This document shows, in pieces, positions 1-64,000 of a DNA stretch of 64,000 bases. The first letter of the stretch is position 1, and every line of letters begins with the position of its first letter. The notes beneath the pieces were generated by a model. It had not been told where the DNA came from. It saw only the letters and a list, made by a program, of their open reading frames with translations, and ran no database searches. Both the position numbers and the translations under genes were made by a program. Origin of the DNA: Antedon mediterranea (Eukaryota > Echinodermata > Crinoidea > Comatulida > Antedonidae); the NCBI RefSeq assembly GCF_964355755.1, contig NC_092676.1, positions 5,004,288-5,068,287 of the forward strand, read 5' to 3'.

Positions 1-3000
1 GGTGCGGAGGTAGATTGGTGGGCCCTTGGTGTGTGCCTCTTTGAGTTCCTCACAGGCGTTCCACCGTTCAATGACCAAACACCCCAGCTCATTTTTAAGA
101 ACATCCTTAATAGAGGTAAGTACTTAATACACACAAATTCAAAAAATGTAATGAGGTATGGAAATTTACATTTTGCATACAGCAAAACCGCTATTAAAGC
201 CAATTTATTCCATAGATGATTGGTAATGGTAATAAAAATATATAATCTATGTTATTCCTTATGACTATTTACACACAACATGGACCAGACCGGCAGTTTT
301 TGCTCAGGATTTTTTTATTTTTTTATTTTATTCAATTTCCAGGTAACATACAAAAATCGCCTTCAACACACAATTTAGAAACCGTTTTAATGACTTGTTA
401 ATAGCTATATTATGTTGTTTTTGATGTGGATCCCAAACAGGAGCACCATATTCAATATTCAGGTCGACATAGTGCATTAAAAAGTCGTAGTAAAATTTCG
501 GTGTCATTGAAACCTACAAACCGTTTGATAAACCCAGGCATTCTCATAGATTTCATCGATACATCATTAACGTGAGCAGACCATGTTAAATCACGTGAGA
601 AGTTTACCAAGATATTTATGTGAATTAACAGCTTCAAGGGGATAGATAAAGGTTCTACGTGGGACAACTATGAGGTGTTCCGCTTACCGTTACCGCTTGT
701 GTAATTTGGCCTTTGACCCAACAAAGTGTCCCTTAATATAGGTGTCCTCGTTAAGGATTGAATGTAGTGTTAAAAAATATATTTCTTCACTGGATGGAAG
801 TCTCCTGAATAGGGGCGTCTAAAAGGAGGGAAGAGCAAAAAAGAAACTTAAGCTCTGTGTACACTATCAAACTCTATGTGACAAAAAAATGTGATGTGCC
901 CTTATATGGACATGATGATGTTATATCACTACCATATTTGGGCACATCCCTACCATATTTGGGCACATCAAACTTTTGTTGTCAAATTAAGTTTGGTAGT
1001 GTAGACAGATACAGTAAAATAATATCAATGATAGTAACTGTATCTATATATAAATTTACGTAAGGGCAAAATTCGGTAAATCGCGCCTTACTTCTAGAAT
1101 TTTTACTCGATGGTATATAAAGTTGGTTCGTACTTTCGGTACTGATTTTAACCGCCTGATGTAACCCTGTTTACTAATTAAATTGAGTTAGATAATTAGT
1201 TATTGACGATTAAAACGAATTTAGGTTCAACGATTTGCCCCAAATAGGGGTGTTTTCCGATCGTGGTATACACTGTCTAATGGATGTCCAACTTGAAAAA
1301 TACCCGCACACAATAATACGAGGACGCTTCGCATTTTCCTATCTCCTCCTACGATAATTGTTTTTAATAGCTGAAAACCGGTTGAACTGCTCGAGTACAG
1401 CATCATAATGTTGAAGACAGGCCGATTTTCTTTAAAAAATACTATTTTGATAGATTTAATTTACGTTTTTACAAATGTATTGATTTGCGTTGAATGGAAC
1501 ATTCCAATCTCTCAGTCTGCCAGTTTGGTTTAACACAAGTAGGTAAATTTATGAGCCCTTGGAGAATAAACTTGCAATACTTTGACAATACTACGAAAGC
1601 CCATTAATGCCATTTTAAGTATATGTTTTTCGAACGTAATCCGTTATAACGAATTAGTAATTCGTTTGAACAGATTAATAATTCGTTTGAACGGATTAAT
1701 AATCTGTTAATTACTAATTTGTTTAAATGGATTACTAATTTGTTCAAACGGATTACTAATCCGTTCAAACGAATTACTAATTTGTTTAAACGGATTACCA
1801 ATTCGTTCAAACGAATTACTAATTTGTTTAAACGGATTAGTAATCCGTTCAAACGAATTACTAATTCATTCAAACGAATTAGTAATCCGTTTAAACGAAT
1901 TAATAATTTGTTTAAACAAATTAATAATTTGTTTAATTTGTTTAAACGGATTATTAATCTGTTTGAACAAATTAGTAATTCGTTTGAACGAATTAGTAAT
2001 CCGTTTAAACAAATTATTAATTTGTTTAAACAAATTAATAATTTGTTCAAACGGATTACTAATTCGTTAGAACGAATTATTAATTCGTTTAAACAAATTA
2101 GTAATTCGTTTGAACGAATTAGTAATTCGTTTGAACAAATTAGTAATCCGTTTAAACGGATTAGTAATTCGTTTGAACGGATTAGTAATCCGTTTAAACG
2201 AATTACAACATATACTTTAAATGGCACTTGTTGTATATGTTGCAATTCGTTTGAACGGATTACTAATTCGTTTGAACAGATTATTAATCCGTTCAAACGA
2301 ATTACTAATTCGTTAGAACGGATTACGTTCGAAAAACATATACTTCAAATGGCATTAATGGGCTTTCGTACAATACAGTACTGCAAATACCTATTAACCA
2401 TTTTTGGTCGTCATTTGAATCGAACATTTGTTACTGTGAATAGATGTAAAAAAAATATAATACAAACATTTCTTACTGTGAATACTGTTAGATGTAAAAA
2501 AATATATACAAATAAACTTTATTACTGTGATTATGGGTAGGCTCTACTGTTAGATATATAAACACGTAATATACAAATAAACTTTATTACTGACAGTTGC
2601 TTCTCAATGTTTGTATTAATTAATAATTACAAAAAAAATGTCGTAGTGGTGTATCGTTACATGTACTTTACTATTTCAATCGACTATGACAGTAACAGTT
2701 TTAACAAAGTATTAAATCGCAAATGTTTTACTATATTTAGTCACCGTTAATAGTGGTATATTATTTATAGGCCTATAAAAAATGAAAACAATATTTCGTT
2801 ACTGACGTGGATAAAGAATATATTTAAAAATGGTTCCTCTTTGTACCTATCCTCTTTCCCATCCCTCAACCATAATTGGGTTTCTTTAAATGAATAAACA
2901 ATTTGGACTCATTTTGTGGTAAGTTTCTCTTTCGGAAGTAATTCCCAGGGTGCTAATTTTGGTTGACTACATAAATCATTGTGTCTACTTATTCGTTTCT

Positions 3001-4154
3001 GTAAACGACAATGTATTATAGTCCTGCGGTACGTGCATTTGAAATCGCCAGATTTTTTACCCTGAAATTACTGTGTATTCGAGAACCATCTGTGGGCACG
3101 ACCTAGATGGTACGCGAGCGAAGCGAGCGTACCATCTAGTCTGAATAAAGTAAATTAATTAGAAAATTGTTCATATTATTATTTGTGCAGACATTCCCTG
3201 GCCAGAGGAGGATGATGAATGCCTATCAGAAGAAGCCATCGATGTAATTAGTAAACTGTTAACAATGGACCCGTCAAACAGAGTCAAAGCATCTGGTATG
3301 TTCAATATTATTTTCATAGGTCACAAAAAAAGGTCATTTGGTATGTACTGTATGTTCAGTTGCTTTGATATGGGTCACAAGCTCACAAAAGGAGGTCAAG
3401 ATTATACTCAGATGTTGTCATGAATTATTTTGGGCTCGGGTTTACTTCTCATCTTAAAATAAACAAAAACATATAACTGATCATAGGAAGAGCTAAAAGG
3501 TAGTTAAAACTAATCAAGTCCAGCACCATTCATTGGATTGTTTCAAAAATAGGTCTTAATAGCAGTCTTTTGTTTTCACCATGCACTACTAGACTACGCA
3601 TCTATTGAGTCATAAAGTCATTCTGTGCACGCTCATAACTAAACAAGACGTTTAGACTCAATAGCTGAATATTCATTTGGCTCAACATTAAAACCGATCA
3701 ATTTTTTTTATTACTGAAGTTTATAATTATTTTGTATTTATGTTCTTGTAGATTTACGGCAACATGCTTTTTTTTCTAACATTGAATGGAATTGTGTTCA
3801 AGATTTGTCGCCATCTTTTATTCCGAATCCCGACGATGAAACGGATACCACTTATTTTGATGGTAATCTTCTTTTTTTTTCTTTTTTTTTTTCTTCATTC
3901 AAGTATGTAATTGTATTTATGGTATAGATAAAATCAATAGACTTTTCCCCAAAAAACTTATTGTTTAACCCTAACCCACCCCCTTCCTTGGCTAAATTTC
4001 TTAAGATCTGTATTGCCGAAGTTTCCATTATGACTCTAAAATTACAAAAATTTACACAATATAACACTGCGTTTTGAAGAACATATTTTATGTAAATTTT
4101 TTTTTAGCTCGTAACAACATGCAACATCTGCTGATGTCTTCATTTAGCATGTAA
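1..4154 (+). CDS. MASTL: Greatwall-type Ser/Thr kinase, C-terminal four exons (5' end outside window)
   Basis: Exons 1-115 (partial), 3191-3295, 3752-3862 and 4108-4154 join in consistent phase (each junction after the first base of a codon) with GT-AG introns. The first exon reads [19 protein letters not shown], the kinase subdomain IX region. The second begins [16 protein letters not shown], and the third ends [16 protein letters not shown], the AGC-kinase C-tail. The last exon reads [15 protein letters not shown] and stop. Order, spacing and the near-verbatim PPFND and PDDETDT motifs match the C-terminus of MASTL, the mitotic kinase that phosphorylates ENSA/ARPP19 to inhibit PP2A-B55. The N-lobe and the long insert typical of this kinase lie upstream of the window. 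A possible AATAAA poly(A) signal lies near 4253. The 3.1-kb first intron is filled by a MITE and a Helitron. Other AGC kinases are much less likely given the C-tail. Confidence 0.93.
850..1010. mobile_element. MITE of the AAGCTCTGTCTACACTATC family (copy 1, degraded)
   Basis: Imperfect inverted repeat. The left arm at 851 reads agctctgtgtacactatcaa and the right arm near 990-1010 reads gtttggtagtgtagacaga. The internal part contains the family hallmark 'gtgatgtgccc...gggcacatca'. No coding capacity. It lies in the first visible MASTL intron, 32 bp before the Helitron copy. Confidence 0.75.
1043..3139 (+). mobile_element. Non-autonomous Helitron, copy 1, interrupted by a foldback element
   Basis: The 5' end is TCTATATATAAATTTACG directly after an A. 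The 3' end is a hairpin (TGGTACGC...GCGTACCA, 3108-3134) followed by CTAG at 3136-3139 and then a host T. TC at the 5' end, a hairpin before a CTRR end, and insertion between A and T are the defining features of Helitrons. An inverted second copy at 48431-49359 shares both ends. Removing the 778-bp insertion at 1592-2369 leaves about 1.3 kb. No Rep/helicase coding is visible, so it would need an autonomous partner. Confidence 0.75.
1592..2369. mobile_element. Foldback-type element: inverted ends around a 21-bp minisatellite
   Basis: The ends are inverted repeats of about 85 bp, starting acgaaagcccattaatgcca on the left and ending tggcattaatgggctttcgt on the right. Between them about 30 degenerate 21-bp units (attactaattcgtttaaacg type) alternate. 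Because each unit is partly palindromic and a multiple of three, both strands are open for over 230 codons, which is not evidence of coding. Direct repeats ACAATAC flank it (1585-1591 and 2370-2376). An internal hairpin at about 2205-2250 repeats part of the end sequence. It sits inside Helitron copy 1. Confidence 0.8.
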
Positions 4155-6221
4155 ACGGAGCGACCACCAGTACCAGAAAAGGGTCATAGATATTGAATCT
4201 TGATGACTTGGTGTTACGCAATACATACATGAAGGTTTTATCATATAAAAAAAATAAACATAAAAACTACAAACACAAAAAAACAACAATGTTATGTTAA
4301 TGAAAACAACAATGTTATTTGAACCATTTGCAATGTGCTAAAAAATTATCACACGGTACTAAAAATATGTATACAGTACGCACAAATATAGTTAAAAATT
4401 ATATAAGAAAACCATTAACATTTTTAGCCTCACCAGCCCAGATAAAAAAAAAAACTTACATTTGCTCAACATGCTGGAAAAAAAATGTAGCTAAATTAAT
4501 TTAAATCCATATAATAGTGACCTTTCTTTTTCACAATTTACCATATGACTGTCGAGTCAAAGTCATCCTGCACACACTTGGAAGGATATGCGTGTGTGTA
4601 GAATGACTGTTAGACTCAATAGCCGCATAGTCATAGAAGATTTTATAACGCACCAATTCAAACATTATTTAATGGAGTAAATGCAGTAAACAGATTAACC
4701 TTTTGGAATTGAAGAGTTGATTAATTTTAAATAAGTTTACCTTTGCAAATTGTTGAACAGAGATAAAAAGAGGTACAAATATTCCAAAAGTGAGGTGTCT
4801 CAATAAAGAGAAAAATAATCTTAGAATAGAAAATGTTGAGACCCATCTCGTATTTCAATTTGGTGAAAGTTGAAAGGTCACCCATGTCGTAAATATTATG
4901 TTTATACTACAGTTTAGTTTACATTGGTTCTAGAAAAGGCTGTAAAAATTATTTGTATTTTATTTCAATTTGGTGAAAGTTAAAAGGTCACATTGTATGA
5001 AAATATAACCTTTCATCTTTGACCTCTTGAAAGTATTTGTACCATCGCACTCATAAACCTTCATTATTTCTATATTACAGGTATATATTATCTTATTCTA
5101 CAAAAAATAGTGAAATCATAATTTTACTCTGTTGCTATCTTACGATCGATTTAAACAAAAAAATTCAGGGTAGGTAAGGGTGCATCCACATGTGGAAATG
5201 ACATCTAAAAATAAATAATAAAGTGAAAAAGTATGCATATTGGTAATTTTGAGATCATAAACCAAAATCTTCTCAATTTAGTTGACAACCATGTTAAAAT
5301 TATTCCCAATAAAGGTTTTATTTAATTATGAAAGATGAAAAATTACACATTTTTTTATTTTGATGAATTGATTTATATAAGCAATGTATTACCAAGAAAT
5401 TATTTGTTATTGTGTATATCAAGTATACTCTGTATATAAAGCAATATAATGATTTGAAATTTAGTAGTTTATTTAGTTCAAACAAAATAGTTTGACATTT
5501 TAACACAATGTAAATGAAAAAATGTTGTCAATTTTGGTTGGTTTGTTTATTTAATTAATGTTAATAATGATATAAAAATACCATAAACATAATAAATTAC
5601 CTTAACAATAATTATGGAAATTTACTAATATAAAATTTGCTTATAAACTTAAAAATTAATATAGAAAACATTTTTATTGACTATAGGTTCCATTAAAAAA
5701 AATTTTCTTGAATGAAATATCCTGTGAAACTTTCAAAACACTATTACTGCCATTTTTTTTTACTAAATCAGAAGCAAAAATAAAAAACACTTCCACACAT
5801 CAATATTTTGCAAGATCTGTTGTATTCAACCAGCCTTTTTTAAGGCTATTTTATTTTGTATTTTTGTCAAGTAGTTTGATAGTGTAGACAGAGCTTTATT
5901 TTCTGAATCTAAGCTTAAATCGTGGATACCAATGGTTTCCCTTACTTTTCTAAAGCTCTGTTTACACTATCAAATAGTTTGACAAAAAAATATGATGCAA
6001 TGTGCCCAAATATGGTAGTGATGTGACATCACATCATCAAATAAAGTTTGATGGTGTAGACAGCTTTAATGTTTCCTTTAACCTCATCTATAACAAAAAC
6101 TACAATGTGCAGACTACAAACCAGACCAAAGTTCTATGTAGTTTTCCATATAATCTTGGATATAAGAGCTGGCATAAGAGCTGTTTTAAAACTAATTTTA
6201 ATATAAATTATTATTTTCGCA
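4155..6221. other. MASTL-HIKESHI intergenic region
   Basis: AT-rich, no gene seen. It holds the MASTL 3' UTR. Two related segments with 'agtcattctg...tagactcaat' occur at about 3605-3670 (in a MASTL intron) and 4553-4640. A local duplication of 'atttcaatttggtgaaagtt' lies at about 4852 and 4961. Truncated and complete MITE copies lie near 5868-6066. Confidence 0.6.
5868..6066. mobile_element. MITEs of the AAGCTCTGTCTACACTATC family (copy 2: one remnant, one full)
   Basis: A lone right arm (agtttgatagtgtagacaga) ends near 5895. A complete copy runs from 5953 (aagctctgtttacactatc) to about 6066 (gatggtgtagacagctt), with the internal 'atgtgcccaaatatggtagtga' block split by small changes. No ORF. 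It lies just past the 3' end of HIKESHI and could supply part of its 3' UTR. Confidence 0.75.
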
Positions 6222-8052
6222 TCACGACCTCCAAAAATACAAATCTTGCGACAGTTTTCTTTGAAAATTTTCAAACCATTTCTGAATGACATCGGTTGGA
6301 ATAAATGTTGCGTTCGGCTGTGGTACCATTTGGCCTTGCGTTATTGCAAATGAAGACGCATAATTGAAAAAACTCTCAAGCATTTTTTGGCTGAACTCTC
6401 GAAAGGACTCCACCTTGGAAGCCTAGTGTATAAAGAAAAACATTTTTTTTTTAAGTAAAACAATATTAGGCATGCTGGGTAATTTGTAGAGGGGTTGTTT
6501 TCATTTTTTAAAAAGGGTTTATGAAAATAAATGCTCTGCTGTATCAAATATTCTGCAAGTTGGACTTAGGCAAAAAGCCCATTTCTCAACTCCACCATAC
6601 AGGCCTTAGATTGTAGGTCAAACGTAAGCTTGGAGGACGACTACATGACCATGTACAGTTGAAAATACTTGAGCCCCAATTTCCTGCTTTTTACACTTTT
6701 AAGGACCACGTGACATCCATATTGTGTATTTGAGTACAGTAGACACAATCCTGGTTTCAATTCTTAAGATCAAATCTAGTGTCCTGGGGTCAAATCCAGG
6801 GTCATCCTGGGATAAAATCCAGGGTCATCCTGGGTTCAAATCCAGGGTGCTGGGATAAAATCCAGGGTCCTGGGAATAAATCCATGGTGCTGGGTTCATA
6901 TCTAGGGTTAAAATCGGTTGCATGTTTGTTGAAATATTAGTACTGTGCACTGCTCTACCTGTGTGTTAACGGCTGGGGTTCGTTGTGATATTTCATTCAT
7001 ATTCTCAACAGAGATCCCAATTTGGGCTTCTGTCATTGGTCCACTCATTAAGTTTGCTCCGAAACCACCAACTGCAGAAGTTTCTATAAAAAAAATATGA
7101 ACAATTAAATATATATATATATGATACGGCAATATGTTAAAGAAGGCGTAAGTTTGTTTCATTGCCTCGTCCTTCAGATGGGACCACGCACGCTCGTTCT
7201 GTTTGTGCATAATAACATTTAATTAGAACTACTAGTACCTGGTTTAGCTTTACAGATCTTAAATATAGCGCTTGGTTTATCATTTGAGATGTGGCCCAAG
7301 TACTGCCATGATAACCCAGATGTCGTTGGCCAACCGAAGTAAACAGCGCCACCAAGTCCATCTGGAAACGGCACCGTGCCAAGCATAAAAATCACAACGT
7401 GGCCTATGTTGTCTGTATCAACCAGATTGAAAATAAAGTGCGTCTCGTCTACTTGTTGTGGTTCCCCTTGAACCTGCAAGTATAAATCCTGTAACTGTAT
7501 ATTTTATGCATTATGTTTACACGTCATAATCCAGCTCGCAATAGGACACACTGATCCAACACGCAATAATTAATAAGATAAGTTAAAGTCATTAATAATT
7601 AATTATCCAAGCAAACAAGATTTTTAGTTGTTTTTAAAAACTAAACAACAGCCCCCCCCCCCCCCCCCTTCATCAGGAACAGCCTATCAAAGTTTAAAAA
7701 AATGGCAGGATATGATATGTCATAACTAAAAACAGTGTGCTTTTTCTTGGGGTAGCATAATCCCTTGAATGAAATATTCTAGAGTATTCACCATAACTCC
7801 CTACTCTGGCATCCCTCTGATCCAGGTATACCGACCGGTGCTAGGCCTATTATTACTATTAGGCCTAGGCTATATTAGTTTAGCCCAGCCTAGCTACTTC
7901 TAAGTTCTAGGCCTAAGAAGTAGTAGAGTACTAAAACTAGGCCTAGGCTAGGATAAAAAAGAATGAATGAATCATTGGTTTAATAGTCTATCAACACACG
8001 CTAATTTAAATCGTATACTTACTAAGCGCCCTGCTACTAAACATCCAAACAT
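6222..8052 (-). CDS. HIKESHI: Hikeshi, HSP70 nuclear import carrier
   Basis: The coding exons are complement 8023-8052, 7239-7473, 6959-7083 and 6222-6422, giving a 196-residue protein, the size of animal Hikeshi (197 in human). Exon 1 encodes MFGCLVAGRL; exon 2 contains HVVIFMLGTVPFPDGLGGAV and KPSAIFKI; exon 3 contains EAQIGISVENM; exon 4 contains MLESFFNYASSFAITQGQM and ends KWFENFQRKLSQDLYFWRS. All junctions are GT-AG and frames agree (phases 0, 1 and 0). Hikeshi carries HSP70 through nuclear pores under heat stress by binding FG-nucleoporins with its N-terminal domain. The start is set by the conserved MFGCLVAGRL. The gene converges on MASTL. Introns contain a short tandem repeat and a poly-C tract. 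Other family assignments are unlikely. Confidence 0.95.
6770..6909. repeat. Short tandem repeat in HIKESHI intron 3
   Basis: About six imperfect copies of a 20-27 bp unit of the form 'tcctgggataaaatccaggg' occupy this stretch just downstream of the exon 3 splice donor (minus strand). Confidence 0.8.
7651..7668. repeat. Poly-C tract in HIKESHI intron 1
   Basis: An uninterrupted run of about 18 C (G on the gene strand). It could form structure or vary in length; no function is claimed. Confidence 0.85.
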
Positions 8053-9164
8053 TGTCGTTATGCTTTTAATTAGTTAAAATTATATTTAAAATACACGATC
8101 GAACCATGGAGGTATGCAATCATCTCAGCTCTACTACTAACATTCTCCACGATACGCTTCAATGCATTTAGAAATACACATTCGTTCGGACATGGTATGG
8201 TACGCCAAAAGATTGGATCGGAAAAAAGAATTGTTTACATGTATAGATTTATAGGCCTTTATCAAACTTTATGTGACAAAAAGTGTGATGTGCCCAAATA
8301 ATGGCAGTGATATACAGTATTATGTTTTGTTGGGTCTTTCTGAGACAGGCCTTGGCCTCTAAGTCTGATCCAAATTAATGAAATCTTTATTTGTTTATAT
8401 TGTTTACATTGTTTTAAGTTAATTTTCATTAATTGAATAAATGTGAAATGAATTAATGAAATGAAATATGGTAGTGATATATGACATTATCATGTCCATA
8501 TATGGGCACATCACATTTATTTTGTGTGTGTTTTTTTTTTAGTATCCATTTAGGTGTATGAAAGGGGCTAATTTTACTTGATTCTGGTAGGCAGGGTGTA
8601 AACTTACCCCAAAAAGGTGAGCTTGGGTGGAGTGGGAAAAGGTAATTTTATATGCCAAAAGTCATTGACCCCTAAAATCAATAAAATGAGAGGAAATTTA
8701 ATTTTAACCTAGACAATGTAGTTTATATTATTTTTTGTCATGATGCTTTTGTGAGCTGTCAGAATAAATGAAATACATAGCACTGTTTAGTATATTTCAC
8801 GTTTGTTTTTTTTTTGTTTTTTGTGTAAGCTATAGTGAAACTCTCTCAAAGATAATTATATGGTCTTACCACGTTGGAACACCGGTTCTCATCTGATCAC
8901 CGGAGCTGCTTCCTTAGATGGGAGATCATCTGGTCACATATCGGGTGCATGATCATTCATAGAGCAGTATCCCAAAAAAATTTAACGTTCAAATAACGTT
9001 AGATGAATGTTACCGTTTGAATTTTTTTAAATAACGTTCAAATAACATTAAGTTGTGCACCCTTCTTACGTCTGCTGAATGTTATAACTAACGTTAATTT
9101 AAACCATCCATCAACGTCCAGCGAACGTTGATGGATGGTTAAGCCCGCTTTCCAGTCGACGTTA

Positions 9165-9500
9165 TGATGATGATGAAAACGCTTGTGCAGACGATTCAAT
9201 GGATCATAAATAACGGAGCATACGCGCGCGAAAAGCCTACTTTCCATTGGGCGAATTTATTCCCACGAATCTAAAGAGTTGACTAGTGCGCATGATGCGC
9301 ATTAGTATTTTCATCCACTTGTTAGGACGTAAAAAACTGCGCAACCAATCAAAACTAAACAATGTTGATCGCGCTATTATCGAAGCGTTTGTTATATAGG
9401 CCTATACTGTAGAGCAATTCTAAATTATTTGTCGAGTGAAAACAGGCTGTATGAATACTTAGGCCTAATTAAGTCTTTACCGACGTATTACCTGACCGTA
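9165..9500 (+). repeat. Dispersed repeat, copy 1 (second copy at 46040-46480)
   Basis: Shares 'gatgatgatgaaaacgct', 'gcagacgattc', 'aaaagcctactttc' and 'aaacaggctgtatgaatac' in the same order with 46040-46245. The later copy is interrupted by a 0.2-kb MITE absent here. Confidence 0.8.
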
Positions 9501-9817
9501 ATAATTGCCAACAGAAACTCGTGCGCATGTATGAGGAGCAATATTTTATTCACAGTATGTGAAGTTATGATACTTGTACATTCTTACATAATCGTTTGTC
9601 TAAATGTAGAATTCTTTCACAATTAAAAGTAAGTATTTATTTTGCCCCAAATTGCGCCCCGTATAAATGTCGTTGCAACGAACACCACATGGTCCCTTGT
9701 CGTCAGTCAGCGGGAAAATCCAGCTTGCAAAAGGCTAATTTACAGAGACGAGCAGTAACACAGTAAACGCGTGAAGAGAACAAAAACGTAGAATATATTA
9801 TTTCTTATGAGCTTGGT

Positions 9818-9995
9818 GTATCGCAAATATTTAATTTCGCGAGGAACGCCATTGCAAAATATCTGATGTGAATATGGTTTGGGAGCAAACGCGCGTACGA
9901 AAAACAACAAATCACGTACGTACGCGTCGTGTGGCGTTTGTTGCTCCCAAATCCTTCCCACCATGCGTCGCGCACGATATTTGCGATAAACTTTT
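9818..9995. repeat. Imperfect palindromic element
   Basis: Inverted arms 'tatcgcaaatattt' / 'gatatttgcgata' on the outside and 'tttgggagcaaacgc' / 'gcgtttgttgctcccaaa' on the inside flank a GC-richer centre with 'cgtacgtacgcg'. Likely a small palindromic transposon remnant; family not recognised. Confidence 0.65.
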
Positions 9996-10354
9996 TTATA
10001 CACAAAACGTGAGAATGTACAATATTCAAGCAATGCAATTCAACACCTCGTGTTAAGATATTCAATTTAATTAACCAATATTATTAAGAATGTAACATGT
10101 TTCAGTTCTAATGTAAATTTAGAATTTACGTTTTCTGACATTGTTCTTTCCATACATATCTATATATGCAATCATCACCATATTTGGTTAAACTGAAATT
10201 ATCTTATATACCAGAGGCGTCTGATTGCTGTCTGGAGGGGTGCTAAAATTGTAAATGTGAAACTAACAAATATGAAACAGTCTCTCCGGTGCCTCAGCCC
10301 CACCACCATGCTTGGGGCTTTAGCTAAGCACATTGCAAATTGCACTTATACATT

Positions 10355-11165
10355 GGGCCTGTTTCTGCTGCAACTGCTCAAAATACGGTATAAAAATACG
10401 GTATAAAATACGGTATTTTTTATACCGTATTTTTTAGTACCCCGTTTCTGCTAACAATACTTCTTGGGTGGTCGTGTTAAATTTCATCTTTTTTACCCAA
10501 ATTGCCATTCATTTATTTGATCGATAATTAAAGGAAGTTTTACGTCTCACTTTCAACAGCCTAGCCCTAGTGATAGAGATGTTGTGAGAGCACAGAAAAC
10601 ATCGTAATGGGGACAATTAATTCGTTCCCTCCCCGAGTTATTGTATTTTGCAATGTTGTACTGCTTTCGCAGGCTCTTCAGCTTTGAGTTTACTTGCTTT
10701 GGAGACAAGTCTATTCCATACTCCTGCTTTATTTTTTTAGAAATGTCTTTATAAATGTGGTTGTCCCTTTTATTACCTTTTAGTTGGCCAGACATTTTAG
10801 CTTCCCCACACAAATTTATTTAGTAAAACTGTGACGTCTTCGCTCCACATTTTCGCCGAATATATATATACACGTGTGTAAAACAGCTGACAGAGACAGA
10901 AAATCAAAACACGAATGTTGACCTTTTGTCATGTAAAAAAAAAATACGGTATTTTTTATTGGTAGCAGAAACGGGTACAAAAAATACGGTATAAATTTGT
11001 AAATACCGTATTTTATCCACAAATTTTGTGGGGAAAATACGGTATACAAAATACGGTATATTTTTTATGAGCGCAGTTTCTGCTGCCAAAAATATACCGT
11101 ATATATACGGTATTCAAAAAATACCGTATAATATACGGTATTTAGTTGGCAGCAGAAACAGGGCC
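10355..11165 (-). mobile_element. PIF/Harbinger-like transposon derivative
   Basis: Terminal inverted repeats GGGCCTGTTTCTGCTGC (left) and its near complement GCAGCAGAAACAGGGCC (right) flank 811 bp. Three-base direct repeats ATT occur at 10352-10354 and 11166-11168. A GGGCCTGTTT end and a 3-bp target duplication suit PIF/Harbinger, although TWA is the more usual target. Subterminal regions contain many 'aaatacggta' motifs in both orientations, possible transposase-binding sites. Only a Myb/SANT-like ORF is seen; no DDE transposase. Confidence 0.7.
10553..10813 (-). CDS. Myb/SANT-like DNA-binding ORF of the Harbinger-like element
   Basis: The 86-residue ORF reads MSGQLKGNKRDNHIYKDISK from residue 7, then KIKQEYGIDLSPKQVNSKLK and SLRKQYN. 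This is the helix-rich pattern of the Myb/SANT-like domain (I...I...YGI.....V..KLK.LR..Y), found as the second ORF of PIF/Harbinger transposons. The domain is truncated at the end, where the third helix and the C-terminal part are replaced by 'TTSLSLGLGC'. The opening Trp-containing helix is also not visible. Probably a decayed transposon gene rather than a host factor. Confidence 0.5.
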   Translation of the reverse strand: MCGEAKMSGQLKGNKRDNHIYKDISKKIKQEYGIDLSPKQVNSKLKSLRKQYNIAKYNNSGRERINCPHYDVFCALTTSLSLGLGC

Positions 11166-11345
11166 ATTGATATATGAAACAAAATATATAAGTCTCCAGG
11201 ACCAGCCCTATCATGGTTGGGACTGAGCTAAGACAATTTTGAAAACTAGAGCTGCTAGTATTCGAATGAAAGTTCATATGTGCTGGTAAAAAATATAAGT
11301 TTGTTTTTAAAACACTTTAGAGCTGCAAGGTCTTCATAAATTGCA

Positions 11346-11752
11346 ATTATACTTTTAAATTGTCAGGCCAAGAGCCGCACTACTCGCAATGGAAATAATC
11401 AAATAACATTTGATGAAACCTTAATGATCCCATTTCTAGTACACACGTATTGCATGTAATTATCCTGTTCTCATACATTTTTCTTGTTTTTACCAAATAA
11501 AATGAACGAATGAATAACTTCCATGATGCCTATTTAAACGTTACAATCTTTCGTACAGATGTCAATTCAAACTAACTCACAAGATAACACAATAAATTAA
11601 ATAAATGTTCATGTGTATTATTTTGAACTAGTGAATGTACAATTACTGATAAAATCTTAAAAACGAACTTTAAACTTGCAGTGTGATAATTTTAAACAAA
11701 AATGGATTATACAATTTAAGTTACATCATTGTGATCACAAATATATACAGTA
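11346..11752. other. AT-rich stretch without recognised genes
   Basis: No ORF, splice-consistent exon or clear repeat was seen. Confidence 0.5.
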
Positions 11753-12205
11753 CCGTAATTATTTGAATAAGATAAAGGCCTGGGTGGGGCGCTTTGTGTT
11801 CAGGTTTATTTAGGGAAGGCGTTTATTTTTGTTGGGTGTAATATGGTAACATATGTAATAAATAAATAAATACCCCCTGGATATGAAAAAATACAACACA
11901 ATTAATATTGATAAGTGATAAAATACAGTAAAAATTGTATGAAAATGCTTGGTAAATTGTAGATCATGTCAATCAATGAATTCTACCTATACAAATAGAT
12001 GTTGTAATACAATATTGTGTATATGCATTTGACGGGGTTTTTATTCGAGGAAATAAATAAATGCCCCGGGCGTTTATTTGAGGGTATTTTTATTGGGGGA
12101 GGGGGTTTGGGCGTTTATTCAAATTAATTTCTAAGGAGGAGAGGGGGGAGGAACGTTTATTCAAGGGAGGTGTTTATTGAAAGCTGGGCCTTTATTTCGA
12201 ATAAT
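11753..12205. mobile_element. MITE with CCGTAATTATTTGAATAA ends
   Basis: The left end ccgtaattatttgaataa and right end ttcgaataattactgca are inverted repeats. The interior repeats 'cgtttattcaagggaggtg'-type units. A related fragment (gagcgtttattcgaataaat) lies at about 14690-14805. No coding capacity. Confidence 0.65.
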
Positions 12206-12678
12206 TACTGCAATCAAATATTTTTAGATGCTGAAGATTACATACGAATACGATAGATACAAATTTTATAAGCAAAACCAGAAATAGAGATTGCGAAATT
12301 AAATTGGATTCAGAGGAAACCAAATTGAGACGCACTTTGCACTTAAACATATATACAATTGTGTATGAGGATAATGAATGTCGCTGCCCAAACATTATAT
12401 TTCCTCAGGAATCCCCATCCAATCCATCTCAGAACCAATTGCCATTACGATTATCCGGAACCAGTAGCATCATCAAGCCTTGCTTTCTTTTCGTTTTTAT
12501 ACATTTCATATTCCGTTGAGATTTCCCTGTCATTTCTTACTGGACACGAATGTCTTGAAGTAACACACTGCAATTACAATAAACCAAATGCTGTTAAATG
12601 CAATAAAATGGTAATAAATGACATATCAGCCTGTCAGTGACTTCAGAGGCAGTGCAATCTTAAGATTGTCTGGTTGTA

Positions 12679-12812
12679 AAGCTCTATCTACACAATCAAA
12701 CTTTATGATACAAAAAAATGTGATGTGCCCATGGACATGATGATATCACTACCATATTTAAGAATATCATCACTACCATATTTGGGCACATCACACCTTG
12801 TTTGATAGTGTC
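12679..12812. mobile_element. MITE of the AAGCTCTGTCTACACTATC family (copy 4)
   Basis: The left end aagctctatctacacaatca follows TA. The interior contains 'gatgtgcccatggacatgat' and 'tttgggcacatcacacc'. The right arm tttgatagtgtc is truncated. Confidence 0.8.
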
Positions 12813-14362
12813 TTAATGATTATAGTGTCATATTATTATGTTGTGATTCTCTCTGTTTAGAGAAGGATGCTTTAGACCAGGTCCGCCTTATTATTAGCCA
12901 ATCAAAATCGCATAAATTTTGGAGGGAAAATGTTATCCTCCTCTGAAGCCTAAAATTAATATCCAGTATAAAAGTAGAATGTAATAGATATTAGAGGAGA
13001 AGAGAGAATAAGATCAGAGTAGATAAACGGAAAGATGATAAAGAATATAATAAGGCTTGACTGGTAGTGGTAGAAAGATGTATTAATCGAATTACAAGGA
13101 ATAAAAGTTCTAGTTGAGTTAAATATACTTTTTGTATGAGTTATCATTCAGTGACAGCTGTGTACGTCGCGTGGAAATATATACGCCCGAGAAAGCTCGG
13201 AACGACAGCTGTGTACGTCGAGTGGATATACGCCTGAGAAAGCTCGGAACCAACTAAAGATAAATTCACTACAATTATCCAAAATATGAAGTTTAGTTTG
13301 CTGTTTATTTTTAGTTTCATCATCTAAAGGTAGTTTAGTTTGTGAAGGAAAGGGTCAAAGGTCAAGGTCACAATTAAAAACCGTAATTATAATTTCATTT
13401 GTACAGGCTAGAGAATGATTTATTACAGACTTCAATTAAATCTAATTACCTTAATTACTAAGTGGCCTGTTTAGGTCTAGTATATAAAACCCCTTTTTTC
13501 AGGTGTTGGGGCATAAAATTTAGAGTCAGATGTCACGTCACACAAATATTTTAGTCGTGTGCAACGCGACTCTACAGCTCACTATGTCGGTCGGTTGGTC
13601 GGTAAACACTAACTTACATATGGCCTTGTCTTGATATCGGTTTCATCTAGCTAGGTCAATTTTTCAGAGTATATTCCTTATGGCCAGGACTCGATGTGGT
13701 TATGTTTTTGACGCGTCGGTGCGCAATCAAACATTACGCGGTCTACGCACGATTTAACGAAATCACGTTTGTAATCATATTTTCACAAGCATGAATCACA
13801 ATTAAGTAAAATTTGGTACTCATAAATTTCAGGTCATATTTCATCATTATGGAAATACAATTCCGTGCTTAGCGCATATAACGCATGTGTACGCGCGCTT
13901 AAAATTGTCAAATTTATTTTCGATGAAATTAGAGTACGTTTCAGGCAATTTTAAGCGTTTAAAAAATTGCAATGAGTGCGCAGATTTTTGCATGCGCACT
14001 GCACGTTAAACGTTAATACGCACTCTTTTTGCTCGATTTCTATTTTACAACCTTTCTTTAATAATGTCATATTTGATTCACTTTCCAACTCGAAATTACG
14101 TTATATGAGCACGTCAAAAACGCACATGTAAATTAATAAAATAAACATTTTCAACATTTTTAAAAATGTTCAGAAAGACAGCAAACTAAATAAACATTTT
14201 TCGGAAGCAGATTTTTATGTAGACAAATTATACTGTTATGCATTCCCAGATTTCTCTCTAGTTTAATCATGTGTTTTCTTGCCCATTTCCACTTTGGGAG
14301 CAACTTGAGTGATTCATGTTGTTTTCGTGTGGATTTTGTTGTTTTGTTTTAGGCCAATGTCT
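12813..14362. other. Gene-poor region 3' of the LRR gene
   Basis: It includes a direct repeat 'gacagctgtgtacgtcg' at about 13154 and 13204. A fragment at 13555-13610 (gcgactctacagctcactat, gtcggtcgg) recurs near 39865. No gene was assigned. A possible exon just beyond, at 12451-12567 (-), is discussed in the findings. Confidence 0.5.
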
Positions 14363-14483
14363 TTATTTTTCTTCAACGAAATATATGAAAATCAATACTT
14401 CTCTTGTTTCTACATCTTCACATGGAGGTTCACACTTTCTAATATCTCCAACGAGACAACACAGTCTTGAACAATCTGATTGC
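14363..14483 (-). CDS. Candidate terminal Cys-rich exon of the LRR gene
   Basis: It starts after a good acceptor (tctcatag). The phase-2 frame set by the preceding LRR exon reads QSDCSRLCCLVGDIRKCEPP, then CED, and stays open to TAA at 14363-14365. Five cysteines in 18 residues (CxxxCC...C...C) would suit an LRR C-cap or the cysteine box after the LRRs of LRR-GPCRs. Phase agreement supports it. The lack of a recognisable LRRCT and possible further splicing limit certainty. Confidence 0.45.
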
Positions 14484-17400
14484 CTATGAGAGAAAAACCA
14501 AACACACAGCAAATGAATGTGAATGATTTTAGTTGCATTTTAACAAATTTTAACAATTGAAGGAAATTTATTAATATTAATAATTTATTTATAGTTGTTT
14601 TGCGTGCTTGCTGCTCTTCGATCATAAAGATGATGAGTACAAGTTTAGAAAATTCAAAGATTTTGAAGGTACAATACCGAATTTATTGCTCAAGAGAGTT
14701 TATACAAGGGAGGTGTTTATTCGCAATGATGTTCTATGGGGAGAGTTTATTCGAGGGAGACGTTTATTCAAAGCCGAGCGTTTATTCGAATAAATGTGGT
14801 AATTGATACTTTCTGATAAATTCTATTCAGAATATCACGATTATTATGTGTAGTCTCATAATAATTACACAAAGAATAAGAACATACTATGAACTGTAAC
14901 ATTTAATTGGAATTACTATATATTAATTTTAATGTTGATTTTAAATTGAACATAAACTAACATTTAAATTATTAATGTAGATTATTTGACAGCTTCCTAA
15001 AATTAAAAACCGAAAATTCAATTAAAAAAATTGAAACTGGTTAAACAACAGCGCCAACATTTTTTTTAAAAAGGTTTAGCAGCTGAAATTTTTTATAGCA
15101 AGTTACCTCCGACGTGATGCGAGTCAGAACATACCCTTAGACGTAAAGTTCACCGAAACATTATATGATAAATTAGTGTATAGAACGCCGATGAATAATA
15201 CACATTAATGAAATTAAAGGACCAATCAAAACTTAAACCAAGAGACACTTAAGACAATTGACCTGAATGCAGTAGTACGAATTAAATGAAATTCAAATTA
15301 TTAAATATTGATTTTCCTTTGAAAAATAATAACAGTAACATTATGTATGCACACCTGTCATACTTACAATTCGACTAAGTTGGTTAATTCTTCAAAAGTT
15401 TTATCTTCGTAAAACCGTAATCTGTTCCCATCTAAACGTCTAAATGATAATATTCAACGATGATTAACCATAGTAAATTTTGAAAATAGTAACATTTTGA
15501 AATAAAGGCTATGTAATATTCCATGAGTATAGGTTGTATAGGATGTGAATAACCAGAGGCTCATGTGAAATAATGGGCGAAGTCAGAATGAAAATTGGAA
15601 TGAATTTAATCAACGACTAATGTCATAAATGTTTTTTTTTTTATTTATTTATACGTAACCATTCCAGTGTTGCAAAAACCAAATACACACATACACATAC
15701 AAGTTTCTCGTTCAATTCAAGTTGCATTTATATTTATACTGAATCTTACAGCAAATAACTAACTTTGTATCCTATAATTTTTTTTTTTTAATTTTTTTTT
15801 TATTCCGGTATATAAAACATTACAAAAAGCAGAACAAGTCTGAAATTATTGTAGTACATATAATAAAAAATTTACATTACAGATAAAAAATACAAAACAA
15901 TTTACAATATGCATAAAAAAAATAAATATACTGTACATTAATCATTAAAATTTATCCAATAGAGCAAAAATGCATAATGACATGTTTAACCTAACAGTAT
16001 CAATTATTTTCCAAATAGCTACTTCATAGTATGTTGGGGAATATTTAAATCGTAATAAAATCACATAGTGTTAACTTACAAATATGTAAGTGATGAAGCA
16101 AAAGAAGAAAATGCATCTGGTTCTATGGTAGTTATAGCGTTGTTGTATAAATACCTGTTAAGATAATCAATATTTATTTTATTATTACTACTGTTTTTTT
16201 AAAGCAATATTTGTTTTCTCTAGTGCATATCATACAGTGTGTATGTTATAGTAACTATCACTATCAAGTGATAATAGCATAATACTAATACTTTCATGTG
16301 AATTTTCTTCAATGTTAAATTGTTATCTAATTAATCTCTTTAGGCCTAATTAAAGACAAAAATGAATGATTAAGTCTAAACGATTTAAACAAAATGAATG
16401 TATTGATTACAATGCATAATATTCATTGTTATGAATTTAATTTTACATTTAAATATACATCAACATAATTTGATGGTTCAGTAAAATTCATCAAAATGCT
16501 ACATAGTTACATAAAAATGTGTGTGGTTGCAATGACATCATTATATTGTTTTCAGTGTGTTCCTATGCACTCATGACATTTATATAATCATAAGCTTTAA
16601 TTTGATGTCAGACATAAAATAGAAATGACTTTTAAGATTTAAAAAAAAATTACGTAATACCTGACTATATAATAGTATGGCTTAAATGATGTCATTACAT
16701 TGTTAAAATACTATTTTTACATATGCTCGTGTTGTTACACATGTCATAAGCTTTAATTTGATACCAAACTTTACATGTTCATTTTTTTTTTCATTTTTCA
16801 GAAAATTATGTAATGTATTTATATAATGGGTGTGGCTTAATTAATGGCATCTTTCAACTGTTCAAATTATATTTTACATAGTTCCGTGGTGTTTACATGT
16901 CATAAGCTTTAATTTAATACCAAACTTTCCATATTTATTTGATTTCTTGAATATTTCAACAAAGTTATGTAATATATAATGGGTGTGGCTTTGATAATGT
17001 CATTATATTGTGAAATTATATTTTCTCATTCTCATCTTACATGTCAAATTATAATTTGATACCAAACTTGACATACATTTTTAATATATATTTTTTTACA
17101 TAGCTACATATATATTAAAAGGGGCGTGGTCAAAATGAGTCATTAATTAGAAGAAGGTTTCCGTCAAGTTTCATGCTTTTGTCACGAAGTGCACAAAAAA
17201 ATTGCTCAGCAACCAACTAATATATATGTTAACTAAATCAGAGAGAGAAAAAAATAACTCTTTAAATGTTGTTTTAAAACATTTACTTAGTCAACCACTG
17301 ACAGCGTAGAGCAGCGTTCCGAAACCTTTTTTGACCACGACCCCAATGATTATATTTTGGGAGTTCTAGCGACCCACCAAGTTTTTGAGCCACAAGCGAT

Positions 17401-20400
17401 TGTATATAAAATTCATAATAATGCGACCTCGGCAAAACGATCGTATCTACTTTCTTTCCGGTGAACACCGCGACCGACGATTTAAACATTTTGTGTTCAA
17501 ATGTAAACGTCATGGGGAGTTCGCTATAAAATGGTGAGGGAGCCCTCCCCTGGCCTGGCTATTGAAAAAGAACATTTTAATTCGAAAACCAGTTTTGTCA
17601 TAGTACTGTTGTCAGACATTTATTATTCCTAATACATACCGGAAGTGCAAGTGCGCAGAGTTAATGATTATAATTATTAGAAATCAAATGTCAATTGGCA
17701 ATTACTCTGATTGTTGGGTTGTACCTTTAGATTTGCAAAAAGCATTTGACACAGTTGACCATGATATATTGCTCGAAAAACTAAAGGATTTGGATTGGAC
17801 CAATAGATTGGTTCCAATCATATCTTAAGAATAGGCAACAATTAGTATATAAAGGTAAAATCAAGCCACTTGGAATTTCTCATATTGTGGCTCAAGGAAG
17901 CATAATTGGGGCTCTATTATTTCTATGCTATGCTAACGATATGAAAATAAGTGTAAATTGTAATTTTATTTTAAACGCTGATGACAGCGTTCTTTTAGTA
18001 TCTGGTAAGAACCCATATAGCTTCAAGACTGAGTTCAGAATTGTCAACCTGTAGTGAATGACTCATTGACAACAAGTTATCCCTCCATATGGGAAAGACT
18101 CAGGCCATGGTGTTTGGACCCAAACATAAAATGAAAATGGTCAGGGATTTTAAAGTATATTGTGATGAAATCCAAGACAGTGTCAACAATCCAATACTGG
18201 TTCTCGGTCAAGTTGTCCTTCAATGTATTTAATGAAATAATAATTAAATATCTTTAAATTTTAATCTTAAAAATGGTTATTTGGTTACTGTATAAATGCC
18301 TTCTGTATGTATTGATCACATTATGAATTGATACAATGCATAATATTCAATGTTTATAAATTTTTATTTAAATTTATTTTAAAACTATCAAAATACTCAT
18401 AAACACAATTCCTATAGAAAATTATAAATATTTAATATCATCCTAATTATTCATTTTATAAATATCTTAATTTTTTATTGGTCATTATTTAAAAAAGAGA
18501 TTTATTTATTAATTAGGATGATATTAAATATTTATAATTTTCTATAGGAATTGTGTTTATGAGTATTTTGATAGTTTTAAAATAAATTTAAATAAAAATT
18601 TATAAACATTGGATATTATGCATTGTATCAATTCATAATGTGATCAATACATACAATGGCTGGCAATGTACTTATTTGGTTACTGTACAAATCCCTTCAA
18701 AGTAAAAACAATGTACAGTAACAATTACAATATTCAAGCTGTTTGATATGTAAATGCTGATGAGTATACTTTAATTAGGCTACAGTAAAATAAACTATTA
18801 AAATATGAAAATGTTATTGTCATGAAAACAATTTATATAGAAAATGTTAAATATTTGTATTACTCTTGTTTTTCTTATTGTCACTTGTATATTTATAATT
18901 ATTTTTATATGAGAATGCTGAATATTCTCTATCAGCTTACTGTTTATGATGATATAGTAATTTTAAAGTCTCTTAAATGACCAATTGTAAAACTATTAAT
19001 ATCTTTAACCAATTCATCCTGATAAGTGCTTAAAGAATGAATAATTTATTATTTATTTAGAAAAAAGTTAAACATAGAAATTAATATTTAGTCCTTCAGT
19101 TTTGTCATTTCTGTCAATCTATCAAACACAAGGGTTGGCAATGCACTTATTTTGTTATGTTCTTCTAGGCTTATAGGTACAGTGATGTAGTGATGGGGTT
19201 GGGGTATAGAAACTGATCCCACGAAATGAAATTATTTCTGATATTTTAATCAATAGGTGCCAGTAATAATTATATATTCTTGATTTACATATTCTTAAAT
19301 ATATTTTTAAAATTCCAAGTTATAAATAGACTTGAAAGTGTTATTCTCAACATTTTGTTATCATCTTAATGTATTATTTTTTATATATTTACAGTATGTA
19401 TTGATCACATTTTGAAATTATACAATGCTTATTATTAATTATTATTTTATTATTTATTTTTAAAACAAATGAAACAAAGAAATAAATATGTGCAAAATAC
19501 TTACAGGTATTTCAATGCTGTCAATTTATCAAATACATTGGTTGGCAATGTACTTATTTTGTTATCCCTCAAATTCCTTCAAAGTAAAAACAATGTACAG
19601 TAACAATTACAATATTCAAGCTGTTTGATATGTCAACTTTTACTTTTCATATTCATTTTGATTTTTTTGTAAAGTCTTTCAGTCAATGATAGGGACATTA
19701 TCTACATAGTAAATACTGATGAGTATACTTTAATTAGGCAAACATAACTAATAAAATATGAAAAGTGATTTTTAAAATATTATGTATTGATCACCTTATT
19801 CAATGATACTATGCATAATATTCAATGTTATAAATTATTATATTATTTATTTTCAAGACAAATTAAACAAAGAATTAAAATACTCATGAACACAATTTCT
19901 ATTTTAAATATTTAGTATCATCTTAATGTATATAATAATAATTGTTAAATAAATCTCTTTTTTAAATAATGACCAATTAAAAATTAAGATTTTTATAAAA
20001 TGAATAATTAATATTGATAATTGTTAACATTTTACTAAACCTTTAAAAAAATAATTATATACATATACAGTATGTATTGATCACATTATGAAATTACACA
20101 ATGCATAATATTCATTATTATTTTTATTTTATTATTTATTTTTAAAACAAATTAAACAAAGAAATAAAACAAATTAAACATGACCAAATACTTACAGTGT
20201 TGTCAGTGCTGTCAATCTATCAAATACATTGGCTGGCAATGTACTTATTTGGTTATTGTACAAAGACCTTAAAAGTAAAAACAATGTACAGTAACAATTA
20301 CAATATTCAAACTGTTTGATATGTAAATGCTGATGAGTATACTTTAATTAGGCTACAGTAAAATAAACTATTAAAATAAGAAAATGTTATTGTCATGAAA

Positions 20401-23400
20401 ACAATTTATATAGAAAATTTTAAATATTTGTATATTTTTATTACTCTTGTTTTTCTTATTGTCACTTGTATATTTTTAATTATTTTTATATGAGAATGCT
20501 GAATATTCTCTATCAGCTTACTGTTTATGATGATATAGTAATTTTAAAATCTCTTAAATGACCAATTGTAAAACTAGTAATATCTTTAACCAATTCATCC
20601 TGATAAGTGCTTAAAGAATGAATAATTTATTATTTATTTAGAAAAAAAGTTAAACATAGAAATTAATATTTAGGCCTACAGTTTTGTCAGTGCTGTCAAA
20701 CTATCAAATACATGGGTTGGCCATGCACTTATTTTGTTATGTTGTAGGCTTATAGGTACAGTGATGTAGTGATGGGGTTGGGGTATAGAAACTGACTCCA
20801 CGAAATGAAATTATTTCTGATATTTTAATCAATAGGTGCCACTAATAATTATATATTCTTGATTTACATATTCTTAAATATATTTTTAAAATTCCAAGTT
20901 ATAAATAGACTTGAAAGTGTTATTCTCAACATTTTGTTATCATCTTAATGTATTATTTTTTATACATTTACAGTATGTATTGATCACATTTTGAAATTAT
21001 ACAATGCATAATATTCAATGTTATAAATTATTATATTATTTATTTTCAAGACAAATTAAACAAACAATTGAAATACTCATGAACACAATTTCTATTTTAA
21101 ATAATTAGTATCATCTTAATGTATATAATAATAATTATTAAATAAATCTCTTTTTTAAATAATGACCAATTAAAAATTAAGATTTTTATAAAATGAATAA
21201 TTAATATTGATAATTGTTAACATTTTACTAAACCTTTAAAAAAATAATTTATATACATATACAGCATGTATTGATCACATTTTGAAATTATACAATTTAT
21301 AATATTCATTATTATTTTTATTTTATTATTTATTTTTAAAACAAATTAAACATGACCAAATACTTACAGTCTTGTCAGTGCTGTCAATCTATCAAATACA
21401 TTGGCTGGCAATGTACTTATTTGGTTCCTGCTCAAATCCCTTTAAAGTAAAAACAATGTACACAAAGAATTACAATATTCAAGCTGTTTGATATGTAAAT
21501 GCTGATGAGTATACTTTAATTAGGCTACAGTAAAATAAACTATTAAAATAAGAAAATGTTATTGTCATGAAAACAATTTATATAGAAAATTTTAAATATT
21601 TGTATATTTTAATTACTCTTGTTTTTCTTATTGTCACTTGTATATTTATAATTATTTTTATATGAGAATGCTGAATATTCTCTATCAGCTTACTGTTTAT
21701 GATGATATAGTAATTTTAAAGTCTCTTAAATGACCAATTGTAAAACTATTAATATCTTTAACCAATTCATCCTGATAAGTGCTTAAAGAATGAATAATTT
21801 ATTATTTATTTAGAAAAAAGTTAAACATAGAAATTAATATTTAGTCCTTCGGTTTTGTCATTTCTGTCAAACTATCTAACACAAGGGTTGGCAATGCACT
21901 TATTTTGTTATGTTCTAGGCTTATACTGTAGGTACAGCGATGTAGTGATGGGGTTGGGGTATAGAAACTGACTTCACGGAATGAAATTATTTCTGATATT
22001 TTAATCAATAGGTGCCACTAATAATTATATATTCTTGATTTACATATTCTTAAATATATTTTTAAAATTCCAAGTTATAAATAGACTTGAAAGTGTTATT
22101 CTCAACATTTTGTTATCATCTTAATGTATTATTTTTTATACATTTATTGTATGTATTGATCACATTTTGAAATTATACAATGCATAATATTCAATGTTAT
22201 AAATTATTATATTATTTATTTTCAAGACAAATTAAACAAAGAATTAAAATACTCATGAACACAATTTCTATTTTAAATATTTAGTATCATCTTAATGTAT
22301 ATAATAATAATTGTTAAATAAATCTCTTTTTTAAATAATGACCAATTAAAAATTAAGATTTTTATAAAATGAATAATTAATATTGATAATTGTTAACATT
22401 TTACTAAACCTTTAAACAAATAATTTATATACATATACATTATGTATTGATCACATTATAAAATTATACAATGCATAATATTCATTATTATTTTTATTTT
22501 ATTATTTATCTTTAAAACAAATTAAACATGACCAAATACTTACAGGTATGTCAATGCTGTCAATCTATCAAATACATTGGCTGGCAATGTACGTATTTGG
22601 TTATTGTACAACCACCTTCAAAGTAAAAACAATGTACAGTAACAATTACAATATTCAAGCTGTTTGATGTGTAAATGCTGATGAGTATACTTTAATTAGG
22701 CTACAGTAAAATAAACTATTAAAATAAGAAAATGTTATTGTCATGAAAACAATTTATATAGACAATTTTAAATATTTGTATATTTGTATTACTCTTGTTT
22801 TTCTTATTGTCACTTGTATATTTTTAATTATTTTTATATGAGAATGCTGAATATTTTCTATCAGCTGACTGTTTATGATGATATAGTAATTTTAAAGTCT
22901 CTTAAATGACCAATCGTAAAACTATTAATATCTTTAACCAATTCATCCTGATAAGTGCTTAAAGAATGAATAATTTATTATTTATTTAGAAAAAAGTTAA
23001 ACATAGAAATTAATATTTAGTCCTTCAGTTTTGTCATTTCTGTCAAGCTATCAAACACAAGGGTTGGCAATGCACTTATTTTGTTATGTTCTTCTAGGCT
23101 TATAGGTACAGCGATGTAGTGATGGGGTTGGGGTATAGAAACTGACTTCACGGAATGAAATTATTTCTGATATTTTAATCAATAGGTGCCACTAATAATT
23201 ACATATTCTTGATTTACATATTCTTAAATATATTTTTAAAATTCCAAGTTATAAATAGACTTGAAAGTGTTATTCTCAACATTTTGTTATCATCTTAATG
23301 TATTATTTTTTATACATTTATTGTATGTATTGATCACATTTTGAAATTATACAATGCATAATATTCAATGTTATAAATTATTATATTATTTATTTTCAAG

Positions 23401-26400
23401 ACAAATTAAACAAAGAATTAAAATACTCATGAACACAATTTCTATTTTAAATATTTAGTATCATCTTAATGTATATAATAATAATTATTAAATAAATCTC
23501 TTTTTTAAATAATGACCAATTAAAAATTAAGATTTTTATAAAATGAATAATTAATATTGATAATTGTTAACATTCTACTAAACCTTTAAAAAAATAATTT
23601 ATATACATATACAGTATGTATTGATCACATTATGAAATTACACAATGCATAATATTCATTATTATTTTTATTTTATTATTTATTTTTAAAGCAAATTAAA
23701 CATGACCAAATACTTACAGATATGTCAATGCTGTCAATCTATCAAATACATTGGCTGGCAATGTACTTATTTGGTTATTGTTCAAATCCCTTCAAAGTAA
23801 AAACAATGTACAGTAACAATTACAATATTTAAGCTGTTTGATATGTAAATGCTGATGAGTATACTTTAATTAGGCTACAGTAAGATAAACTATTAAAATA
23901 AGAAAATGTTATTGTCATGAAAACAATTTATATAGAAAATATTAAATATTTGTATATTTTAATTACTCTTGTTTTTCTTATTGTCACTTGTATATTTATA
24001 ATTATTTTTATATGAGAATGCTGAATATTCTCTATCAGCTTACTGTTTATGATGATATAGTAATTTTAAAGTCTCTTGAATGACCAATTGTAAAACTATT
24101 ATATCTTTAACCAATTCATCCTGATAAGTGCTTATATAATGAATAATTTATTATTTACTTAGAAAAAGTTAAACATAGAAATTAATATTTAGTCCTTCAG
24201 TTTTGTCATTTCTGTCAATCTATCAAACACAAGGGTTGGCAATGCACTTATTTTGTTATGTTCTTCTAGGCTTATAGGTACAGTGATGTAGTGATGGGGT
24301 TGGGGTATAGAAACTGACTTCACGGAATGAAATTATTTCTGATATTTTAATCAATAGCTGCCACTAATAATTATATATTCTTGATTTACATATTCCTAAA
24401 TATATTTTTAAAATTCCAAGTTATAAATAGACTTGAAAGTATTATTCTCAACATTTTGTTATCATCTTAATGTATTATTTTTAATACATTTACAGTATGT
24501 ATTGATCACATTTTGAAATTATACAATGCATAATATTCATTGTTATAAATTATTGTATTATTTATTTTCAAGACAAATTAAACAAAGAATTAAAATACTC
24601 ATGAACACAATTTCTATTTTAAATATTTAGTATCATCTTAATGTATATAATAATAATTATTAAATAAATCTCTTTTTTAAATAATGACCAATTAAAAATT
24701 AAGATTTTTATAAAATGAATAATTAATATTGATAATTGTTAACATTCTACTAAACCTTTAAAAAAATAATTTATATACATATACAGTATGTATTGATCAC
24801 ATTATGAAATTACACAATGCATAATATTCATTATTATTTTTATTTTATTATTTATTTTTAAAGCAAATTAAACATGACCAAATACTTACAGATATGTCAA
24901 TGCTGTCAATCTATCAAATACATTGGCTGGCAATGTACTTATTTGGTTATTGTTCAAATCCCTTCAAAGTAAAAACAATGTACAGTAACAATTACAATAT
25001 TTAAGCTGTTTGATATGTAAATGCTGATGAGTATACTTTAATTAGGCTACAGTAAGATAAACTATTAAAATAAGAAAATGTTATTGTCATGAAAACAATT
25101 TATATAGAAAATATTAAATATTTGTATATTTTAATTACTCTTGTTTTTCTTATTGTCACTTGTATATTTATAATTATTTTTATATGAGAATGCTGAATAT
25201 TCTCTATCAGCTTACTGTTTATGATGATATAGTAATTTTAAAGTCTCTTGAATGACCAATTGTAAAACTATTATATCTTTAACCAATTCATCCTGATAAG
25301 TGCTTATATAATGAATAATTTATTATTTACTTAGAAAAAGTTAAACATAGAAATTAATATTTAGTCCTTCAGTTTTGTCATTTCTGTCAATCTATCAAAC
25401 ACAAGGGTTGGCAATGCACTTATTTTGTTATGTTCTTCTAGGCTTATAGGTACAGTGATGTAGTGATGGGGTTGGGGTATAGAAACTGACTTCACGGAAT
25501 GAAATTATTTCTGATATTTTAATCAATAGCTGCCACTAATAATTATATATTCTTGATTTACATATTCCTAAATATATTTTTAAAATTCCAAGTTATAAAT
25601 AGACTTGAAAGTATTATTCTCAACATTTTGTTATCATCTTAATGTATTATTTTTAATACATTTACAGTATGTATTGATCACATTTTGAAATTATACAATG
25701 CATAATATTCATTGTTATAAATTATTGTATTATTTATTTTCAAGACAAATTAAACAAAGAATTAAAATACTCATGAACACAATTTCTATTTTAAATATTT
25801 AGTATCATCTTAATGTATATAATAATAATTATTAAATAAATCTCTTTTTTAAATAATGACCAATTAAAAATTAAGATTTTTATAAAATGAATAATTAATA
25901 TTGATAATTGTTAACATTTTACTAAACCTTTAAAAAAATAATTTATATACATATACAGTATGTATTGATCACATTATGAAATTACACAATGCATAATATT
26001 CATTATTATTTTTATTTTATTATTTATTTTTAAAGCAAATTAAACATGACCAAATACTTACAGATATGTCAATGCTGTCAATCTATCAAATACATTGGCT
26101 GGCAATGTACTTATTTGGTTACTGTACAAATACCTTAAAAGTAAAAACAATGTACAGTAACAATTACAATATTTAAGCTGTTTGATATGTAAATGCTGAT
26201 GAGTATACTTTAATTAGGCTACAGTAAGATAAACTATTAAAATAAGAAAATGTTATTGTCATGAAAACAATTTATATAGAAAATATTAAATATTTGTATA
26301 TTTTAATTACTCTTGTTTTTCTTATTGTCACTTGTATATTTATAATTATTTTTATATGAGAATGCTGAATATTCTCTATCAGCTTACTGTTTATGATGAT

Positions 26401-27916
26401 ATAGTAATTTTAAAGTCTCTTGAATGACCAATTGTAAAACTATTATATCTTTAACCAATTCATCCTGATAAGTGCTTATATAATGAATAATTTATTATTT
26501 ACTTAGAAAAAGTTAAACATAGAAATTAATATTTAGTCCTTCAGTTTTGTCAGTGCTGTCAATCTATCAAATACATTGGCTGGCAATGCACTTATTTTGT
26601 TACGTTCTAGGCTTATAGGTACAGTGATGTATTGATGGGGTTGGGGTATAGAAACTGACTTCACGGAATGAAATTAGTTCTGATATTTTAATCAATAGGT
26701 GCCAGTAATAATTATATATATAATCTTGATTTACATATTCTTAAATATATTTTTAAAATTCCAAGTTATAAATAGACTTACAAAATGCCAGTGTTATTCT
26801 CCACATTTTGTTATCATCTTAATGTATTTATTAAAATAATATTTTAAATCTCTTTAAATATAAACTATCAATATTAGTATCTTTTAAAAGAATAATTTAT
26901 TGATAATGGTTTAGTATTTACTAATTCTTTTAAAATGTATACTGTATGATTGTATTGATTACTGGCAATGTACTTATTTGGTTCCTGCTCAAATCCATTT
27001 AAAGTAAATACAATGTACACAAAGAATTGAAATATTCAAGCTGTTTGATATGTAAATGCTGATGAGTATACTTTAATTAGGCTACAGTAAAATAAACTAT
27101 TAAAATAAGAAAGTTGTATTGTAATGAAAACAATTTTTATAGCAAATTTTAAAATATTTGTATATTTTTATTTTTCTTATACATTTTGAATAATTTTGAT
27201 GTGAGAATGCTGAATATTCACTATCATCTTATAAATGTTTATGATGATAATTAATAATAGTAACTTTAAAGTCTCTTAAATGACCAATTGTAAAAGTATT
27301 AATATCTTTAACCAATTCATCCTGATAAAAAATGAATAATTTATTATTTATTTAGAAAAAAGTTAAACATAGAAATTAATATTTAGGCCTTCAGTTTTGT
27401 CAGTGCTGTCAATCTATCAAACACAAGGGTTGGCAATGCACTTATTTCATTATTCTTCTTTCTTGGAGATCCAAGAAACATTTATTATATATGGCCTTTG
27501 GCCTAAATAATATACAATGTAATACAATATTAAATAAACATCAGTTGTTATATTATGTTAGGCTTATAGGTACAGTGATGTAGTGATGGGGTTGGGGTAT
27601 AGAAACTGACCCACCAAGAAATTACTTCTGATATTTTAATCAATAGGTGCCACTAAAAATCATATAGGCCTATATAATCTTGATTTTCATATTTTTAAAT
27701 ATATTTTTAAAATTCCAAGTTATAAATAAACTTATAGCAATGAAATGGTCGCCTCACAATAACCCTATACTTACAATTCTGCTATTGGAACATGATCATT
27801 ATACTTGTTGATAGTTGAGATGTTATTAATACTCCATGGATGATTACATGTCACTCGTTGACCTTCAGTATACCACCCAGTCCCACATATGCAGTTGGCT
27901 GGACATTCTGCTTCTC
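14363..27916 (-). CDS. LRRNT plus multi-LRR protein, one LRR per exon (5' signal exon not found)
   Basis: Minus-strand exons: LRRNT 27775-27916; LRRs 26062-26133, 24890-24961, 23718-23789, 22544-22615, 21368-21439, 20196-20267, 19505-19576, 16080-16154 and 15368-15439; Cys-rich end 14363-14483. Every LRR exon begins after the second base of a codon and ends likewise, with acttac (GTAAGT) donors, so any combination stays in frame. The LRRNT reads CPANCICGTGWYTEGQRVTC. A typical repeat is DLSRNQISTLPANVFDRL then TALTRL, the 24-residue extracellular LRR consensus, very like the variable LRRs of VLR-type proteins. Expected role: extracellular binding, secreted or membrane-tethered. The start exon, a standard LRRCT and a transmembrane segment were not identified, so the model is partial. 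An LRR-GPCR or Slit-like relative is possible. Which array exons are used in mRNA is unknown. Confidence 0.75.
15368..15439 (-). CDS. Divergent LRR exon (penultimate)
   Basis: A 72-nt exon with tcatttag acceptor and GTAAGT donor encodes RLDGNRLRFYEDKTFEELTN then LVEL, a 24-residue LRR (LxLxxNxL...F..L..L..L). Phases are the same as the array exons. Unlike the array, it has no close copies, so it probably encodes an invariant C-terminal repeat. Confidence 0.8.
16080..16154 (-). CDS. Divergent LRR exon
   Basis: A 75-nt exon with ttaacag acceptor and GTAAGT donor encodes YLYNNAITTIEPDAFSSFAS then SLTYL. It has one residue more than the array repeats and the same phases. Single copy in the window. 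Confidence 0.8.
16510..17150. repeat. Degenerate tandem repeats of about 120-150 bp in an LRR-gene intron
   Basis: Four to five units share 'gtgtggct' ... 'atgtcattatattg' ... 'catgtcataagctttaattt' ... 'ataccaaacttt'. Non-coding. Confidence 0.7.
17640..18220 (+). pseudogene. LINE reverse-transcriptase fragment
   Basis: Translated in changing frames it gives LDLQKAFDTVDHDILLEKL, then NRQQLVYKGKIKPLGISHIV, then AQGSIIGALLF and NADDSVLLVSG. This is the order of RT motifs (DLQKAFD, Q-G-S-x-x-G, xADD). Frame changes and stops show it is dead. It lies inside the LRR gene on the opposite strand. Upstream, 17300-17345 (cagcgttccgaaacctttttt) looks like a hAT-type end, also decayed. Confidence 0.8.
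18304..18655. repeat. Near-perfect 146-bp-arm inverted repeat at the 3' edge of the LRR array
   Basis: The left arm 18304-18449 and right arm 18510-18655 are reverse complements with about one mismatch noticed (tgtatgtattgatcacatta on the left). The 60-bp loop is array sequence. The right arm joins directly to the truncated LRR exon at 18656-18694. It looks like an inverted duplication breakpoint of the 1.17-kb unit. Confidence 0.85.
18656..18694 (-). pseudogene. Truncated LRR exon at the 3' edge of the array
   Basis: Retains the acceptor and DLYSNQISTLPA, then runs straight into the inverted repeat, so the second half of the LRR and the donor are gone. Confidence 0.75.
19505..19576 (-). CDS. 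Array LRR exon, copy nearest the 3' end
   Basis: A 72-nt exon encodes NLRDNKISTLPTNVFDKL then TALKYL. It is the most divergent intact array copy (NKIST, FDKL, LKYL). Splice sites and phases match the other copies. Confidence 0.8.
20196..20267 (-). CDS. Array LRR exon
   Basis: Encodes SLYNNQISTLPANVFDRL then TALTTL. Acceptor ttttaag, donor GTAAGT, phase 2/2. Confidence 0.82.
21368..21439 (-). CDS. Array LRR exon
   Basis: Encodes DLSRNQISTLPANVFDRL then TALTRL. Phase 2/2, intact splice sites. Confidence 0.82.
22544..22615 (-). CDS. Array LRR exon
   Basis: Encodes WLYNNQIRTLPANVFDRL then TALTYL. It differs from its neighbours mainly at the first residues and Ser to Arg after NQI, positions on the concave face expected to contact ligand. 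Confidence 0.82.
23718..23789 (-). CDS. Array LRR exon
   Basis: Encodes DLNNNQISTLPANVFDRL then TALTYL. Appears identical to the exon at 24890-24961. Confidence 0.82.
24890..24961 (-). CDS. Array LRR exon
   Basis: Encodes DLNNNQISTLPANVFDRL then TALTYL. Exon and surrounding intron look like a recent duplicate of the 23.7-kb unit. Confidence 0.82.
26062..26133 (-). CDS. Array LRR exon, first after the LRRNT in transcript order
   Basis: Encodes YLYSNQISTLPANVFDRL then TALTYL. Downstream intron matches the 23.7 and 24.9 kb units; the 5' residues differ. Confidence 0.82.
26963..26997 (-). pseudogene. Truncated LRR exon at the 5' edge of the array
   Basis: Retains DLSRNQISTLPA coding, but the acceptor AG is changed (CTTTAAATGG) and the second half is missing. 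Not usable as an exon. Confidence 0.7.
27775..27916 (-). CDS. LRRNT (N-cap) exon of the LRR gene
   Basis: A 142-nt exon with ctttacag acceptor and GTAAGT donor encodes EAECPANCICGTGWYTEGQR then VTCNHPWSINNISTINKYND and HVPIAEL. CPxxCxC...VxC is the LRRNT cysteine pattern that caps extracellular LRR domains. It ends after the second base of a Leu codon, matching every array exon. It starts with two bases of a codon, so a phase-1 signal-peptide exon should lie upstream (above 27916) but was not recognised. Confidence 0.85.
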
Positions 27917-28138
27917 CTGTAAAGACATAGACTTATACTCTAAGGCCTACGTATAGCATATAGCAATAATAGCGTATATCTGGTAAGAATAATCACATAC
28001 CGGTAGGCCTAAACGTTGTGCAAAATTGGGAGAGAGGGGTAAACTCTTGTTTTCAATAACAATGCATTATTTCAAATGCATTATTAACATTTATATATAT
28101 ATATATAGCTAGCTGTTCCAGTAGAAGTAGGACTGTCC

Positions 28139-28275
28139 AGGCCCGTAACCAGGGGGGGATCGGGGGGATCGTACGATCCCCCCGCTGAACAGCGAGTTCC
28201 GCTTGGCCTCCCACTTTTTTTTTGCTGGGCATACCATGGATTAAAGAATATTCTATTCTTTAATCCATGGGCATA
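28139..28275. repeat. Two adjacent hairpins
   Basis: 'gggggatcgtacgatccccc' around 28160-28182 is a perfect palindrome. 'atggattaaagaatattc' pairs with 'tctttaatccat' at about 28238-28269. The left edge 'ggcccgtaaccagg' resembles the inverted 'cctggttacggccc' at about 29625, suggesting transposon ends. Confidence 0.6.
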
Positions 28276-29633
28276 CTAACACAACACGACGATTGTTCAC
28301 TACAGGCCTAGTCAAGCCTTAATAAATTTAATTAATATATATATATATATATATATTTTAACTAAAATATAAAAACCTAACACTAAAATTTACATGATAA
28401 GTTCTATTTGATAACTGCTGAACATCGTGGTTCTGGAGCTAGCGAGCTGTACACAGAGCATAGTTGTTGTTTGGTTGACATAACAGGGTATTCCCCTACA
28501 CAGGTCTCCGCGTGCGTGTGACGTGTCCAGCCAGCTGCTTGATAGAGAAAGCATGCAGCTCACAACGCAAGTGCAAGATGCAATGGTTGAGTGAATTCAG
28601 GGATCATCTTAATTCCATGGTTTTTACCTAAACACCACCACATGATGGTGAATATGCCTGTTAAAGTCTCAATGATACGATCCCTAATGAACCATGTTGT
28701 TGCTAGGAGGCTTGAAAGGAGGAGTACCCTAGCCTAATTTCGGTCGGCAAGAGAATGCCGTCCTTATTAAGTACAATAAAAACAAAGGCTAGGACTGTAT
28801 AGTGCCTATGAAAATTATCCCGTTAGGGCTAAATTTTATTAAAACGTATTACTATTAAAATATTAACAATGCTGCAGCATTTCATGACCCTTGTTGTTTT
28901 ATTTGCTTTCCCGTCGATGATTCTCATAAAACACATCGCGATGACATCATGACAAAAGAGGTGTTTTGTTTTTTTCAAAATCACTAAATATAATGTAATC
29001 GAGCTGGACCGCTAATTTTTAAACGATCGTTTAAACCAGGTCGTTGAATTGAATATGCCGTGATTTTAATTGTCAAAAACATGACCGTCAGTCGATGGCT
29101 CGGAGTTTCGATAAATCTCGCGTCGCATGTGTTGCGTGGTGAAAACACTCTCAGCAAGTTTGCTTCATTAATATTCATGAGACTCTGTGACGACCCGCTT
29201 TAACGTGACGTCATTTTACTTTAGCTGCATGCGAAGTATAGTGACCGCAATCGACCCGGCGCGCGTGTAAAAAAATAATACCGGCCTAGGTATTAAAAGA
29301 ACAGGCAAGTTGTTAGCTTGCTTTTGGTACCCTAGGTAAGTATCAGCTGCATATTCCACATGTCGTAATTTGCGAGCTTTAGAGTGTTTGGTAAATGACA
29401 TTATGAGATGTTTGTAAATCGTTTTAAACGACTTACAATGCGCTAGAACGCCAAAATTTCCAGGGGCCGTCGGCCCCTGGATCCCTTGGCGGCCCCCTGG
29501 CCCCCAGCCAATGTTTGCTCGCTTCGCTCGCAAAGCTACGCCACCCCTATTTCAATATCCTGGATCCGCCCCTGGGTTCCACTAAACAACTTAACGATCC
29601 ACCCCGCCGTCAAACCTGGTTACGGCCCTGCTG
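28276..29633. other. Gene-free region upstream of the LRR gene
   Basis: The LRR-gene 5' exon and promoter should lie here or beyond but no signal-peptide exon was recognised. An AT dinucleotide run occurs at about 28336-28358. 29450-29580 is GC-rich transposon-like sequence (caggggccgtcggcccctgg palindrome at 29461). Confidence 0.45.
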
Positions 29634-30498
29634 TCACGATAAATATGGTCCGGGGCCAAATCGGTCCGGCCGGACCAGTTTTGGCTCTAAAGTTGTGGCC
29701 AAAAGCAGTCCGCCACTGTCAAAATGGGTCCGGGCTTTTCTTCTGTCGATTTTAATTGCATTACTAGGCCCATGATGCTGTTTTAAGTTGTTTATGGCTA
29801 GAAAAATATCCCATGATATATATTAGTAAGTTATCTTGTCGTATAAATACTATAAATAAATGTATATTATCTAAAAACATGACTTTTAGGTGTTCACTCA
29901 TATTTCAGCCTGCCACACACTCACATGAACGGGTATGAGACGCTGATATTGCCAGCAACTAGATTTTTATTTATGATTGGCCCTTTTTCCTTCCTCAACC
30001 TATATTGGATAGTTGTTTTATAATAATTGTATTGAATTTATATATTGATTGATTAACTATAAATAATTAATAAATTAAATTGTTTTTAACATCATGGGGA
30101 AACGAAGATGTTAAAAAAGAAAAATGGAAAACAGGCAGAGATACATTGTATACAATAAGCAATTAGTACTGATGAGTTACTACTAATAATGATAATAAGA
30201 AAACAGGCTTAATTTATAATATTAAAATAACAAATAAAACCCTGTAGTTTTCAATATAAATGACTAATCATGGCCTTTTTTTTAATGGTATATACATTAT
30301 GACTCATTTTGCGCACCATTTATTATTTGTAAGACCGGACCTTATTTGGCGGCCAAAAACAGGCCGGACCAGTTTTGGCGGCCAAAATTGGTCCAGCCGG
30401 ACAGGTTTTGGCAGCCATAAATGGTCCCCCGGACTGATTTTGGCAGCCGAAACTGGTCCGCCGGACTTGGCCCGGACTGATTTTGGTGTGACAGGGCC
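29634..30498. mobile_element. TIR element with GGCCCTG...CAGGGCC ends
   Basis: The left end ggccctgctgtcac and right end gtgacagggcc are inverted. Subterminal blocks are tandem 'ggtccgg-ccggaccagttttgg' variants on both sides. The centre is AT-rich without a transposase. A non-autonomous DNA transposon. Confidence 0.6.
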
Positions 30499-30589
30499 TA
30501 ATTGCAATCTACATTCATCACAGAGCTTGCGCAATTTCAAATTGCGCAAGATCTGACGTTTAGACATAAAAATGACTAGGCTAGAGTAG

Positions 30590-30672
30590 TATAGCCGCCC
30601 GCCGCGCCCGCCCGGCGGAACACCACCGCGCCCGCCGGAACACCACCGCGCCCGCCGGAACACTACCGCTTC
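30590..30672. repeat. GC-rich minisatellite
   Basis: Three to four 18-bp units 'gcgcccgccggaacacca' stand out against the AT-rich surroundings. A perfect palindrome (cttgcgcaatttcaaattgcgcaag, about 30528-30552) precedes it. Confidence 0.75.
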
Positions 30673-30957
30673 GTTTTCCTTCGTCGAGTCTTCGACGGTA
30701 TGCTAACAATAACAATATTTTCACTACTAAAATAAGGAAATGCGATATTTTCTTTAATTTTGAATCATTCTTAGAAATTACTATAAAAATATGGGTGTTC
30801 ATGATTTCACAATCTGTCGAAAAATCTTGCGCAATTTGATACGAATTGCTTGCCCAATTTGAAACACATTGCGAAAATTGCGCAAGGAATTGTTTGCGCA
30901 AATCGTTTAAATTGTGCATAACACATGCATTATTGCCAGCGATCTAACTAAACAATT

Positions 30958-33403
30958 CAGGGACCGAAATGTGTAATGTGGTTAATTTCAGGCAAAGTTT
31001 ACCGACGTGTACTGCGTATCGATGTACGCTTCAGCAAAAGTGTACAAATTATTTTCGAGATCTATTGTTCGTGACGTATGTTCACCAATTTTAAAATTTA
31101 CGATTAACCCTCTGGAGTAGGCCTACCTCAATTATTACTGCATGTAGGCCTACATTCCTAAACAATAAGAATGCCATTTTTGTTTAGCCAATATTTTATT
31201 ATTGTCGAAATAAACTGATTTCTCCGACGGAAATTGGTCTACGCTTGCGGACGCATTCCCCTCCAAATAAAAGACAAAAAGGCCATTTTTAGGCCTCTCG
31301 GACTGATATTTTTAAGTTAAAAGTATAAGTGTAATTTTTTAAACCTGCAGCTCTATTTTTCACAATTTTCTTCTCAGCCCAAACAACTTTAGAGCTGGTC
31401 ATGGATACTTATAATTTCGTTTAATTTATCAATAGGGTCTATATAATAAAGTTTTAATTGAATTGAATTGAATTGAATATATAAGTGCAATTTCCAGGGA
31501 CCTATAGCAATTCTATTTTTCACAATTTACTTAGATCCACCCAACCATCCATGGTGGGTCCTGTAGACTTATAATTTCGTTTCATTTATCAATAGAGGTC
31601 TATATAAGTGCATTTTCCTGAACAGCTATTCTATTTTTCACAATTGTCTTAGCACAGCCCTAATGATAGGGCTGGTCCTGGAGACAATTATATATTTTGT
31701 TTCATATTTCAGTATAATTTACGGGGACCTAGCAACTCTATTTCTCTCTAAATAATTGAGTTAGATAATTAGTTATTTTTTGGTAAAAATCATGTTCAAT
31801 TCAATATATTTTGTCACTGTCAATACAAATAAAATGTTACTGTTGATACACGGTTTCGTTAACTTTAAAATAAAATCGACAAATTCATCATATCCCCTTA
31901 GGTCGCACTTATGACTGGGTCTAGGGTAAGTATTAGTGATGCTGATTTCAAGATCGATTAATATTCTTTGAAAATAGAAAAGTATCAGCAGTATAAAATA
32001 TTACAGCATTTTTATTGACAAATTAAACGTGCATTTCAACAATAAATGAATTAAAATGTAGACGCATTCCATCGAGTTTTTAGCCCTCTATTATGGATGC
32101 TTTTTTTGAGCTCCATAGAAACGAAAATATTGAAAGTTTTGAGTATGCGAAAGTGTGCAAGAAACACGTCTGTAAAATCACCAATTTTTATTTATGAATA
32201 ATAAATAATAGTATTTATTTGTTACTTTTTATGTGAATCTTTTTCATAAAAGTACTTATGAGGCCTAATTCTAAAGTGTTGTATTCAGGATAAAGTTAGT
32301 TGAATTAATTTGGAGTCAAAATACAATAATGCAGGTGCAAAAGGGAAACACCCACTGAAACCAACACAATGGAGTAAATATATATCAACAAACAAACCGT
32401 CCAGTTTGTTTGTTGTGAAACAAAGGTAAATATTTATTCAACGGGCGAAAATATTGTGAGTTTATTTCTGTTTGGGATAATTATTTAATTAAATTTATTG
32501 TAAAAAGCATTAATAAATGAAACCTACTATGTTTAAAATTGTGTATAGATAAACAATTATTGTTTTTAAGCTGTCGTATATCTTAGAATTTGTAATCTTA
32601 GGTTATTGGGTCTTAGGTTTTGTGATCTTAGGTCTTACGGGGTCTTAGCTTTCGTGATCTTTCGTGACACCCTGCAAAAATTGTAAATGCGCGCCTTGGG
32701 CGGATCTGTAAGAAAATTGTGAAAAATAGAGCTGCTAGGTTGCAATATACATACAATTGATACTATGAAACGAAATTACAAGTCTACAGAACCAGACAAC
32801 CGTGGTTGGGATGGAGCTAAGAAAATTTAGAAAAATAGAGTTGGAGGTCCCGGAAATTGGACTTCGAAACATTAAACAAAATATATAGCCTAAGTCCATA
32901 TCCTGGTTGTGACTGAGGTAAGAAATTTTTGAAAAATAGAGCTGTTAGGTCCTGGAAAATGCACTTATTGTACTTCGAAATATGAAATGAAATATATAAG
33001 TACCTATGCTTAAAGGTGGTCCGTTTTGCCTTTATTTGGGTGGGGGCAGGGGTGCGTCCGCAAGCGTAGACCCTTTTCAGTCGGGGAAATCAGTTTATAC
33101 CTCAAAAGTGTATGCGTGCGTACCATCTGGACTTCCGAGTGGTGAAACGTTCATGACACAGGACATTGACAATTTAATAACTTAGCTATAAAAAGATGTT
33201 GGCTAAGCGAAAATGGCATGTTTATTTTTTGTTTAGTAATGTATGAAATATTTATTTTATGTGCCCAACGGTACAGAAGGTAATTACTTGTAAATTAAAA
33301 AAATTGGTGAACATACGAACAATTAACATAATTCGATTTTGCTGTAGCGTACGTCGACACACAGTAACTACACGTAACAGTCGGTAAACTTCTTTAGTCC
33401 CTG
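30958..33403. mobile_element. Element with ~0.8-kb long inverted repeats
   Basis: The ends are CAGGGAC and GTCCCTG. Inverted blocks match in order: 'gtttaccgac', 'gtacgct(t/a)cagcaaaa', 'tatgttcaccaatttt', 'aaactgatttc', 'gtctacgcttgcggacgca', and the ~100-130 bp 'aaaatagagctg' units (31330-31780 against 32690-33005). The 0.9-kb centre has no ORF. Possibly a foldback or hAT-like non-autonomous element; no clear target duplication. Confidence 0.65.
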
Positions 33404-33831
33404 GATGGAACATGATATCACGCATCTGGACCCAACGTTGAACGACGATTCGTACAAAGGGACATCGCTGGCAATAATGAATGCATTTAAAGTGCATAAT
33501 AGCCCTCTGACGTACTCACGGTCAATGGAACGTCGCGGTTTTCTAGCGCTGAAGCTACGAAGTGAACGCCAACGATTTTTACTGTATATTATATTCCCGA
33601 CAAAAAGTAGCCTACCCGTGTTCCCCGACGTGGGCAGGGGAATATGCTCCCCGACGAGGGGGCTGCTGCCCCCTGTCTCCCCAGCCTAGTGATGCTCGCA
33701 TAGCCCCACCCCGCACCCGCTTCGGAAAAATCTTGGCGCCACCGCTGGCTGAGTCAGACATGTCTACCTAGCTGTGACGAGTAAATGCAATATATCTAGT
33801 TGTGTGCCAGCCCAATTAATAACAATTAAAA
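33404..33831. other. Transposon-like fragments
   Basis: 33600-33760 is GC-rich with 'ccccgacgagggggctgctg' and 'cttggcgccaccgctg', typical of element ends; no gene recognised. Confidence 0.4.
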
Positions 33832-34251
33832 CTAATTAGCAAACACATTAAGTAAAGCAATCATACCGAGAACGGTGACAGGATTGGTCTTGGTAACCGG
33901 ATTGGTAACACGATCAACAGAATCGGTAACATCATGATCGGTAACCGGATTGGTAACACGATCAACAGAATCGGTAAAATCATGATCGGTAACAGGATTG
34001 GTCGCGGTAATCGGATTGGTAACACGATCAACAGAATCGGTTACAGTACGATCAATAGAATCGGTAATATCATGATCGGCAACTGGTTTGGTCTCGGTAA
34101 CCGGAAAGGTGACAGGATCGATAACGGAATCTGTGACATGATCAGTAACGTTAACGTCAGTGAAGCTGATACTAAAACAGCGAGAAAATAACAATGCAAT
34201 CAATATAGCAGCAATAGAAAATAGTAGTATAATTCCTCTTAAGATGAACAT
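33832..34251 (-). CDS. Hypothetical membrane-anchored or secreted repeat protein
   Basis: A 139-residue ORF. Residues 1-30 (MFILRGIILLFSIAAILIAL, then LFSRCFSISF) form a strong signal peptide or signal anchor. Residues 31-125 are Thr/Asp/Val-rich with tandem 16-residue units of the type DHDVTDSVDRVTNPVT, encoded by a 48-bp repeat. The end (VLGMIALLNVFAN) is weakly hydrophobic. No family is recognised. The antisense strand of the repeat is also open for 85 codons (a consequence of the 48-bp period), so the ORF could be fortuitous. The clean hydrophobic leader directly before the repeat is what favours a gene. No introns or neighbours inform its role. Confidence 0.4.
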   Translation of the reverse strand: MFILRGIILLFSIAAILIALLFSRCFSISFTDVNVTDHVTDSVIDPVTFPVTETKPVADHDITDSIDRTVTDSVDRVTNPITATNPVTDHDFTDSVDRVTNPVTDHDVTDSVDRVTNPVTKTNPVTVLGMIALLNVFAN

Positions 34252-34679
34252 CTTAACTTAATTCACTCGTAAACTTTACTTCTGCGAGTTCGCTCAGCAT
34301 ATGAACAATATACTTTGTTACTATCTTCATTTACCTGTAGATATTGCTTTTAATTATTTAGATGATGCATTAATACAATTAAGAATTGTTAATATTTAAT
34401 ACTATATTGATATTCATGTAATAAGCACAAGATTTACAAAACACATGGACTATCAACTAGGATTTTTGAAAGGGAATACTAAACTGAACTCTACAGTTCA
34501 ACTGACGACGTCATGACGTCATGTCATACATACAACCAACTCCATCCATGTGCTATTACTAAAAACCCGGACCATACTAAATAGTTAATTTCATTATTAA
34601 TCAGAGAAGAAGTTTTTTTAATTTAAAAACAAAATTTACAGTGTACACACCGTACCCTTTTAACGTAATTCATTGCATA
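34252..34679. other. AT-rich spacer
   Basis: No gene seen. It contains a small 'gacgtcatgacgtcatgtcat' CRE-like palindromic motif at about 34507. Confidence 0.4.
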
Positions 34680-34945
34680 TTGCTGTTTACATGTTATTGC
34701 ATATTACTGTTTACATGTTATTGCGTATTACTGTATACATGTTATTGCATATTACTGTATACATGTTATTGCATATTACTGTATACATGTTATTGCATAT
34801 TACTGTATACATGTTATTGCATATTACTGTATACATGTTATTGCATATTACTGTATACATGTTATTGCATATTACTGTATACATGTTATTGCATATTACT
34901 GTATACATCTTATTGCATATTACTGTATACATGTTATTGCACACT
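34680..34945. repeat. 24-bp minisatellite, about 11 units
   Basis: Units 'atgttattgcatattactgt' plus 'atac' repeat head to tail with very few changes. Since 24 is a multiple of three, several frames on both strands are open; these are not genes. The near identity of units implies recent expansion. Confidence 0.92.
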
Positions 34946-34964
34946 GTAAATGTGGAATACAGTG

Positions 34965-35560
34965 TAAGTTTTGGAACAATAAACAGATTATAACAATTGT
35001 ATTTTTGACTGAGCGTTTTAGTTAATTAAAACTTATTTTACATTTTCTGGTTTAAAAAGGAATTGGTTAGCAGTAATTTTGCAAAACTGGTTGGCAAGGC
35101 GAACCTCAAACCTTCGATAACAAAAAGGAAAGGCGAACAAGTTGAATTCAATATAATATAGTTGAAACAATATCAATAATCATCGTGTATTTCTATAATA
35201 ATATTATAAGTATTGTTATGAATTATGCATGGATTTGATGCAACAACGATCGTTGTACAGGAAGTTCAAAATACGCAAGTTGAACAACATTGCCACGTCA
35301 GTCAATCAACGACTCACAACAGTTACCAAAGATTCAGCCAATCAAATCTAAGCCGAAGCTTGTTAATTTTTCAGTGAAATAATTATGTTACGATCATTAT
35401 CAAAGCCACTATGGCATATTTATAATTGATAACAATGTACTTAGGCCTACATTATTATTGTTTCTCCTGTGTCACAACTGTATTAAATCGATATATTGTT
35501 ATTGATTGATTGATATATTAAATGAATTGTTTTCATGCTTAGAGCTTTTGTTAGCAAACA
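34965..35560 (+). repeat. Duplicated block, copy 1
   Basis: Shares 'aataaacagattataacaa', 'actggttggca', 'caagttgaattcaatataat', 'ttgtacaggaagttcaaaat' and 'ttcagccaatcaaatctaag' with the copies at 36552-37500 and 40060-40690. Function unknown. Confidence 0.8.
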
Positions 35561-35574
35561 TTCTAGATAGTCTT

Positions 35575-35905
35575 TTCAATTACCATAGTTTGTCTTTTAC
35601 ATCTAAGAAAGACAAGCAATTGTTCGTCTATAATAAAAAGACCGTAACAAACTATTATCTGTCTTTCGATGAAAATACAAACCACAGTTTGTCTTGTTTT
35701 TAGAAACTAATACAGGCCAACTCGTACCCACAATTTGGCTAACAGGACTGGCTCGTAATATATAAATAAAATATATTTATAATTATATTTGTCTTTTGAT
35801 GAAAAGACAAACCGGACTATGGTTTGTCTTTTTATCGAAAGACAAGCCATGGTTTGTAAAAAAAAACAAACAATTTGGTTTGTCTTTCGATAAAAAGACC
35901 AAATA
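35575..35905 (+). repeat. Palindrome-rich 'gacaaac/gtttgtc' repeat, copy 1
   Basis: Repeated inverted motifs such as 'aaagacaaaccatggtttg' and a block 'ctaatacaggccaactcgta' are shared, in the same order, with 36180-36560. The two copies flank a Helitron fragment. A third set of related palindromes is inside the TIR element at 41716-41987. Confidence 0.8.
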
Positions 35906-35906
35906 T

Positions 35907-36178
35907 TTGTTTCCGTATTTACAGTATTTTCAAAGTGTTGCAATACTATATCTTATGGTTTTAAGTTTATTCTCCAAGGGCCCATACATTTTCCTACATG
36001 TGTTAAACCATGGAGGTATACCTCAATGGTTAAACCAAATAATTTGGAATGTTCCATTCATCGCAAATCAATACATTTGTATAAACATATATCAAAAACA
36101 ATTATCGTAGGAGGAGATAGGTAAATGCAAAGCATCCTCGTATCATTGTGTGCGGGTATTTTTCAAGATGGACATCCA
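35907..36178 (-). mobile_element. Helitron fragment (related to 1043-3139)
   Basis: The reverse complement matches about 1272-1600 of Helitron copy 1, including 'cctatctcctcctacgataa' and 'ggaatgttcc...' sections, with a small local change near 36000-36040. Neither terminus is present. Confidence 0.75.
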
Positions 36179-36179
36179 A

Positions 36180-36560
36180 TAAAAGACAAACCATAGTTTG
36201 TCTTTTACATCTAAGAAAGACAAACAATTGTTCGTCTATAATAAAAAGACCGTAACAAACTATTATCTGTCTTTTGATAAAAATACAAACCACAGTTTGT
36301 CTTGTTTTTAGAAACTAATACAGGCCAACTCGTACCCACAATTTGGCTAACAGGGCTGGCTCGTAATATATAAATATATATTTATAATTATATTTGTCTT
36401 TCGATGAAAAGACAAACCGGACTATGGTTTGTCTTCTTCTCGAAAGACAAGCCATGGTTTGTAAAAAAAAACGAACAATTTGGTTTTTCTTTCGATAAAA
36501 AGACAGACCATAATTTTGTCATTTACAAACCACAGTTTGTCTTTTTATTATAGACAAACG
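36180..36560 (+). repeat. Palindrome-rich 'gacaaac/gtttgtc' repeat, copy 2
   Basis: Same order of motifs as 35575-35905, including 'ttcgtctataataaaaagac' and 'cacaatttggctaacaggg'. Confidence 0.8.
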
Positions 36561-37500
36561 TCTCCTTTGGGAACGTGAATGCCACCACTCAAGTAACGTA
36601 CTGTACAACAATAATACAACATCACAAATAATAGTACAATAATAATTACCCTCTTGGTAACTAACTGAAAATTCTCGTCACAAATACAAAATCCTATAAT
36701 TGGTTTCCGTCACCTTTCCTCCACTTTTACTCTTCATAAACCAATTTACGTTTTAAAACATATTAAATACTATATAATAATAATTATTATATCTGCAATC
36801 TAAATGTAATATAATTTCTATGAATTGCTGTCAATTGTTGTTTTAAAAAGGGTTTGGTTATTTTTTTATAAAGTTATATGGCCAATAAAAGTACAGTGAA
36901 CATAACGATTTTTCTGTGAAAAGATGGAATATGAAAATTATTAGGGCAATAAACAGATTATAACAACTGTATTTTTTACTCAACGTTTTTAGTTATTTAA
37001 AACTTATTTTATACTTTTTACTTTAAAACAACGGTTCCTGTCTGAAAAGGGAAGTAATTCCAAAAAAAAGCCCAAAACTGGTTGGCATGGCAAAACTCAA
37101 ACCTTCAATAACAAATATTAACAGAAAAGGCAAACAAGTTGAATTCAATATAATAAATATAGTTGAAACAATATTAGTAATCACACGACGTGTATTTCTA
37201 AGTATTGTTATGAATTATGCATATATAATGGATTTGATGCAGCAACGGTCGTTGTACAGGAAGTTCAAAATACGCAAATGGAACGACATTGCTACGTCAG
37301 CCAAACTCACAGTTACCGATCGTTATCAAAGCCACTGTGGCATATGCATAATTGGTAACAATGCACTTAGGCCTACATTATTATTATTTCTCCTGTGTCA
37401 CAACTGTATTAAATCGATATATTATTATTGATTTGATACATTTAATGAATTGTTTTCATGCTTAAGATAAAATAAGAGCTTTTGTTAGCAATTCCTAGAT
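36552..37500 (+). repeat. Duplicated block, copy 2
   Basis: Colinear with 39575-40690 from 'gacaaacgtctcctttggga' through 'ttaatgaattgttttcatgc'. It carries a 114-residue ORF at 37087-37431 (MAKLKPSITNINRKGKQVEF...), also present in copy 3 but not maintained in copy 1. No domain recognised; probably repeat sequence. Confidence 0.8.
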
Positions 37501-37529
37501 GTGTGTACTTTAAATTGTAAATTTTTGAT

Positions 37530-37797
37530 TTGGACTCATTTCAACAAACCCAATTTGTGTTTTGTGTGTAACATTAGGGTTAAGGGATGGGAAAGAGGAT
37601 GGGTACAAAGAAGAACAATTTTTAAATATATTTTTTATCTACTCATTAACGAAATATTTTGTTCATGTTTTATAGGCCTATAAATAATATACCACTTGAT
37701 ACAGTAACACATTTGCCATTTAATACTTTGTTAAAACTGTCACTGTCATAATTGATTGAAATAGTAAAGTACATGTAACGATAAACCACTACAACAA
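37530..37797 (-). mobile_element. Helitron internal fragment
   Basis: The reverse complement matches about 2645-2910 of Helitron copy 1 ('atcgttacatgtactttact', 'ttataggcctataaa', 'cctctttcccatccct'). It abuts the copied SLC46 exon at 37802. Confidence 0.75.
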
Positions 37798-37801
37798 CGT
37801 A

Positions 37802-37901
37802 ATCAATTAGCCACTATATATTGGTTAGAACAGATGGTGTCGTCGGCGTATAAAGCAACATATTCATTTAAGGTGAGTACAGTACTAATTTATCATACTT
37901 G
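37802..37901 (+). repeat. ~100-bp copy of the SLC46 gene first exon and splice donor
   Basis: Matches 43035-43134 with about one difference, including 'agatggtgtcgtcggcgtat' and the donor 'aaggtgagtac'. It ends abruptly at the truncated LTR element on the right and a Helitron fragment on the left. Confidence 0.85.
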
Positions 37902-38195
37902 CACGAACTGCTTTGACATATTATACTGGGGATAGAATTGGATTGGGGGCGCTATTGGATGATGCTTTGAATTAGGTTCGGCTGTTGTCATCGGGGTGGA
38001 AGTTACAGGAACTGGGCATGGTAAAGGACAAAGAGGGACAGGAGAGATCGATTCTGTTAAATTTGGTGGGCAACTAAATGGGTCTTGAGCTGGGTCGGGC
38101 GGTAAAGTGGGGCTTATTGGCTGTAATACGGGCATACTGGGATCGTACTCTGGAATATCTATTAGTGACATACCGTAACTTAATATATGGTCCAC
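37893..38195 (-). pseudogene. Proline-rich gag-like ORF fragment of the LTR element
   Basis: A 100-residue ORF, MDHILSYGMSLIDIPEYDPS followed by a Pro-rich stretch, begins about 350 bp after the primer-binding site. It runs off the truncated element end, with its last residues and stop in flanking host DNA. The position suggests gag; no gag motif is recognised. Confidence 0.4.
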
Positions 38196-39573
38196 AAAAA
38201 ATATAATTTAAAAAAAAAGGGGGAAATGCAGATTTTACAAAAAAACTATTACAACAAAATTATTTTCATAAAATACTGTAAATTATACATTTCACAAAAG
38301 CGAATTTAAAATGATAAATAATCCTGTGAACAATAGACTGCTGATAAACAGTGGTAATGCTTTGATAAAATGTACAGAAACTATTCAGTCGCAATTGAAT
38401 GATAATAAACTATAGAAATTAAATTTAAACAATATAAAAAAAATTAAAAAAAAAACGTGTGATGCTTTGCTGCTGGTGGAATTGAATCCTGACTCCAAAG
38501 TGTCTAAAAAAAATTGCAATTTTTGTATGCCAGGTCCCTTATTGGGCGCCAAAAAGATGTAGCGGGTGTTCACTCTCCTTAGCAAGCGTTTTGCGCAATG
38601 CTAGCACCGCGTGCCACAAATAATACATTTACTCGGACCTGGTCTCTCGAACTTCCGAATGAAGGTTAACCACTCAGCCGGTATATGAGCTACGTCACAC
38701 AGCAGGAAAGCAATACACTAAACACAACAACTAAAATTGTATAACTTTAATTTATTCTGTTAAATAATAATTAAAAGAATACAGTACAATTATGCAAAAA
38801 AAGATAATACTTAATTAAAACCTACACCTAGTCTAACCTAACACTACTCACGTGAGGTAATTTGGGGATGTGCACAAAATGTTTCGATCAAAGTAAATGT
38901 AGTCCAGCAAACGGCGAAACAAAAGAAAATCAAATACGATAACAGGAACAGTCCAATCCAAAATGAGTTGATAAAAAGTTGAAAGTAGTCTTCTTCTTAA
39001 TTGTTGACAATAAGACAGGATCAAATTCTTAAATAATACCTGGTTCTCGGTTTTATGGCCAAATAATTTAAAACAAAAAAAAACAAAGTCTGCAACACAC
39101 TGTTTCGTTCGGATAAATTTCTAAACGATACTTCTTGTGTTCAGTTCTGAGTGTTCCTCAGCTCTCTGTATAACTTGTCGATTCTTGAATCTTCTCTGTT
39201 CTCCTCTCCTTTTCCTGTCTTTCTATCTTATAAGGGGGCTAGACTCCACCCATATAATTCGATTGATTGGACTTGATTGGTGTCACTTCACCTTCACCTC
39301 AGTTAAAGCTAGGGCAAACTGGACCACTGGACAGCAACACTTGTTTACAGCAACGCCATTAGAAATCCCATTAGGGCAGTTATAAATTCCACAATTAGTG
39401 TAATTAGTGAACAGTTGATAGATTATCATATTCTTTCCAGATGTTAGGAATTGGGGGTCCTAACTACAAACTAAGAATTAATTAAGAAAACTTAACATTT
39501 AAGTTATTAAAAAATAAATGGTAAAAGAATTATAAAATTAAATTGAAACAAATCAAAAATGCACACTATTACA
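37902..39573 (-). mobile_element. Truncated LTR retroelement: 5' LTR, primer-binding site, start of internal region
   Basis: Read on the minus strand, a likely LTR runs from 39573 (TGTAATAG...) to 38558 (...GCTACA), about 1.0 kb. Six bases later comes TGGCGCCCAATAAGGGACC at 38551, a Gypsy-type primer-binding site. About 650 bp of leader and gag-like sequence follow before the break at 37902. No pol or second LTR is seen. It interrupts the duplicated block (copy 3 resumes at 39575). Incapable of independent activity. Confidence 0.7.
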
Positions 39574-39574
39574 T

Positions 39575-40690
39575 CGACAAACGTCTCCTTTGGGAACGTG
39601 AATCCCACGACCACACCCAAGTAACGTACTGCACAACAATGCAACATGACAAATAACAATAATATATACCCTGTTGGTAACTAACTGAAAAGGCTCCTCA
39701 CAAATGCAAAATACTATAATTGGTTTCCGTCACCTTTCCTCCACTTTTACTCTTCATAAACATATTTACGTTTTAAAAAATATTAAATACTTAGGAATAA
39801 TTATTATATCTGGCAATCTAAATGTATTATAATTTCTATGAATTGCTGTTGTCAATTGTTTTTAGTCGCGTGGACGCGACTCTATAGTTCACTATGTCGG
39901 TCGGTCGGTCTGTCGGTCCGGTATCACTATGTGGTTTAGCACGCGACTTATGGCTGTTGGCCTTGTTTGTAAAGGGTTTGGTTATTTTTTGTAAAGTGTT
40001 ATGGCCAATAAAAGTACAGTGAACATAATGATTTTTCTGTGCAAAGGTGGAATACGAAAATTATTGGAGCAATAAACAGATTATAACAACTGTATTTTTT
40101 ACTCAACGTTTTTCGTTATTTAAAACTTATTTTATACTTTTTACTTTAAACCAACGTTTCCTGTCTGAAAAGGGAAGTAATTCCAAAAAAAGCCCAAAAC
40201 TGGTTGGCATGGCAAAACTCAAACCTTCAATAACAAATATTAACAAAAAAGGCAAACAAGTTGAATTCAATATAATAAATATAGTTGAAACAATATTAAC
40301 AATCACACGACGTGTATTTCTAAGTATTGTTATGAATTATGCATATATCATAATGGATTTGATGCAGCAACGGTCGTTGTACAGGAAGTTCAAAATACGC
40401 AAGTGGAACGACATTACTAAGTCAGCCAATCAACGACTCACAACAGTTACCGAAGATTCAGCCAATCAAATCTAAGTCGAAGCTTGTTTAATTTTTTAGC
40501 GAAATATGTTACGATCGTTATCAAAGCCACTGTGGCATATGCATAATTGATAACAATGCACTTTGGCCTACATTATTATTATTTCTCCTGTGTCACAACT
40601 GTAATAAATCAACATATTTATTATTATTGATTTGATATATTTAATGAATTGTTTTCATGCTAAAGATAAGAGCTTTTGTTAGCAAAAATT
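39575..40690 (+). repeat. Duplicated block, copy 3
   Basis: Colinear with 36552-37500. Relative to that copy it carries an insertion at about 39861-39970 beginning 'agtcgcgtggacgcgact', a palindromic segment also seen at about 13553. It contains a 142-residue ORF (40047-40475) sharing MAKLKPSITNIN with copy 2. Confidence 0.8.
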
Positions 40691-43030
40691 CCTAGAATAG
40701 TGTACTTTAAATGATATTCTTTTCAATTACATTATTTTCTTAGTCCTTACGAGCTTTCCTTTCTTTTATAGGTGATAATATTCCAGTCCTGTTGGAAATT
40801 AGTTATTATGTACTTGTATAGGTTGTCTTGACATAACATCCGACCCCCCAACCCCTCCGACGCTTGTCTTTGTCTACATAGCGCCCTCATTTATTTGTTT
40901 TGAGTTGCTCTGTCACTTTGCCAAAGTTTAAATGTCGGTGTAGATGATATTCTTAACCTAACTCATTTAATTGTTGTTGAATCATTTTCAACCATGTCAG
41001 TTTGGGTTTTTTGGATTGTCATTCTGCTATAATAAATCATTATTTCTTAATAGAATATCATTAAGAAAACATCATTTAATGAAGACAATCAAAAACAGTC
41101 AAAAAGTCGAGCGGCGTTTTTGGTAAGAAATATTTCTTGTTTATTTTTTTGTTAATGTGTTTGTTTAGTATTTTTTAAGCATTATTTTTGTATTCTTAAT
41201 GTTCATTCAATCTTTTATTTCGGAATCTCTGGTCCATTTCATATATGCAACAACATTCTTAACCTATTATTGAATGTAGCATACCTCAAGAGATCGCAAG
41301 GTACCCTGATTATTTGCACCATAATGTAGCACAATACATATTTACACAATATGTTCTAAATATAACACATTTCAGATCGACAGAACACATACTAAATTTT
41401 CTGACCAATGAGTAATTGGCTCTGATACACTGTATTGCCGCTTTATATCTAACTCATCACCTAGATCTATTTGCCGCCGTATAATGTCACACAACATTAC
41501 ATTGACCTGCTGGGGATTAGAAAAAAAAAATCACTGAAGCCTTGTTGTCTAGGCCTAACTGGTTGATGTTTAAGCCTATCTTTTTATAAGCGAAATATTC
41601 AATGAATAAAGTGAATAACTAGGCCTATTGAAACTAAAAAAAATCACGATCTATTCGAAGATGGTCAGATCTTCACCTTATTATCCATGTTTAGCATTAT
41701 CAGAATTTAGTATGAACTACGGAGCGCCGTCCGACACACTCTGTCCGAAAAACTATTGGTTGTAAGACAAACAAAATGGTTTGTAAAAGACAAATCATTG
41801 ATTGTAAAAATAGTTTGTTTATAAAGACAAACTATATGGTTTGAAAAAGACAAACAATGATTTGTTTTTTACAAACCATTATCTTTTACAAACCATTTTG
41901 TTTGTCTTTTATATTGTCTATATCTACATATGTCTATGTTTTGTATGACAGAATAATTATGTAGTGTGTCGGACGGCGCCCCGTAATTAACAACGCGGAG
42001 CGACACACGTTGTCGAATGATTGCTTCTAATTAAATGAACCATGACGCATTATTCTCGGAACAAATTTTACTTCCTCATTAAAAAGTACAGAACCGTTGA
42101 CTGCGTCAGGTTGGAAAATGTTACGTAGCTGGCCTGGTCTTATTGATATTAAATATGATGAGGCCAAAACAGATGAAAACATGACCTAGTTCTAGTGAAC
42201 CCGAGGTTAGTAGGCCTGTACTTTAGACAAGTCTGTATCCATTTTTTTTATAAATATTTTATTTGTTTTTGTTTCGATTTTTTTCTGAAAATATCCAAAA
42301 TCAAGTAGTATACGTATGAAACGCCATATGTGCCAAAATATTTATCTTTTTACTAATATTAAGACAAAACTCCGTCTGGAACCCAGACTAGCCTGCACCT
42401 GCTAGCCTGTAATGTATATACAAACAATCTGTGTTAATTAACTATTTAAAAGTGCATATAGTTGTCTTGTAGCCTATTTTTTTATCTGAATATTTAGTCT
42501 GCATCTTAGTAGCAATCTACTAGACCAGAGTTTTAAAATTATAAAAAAAATAACTCCAATCATTCATTCTAAAGCTATATGTCTACACTATCAAACTAGT
42601 TTGGTTGTTGGTTGGCGATTGAATAATACATCACACTTTATGCGTTTGCATCGGCTTACAGCTCGACGATATCACACCATCCGTTTTGAACATGTGGGCC
42701 TAGGATTTATATATAAAACATCTGGCCGTTTTGTAGCATTGTTTTTCCTTGCCCATCATGTATTACTGTAAACTACTAGTGTATAGTCAAATGAGATTGA
42801 GGTGGGGTGGGGGTTGGCGTTGGTCGTCGGAAGGCAAATTGAGAATGTGTTGAGACATTCTCGTACCTGATTGGGATTCAAAACATGATATCTCGCATGT
42901 GTGCAAATCTGTATTACTGTATACAGTACTTAAGCAATAAAACACATGTGCAGGTATCACATGTTATTTTATAGGTAGGCATACTCATGTGTCATGGAGG
43001 CTTACAGGTAGGCCGACAAAGCTCGATGCA
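40691..43030. other. Gene-free repeat region upstream of the SLC46 gene
   Basis: It holds a TIR element (41716-41987), a lone MITE arm at about 42571-42600 (aagctatatgtctacactatc), and AT-rich sequence without recognised exons. Confidence 0.5.
41716..41987. mobile_element. MITE with GCGCCGTCCGACACACT ends
   Basis: Left gcgccgtccgacacact and right agtgtgtcggacggcgc are inverted repeats. The interior is a palindromic 'agacaaac...gtttgtct' region like that at 35.6-36.5 kb. No ORF. Confidence 0.75.
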
Positions 43031-43034
43031 TTCC

Positions 43035-43105
43035 ATCAATTAGCCGCTATATATTGGTTAGAACAGATGGTGTCGTCGGCGTATAAAGCAACATATTCAT
43101 TTAAG
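43035..43105 (+). promoter_or_regulatory. Likely 5' untranslated first exon (3' end) of the SLC46 gene
   Basis: The sequence ends in a strong donor (AAG|GTGAGTAC at 43105) and would splice to the acceptor at 43605, 11 bases before the ATG. The transcription start was not identified; the stretch is preserved in a copy at 37802-37901, which supports it as a definable block. Confidence 0.5.
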
Positions 43106-43616
43106 GTGAGTACAGTACTAATTTATCATACTTTCTCGAACGAGATGGGGAGTCACAAAATAAGAAAGACCTTTTGTGGAAGTTTAGAATAATTAGCACG
43201 TAACTAAAGCACGTGCGTACACATTACATACGGTGTTTTGCATCGTAAGTGTGTTACTTTATTGTGAATATTATTATAATTCGTTTATATATAAATGTGG
43301 GAATATCCCGTGTCTTACAGCCTACTGGGCTGACGTACAGGTCAATGGTTATTCGTTTCGTGCTGGCAAGTAAACGGCGCTCATTCGTCTACACTGGGAT
43401 AACCCATACTATTCCGAAAGATGGGTTCTTTAAGGCACATTCGACCTCCAGTCTGTTTATGTTCTTTATAAAGAAGACCTACCACCAGCATATTATGGAC
43501 ATGGTCGAGGAGAGTCTTGAGCCCGGTGCTGATTTCATGCTATGACTTGGCCGGCCTAGCGCTTACGCTAAAACACTATTTGTATTGTCACTTTGTTTCT
43601 TGCAGGAACTTCAATT

Positions 43617-46027
43617 ATGGATACGACAGAAAAAGAACCGCCAATTGTCAGAAGACCTGGTGCCAATCGACCACGTCGTGTCTTTATCGAACCAGCTATG
43701 CTTCTTGTAATGATCGGTGTTGTTGGGCTAACTGCGCCAATCACAATACAGTATGTTAACCATCGAGTACGGCAAAAATACAACCTGACATCGGAGACAA
43801 GCAAATCGAATTGTTTGAACGATTCAGATGATGCCAATGATAGTTCACTACAGGACCAAGTACAACAAGAGGTTACAGCATGGAGCCTAGCATACGGAGC
43901 ATGTGGCGCGTTCCCTTTGCTAATTTCAACAACAATATTCGCCACTATTAGTGATACCATCGGACGGAAAATACCTCTATTATTATCAAATTTTGGAATA
44001 ATTGCCCAATGTCTGATTGTTATAACTGTGGCATATTTGTCCTTGCCTTTGACATATCTGGTGATCGGAAACTTTATCTGTAACTGTTTCGGTGGATACC
44101 AGTTGTTCTTTTCCGTGTCTTTAGCCATTGTGGCTGACACTGCCAAAAAGCGCCAACGCACTATGAAATTTATAAAACTACACACGTTAATAATGTGTGG
44201 CTCTGGCCTTGTACAAGTTGGGGTCGGATACTTGGTCGATGCTACAGGATTTATTCCGCCATATTGTCTTGCAGCTGGCCTCTTTATGATAGTTGTTCCA
44301 TACATAATATTTATTATACCAGAAACGGTCACAACAAAACAATCTATTTGCTTTGGCCTTACCAAGTTCTTTTATTCTGTGAAAATATTGTTTACTTCCA
44401 ACAAATCTCGGAGACGAATTAAGATTATTTTGCTGTTTCTTTGTCATTTTCTTGTGTTTACTACCGTCATATACTTCATGCCTGTCGTGTATTTGAAGGT
44501 GCTTTCAAAACCGTTTTGCTGGAACTCCGTTTTGATTGGCTACTACTCTGCGTCACAGCCGATATTTGCAGGAATTGGTAAGAACTGTGTGCTTGCCCTT
44601 TCAAGGCCATTGTGGGGGACGTTCAGATTTAGTTATTGTTGGTTTCATGAGCCAATTATCGCTAACTTGTGGGTAGGCAACCAATTTAGCCGGCTAAATA
44701 ACTAAGCTAGAACGGGCCATTATGTGCAATTGTATTCATTTAATATGAGTCGAGATATACTTGGATGATAGAAAGATAGTCTAGTTAATTTTACGTGTAA
44801 TTGCCGTATCACGATGCAGCTTGGTGCTCTCGTTACGGAAGTACGTACTGCGAACTATTAACGTAAATATTTTGAACAATCAACAAACCGCTTGTGATTG
44901 GTCAAATTACTTTCCATTCATGAAAGTGGCAGCTAACCCGGATGACAAAACACTACATAGCGATCGAGACATTCACGCAAATAAAACTCTGATTAACAAC
45001 TTTTATCTTCATTAGGTCTGCTTTGTGGTGGTTATATCTTAAAACAGTGCCTAGGAGACTATGGAATGATAATCGTAGGCCTGTTTTCAGGTATCCTGTT
45101 AATGATTGGAGTCGGAATTGCCACAACGACTGAAGAGCTGTTTATTGGTAAGGAAGAGGACAATTATTCTAAAAGGATATCGTAAGCCTATACACTAGAT
45201 ACTACATTATTCCATGCAATTGCGTATCAATGTCTCTAGCCTTTCTCTTATTTAATTCGTAGTGGCTGGAATCGGAGCTCTTCGAAATATTCCGTTTGCT
45301 GTTTTAATGGCATTACTTTCTAAGACGGTTGATGACAAAGAACAAGGTAAGAGTTGATGTATGTTTACGTTTCTAGAGATAGGATTTTGTCTGTTAAAGG
45401 ACTTGGTGTATTTGTACGTTTATATAGATAGGATCCATGACGTAAGCGCACCGCAAGTAATTTGTGGAATTACGACGCGATAGATCACCCGAGCTGTCGC
45501 TTGTGATTGGTCAACTCACTTGCGTTGGCCTACGTCGTTCTGTTGCGTCCAATTCAGCATTTATTTGGAAAAATTTAGCATAATAACACAAAAACATAGG
45601 ATATGCCTTATTTTATAATAGTGTATACGCATGTTAACTATGGTTTTGACATTGTAACGACTTTTCGCCAATATTAACGATGGTCATTTTTGCACGCAGG
45701 TACGTTGTTTGCATTTGTCGGCGCATTGGAAGGCCTGGGATTGTTTCTAGGCCCCATAACCCTTGGTAGTCTGTACAAGATGACTGTTGAGACGTATCCT
45801 GCAACTGTGTTTATCACCATGACTGGGATATTGCTGATAAACATGTGCTTAGTTTGGTAAGTAGGCCTAATTAGCAAGTTGTAGAAAAAGTAATAGGCGT
45901 AAAAGGAAGAAGTTCCAATTTGCTCACTACGTTACTAATTACAATTTTGTTCTTACTCTTAATTAGGCGTATTGAAATATTTAGAATTACGTCATGGATC
46001 ATACTATACACGACTAGATTCGTCTGA
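43617..46027 (+). CDS. SLC46-family proton-coupled transporter
   Basis: Coding exons 43617-44577, 45016-45147, 45263-45346, 45700-45856 and 45967-46027 join in frame to 464 residues, close to human SLC46A1-A3 (about 460). The N-terminus MDTTEKEPPIVRRPG is cytosolic. TM1 covers about 24-46, followed by an extracellular loop with three N-glycosylation sites (NLT 56, NDS 68, NDS 74). After TM2 comes the MFS motif-A-like SDTIGRK (112-118). Large hydrophobic helices continue to the end (WRIEIFRITSWIILYTTRFV). SLC46 members move folates, heme-related compounds or muropeptides with protons, at the plasma membrane or lysosome. Which substrate applies cannot be told. The start follows the acceptor at 43605. 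Reading through the fourth coding donor would give a stop after LVW, so a slightly shorter isoform by intron retention is possible. Confidence 0.88.
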
Positions 46028-46039
46028 TAATACTATTCA

Positions 46040-46245
46040 AGCGGAGGAGGATGATGATGATGAAAACGCTCGTGCAGACGATTCGATGGATCATCAATAA
46101 CTGAGCATACGCGCGGGAAAAGCCTACTTTCTATTGGGCGAATTTATTCGCAAGAAACAATGTTTACTCGCGCTATTATCGAAGCGTTGTTATGCTGTAG
46201 AGTAATTCTAGATTTGCCTAGTGGAAACAGGCTGTATGAATACCT
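46040..46245 (+). repeat. Dispersed repeat, copy 2 (first copy at 9165-9500)
   Basis: Colinear with 9165-9460 ('gatgatgatgaaaacgct', 'gcgctattatcgaagcgtt', 'aaacaggctgtatgaatac') and continuing after the MITE with 'aagtctttaccgtaattgcc'. It begins about 15 bp after the SLC46 stop codon, so it forms the 3' UTR. Confidence 0.8.
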
Positions 46246-46458
46246 GAAGCGTGGTTCCCACTAGAGACGCAATGCAGCGACGTATCGACGCAAAGTACTG
46301 TATTACGCAATCACAAGTGGGAAACGACGGCGCATCAGTGCTGGAAACATCGCAGGTTTGATTTCACGTAGGCGGGGGCAAACACAATTATCGAAAGGGC
46401 ATTTTCTTTCGTTGCGTAGATTGCGTTACGTTGCGTCGCTAGTGGGAACCAAGCTTAA
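46246..46458. mobile_element. MITE with AAGC(G/T)TGGTTCCCACTAG ends
   Basis: The left end gaagcgtggttcccactag and right end ctagtgggaaccaagctt are inverted. About 210 bp, no ORF. It is absent from the sister repeat copy at about 9465. Confidence 0.8.
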
Positions 46459-46609
46459 GTCTTTACCGTAATTGCCAACAGGTAATGAATAGAGGTTATT
46501 TGTCACTATCTTCTTCTTCGTATTTGGAGCCAACTTCAGATGTGAACTCTGTTTTGCTAGCTCTAACAGTATTTGGTTGTGTGAAACTGACTCTCTTATT
46601 TATTTATTA

Positions 46610-46815
46610 TTATTATTATTTATTTTTTTTCCCCTTTCTTTCTCTTTCTTTTCTTTCTTCTTCTCTTCTTCCTCCCTTTTCTCTTTCTTTTTTCTTTCTT
46701 CCTTCTTTCCCTCTTTCTTTTTTCCCTTACTTCTCCTTTCACTTTTCTTTCTCCCTTCACTTTTCTTTCTCCCTTTTTTTTCTTCTTTTTGTTCCTTTCC
46801 CTTTTCTCTTTTTTT
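46610..46815. repeat. Polypyrimidine tract
   Basis: About 200 bp almost entirely C and T on the plus strand (ctttctttctctttcttttc...). This creates long S/F-rich open frames that are not genes. Confidence 0.92.
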
Positions 46816-48430
46816 AAAACTTATATAAATATATATACATGTTAGTACGAATATATATTATTATTTAATCTCTCCTTTATATAATTGTATTGTATAAAGA
46901 AGAGTCCTGGATTTTAGCTTAGTGCAAAAGACATTATTTATTATAAAGAATGGATACAACTTTTAGTACTACTGTACAATTACTATTTTATCTTGTTTGT
47001 TAGAATTGTATATTTTATATATAAATAAAGGTCGTTCCAGATCAGTTTGATTTGATGAACAATTATTTAGTTTTTAACGATTTACCAGCCGACTCGTCCT
47101 GTATTATGGCAAATTCCGTGACACATCGTCACATGTGTAGGCCTATCACATTGTCTGACTCATAATCCATGACATAACCTTCCATGATACACTACAGTCA
47201 CATGTGACGCACACACGTGCTATATTACGGAATATACCTGATACTTTACAAACGTATGTAGACTCGTAGATAAATCCGAGAATCTGGAGCATTATCTAAT
47301 TAATCGCCCTATATTACTTGGTAAGTGTGTCGTAAAGCTATGTCTACACTATCAAACTAGTTTGACAAAAAAGTGTGAGTGCCCAAATATGGTAATGATA
47401 TGCTCAAATGTAGTATGACATCATCATGTCCACATTTTTTGTCACATACAGGTGGCTGATAGTGTAGAGACAGAGCTTAATGATTTTAAAGATATAAAAG
47501 CGTACCTTGTCAGTCCCATTGGAATCCAACACAGAACTATTTTTCAAGTTCCGCAACGGGTTTAGGTGAGAAACTATAGAGGGCCTTGATTTGGCCAATC
47601 GGATAATCACACATTGTGGTATGGTCTGCATTGCCGAATCCGCGAGACACAGGACGACTCTCGCCAACGCAATAGACACCTTGTAGTTTGCAAAAAGGCA
47701 AGAAAAGCCAGCAAGATTCACGTTGCTGGATGATTAAATAATACAGTACTATGGCCTGACTATGCGTCGCTTGGATCGACTCCACACCGGCCTACACTGT
47801 AACATCTATTTGTACCCACTTTTTCCACACAAAGCATGTTTAGATATGAATACATTCTAAACATGTAGTCTGTATCCAACTCAACATATCAGTGACGTGT
47901 TGATTGTTGAAAATGTGGAGCAATATAAAGACACGTTTAGGTTTTATGCGTGTTTAATTTGCCATGTGTGGCACGCAACGCTAAACACGTACCTAAAAAC
48001 ATGTTGACTGAACATAATAGTGACATGTTGACTGTGTCATATTTGTAGTGTATCGTTACAGGTGTCCTGTTGACTTAAAAAATAATTACGGTTTTTTATT
48101 TCAATTGGTCAATGTAAAATATATCGAGTTGCTTTTGATTTAATTTTCTTTGATATAGATATAATTGAAAATGTATTGTCCTCCAAAAACATAAAAATGA
48201 AGATTCATAGAGAAAAAGACCATTTTTCGCTTTTCGCTTATAAAATGACAAAATAAACTGTTAAATTCAACCAAAACCCCTTTGGTTTATTTTTTTTCGA
48301 TCGAATGTTTTGCCAATTAATTGGCATATTCAACAAAAACATTTAAAACAATTATTTGTGATGAGGTGATGTTTTTTATAAAACTACTCTTTATTTCTAA
48401 GAAATAAGTGGATACGATAATTAATATTAA
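46816..48430. other. Spacer between the SLC46 and WW-protein genes
   Basis: It contains a MITE (47335-47478), repeated 'acatgttgactg'-type motifs around 47830-48060, and a fragment at about 48160-48400 related to the TTAAAGATGTATTG element. Minus-strand ORFs at 47404-47785 are unrecognised. Confidence 0.45.
47335..47478. mobile_element. MITE of the AAGCTCTGTCTACACTATC family (copy 6)
   Basis: Left aagctatgtctacactatca follows TA; right agtgtagagacagagctt. Interior 'gtgcccaaatatggtaatga'. About 144 bp. Confidence 0.85.
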
Positions 48431-49359
48431 CTAGATAGCACGCTCGCTTCGCTCGCGTACCATCTAGGTCGTGTCTACAGATGGTTCTCGAATACACAGT
48501 AGTTTCAGCGTAAAAAATGTACGTACCGCAGGACTATAAATACATCGTCGTTTTCAGAAACGAATAAATAGACACGATGATTAATGTAGTCAACTAAAAT
48601 TAGCACACTGGGAATTAGACCTACTTCCGAAGGAGAAACTTGTCTTAAAATGAGTCCACAAAACTAAAACTGTCCCTGTTATAGTCATTTATATTTTTTA
48701 TAATTACTAATTAATACAATAAACAGTAACCACATTCACAGTAAGAAAATTTCGATTCAAATTAAATGGCGACCAAAATAGTTATTACGTTCAGTATTTA
48801 CAATATTGTCAAAGTATTGAAATGCCATATCTCAGTGTTAAGTTTATTCTCAAAGTAATTTACCTACTTGTGTTAAACCATGGAGGGCACATAAATTTAC
48901 CTACAAACTGGGAGTCTGAGAGATTTGGAATGTTCCATTCATCGCAAATCAATACATTTGTATAAACGTATATTAAATCTATCAAAATAGTATTTTTTTA
49001 AGAAAACCGGCCTGTCTTCAACATTATGATACTGTACTCGAGCTGTTCAACCGGTTTTCAGCTATTAAAAACAATTATCGTAGGAGGAGATAGGAAAGTG
49101 CGAAGCATCCTCGTATTATTGTGTGCAGGTACTGTATACTATGGTCGGAAAACACCCCTATTTGGGGCGAATCGTTCAACCTAAATTCGTTTTAATTGTC
49201 AATAACTAATTATCTAACTCAATTTAATTAGTAAACAGGGTTACATCTGGTGGTTTAAATCAGTACCGAGATTCTAACCAACTTTATATACCATCGAGTA
49301 AACATTCTAGAAATAACGCGTGATTTACCGAATTTGGCCCTTACGTAAATTTATATAGA
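48431..49359 (-). mobile_element. Non-autonomous Helitron, copy 2 (inverted relative to copy 1)
   Basis: On the minus strand it begins TCTATATAAATTTACG at 49359 and ends with the hairpin ggtacgcgagcgaagcgagc... and CTAG (48434-48431), followed by T. It is colinear with copy 1 but has the site corresponding to the foldback insertion intact ('ctttgacaatattgtaaata'). It lacks much of the 2430-2900 section. Its 5' flank ends in T instead of the usual A. It lies just upstream of the WW-protein gene and could contribute to its promoter. Confidence 0.75.
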
Positions 49360-49465
49360 AAACAAAATTTAATAGAGCCCCCTCTATAACGAACAACATT
49401 TTAACTTATCTTACGCATGCGCTAATCGTTGGGTGCAGCAGTTCTCCAGCAGTGCAGCATCAGCT

Positions 49466-49485
49466 CGCTCTCTCTCTCTCTCTTC
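49466..49485 (+). repeat. (CT)n tract in the presumed 5' UTR or promoter of the WW gene
   Basis: 'gctcgctctctctctctctc' lies about 70 bp before the start codon. CT-rich initiator-proximal tracts are common near promoters; no function shown. Confidence 0.6.
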
Positions 49486-49553
49486 GTTTTGTTTACAAAT
49501 GTTATAAAAACAATCTAATTTTGTATTTCGTTTCTTTCAACAATAAAGTTATA

Positions 49554-52500
49554 ATGGATCAATCGTGGCAGCATCGTCCACTTCCTCCCAATTGGGAAGC
49601 AAAATATGATCCAGGTCTTGGTCGTTAGTAAGTAAGGCCTACTATAGATAGGCCTAGCTAGTAGCTAATTATAGCCTTAGGCTTAGGCCTAGAGGCCTGG
49701 CCTACATTCTATCTAGGCCCTACTAGTACTAGGCATAGGCCTAGTAGGCCTAATAACTAGGCCTAGTACTAGTCTAGCCTAGTAGTAGGCCTAGGCTACC
49801 TTATAGCCTATTACTAGTAGTTAGGCCCTATCCTGTCTACCTACTCTAGGCCTAGGCTTGTTAGGCCTACTAAGCCTAGCCTAGGCATTTATTTCGTCTC
49901 AAAATTTGTTAAGTAACTTTAGCTAGAAAGTGCTAGCTAGGCCTAGCCTAGTAAGCCTCTAGGCTAGGCATATAAAGTAAATATAAGGACTCAACTCAGG
50001 AGGAGCCTACTACCTGTGTAATGCTGTGTCACACACCCAGCAGATTCGGTGCTAAAAATGCACTCTCAAGCTTACCCAATTTAAAAACATTCACCCGCTG
50101 CGCGGCGGTGATGGTACATAACCATGAAGTCTTATGCCCAGTTTTAGTTTTAGGCTAGTTTTAGTTTTAGAGTCGGCACTACTGCTGTTTCGCACTAACC
50201 CGAATTAAACTTCGTTCTCCAACTCAAAACATATATAACCATTTATTTTTTAACCATTAATTTAACAATCATCAATGATTGAAGCAACCATACTAGCAAA
50301 TCTTCCTAAAAAAAATTCCTATGATTTTATAATTACTACAGTACACCTACCCAGCCATCTAAATGCACAGACGGTACAGTAGTGGAAAATATTATATTAT
50401 TTGTTTAAATTGTCAATTTTCACAGCTTCTATGTAAACCATGCCACCCGTTCTACACAATGGAATGATCCACGACCCGATTATTATGCCAATCAAGTGAG
50501 TTGTTCATTTTTTTATATTTAATCAATCTAGATAAATATATCAAATAATACATATTTTTGTCTTAGTGTGTGTGTTTAAAGACCTCTTCCCTACAATTGG
50601 GTTAGTTGCTGCATTAATTGTCTTTCTATTTTTGCCAGACTTTGTTAATACAAATTGGGGAAAACCCGGTATTTTCCCTGAAAAGTTAGGAGTCTTCCAT
50701 TTGTTTTGGCCTTACGATCGATCGAAAAGTGAGTGAATTACAGAAGAAAAACAAAAATATCAATCCACGCGCAATGCATTTTGGGATTTATAGCAGGCCG
50801 CTAAAATTACTAGAATCAACTTATTTCTCACATTTTAACCGTATAAAGAAAAAAAAGTTATCTTAATAGGATTATTTTTACATTCAATGTAGTTTGTGAC
50901 CTTAAATTAGATCTAAAAAACGTAGGGAATGGGACTTTAAACAGGTTTTTTGTTTGCATGTTGTTATGTTTTATTTAATTACTTATATACAGTATATATA
51001 AATCCAAAGGCAAATTAATGAAAATATGACAATGCTGTGGGTATCAGTGGCTGGATCTCAATGGAGATGCAAAATAAAAGCGAAAAGCTAAATCGAAACG
51101 AGAAGTAAAACAGCCAGAAAAGTTAGCAGAGCTTTTGGGCAAAACTAGCCCTTCATCAGTGCAAGTGAAGGAATTTGGATCGTCATAGTATAAAGCTGGC
51201 AAGTGCTGCCTGGGTGGACAGGAATAAAAGAAATATAAGAAAGAGAGCCAGGGTGGAGTCTCAGTATATAAATATTTTTTAACAATATTTTTTAACATTG
51301 AAATATTGAATAAATCATAGGTGGCCTCATTTTTTGCCTTATTGTTACCCAATTTTTATTAAATTGTTATTGTAATTGGTTTTCTCGTTACAGCAAAGGA
51401 TGGCTCAAAGCATTCCTATGACCGTAATGGTTAAACCCAAGTGCGCAACATGTCGTACCGTTGAAGTAAGACTTTTAATTTGTGTACATTACAATGCTAA
51501 CTGTTCTAAATACAGTTTGCCCGTGTCTGCCACATTAAGGCCCATTTACACTAGGACGATAAATAGATAAACACACATTTTTCTTACATAAAATAAAAGA
51601 AACAAGAAAAGTTTTCGTTCTAGGATAACCATCTACCGTAAAACCTCGAAAAGATAGTATGGGCTCTTTTCGAGATAAACTACTATACTGTATTAAGAAT
51701 GTAGGTTTATTAACTGAACGTCAAAGGAACAGAAATAAACAATACAGTACAAACACGTGATTAAGAGTTACTGTAGTAGGATAATTTAATGCCAGATACT
51801 TGTGATGCAGACTGATGATAATAATTAATATGTATGATCGTGTTTATCATACATTAATATTTTACAGTTTATTGTCGTCCAAATGGTGCTCTGATCGCAT
51901 CTTGTACCTTTTTCATGTCTGCTTCGTTGGCAAATATGTAAAATTGGCAGGGAATTTCCACAAATGATTGTATTTGACGGTGAATCATAGGACTGTTTTT
52001 TTTTTCTTTTTATATTGTTTTTTGATTTGTCCAGGATATTAAACATAATTTCATGATTGAAAAAATGTCTCAAAAGTCATAATATTGTAGTAGAAATTCA
52101 CAAAATTTACAGCATTCATTTAAAAAAGAAGCCCCCCTCTACAGTTTGCAAAACTACTCTCTAAAAGAATCTCTCCCTTCTCGAAAAGAAGCCCATCTCG
52201 AAAAGAAGCCCATGGGCTTCTTTTCGAGGTTTTATGGTATGCTTCCTTTGTCATTTGATGAAAATAATATTTTCACACGCCCACATTAAAATGATGTCAT
52301 GATTAGTAAAAGCAATAATATCGTTATGATTTTATTGTTTTTATTGATCATGACGTCATTTGTTTGGGTTTTTAAAAATATAATTTTTATCAAAGACAGC
52401 AATGATCATCATCATTCTAGAACGAATACATATCTTGTTTCTTTTGTTTTATGTAAGAAAATTGTGTGTTTATCTATTTATCGGTATGGTCCTAGTGTAT

Positions 52501-55500
52501 ATGGGCTTTTACACTGTGCCTATCACACAAATAAAATAGCATCTTCATATTCAGCATGATATTCTATTCTTTTTGTGTAAAGTATTCTTCTATCCATGGT
52601 ACCAAGGACACAACCTTGAGAGTAAAGCTCTGTCTACACTATCAAACTAGTCACATTTTTTTGTCACATAAAGTTTGATAGTGTAGACAGAGCTACAATT
52701 AGGTCGAAAAAATCATGCCTTAACCACACAAGACTAATTACTTAAGGCTCTTTTTGAAGGTTGCTAAAGCTGGTGATACCTGTACATCTTGTACAAATGA
52801 AAAGAAGGAACGAGAAGCAGCAGCTAGGCTTGCCAGAGAAAGGCAAGAGGCAGAGAAAAAGAGACGTGAAGAAGCAGCCAAAAAGAGACGAGAAGAAGCG
52901 GCGAGAATAAAAGCGGAGGAGAATCGTCGCAAGGCCGAAGCCGCTGTAAGTTTGTTTCTGTAAATAAAGTTGACACTGTTTATGAGGCAGTCACTGCAAT
53001 AAACAATATGTATTCAAAAACTCTTGCTAAACAAAATGTAGTTGCAGTGCTGCAGTAACTGCAGTAGAATACTGTAGTTTTGATGTTCCTTAACAAACAT
53101 ATTATCTATGGAATTTGACCTTTTTTATCTATTTTGTCATCAACTGAACAGTAGTTTGTTTCACAACAAACTAGTAGTTGTCTTGTGATCTTGTGGATAG
53201 TACATGCATGCATTGATCTTGCAAGTGTATGCTTTTTCTTTTCTATTTGAAACCTTTATCCTAAAGCTCTGTCTACAGTGTCAAAGTGTATGTGACAAAA
53301 AAATGTGATGTGCCCATATATGGACATGATGATGTCATGTCACTACCAAATTTGGGCACACCACATTTTTTTGTCAAGCTAGTTGGATAGTGTAGACAGA
53401 GCTTTATAGATTTAATCTCAATATAGTAGGAGTTTCCTTTATTTTGAATGGGCTACAATCTCTTTGCCTCAACCGTTGAAATTATAAGTTGACATTAACG
53501 GATTAAACTACTTTTTCTCAGAAAGTTCCAGCGAAACCAACAGAAGCAATGAAAAGAGATGGTGAGTATTGCGCTTTTTAACCTCTCGCAAAAACTAAAT
53601 TAAATGTATTACTGTACTATCAATTGTCTGTTTAACTGGAAATTGATGGATTTTGAAATAGGGGCCAGCACTTTTACCGCAGCGATGTGTCTACTTTTCA
53701 TTCATAATGATATATTTATTAAAATTATCTTTAAAGATGTAATTGTTCCCTAAAACATGAAAAATGAAGATTATTATCAGACTTTAAATAGGCCATTTTG
53801 CAGTTTTAATAAAGTTATTCACTTCTGTAAAAAAAACAACAAATATCATTATTTCACTTTAATATAAAAACCATTGTCTGACAGAAAATTTATTTTTTTG
53901 CTCTAACTTACATTTTTTTCAGGTAAATAATTTTTTTTTCGATCCAGTTTGGTCAAAGTGAATAACTATTACCTGGCATTAAAATGGCATATTCAACAAA
54001 CAATTTGAAAAAAAAAATTAAATTTTTAGGGGGCAATATATCTTTAAATAATACTGAATTGCGATGATTTAAAAGATAATTTACAACAATAATCAACGAC
54101 AATCATTTACGCTTATTAATTTTAGTGAAGAGGAAGTTAACACAACTATATCCTAAAGTATCCAGTTTGTTGATTGATATGGCCATTGAAACTACAAACT
54201 GCGACTTCACAAAAGCTTCTAACGTCCTCAAGATGATGGCAGAAGACGATGAACGACCGCGGCCTAAAAAGGAAACTGCAAAAGCAAAAAGTTCACCAAA
54301 GAAAGAAACGACCCTTTCTGCTGGTTCATCAGGTGTGTATTTGAATATTATGATGCCGCAGCTCCCCGCAGGGATCTGGTTTTTAAAACCATTCAAGATT
54401 TTCTTTGGTTTAATAGTAAGCCTTTTTTCCAAAGAGCAAATTTATTCGTGGCGAATCAAAAGCGTTGACTTACTCACATGCATACCGTATATTTCGGTGT
54501 ATAAGTCGCACTTTTGACACGCAAATTTGACCTCTAAATTAAGGGTGCGTCTTATACACCGAACATAAATGCCTCACCACACAGATTGATAGGCCTAGGC
54601 TAGGCTATCGTCACCTCGTTTGCTAGGCCTGAGTAGGCTAGGCCTAGCTACAGTAACTAACTAACGTAACGGCAACCTGCTTCTGCCTAGTTTTCAAGGC
54701 ATTTTAGCATAATGTTATACTAAATATGATGAAAAGATTTGTTCATTATGGCGTTAAAATTTCATTTGTAAAAACGTTTACGTACGATTGGAATAGTATT
54801 TATTTATACAGTAGTTATACGCACGATCGCCGTACCCCCAGCGCAAGCCCTCTTGGCGGCCACATGGTGTACGGTATTCGACTAGTATATTCTCCAGGTG
54901 ATTATAGCATGGACCTAGCGTACACACTTCAATTCTCGGATACATACATATAGATACTAATCGAATACGATTGTCCGTGAAAACGTGCGCCCTCTCGAAA
55001 TGATCGAGCGAGGCTATAGCCCACACGTACATGTTACACACACGGTCATGCACTCGATGTTGCGGCTGTTGAGGCTGGGCGCGGCCGAGCCTAGTTAAGA
55101 AAAAACCTAAATAAAGGACGCCGTTGCAGATATAACAAAATATATTATTACAATAATATTGATTAACAATTTAAAAAAACATGTTTTGATGAAATATAAG
55201 GTGCGTCTTATACACCGACGATATAAAAAATACCGATATTTTACTCTCAGTTAGGGGGTGCGTCTTATACACAGGTGCGACTTATACACCGAAATATACG
55301 GTATTCATATTTATTGTCGTCCGAATCCCTTTCTGCAATAAATTCTAGTAGTTCGAATGTATGGGAATGAGCTGATAGGATCTCATTGTTCTATTGCCTA
55401 AAGCTCTGTCTACACTATCAAACTAGTTTGATAAAAAAAAGTGTGATGTGCCCAAATATGGTAGTGATATGACATCATCATGCCCATATATGGGCACATC

Positions 55501-57476
55501 ACTTCTTTTTTTTCACATAAAGTTTGATAATGTAGACAGAGCTTTAAGCATTTATGTGGTAGAGTGGCCATTTCTGTTCCATGTTCACTTACCAGCTTCA
55601 CAACCCCCAGTCCACCTGATAGATATTAAGGCCTAAATAAAAATATTTTTATGTATGTACTATTATTATGTGTGTTAGAATAGTAACTATATTTTGTTAT
55701 TTCTTTTTTTTTTTTTTCATTCTTGCTGTTGCTTGTTTCTGTAAACTCATCAGTAACTCGTGGACTTTCGCCCAGTGCAGTCAGCTTTGAAGTCTCACTC
55801 TCTAATGTTTCAGGTCCGTCTGTTTCCAGTACATCATCAACACCTCAACCAGCTAGGTAAATAAAAACACTTTATTTATAAATAAATTGGATATTTGGTA
55901 CAATTATATAAATTATAGATAAAAAATGTAATTTCTTTTTATTTTTTTTCTCATTTTGCTTGTTTGTAATTTCAGCTTATTCTATTGTAAAAATGTTATG
56001 TTGTTTTGAGGTGAAGCTCTGTCTACACTATCAAACTATAGTTTGACAAAAAAGTGTGATGTGCCCAAATATGGTTATGATATGACATCATCATGTCCAT
56101 ATACAGTTTGGGCACATCACATTTTTTTGTCAGATAAAGTTTGATAGTGTAGAGAGAGCTTAAAGATGTATTGTCCCCCTGAAAAAATATTTTTTTTTTT
56201 TTCAATTTTTTTTTGTTGAATATGCCATTTTAATGTCACATAATAGTTATCAACTTTGAAAAAAAATTGAATAAAAAATCTGGGAAAAAAATGTAATTTA
56301 AAGCAAAAAAACAGTCAAATTTGGCTGCCAGCCAATGAGTTTTTGAATTTGACCATTTATTTTGTCATTTTATATGAGAAAACATTTTTGTTTTTTTTAA
56401 GAAAGGAATTAACTTTATAGTCAAATTTGGCTGCCAGCCAATGAGTTTTTGAATTTGACATATTTATTTGGTCATTTTATATGAGAAAACATTTTTGGTT
56501 TTTTTTAAGAAAGGCATTAACTTTATTAAAACTACAAAATAACATTCTGATTTAATTAATCTTTGTTTGTTTTTTTTGGGAAAAATACATCTTTAACATT
56601 CAATTATTTTTGTAGTAGTACCCGACCAAAGCAGGAACCGAAGAAAAGCAGTCCCAAGAAATCCAAACTGGCTGACAGTAGAGTGAAGTTTGCTCCAGTT
56701 GTAATTAAATCACAAACTAAAACGTTCAACTCTCACCTAGCGGTTGGACCGGATCCTAACCTTATTAAGGGTCACAACGTTGACTTGCTCATGTAAGTAA
56801 AACTATAGAGAAAATCTGTGAGAATGAGAAAAAGCCACCCCAACCGAGATTCAAACTTGGAACCCTTTGCTTGATATGCAGATGTCCTAACCATTAGACC
56901 ACTGAGGCTTTCATGGTATTGTTCAAATTCAATTGGATTGCAACCCTCTGTGTGGTCCAACGAAACAGCACTTATAGTTCTCAATTGTGTGCGTGCACAA
57001 CAGCTATCAAATTGATACGCGCGCCCTGTATTATATATCTATCCAAAGGCAAAATACTGAAAATAATGACAAAGCTGTGGGTATTAGTGGCTGGATCTCA
57101 AGGAGATACAAAAATAAATGGAGATACAAAATAAAATAAGCAAAAAGCTAATTCAAAACATATAAACAGAAACAGCCATAAAAATTAGCAGAGCTTTCGG
57201 GCAGCACTAGCCCTTCATCATGTTATATCATTTGTATGGGATGTTAATTTTTATTCATATGTTTCTTTTTAAACTTTTTCTAGTGATAAATATGTGTCAG
57301 AAACTGGGCAAGATCCAGCTTTGAGAAAAGGTCCCAATAAAGAGTATGTCACAGGTCAAGATAAACAACTCATCAACGGCAAAGAGAATCTAGCTGTAGG
57401 CCCTGACTCTGACAATCGAAGTGGGCCCCAATGGTTACTCTACCAAGGGCCTATGTCAGTGGGTACGGCATTGTGA
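49554..57476 (+). CDS. WW / zinc-ribbon-like / coiled-coil / CUE-like protein of unknown function
   Basis: Nine exons join in frame: 49554-49627, 50426-50495, 51394-51465, 52760-52945, 53522-53561, 54126-54332, 55754-55856, 56616-56792 and 57284-57476, giving 373 residues. A WW domain spans 9-42 (LPPNWEAKYDPGLGRYFYVN...W at 37) and should bind Pro-rich ligands. C65xxC...C80xxC resembles a small zinc ribbon. Residues 84-134 are a charged coiled coil (REEAAKKRREEAARIKAEEN). Residues 149-190 (LTQLYPKVSSLLIDMAIETT...) fit a CUE-type ubiquitin-binding fold. A Lys/Ser/Pro-rich linker follows, then a tail with GPDPNLIKGHN, GQDPALRKGPN and GPDSDNRSGPQ repeats. The combination suggests a ubiquitin- or trafficking-linked adaptor, but I do not recognise the ortholog. 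Introns carry many MITEs. Confidence 0.85.
49630..49990. repeat. AGGCCTA-rich low-complexity stretch in WW-gene intron 1
   Basis: Dense tagg/ccta words such as 'taggcctagtactagtctag' over about 350 bp. Similar clusters occur at 7840-7950 and 54590-54650. Non-coding. Confidence 0.8.
51000..51180. repeat. Dispersed repeat with 'gctgtgggtatcagtggctg' (copy 1)
   Basis: Shares 'ccaaaggcaaa', 'gtggctggatctcaa', 'gttagcagagctttt' and 'actagcccttcatca' with 57040-57225, in the same order. Both are in introns of the WW gene. SINE- or MITE-like; family not identified. Confidence 0.75.
51636..52237. mobile_element. MITE with CCGTAAAACCTCGAAAAGA ends, TA target site
   Basis: Left ccgtaaaacctcgaaaaga and right tcttttcgaggttttatgg are inverted and flanked by TA (51634-51635, 52238-52239). 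Subterminal 'tcgaaaagaagccca' repeats. TA duplication points to Tc1/mariner mobilisation. No transposase. Confidence 0.8.
52625..52694. mobile_element. MITE of the AAGCTCTGTCTACACTATC family (copy 7, internally deleted)
   Basis: Left aagctctgtctacactatca follows TA; right tgatagtgtagacagagct. Only 70 bp; the middle is reduced to 'tcacatttttttgtcacata', so it is almost a bare hairpin, 65 bp before exon 4 of the WW gene. Confidence 0.88.
53264..53404. mobile_element. MITE of the AAGCTCTGTCTACACTATC family (copy 8)
   Basis: Complete: left aagctctgtctacagtgtca, right atagtgtagacagagctt, with TA on both sides. About 141 bp, intron 4 of the WW gene. Confidence 0.88.
53729..54050. mobile_element. 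MITE with TTAAAGATGTAATTG ends
   Basis: Left tctttaaagatgtaattgtt and right gggggcaatatatctttaaa are inverted. The interior contains 'aataggccattttgcag'. Related fragments occur at about 48160-48400 and 56160-56300. Confidence 0.65.
54485..55301. mobile_element. Mariner-type MITE with CCGTATATTTCGGTGTATAA ends
   Basis: Left ccgtatatttcggtgtataa and right ttatacaccgaaatatacgg are exact inverted repeats flanked by TA (54483-54484, 55302-55303). 'gtgcgtcttatacaccga' recurs subterminally. 817 bp with no transposase; it is in WW-gene intron 6. Confidence 0.85.
55401..55544. mobile_element. MITE of the AAGCTCTGTCTACACTATC family (copy 9, intact)
   Basis: Left aagctctgtctacactatca and right tgataatgtagacagagctt with TA on each side. 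Palindromic throughout, centre 'atgacatcatcatgcccata'. Best representative of the family here. Confidence 0.9.
56014..56161. mobile_element. MITE of the AAGCTCTGTCTACACTATC family (copy 10)
   Basis: Left aagctctgtctacactatca; right tgatagtgtagagagagctt. It adjoins directly a TTAAAGATGTATTGTCCCCC element end at 56160. Confidence 0.85.
56160..56525. repeat. TTAAAGATGTATTG element fragment with an internal ~106-bp duplication
   Basis: Starts ttaaagatgtattgtccccc. The block beginning 'agtcaaatttggctgccagc' occurs twice in tandem (about 56313 and 56419) with small differences. Confidence 0.75.
56833..56912 (-). repeat. tRNA-derived SINE head
   Basis: On the minus strand the sequence begins AGCCTCAGTGGTCTAATGGT, with a pol III A-box-like TGGTCTAATGG, and about 35 bases later a B-box-like GGTTCCAAGTTTGAATC. 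This is the arrangement of a tRNA-derived SINE promoter. The cloverleaf is degraded, so not an active tRNA gene. Lies 40 bp into WW-gene intron 8. Confidence 0.7.
57040..57225. repeat. Dispersed repeat with 'gctgtgggtattagtggctg' (copy 2)
   Basis: Second copy of the repeat at 51000-51180, same orientation, ending 'gcactagcccttcatca'. Confidence 0.75.
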
Positions 57477-58265
57477 AAAGAATGGTGTTTGATGCCTAAA
57501 AAAACCAGGGGTAAAGTAGTTGTTGCCGTATATACAAGTTGATATATTTAATACTTTTCAATTGTTTTAATGTAAGTGTATAACAGCCTGGAACTTGCAG
57601 GCTACTAGTATGGACAGTTTTTATCTCCCCTTCTGGTTTTACAGCTGCCACCAAATAATATTCATTTGTCGGCTTATAACAACAGAGGCTGTGCACACAT
57701 ATATTGTTACGAGTCCCTATGCTATTTATATGTTCATATCGACTGAACTGTATATTTTAATGGAAATTTCAGTATATAACAAGGTAAATCTCTTTAAAAT
57801 GTTTGTACTGTATTGTGGATGGATATAGAAGTCATTTCTGTGTATAGTGGATCCATAGGCAAATGCAACATACTCTAATATATCTCAATGGGGTTTTTTT
57901 TCTGCAATATATAATAATAATATATCACTGTAAAACAATAGCTGTCAATGTAATGTTTGAATATTGAATGCATATAACAGTTTTAATTGGTAACAATTTT
58001 ATAAAATGCGTTTTAAACTACTTTATGCAGTATAAACTAATTTGAAAATATATTTTGAGAGAGGCGTTTGTCTCGTCAGTGTGAAAGGGGGTTATCCTTC
58101 TACATACATTATATGGAAAGTTCCTTTCCTATCTATAGATGATTTTAGTCAACGAGAAAAATTAATAATAATATACATGTACAGGGTTGTTTTTATGATT
58201 CATTTCTTTATGAATTTTTATGTAATGTGAATTGTATAATATTTGTAAATAAATTGCATATTTTT
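57477..58265 (+). other. 3' UTR of the WW-protein gene with poly(A) signal
   Basis: AATAAA at 58248-58253 lies in an A/T-rich context with downstream T-rich sequence, a plausible cleavage site near 58265. No further coding exon is seen between the stop codon and this signal. Confidence 0.55.
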
Positions 58266-58619
58266 TATTACATAATTCTTTGTTTTAAGTGAACTGAAAT
58301 TATAATAGTAGTAGATATAGTATGTGTATTAAGAATGTGAATTTTTAGCATTTTTTTTTTAAATTAAATAGAGTATATTAAATAAATTTTATGTGACTGT
58401 AGAATCAAGTAATAATATTGTAATGGCATTTAATATACTTGTTTTTGTTGTATAATGTGTTGCACATAAGCTTAATTCTCGTACAAATTCTTTTGTTCTG
58501 AGCATGCTATGTTTTTTAGCATTCGAAGAATGACTTTTTGACTCAACAGGCACATAGTCTAGTGGCCATCGCGAAAATGCCAAACCATTGAGAGGGTTAC
58601 AGTCACAGCAAATTTTCCT

Positions 58620-61427
58620 TTGACAAAGAAGTACTTTTTTGAATTGTCTATAGAAGAGTTTCATATCCCTGGTTTTCAGATGTTTTTGCCAAATGAAAAG
58701 CTTTCATCTGGTAGAGGAGTTGTTATTTATGTTCGAAATGGGATGTCTGCCACTCCGGTTTTGTTTAAAGATATTTTGTTTGAGGAATCCATGTTTGTTG
58801 AGATTGAAGTCAAGGATCGCACCTTTTTAATTGGATGTGTGTATAGAAGTGACGCCGGATCTAGTGTCAATAATTCTGCTTTGTGTTCTCTGTTTAGAAA
58901 AGTGGCATCCTTTTCTTGTTCTGATTTTATTATAGTTGGAGATTTCAATTATAGGAGTATTAATTGGGAGCTAGGATATGTGACTGGTGAAGATGGTAAA
59001 AATAGTCATAATTTTTTTGACACCATTAATGACTTATTTTTAGCTCAGCATGTACAAGACCCAACCCGTTACAGAATAGGAGAACAGGCCAATGTTCTGG
59101 ACCTGGTACTTACATCTAATGAGGATTCTATTAGTGAGGTCCTTCAAGCTCCACCATTAGGTAAGAGTGATCATATGGTACTTCGATTTAAAATTCCAGT
59201 TAATTTAATCAAAGAAGAGGTAGTAGGGGTCAGAAATTATTTCCATGCTGATTATGATAAGTTTCGTGGTTTTCTTGATGGTGTCGATTGGGACACTGAG
59301 TTATTGGATAAGGACGGGTTACACTCGCACGGTTCTTTTGATGAGATCTTATCTAGAGGTATGGAACAGTTTGTTCCAAAGAGTAAGAAACACTTGTCTG
59401 GAAATGTTAAGAGACCTTTGTGGTATACTAAGGAGGTTGATAAGTCTATTAAACAGAAGAATAAATGCTGGAAACAGTATATCAAAGCAAAACGTAAAGG
59501 GCATGACTGTGCTAGTGTCAAATGGAACACGTTTATTAGAGTAAGGAATGATACTGTCAATTTGATTAAGAGTTCTAAAAGCATCTTCGAAAATAAGATT
59601 GCAAATGAGGTTAAAGTCAATGAAAAGTCTTTTTGGCGCTATGTAAATTCTCAGTTAAACACCAGATCTGGTATTCCTACTCTTAGAAATGTTGAAGGTA
59701 AACTTGTTGTAGATGACCAAGATAAAGCCGAGTCTTTTAATTCTTTTTTTAGCAGTGTCTTTTGTAAGGAGAACTTATCGAATGTTCCGAATCTTGATAA
59801 AAAGATTGAGGCTTCTTTGTCAGATATTCATAAGCTGTTGTCTAACTTAGTTATAGATAAGTCAGCTGGCCCTGATGGCTTTCACCCACGGGTTTTGATT
59901 GAATTAAAGGATCAAATTGCTTACCCTCTCAGTCTAATATTCACTAGATTATTCAATGATCAGAAGGTCCCTCTATCGTGGAAGGAGGCAATTGTAATAC
60001 CTATATTTAAGAAAGGCAAAAAGGAGGACCCGGCTAACTACAGACCGGTTAGTTTAACGTCGGTCATAGGGAAAATGATGGAAAGGATTATTAGGGATAA
60101 ACTTGTAATGTATCTTGAGAGTAATGGTCTTTTGTGCAATGAGCAATTTGGATTCAGACAAGGTAGATCATGTGCATTACAACTACTTGATGTCCTGGAG
60201 AGTTGGACTACTAACCTGGATAACCATGATAGCTTTGATTGTGTCTATTTAGACTATAAAAAGGCCTTTGATAGTGTGCCACACCAAAGGCTTCTAGTCA
60301 AATTGAAAGGTTTTGGTATACGGGAAATCTACTAGGATGGTTCTCTAATTATTTGTCAAATAGAACACAACGAGTTAGTGTCAATGGTCAATTGTCATCA
60401 CAGGCTCCAGTATTAAGTGGAATTCCACAGGGTAGCGTTGTGGGCCCAATCTTATTTTCAATCTTCATTAACGATTTACCTGATGTTGTCGAATCTAGTA
60501 TACGTTTATTTGCAGACGACACCAAGTTGTATAGAGTGGTCAATAACATTGATGATGCGGGTTTATTTCAAAGAGACATTGACAGTGCTTCCCATTGGTC
60601 TAATGTTTGGCAATTGCCTTTTAATGACACTAAGTGTAAGGTATTTCATTATGGTTGTGATAATCCCAATTTCTTGTATTCAATGGCTGGTAATTTACTA
60701 CATGAGGTAAAGCAGGAGAAAGATCTAGGTGTTACCTTTGATCCTAGTTTAATCTTTAATTTGCATGTAGCGGATATTTGTAAAAGAGCTAATAAGAAAC
60801 TAGGAATGATTTATAGATCTTTTAAATTCTTGAATAAAGATGGATTTTTGAAGCTGTATAAGTCTATTGTCAGGCCAACGCTTGAATATTGTAACACTGT
60901 TTATAATCCTATCAGAAAACAAGATCAGGATGAAATAGAGAAGGTCCAGCAAAGAGCAACAAGATTGATTCCTAGGTACCGTAATATTCCTTATGAACAA
61001 CGTTTGAGAATTCTTGGTCTTCCTACCATGAGATATCGAAGGCAGAGAGCGGATATTATCCAAGTTTTTAGGATTGTTAAAGGTTTCGATCGTATTTCGA
61101 TCAACACATTTTTTGAATTTGATCTAGAATCTCGGACCCGTGGACACCCATATAAACTCAAGTTTAAAAGCTCTCGTCTTAATATTAGGAGGGACACGTT
61201 CTCCAGGAGAGTTATTCTCTTATGGAATGCTCTGCCTACGGATGTAGTTTCATGTGCTACGGTGAACTTGTTCAAAGCAAAACTTAACGTCGCATGGTCT
61301 AACCACCCGCTGAAGTTTTCACCCTATATAGAATATGATTTTATTGCCAAGAGGGGCTTTTAAGCACTGAGTGCTTCGCCTCGATCCCGTAGACGAAAGT
61401 GTACGGGAAACAAGTAAACAAGTAAAT
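58620..61427 (+). mobile_element. 5'-truncated LINE (CR1/Jockey superfamily) with one frame break
   Basis: Two reading frames, 58620-60335 and about 60330-61363, together give most of a LINE ORF2. The first begins inside the endonuclease (GRGVVIYVRN, then GDFNYRSINW and GKSDHMVLRF). It continues into reverse transcriptase (SAGPDGFHPRVL, ANYRPVSLTSVIGKMMERII, YLDYKKAFDSVPHQRLL). The second has SGIPQGSVVGPILFSIFIND, the catalytic FADDTKLY, and a C-terminal region ending AKLNVAW...KRGF. The frame changes at about 60310-60335. The 3' end has 'aagtaaacaagtaaa', a short tail repeat as in CR1/L2-type LINEs. The N-terminal endonuclease and 5' UTR are missing, as usual for incomplete reverse transcription. 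Few other lesions suggest a young copy. Confidence 0.92.
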
Positions 61428-62716
61428 TTGCAAACTTCTCGTCTAAATTTTGATTTGTTTTAATCAGGGAAGATTGAAATTTCAATCTTCCTGGATTGAA
61501 TTTTGAATGATTGATTGATACAAACCAAATTAAGATTTATTAAAACAATAAGTTTAAAATGAAAACAAAAAGCATTAAAAATCAATCTTTATTATGATTT
61601 GTTTCAATCATAAGGAAGATTGAAATTTCACTCTTTCATGATTAAAACAACCAAAGATTGCTTTAAAAAAATAAAATTATGCTGTTTTCAACAGACTATT
61701 ATTATAATCAATTTAAGTCAATCATAAAAATATGAAATGTAAATATTACTAATTTTTTATTCACATGCACAGTTATGTATTTTCATAAATACAATTATTA
61801 CAATGAGAAGAACAATGTACAGTACTTTAACAAATAAATTATGCAGCCCCTGATACTAATATACAACACATCTACAGTTATCTACAGTAGTTACCTATAC
61901 AGCACTAATACTGTATCATCACAGTTATCTAGATACATAATCTATATAAGAATTGTTTTACTTGCAAGGACCTCGGCCATTGACGCACACAACACGATCA
62001 AGGCTCTAGATATAATTATTTAGTCAAACTGCTTAAACCCGTTTCCCACTAGGTGAATTTAAAAGCATCTTTTTCTACTTTTTGCAACCAATCGGAGCTC
62101 AGGAATGTTTCATTCACCAAGTGGAAAACTTGTGATGAAAACACTGGTGTAATACATTTTATTTTTGTAAAATTCCATGATTTTCAATGAGCGGTACATA
62201 GGGGCAGATCTAGGAGTGCGTCGCTTTGACAGCTAAAATGACATTATGAACTACTGTTGGATTATTTTAGACAGACTGTTTATCTACCCTGTTTGAAAAA
62301 TATGGATCTAACCCTGATATAGTTAGAATTTACCACACTAAAAGCTGAATGAATACCACTACAAAATGGTATGCTTAACATTACTACTTCAATACGGTTT
62401 GGTCTCAACTGGGTTATTAATAATATTGCATTTATTGCACAATTATGACAAATACTGGATAACACTAGTAACTAACAACAGTTTATAATTAAGATTACAT
62501 CTCAACTTTGTGTCCTTTATATATTTGTTGAATATTTCCATGTAACTATAATTTGAATTTGAATATTATTATGCTTTTAATGAGATATTTTATTGGGTTC
62601 AGCTATTGTATATTATGTTAGTACCAAATTTACGAATATGAAATTGGGATCAGCTCAAAAGTTTCACAATTATGTGACGTTATCGTATTCGTAAGGTTGC
62701 GAAACCTGCCTATTAT
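61428..62716. other. Spacer between LINE and zinc-finger gene
   Basis: Inverted 'gattgaaatttcaatcttcc' type motifs at about 61467-61490 and 61615-61635. A small TIR element (62038-62128). Otherwise AT-rich, including the presumed 3' UTR of the zinc-finger gene. Confidence 0.5.
62038..62128. mobile_element. Small MITE with GTTTCCCACTAGGTGAAT ends
   Basis: Left gtttcccactaggtgaat and right attcaccaagtggaaaac are inverted, about 90 bp apart. The 'ttcccactag' core is shared with the element at 46246-46458, suggesting a related family. Confidence 0.65.
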
Positions 62717-64000
62717 TCACTGTAAATGTTGGTATGTCGTTAGATTAGTATAATAATTGGTTGTTGGTGCAGCCACGACTAGATTAGCTGTCAACCCAGG
62801 AGAAACAACACTTTCAGTAAACATAGAATTCATCGTGCACGGAATGTTCGTGCTAGGAATGATGGGAAGATTAGAAGAACCGAGAGACAGCGTCGTACCA
62901 GGACTCATCGGTAAGAGAGAAGAGAGGAAGTTTTGAGGTAGCATTTGAACTTGTGACGATCTAACAGGTGGGGGAGAACACGCCATCGGCACAATGTTAT
63001 CGTACACGTCTGACTGAGCAATACGGGCTTCAGCCAGGGCTTGGGAAATAACGTTACTAGTGTATTTATTCTCCTTGTCTGGTGTGTTATTCATGTTCAT
63101 CACTTCTTTAATTGTACTAAGTTGTATGATAGCCTCAGTGTTGTCCATTACTTGAGTTTGGTCACTTAATTCGATCACCACCGTTGCACATTGGTCATTG
63201 CTCAGCTTAGATAATGGTCGAATACTGTTTATGCCGTGTGTACGTTTACGATGCTTGTAAAGGTTGCTACTGGTCGAGGTCACGTAATCGCAGAGGTCAC
63301 ATGATTTGGTCTTCTCACCTAGGAAATAAATAAATGATTATATAGTAAATAAAGTGCAAACGATCTATTGCTTTAGGGTTGCGCAATCATAATAAACAAA
63401 AATAAAAAATCGCAACAATCTGTATACCTGTATGCTTTTTAATATGGTCCTTCAACGCTGCTTTGGTACGCGTTTCAAAATCACAATACGAACATTTATT
63501 TGGTTTATAATTTGGATGGGTCTTCAAGTGAGCACGCATATTGTACTCAAATTTAAACGGTTCCTGACAGAGGGGGCAAACGAATGGCATAGGGCGGGGA
63601 AGGTGCTTTCGTTTCAGATGCTGGTTGCGTTCTTGATCGCTAAAAAATCCCTTCCCGCAATGATCACATAAATGTCTTTTTTCTCTGAGATGTTTCCGTT
63701 TCATATGTAGACCGAGCGAATCTCTCCTCCGACACTTGTAGTCACATAAAGAACATTCGTGCGGTTTGTTTTTCAGGTGGATCCGTTTATGCATTCTTAA
63801 ATTAATTGCACGTTTAAACGCTTTTCCGCAATCTTCACAAAGGTAATCGTTAGCATCACTGTGAGTCAGTTTATGTTGGTTTAAACTCGCTTTTTCCGTG
63901 TAACATTTCCCGCATTCGTCACAAGAAAACGGCTTTTCGCCGGTGTGCGTACACAAGTGTCGTAGATAATGATTGTTACTTCCTATGATGTACTCTTTAC
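62717..64000 (-). CDS. C2H2 zinc-finger protein, C-terminal part (5' end outside window)
   Basis: Exons 63428-64000 (continuing beyond the window) and 62717-63318 join in frame (codon split G|GT). The first visible residues (HYLRHLCTHTGEKPF) end a finger cut by the window edge. Seven complete fingers follow, starting FSCDECGKCYTEKASLNQHK, YLCEDCGKAF, HECSLCDYKC, HLCDHCGKGF, FVCPLCQEPF, NKCSYCDFET and, in the last exon, KSCDLCDYVTSTSSNLYKHR. About 170 residues of Ser/Thr/Pro- and Asn-rich sequence without fingers complete the protein (ends NYYTNLTTYQHLQ), perhaps an activation or interaction region. Expected to be a nuclear DNA-binding regulator. The mix of CxxC-GK and CxYC/CxLCDY fingers resembles ZFX/CTCF-like multi-finger proteins in style; the ortholog is not identified. 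Confidence 0.9.

Follow-up and report, generated by a model that had tools for sequence, protein, structure and literature searches.

The analysed stretch of DNA, here called the window (64,000 nt; C7:5004288-5068287 in a 354-Mb, 18-contig animal genome), carries a gene which runs on the minus strand from position 34251 to position 14363. Its exons encode, in order, a signal peptide, a cysteine cap, seven leucine-rich repeat (LRR) cassettes, a pair of C-terminal LRRs, and a hinge of the LGR type. Upon conceptual splicing, the frame is open over 432 codons and the exon phases match throughout; the predicted product is a 432-aa protein which is devoid of a seven-transmembrane (7TM) domain. The coding exons and the 7TM relic are given below in window positions (W is the window locus; A, B, C, D1-D4, and G are related loci).

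33867-34251, minus strand: first coding exon; encodes signal peptide MFILRGIILLFSIAAILIALLFSRCFS and a linker of 16-aa repeats in tandem, in frame; donor G/GTATGA, phase 1
27775-27916, minus strand: LRRNT-like exon for the Cys cap (CPANCICGT...VTC); intron phases 1 (5' side) and 2 (3' side)
26062-26133, minus strand: LRR cassette 1, YLYSNQISTLPANVFDRLTALTY
24890-24961, minus strand: LRR cassette 2, DLNNNQISTLPANVFDRLTALTY
23718-23789, minus strand: LRR cassette 3, same sequence as cassette 2; flanking intron the same at 380 of 380 compared bases
22544-22615, minus strand: LRR cassette 4, WLYNNQIRTLPANVFDRLTALTY
21368-21439, minus strand: LRR cassette 5, DLSRNQISTLPANVFDRLTALTR
20196-20267, minus strand: LRR cassette 6, SLYNNQISTLPANVFDRLTALTT
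19505-19576, minus strand: LRR cassette 7, NLRDNKISTLPTNVFDKLTALKY
16080-16154, minus strand: penultimate LRR exon, 75 nt, YLYNNAITTIEPDAFSSFASSLTYL; homologues in A, B, C, D1, D2, D3, and G
15368-15439, minus strand: C-terminal LRR exon, 72 nt, RLDGNRLRFYEDKTFEELTNLVEL
14363-14483, minus strand: hinge exon QSDCSRLCCLVGDIRKCEPPCEDVETREVLIFIYFVEEK plus stop codon; in sister genes, the homologous sequence begins the 7TM exon
12330-12607, minus strand: 7TM relic, TM5 and TM7 fragments with stops (relic region 14512-12330)

A preliminary description of the window had reported a cap exon followed in matching phase by seven 72-nt LRR exons. This is confirmed: each cassette has the form AG/72 nt/GTAAGT with phase-2 boundaries on both sides, all coordinates are now fixed, and the phase-2 end of the cap exon (27916-27775) keeps the cassettes in frame. 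The gene proved to be larger than described, as it includes the signal-peptide exon, two more LRR exons, the hinge, and the 7TM relic. The cap had been named an LRRNT exon; the cysteine pattern is LRRNT-like, but neither the cap nor the other searched loci have a match to Pfam LRRNT. No LRRCT was found by motif and Pfam searches of the window gene and the examined sister loci. One exon per LRR with phase-2 introns is the normal layout of LGR genes and, taken alone, is not a diversification device.

Homologues of the signal-peptide exon are found 5' of the cap exon at D1, D2, D3, and G, and also, in full or in part, at C and D4. Within this exon, a 48-nt minisatellite (window 33892-34144) codes for the in-frame repeat DHDVTDSVDRVTNPVT, and linker length may vary between individuals.

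The cassettes are spaced by 1172, 1172, 1174, 1176, 1172, and 691 nt. The 1.17-kb tandem units that had been described are thus correct as to spacing, except for the last, but each unit pairs an intact exon with a decayed LRR-like copy that has no donor. Because of this second copy, the unit is interpreted as a dimer that arose from an older unit with one exon; spacings of ca. 520 nt are retained in sister arrays. The eight decayed copies in W are:

27398-27454, minus strand: decayed LRR-like copy without donor
26548-26604, minus strand: decayed LRR-like copy without donor
25376-25432, minus strand: decayed LRR-like copy without donor
24204-24260, minus strand: decayed LRR-like copy without donor
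23032-23088, minus strand: decayed LRR-like copy without donor
21856-21912, minus strand: decayed LRR-like copy without donor
20685-20741, minus strand: decayed LRR-like copy without donor
19103-19159, minus strand: decayed LRR-like copy without donor

Two 5' halves of LRR exons which lack the 3' half (window 26950-27005 and 18650-18705) apparently mark breakpoints at which units were duplicated. At the 3' end of the array, adjoining a half LRR exon, lies an inverted repeat of 167 nt (window 18304-18470 and 18489-18655; 93% complementary, spacer 18 nt) which is composed of cassette-intron sequence and, by folding back, may promote instability.

A family of LGR-type receptor genes

Genome-wide, the cap exon is matched exactly eight times, always on C7 (at 5.03, 5.23, 5.47, 5.50, 5.73, 5.75, 5.79, and 8.31 Mb), and each is followed by a cassette array. 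An intact 7TM exon is found downstream at six sister loci (B, C, D1-D4); the cap exon of D4 was not found by the cap-exon searches. Among PDB entries, the 7TM domain of the sister loci is most similar to relaxin receptor 1 (E 1.1e-46), followed by FSHR (1.5e-32) and LGR4 (1.5e-14), and it matches Pfam 7tm_1. These six intact 7TM exons and their best PDB match indicate an expanded family of type-C-LGR-like GPCRs. The spliced gene model of D1 represents a 678-aa receptor in which the LRRs are followed by a Cys-containing hinge (LCCLVGVIDVCEP...CDDLLKSE) and then by TM1. No LDLa module was detected by a regular expression in the examined loci, nor by Pfam in the W and D1 proteins.

Approximately 70 RXFP-like 7TM exons are encoded genome-wide. 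Three of the 7TM exons (C7:4084588, 4204559, and 4344792) have equal scores and matching flanking LRR exons and are spaced by 120-140 kb; this trio is the result of recent large segmental duplications. Between the C and D loci, the 7TM exon has a dN of ca. 0.03 and a dS of ca. 0.22 and carries no stops, which indicates purifying selection, as would be expected of functional receptors.

The window gene itself does not encode a GPCR, as its 7TM region is decayed and the frame stops at 14363. Decayed 7TM regions with stops are also found at A and in both relics at G. TM1-TM4 are undetectable in the relic of the window as well as at A and G, and a short deletion in the hinge is common to all three loci. 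The 7TM region was therefore probably lost before W, A, and G diverged.

This raises the possibility, which we rate only slightly below an even chance, that the window locus is a plain pseudogene, with cassettes that stay intact only through exchange with live loci. The decayed 7TM regions of W, A, and G, the eight decayed LRR copies within W, and the strong homogenisation between loci (see below) are in line with this, and there is a precedent in the intact WD repeats of Podospora NWD pseudogenes (PMC1805685). Against it, the remaining coding path of 432 codons is open with good splice sites, and exchange between arrays would not protect the single-copy exons for the signal peptide, the cap, the two C-terminal LRRs, and the hinge. 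Furthermore, the 7TM loss looks common to W, A, and G, yet their cassettes show 17 nonsynonymous and 0 synonymous changes at the four codons described below. For the three loci together, soluble receptors and pseudogenes refreshed by exchange are considered about equally likely.

Four hypervariable codons in homogenised cassettes

A genome-wide search with a splice-anchored cassette pattern returned 510 matches, compared to 29 with the reversed control. Variability was analysed for 98 cassettes from nine arrays, which code for 87 distinct proteins. The backbone LxxNQISTLPANVFDRLTALTx is near-invariant save for repeat positions 2, 4, 5, and 24. The first three are the x residues of xL.xx before the Asn, while position 24 precedes the next Leu. 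Entropy at these positions is 2.9-3.4 bits. Per-base diversity in these codons is 0.5-0.75 at the first and second codon positions; elsewhere in the cassette it is mostly 0-0.1, silent sites included. It had been proposed that differences concentrate before the Asn and after NQI. The former applies (positions 2, 4, and 5) and position 24 has to be added, but the residue after NQI is near-constant (Ser in 85, Arg in 12 of 98 cassettes).

In LRR geometry, such positions correspond to the x residues on the concave beta-strand. By this analogy, the four variable residues would lie on the concave face, where the preliminary description had expected the diversity. In a VLR-like protein from amphioxus, two acidic beta-strand residues on the concave face bind bacteria (PMC4731796).

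The introns beside the cassettes served as neutral yardstick. Between cassette pairs with an intron divergence of 0.17%, already 19% of the hypervariable bases differ; at 3.6% intron divergence this value is 52% and has reached a plateau. A dN/dS analysis at concave-face codons had been suggested previously. With counts that are approximate owing to recombination, and with tree and spanning-tree events that are partly non-independent, the minimum spanning tree of closest relatives has 71 single-base changes in these four codons, none of them synonymous (69 nonsynonymous and 0 synonymous when split by locus class, where 14.3 synonymous changes are expected), and the intron-based tree has 78-92 nonsynonymous changes per hypervariable codon, compared to ca. 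29 changes of any kind expected from the introns (codon 2: 83 nonsynonymous, 0 synonymous, P 8e-9).

The remainder of the cassette has a different history. Between loci, third-position divergence of the non-variable codons is mostly 0.00-0.09, compared to 14-43% for the introns. Because this silent divergence is far below the dS of the 7TM exon (0.22-0.24 for C or B versus the D loci) and the pS of the single-copy C-terminal LRR exon (up to 0.60), either homogenisation across loci or constraint on the nucleic acid itself must act on the cassettes. At the non-variable sites of recent duplicates, nonsynonymous divergence is 0.028, compared to 0.033 for the introns. These sites are thus not strongly constrained, so that homogenisation accounts for much of their conservation.

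Identical hypervariable triplets occur 15 times in cassettes which are distant by their introns, compared to 5.6 expected, and some cassette pairs have no intron difference over 380 bases, yet differ at 2-3 variable residues. Both observations would fit an exchange confined to the exon. For the exchange of repeats within and between loci which characterises HIC-type genes, this one genome provides indirect evidence. The earlier proposal of a germline expansion system for LRR modules is, as regards their spread and reshuffling, supported by the homogenisation of the cassettes, by their hypervariability, and by the triplets common to distant cassettes.

A second LGR subfamily at C7:18.0 Mb (17.998-18.115 Mb; 7TM ca. 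64% identical) has cassette arrays of its own. Their backbone is different (NLPADIFDGLNNLQ), and they are variable at the same four positions (22 cassettes), which is an independent replication of the four-position hypervariability. A third cluster, at C9:15.7-17.9 Mb (15.72-17.87), contains many related LRR exons with a variable last codon (three cassettes in full). Given this subfamily and this cluster, hypervariable cassettes are distributed genome-wide rather than restricted to one locus. Several 7TM copies near the C9 cluster carry one in-frame TAA.

A candidate germline repertoire of binding surfaces

We consider it likely that this type-C-LGR-like family, with homogenised cassette arrays and with four residues per repeat under diversifying selection, represents a germline repertoire of binding surfaces. 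The arrays would expand and contract through cassette duplication, and the cassettes would be homogenised within and between loci by concerted evolution, probably through gene conversion that is mostly confined to the exon. Selection would favour new amino acids at the four concave beta-strand residues of each repeat, resulting in a germline-encoded set of receptor binding surfaces. Constitutive splicing would join all cassettes into one long solenoid. The presumed ligands are proteins or glycans that are diverse or change fast, such as microbial, allorecognition, gamete, or chemosensory cues. The copy in the window would be either a secreted decoy or soluble form of 432 aa or a receptor pseudogene refreshed by exchange with live loci.

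The pattern of substitutions bears on two other explanations for the variability. Targeted hypermutation of the four codons by an AID-like or DGR-like process, instead of selection on ordinary mutations, would account for the sharp localisation of the variation and for pairs with 0-1 intron differences per 380 bases which differ at 2-3 variable residues. However, the 71 single-base changes counted in these codons are all nonsynonymous; the third base of codon 2 is T in 91 of 98 cassettes and never C, though a change from T to C would be silent; and all four bases occur at the first and second codon positions, hence a single-base signature is missing. We rejected hypermutation for its lack of silent changes and regard it as very unlikely. 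Relaxed constraint or drift in redundant copies of a hormone receptor that has no part in recognition would agree with the large recent expansion and the many decayed copies, but drift cannot make four codons change several-fold faster than the adjacent introns, and the 7TM domain is under purifying selection; this explanation is thus highly improbable.

Two more explanations concern the use of the cassettes. Since all of them are symmetric (phase 2-2), any subset stays in frame, as required for a Dscam-like choice of cassettes with many isoforms per gene. Such alternative splicing seems unlikely: the layout is that of ordinary, constitutively spliced LGR genes, all intact cassettes have the same strong GTAAGT donor, and nothing points to mutually exclusive control. 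The preliminary description had likened the repeats to the modules of VLR-type receptors, and a system which assembles germline cassettes somatically into a receptor would share with our genes the 24-residue LRRV-like repeats and, by LRR geometry, the concave hypervariability. The LRR array does match PDB chains of VLRs, though many other LRR proteins match more strongly. VLR kinship was rejected: motif and Pfam searches found no LRRCT, there is no incomplete germline gene and no GPI or stalk end, and the sister loci carry whole genes for GPCRs, with relaxin receptor 1 as the closest match. With complete genes and intact splice sites, somatic assembly is unneeded, and we regard it as extremely improbable.

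LRR-ectodomain GPCRs are known as hormone receptors with conserved ligands. The family resembles type C LGRs (RXFP1/2, LGR3, LGR4-type, GRL101) in its 7TM domain, which is closest to RXFP1, in its LRR ectodomain, and in the Cys-containing hinge before TM1. It differs by having 7-24 near-identical LRR exons, while type C LGRs have a fixed set of diverged ones, and also by the hypervariable concave residues, by copies without a 7TM domain, and by the LDLa module, which was not found. Type C LGRs are defined by an N-terminal LDLa module (PMC11863921); as none was found, these receptors depart from the textbook RXFP. Lineage-specific expansions have been reported for sea urchin (27 rxfp1/2-like sequences; PMC3310001) and for Ciona (ca. 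30 RXFP1/2-like sequences, mostly LDLa repeats without LRRs; PMC2396169).

Lamprey and hagfish VLRs and the VLR-like LRR proteins of amphioxus share the 24-residue LRRs and the binding residues on concave beta-strands, but here no LRRCT was found and somatic assembly is not required, and the cassettes are spliced exons of complete genes from a GPCR family. The binding surface may work like that of a VLR even though the protein is not a VLR. In the LRR domains of plant NLRs, the xxLxLxx residues are likewise under positive selection, but these proteins are cytosolic, with diverged repeats and no exon cassettes. PRDM9 zinc-finger arrays also have minisatellite-like repeats in which only the contact residues vary and the rest is homogenised, but they are DNA-binding, encoded in a single exon, and serve another purpose.

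In Podospora HET-D and HET-E, four codons per repeat are under positive selection and concerted evolution acts within and between loci (PMC1805685). As in these WD-repeat NLRs of the NWD/HNWD family, our repeats are near-identical including silent sites, have four hypervariable surface codons, and seem to be exchanged within and between loci; in Podospora, intact repeats persist even in pseudogenes (PMC1805685). The differences are that the repeat is an LRR rather than WD40, with one exon per repeat, and that the protein is an animal surface GPCR rather than a fungal cytosolic NLR. Concerted evolution with diversifying selection as in HET-D/HET-E would be the best working analogue, rather than somatic VLR assembly.

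Separately, LGR genes, one exon per LRR, and repeat diversification of the HIC type are all known; the searched literature did not show them combined in an animal GPCR repertoire. A full-text literature search, with most subscription journals outside its reach, returned no earlier report of hypervariable LGR arrays in animals. Presumably ligand-facing residues which change far faster than the introns while the rest stays constant imply selection to recognise changing or diverse targets via a GPCR. This would put a binding surface similar to that of VLRs on a signalling scaffold for which such a role is not known, and would show that the repeat-diversification logic of fungal self/non-self genes arose in an animal. 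It is predicted that repeat number and concave residues are polymorphic from one individual to the next and that the genes are expressed in immune or recognition tissue.

More tentatively, and with somewhat less than even confidence, we propose a whole-genome germline recognition repertoire on LGR-type GPCRs, with several hundred cassettes in dozens of genes, shaped by exon-confined exchange and selection, with soluble members devoid of 7TM and a role in immunity or allorecognition. If true, this would be the animal GPCR counterpart of fungal HET-D/E and lamprey VLRs.

Several other features were recognised in the window. The left neighbour is a Hikeshi (OPI10)-like gene on the minus strand (7219-7503, probably also 6908-7222). 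A 24-bp repeat is present in 11 copies with 97% matches (34672-34941). An exon of an MFS transporter is found at 43572-44705, and a non-LTR retrotransposon which codes for an endonuclease and a reverse transcriptase in two frames at 58563-61363.
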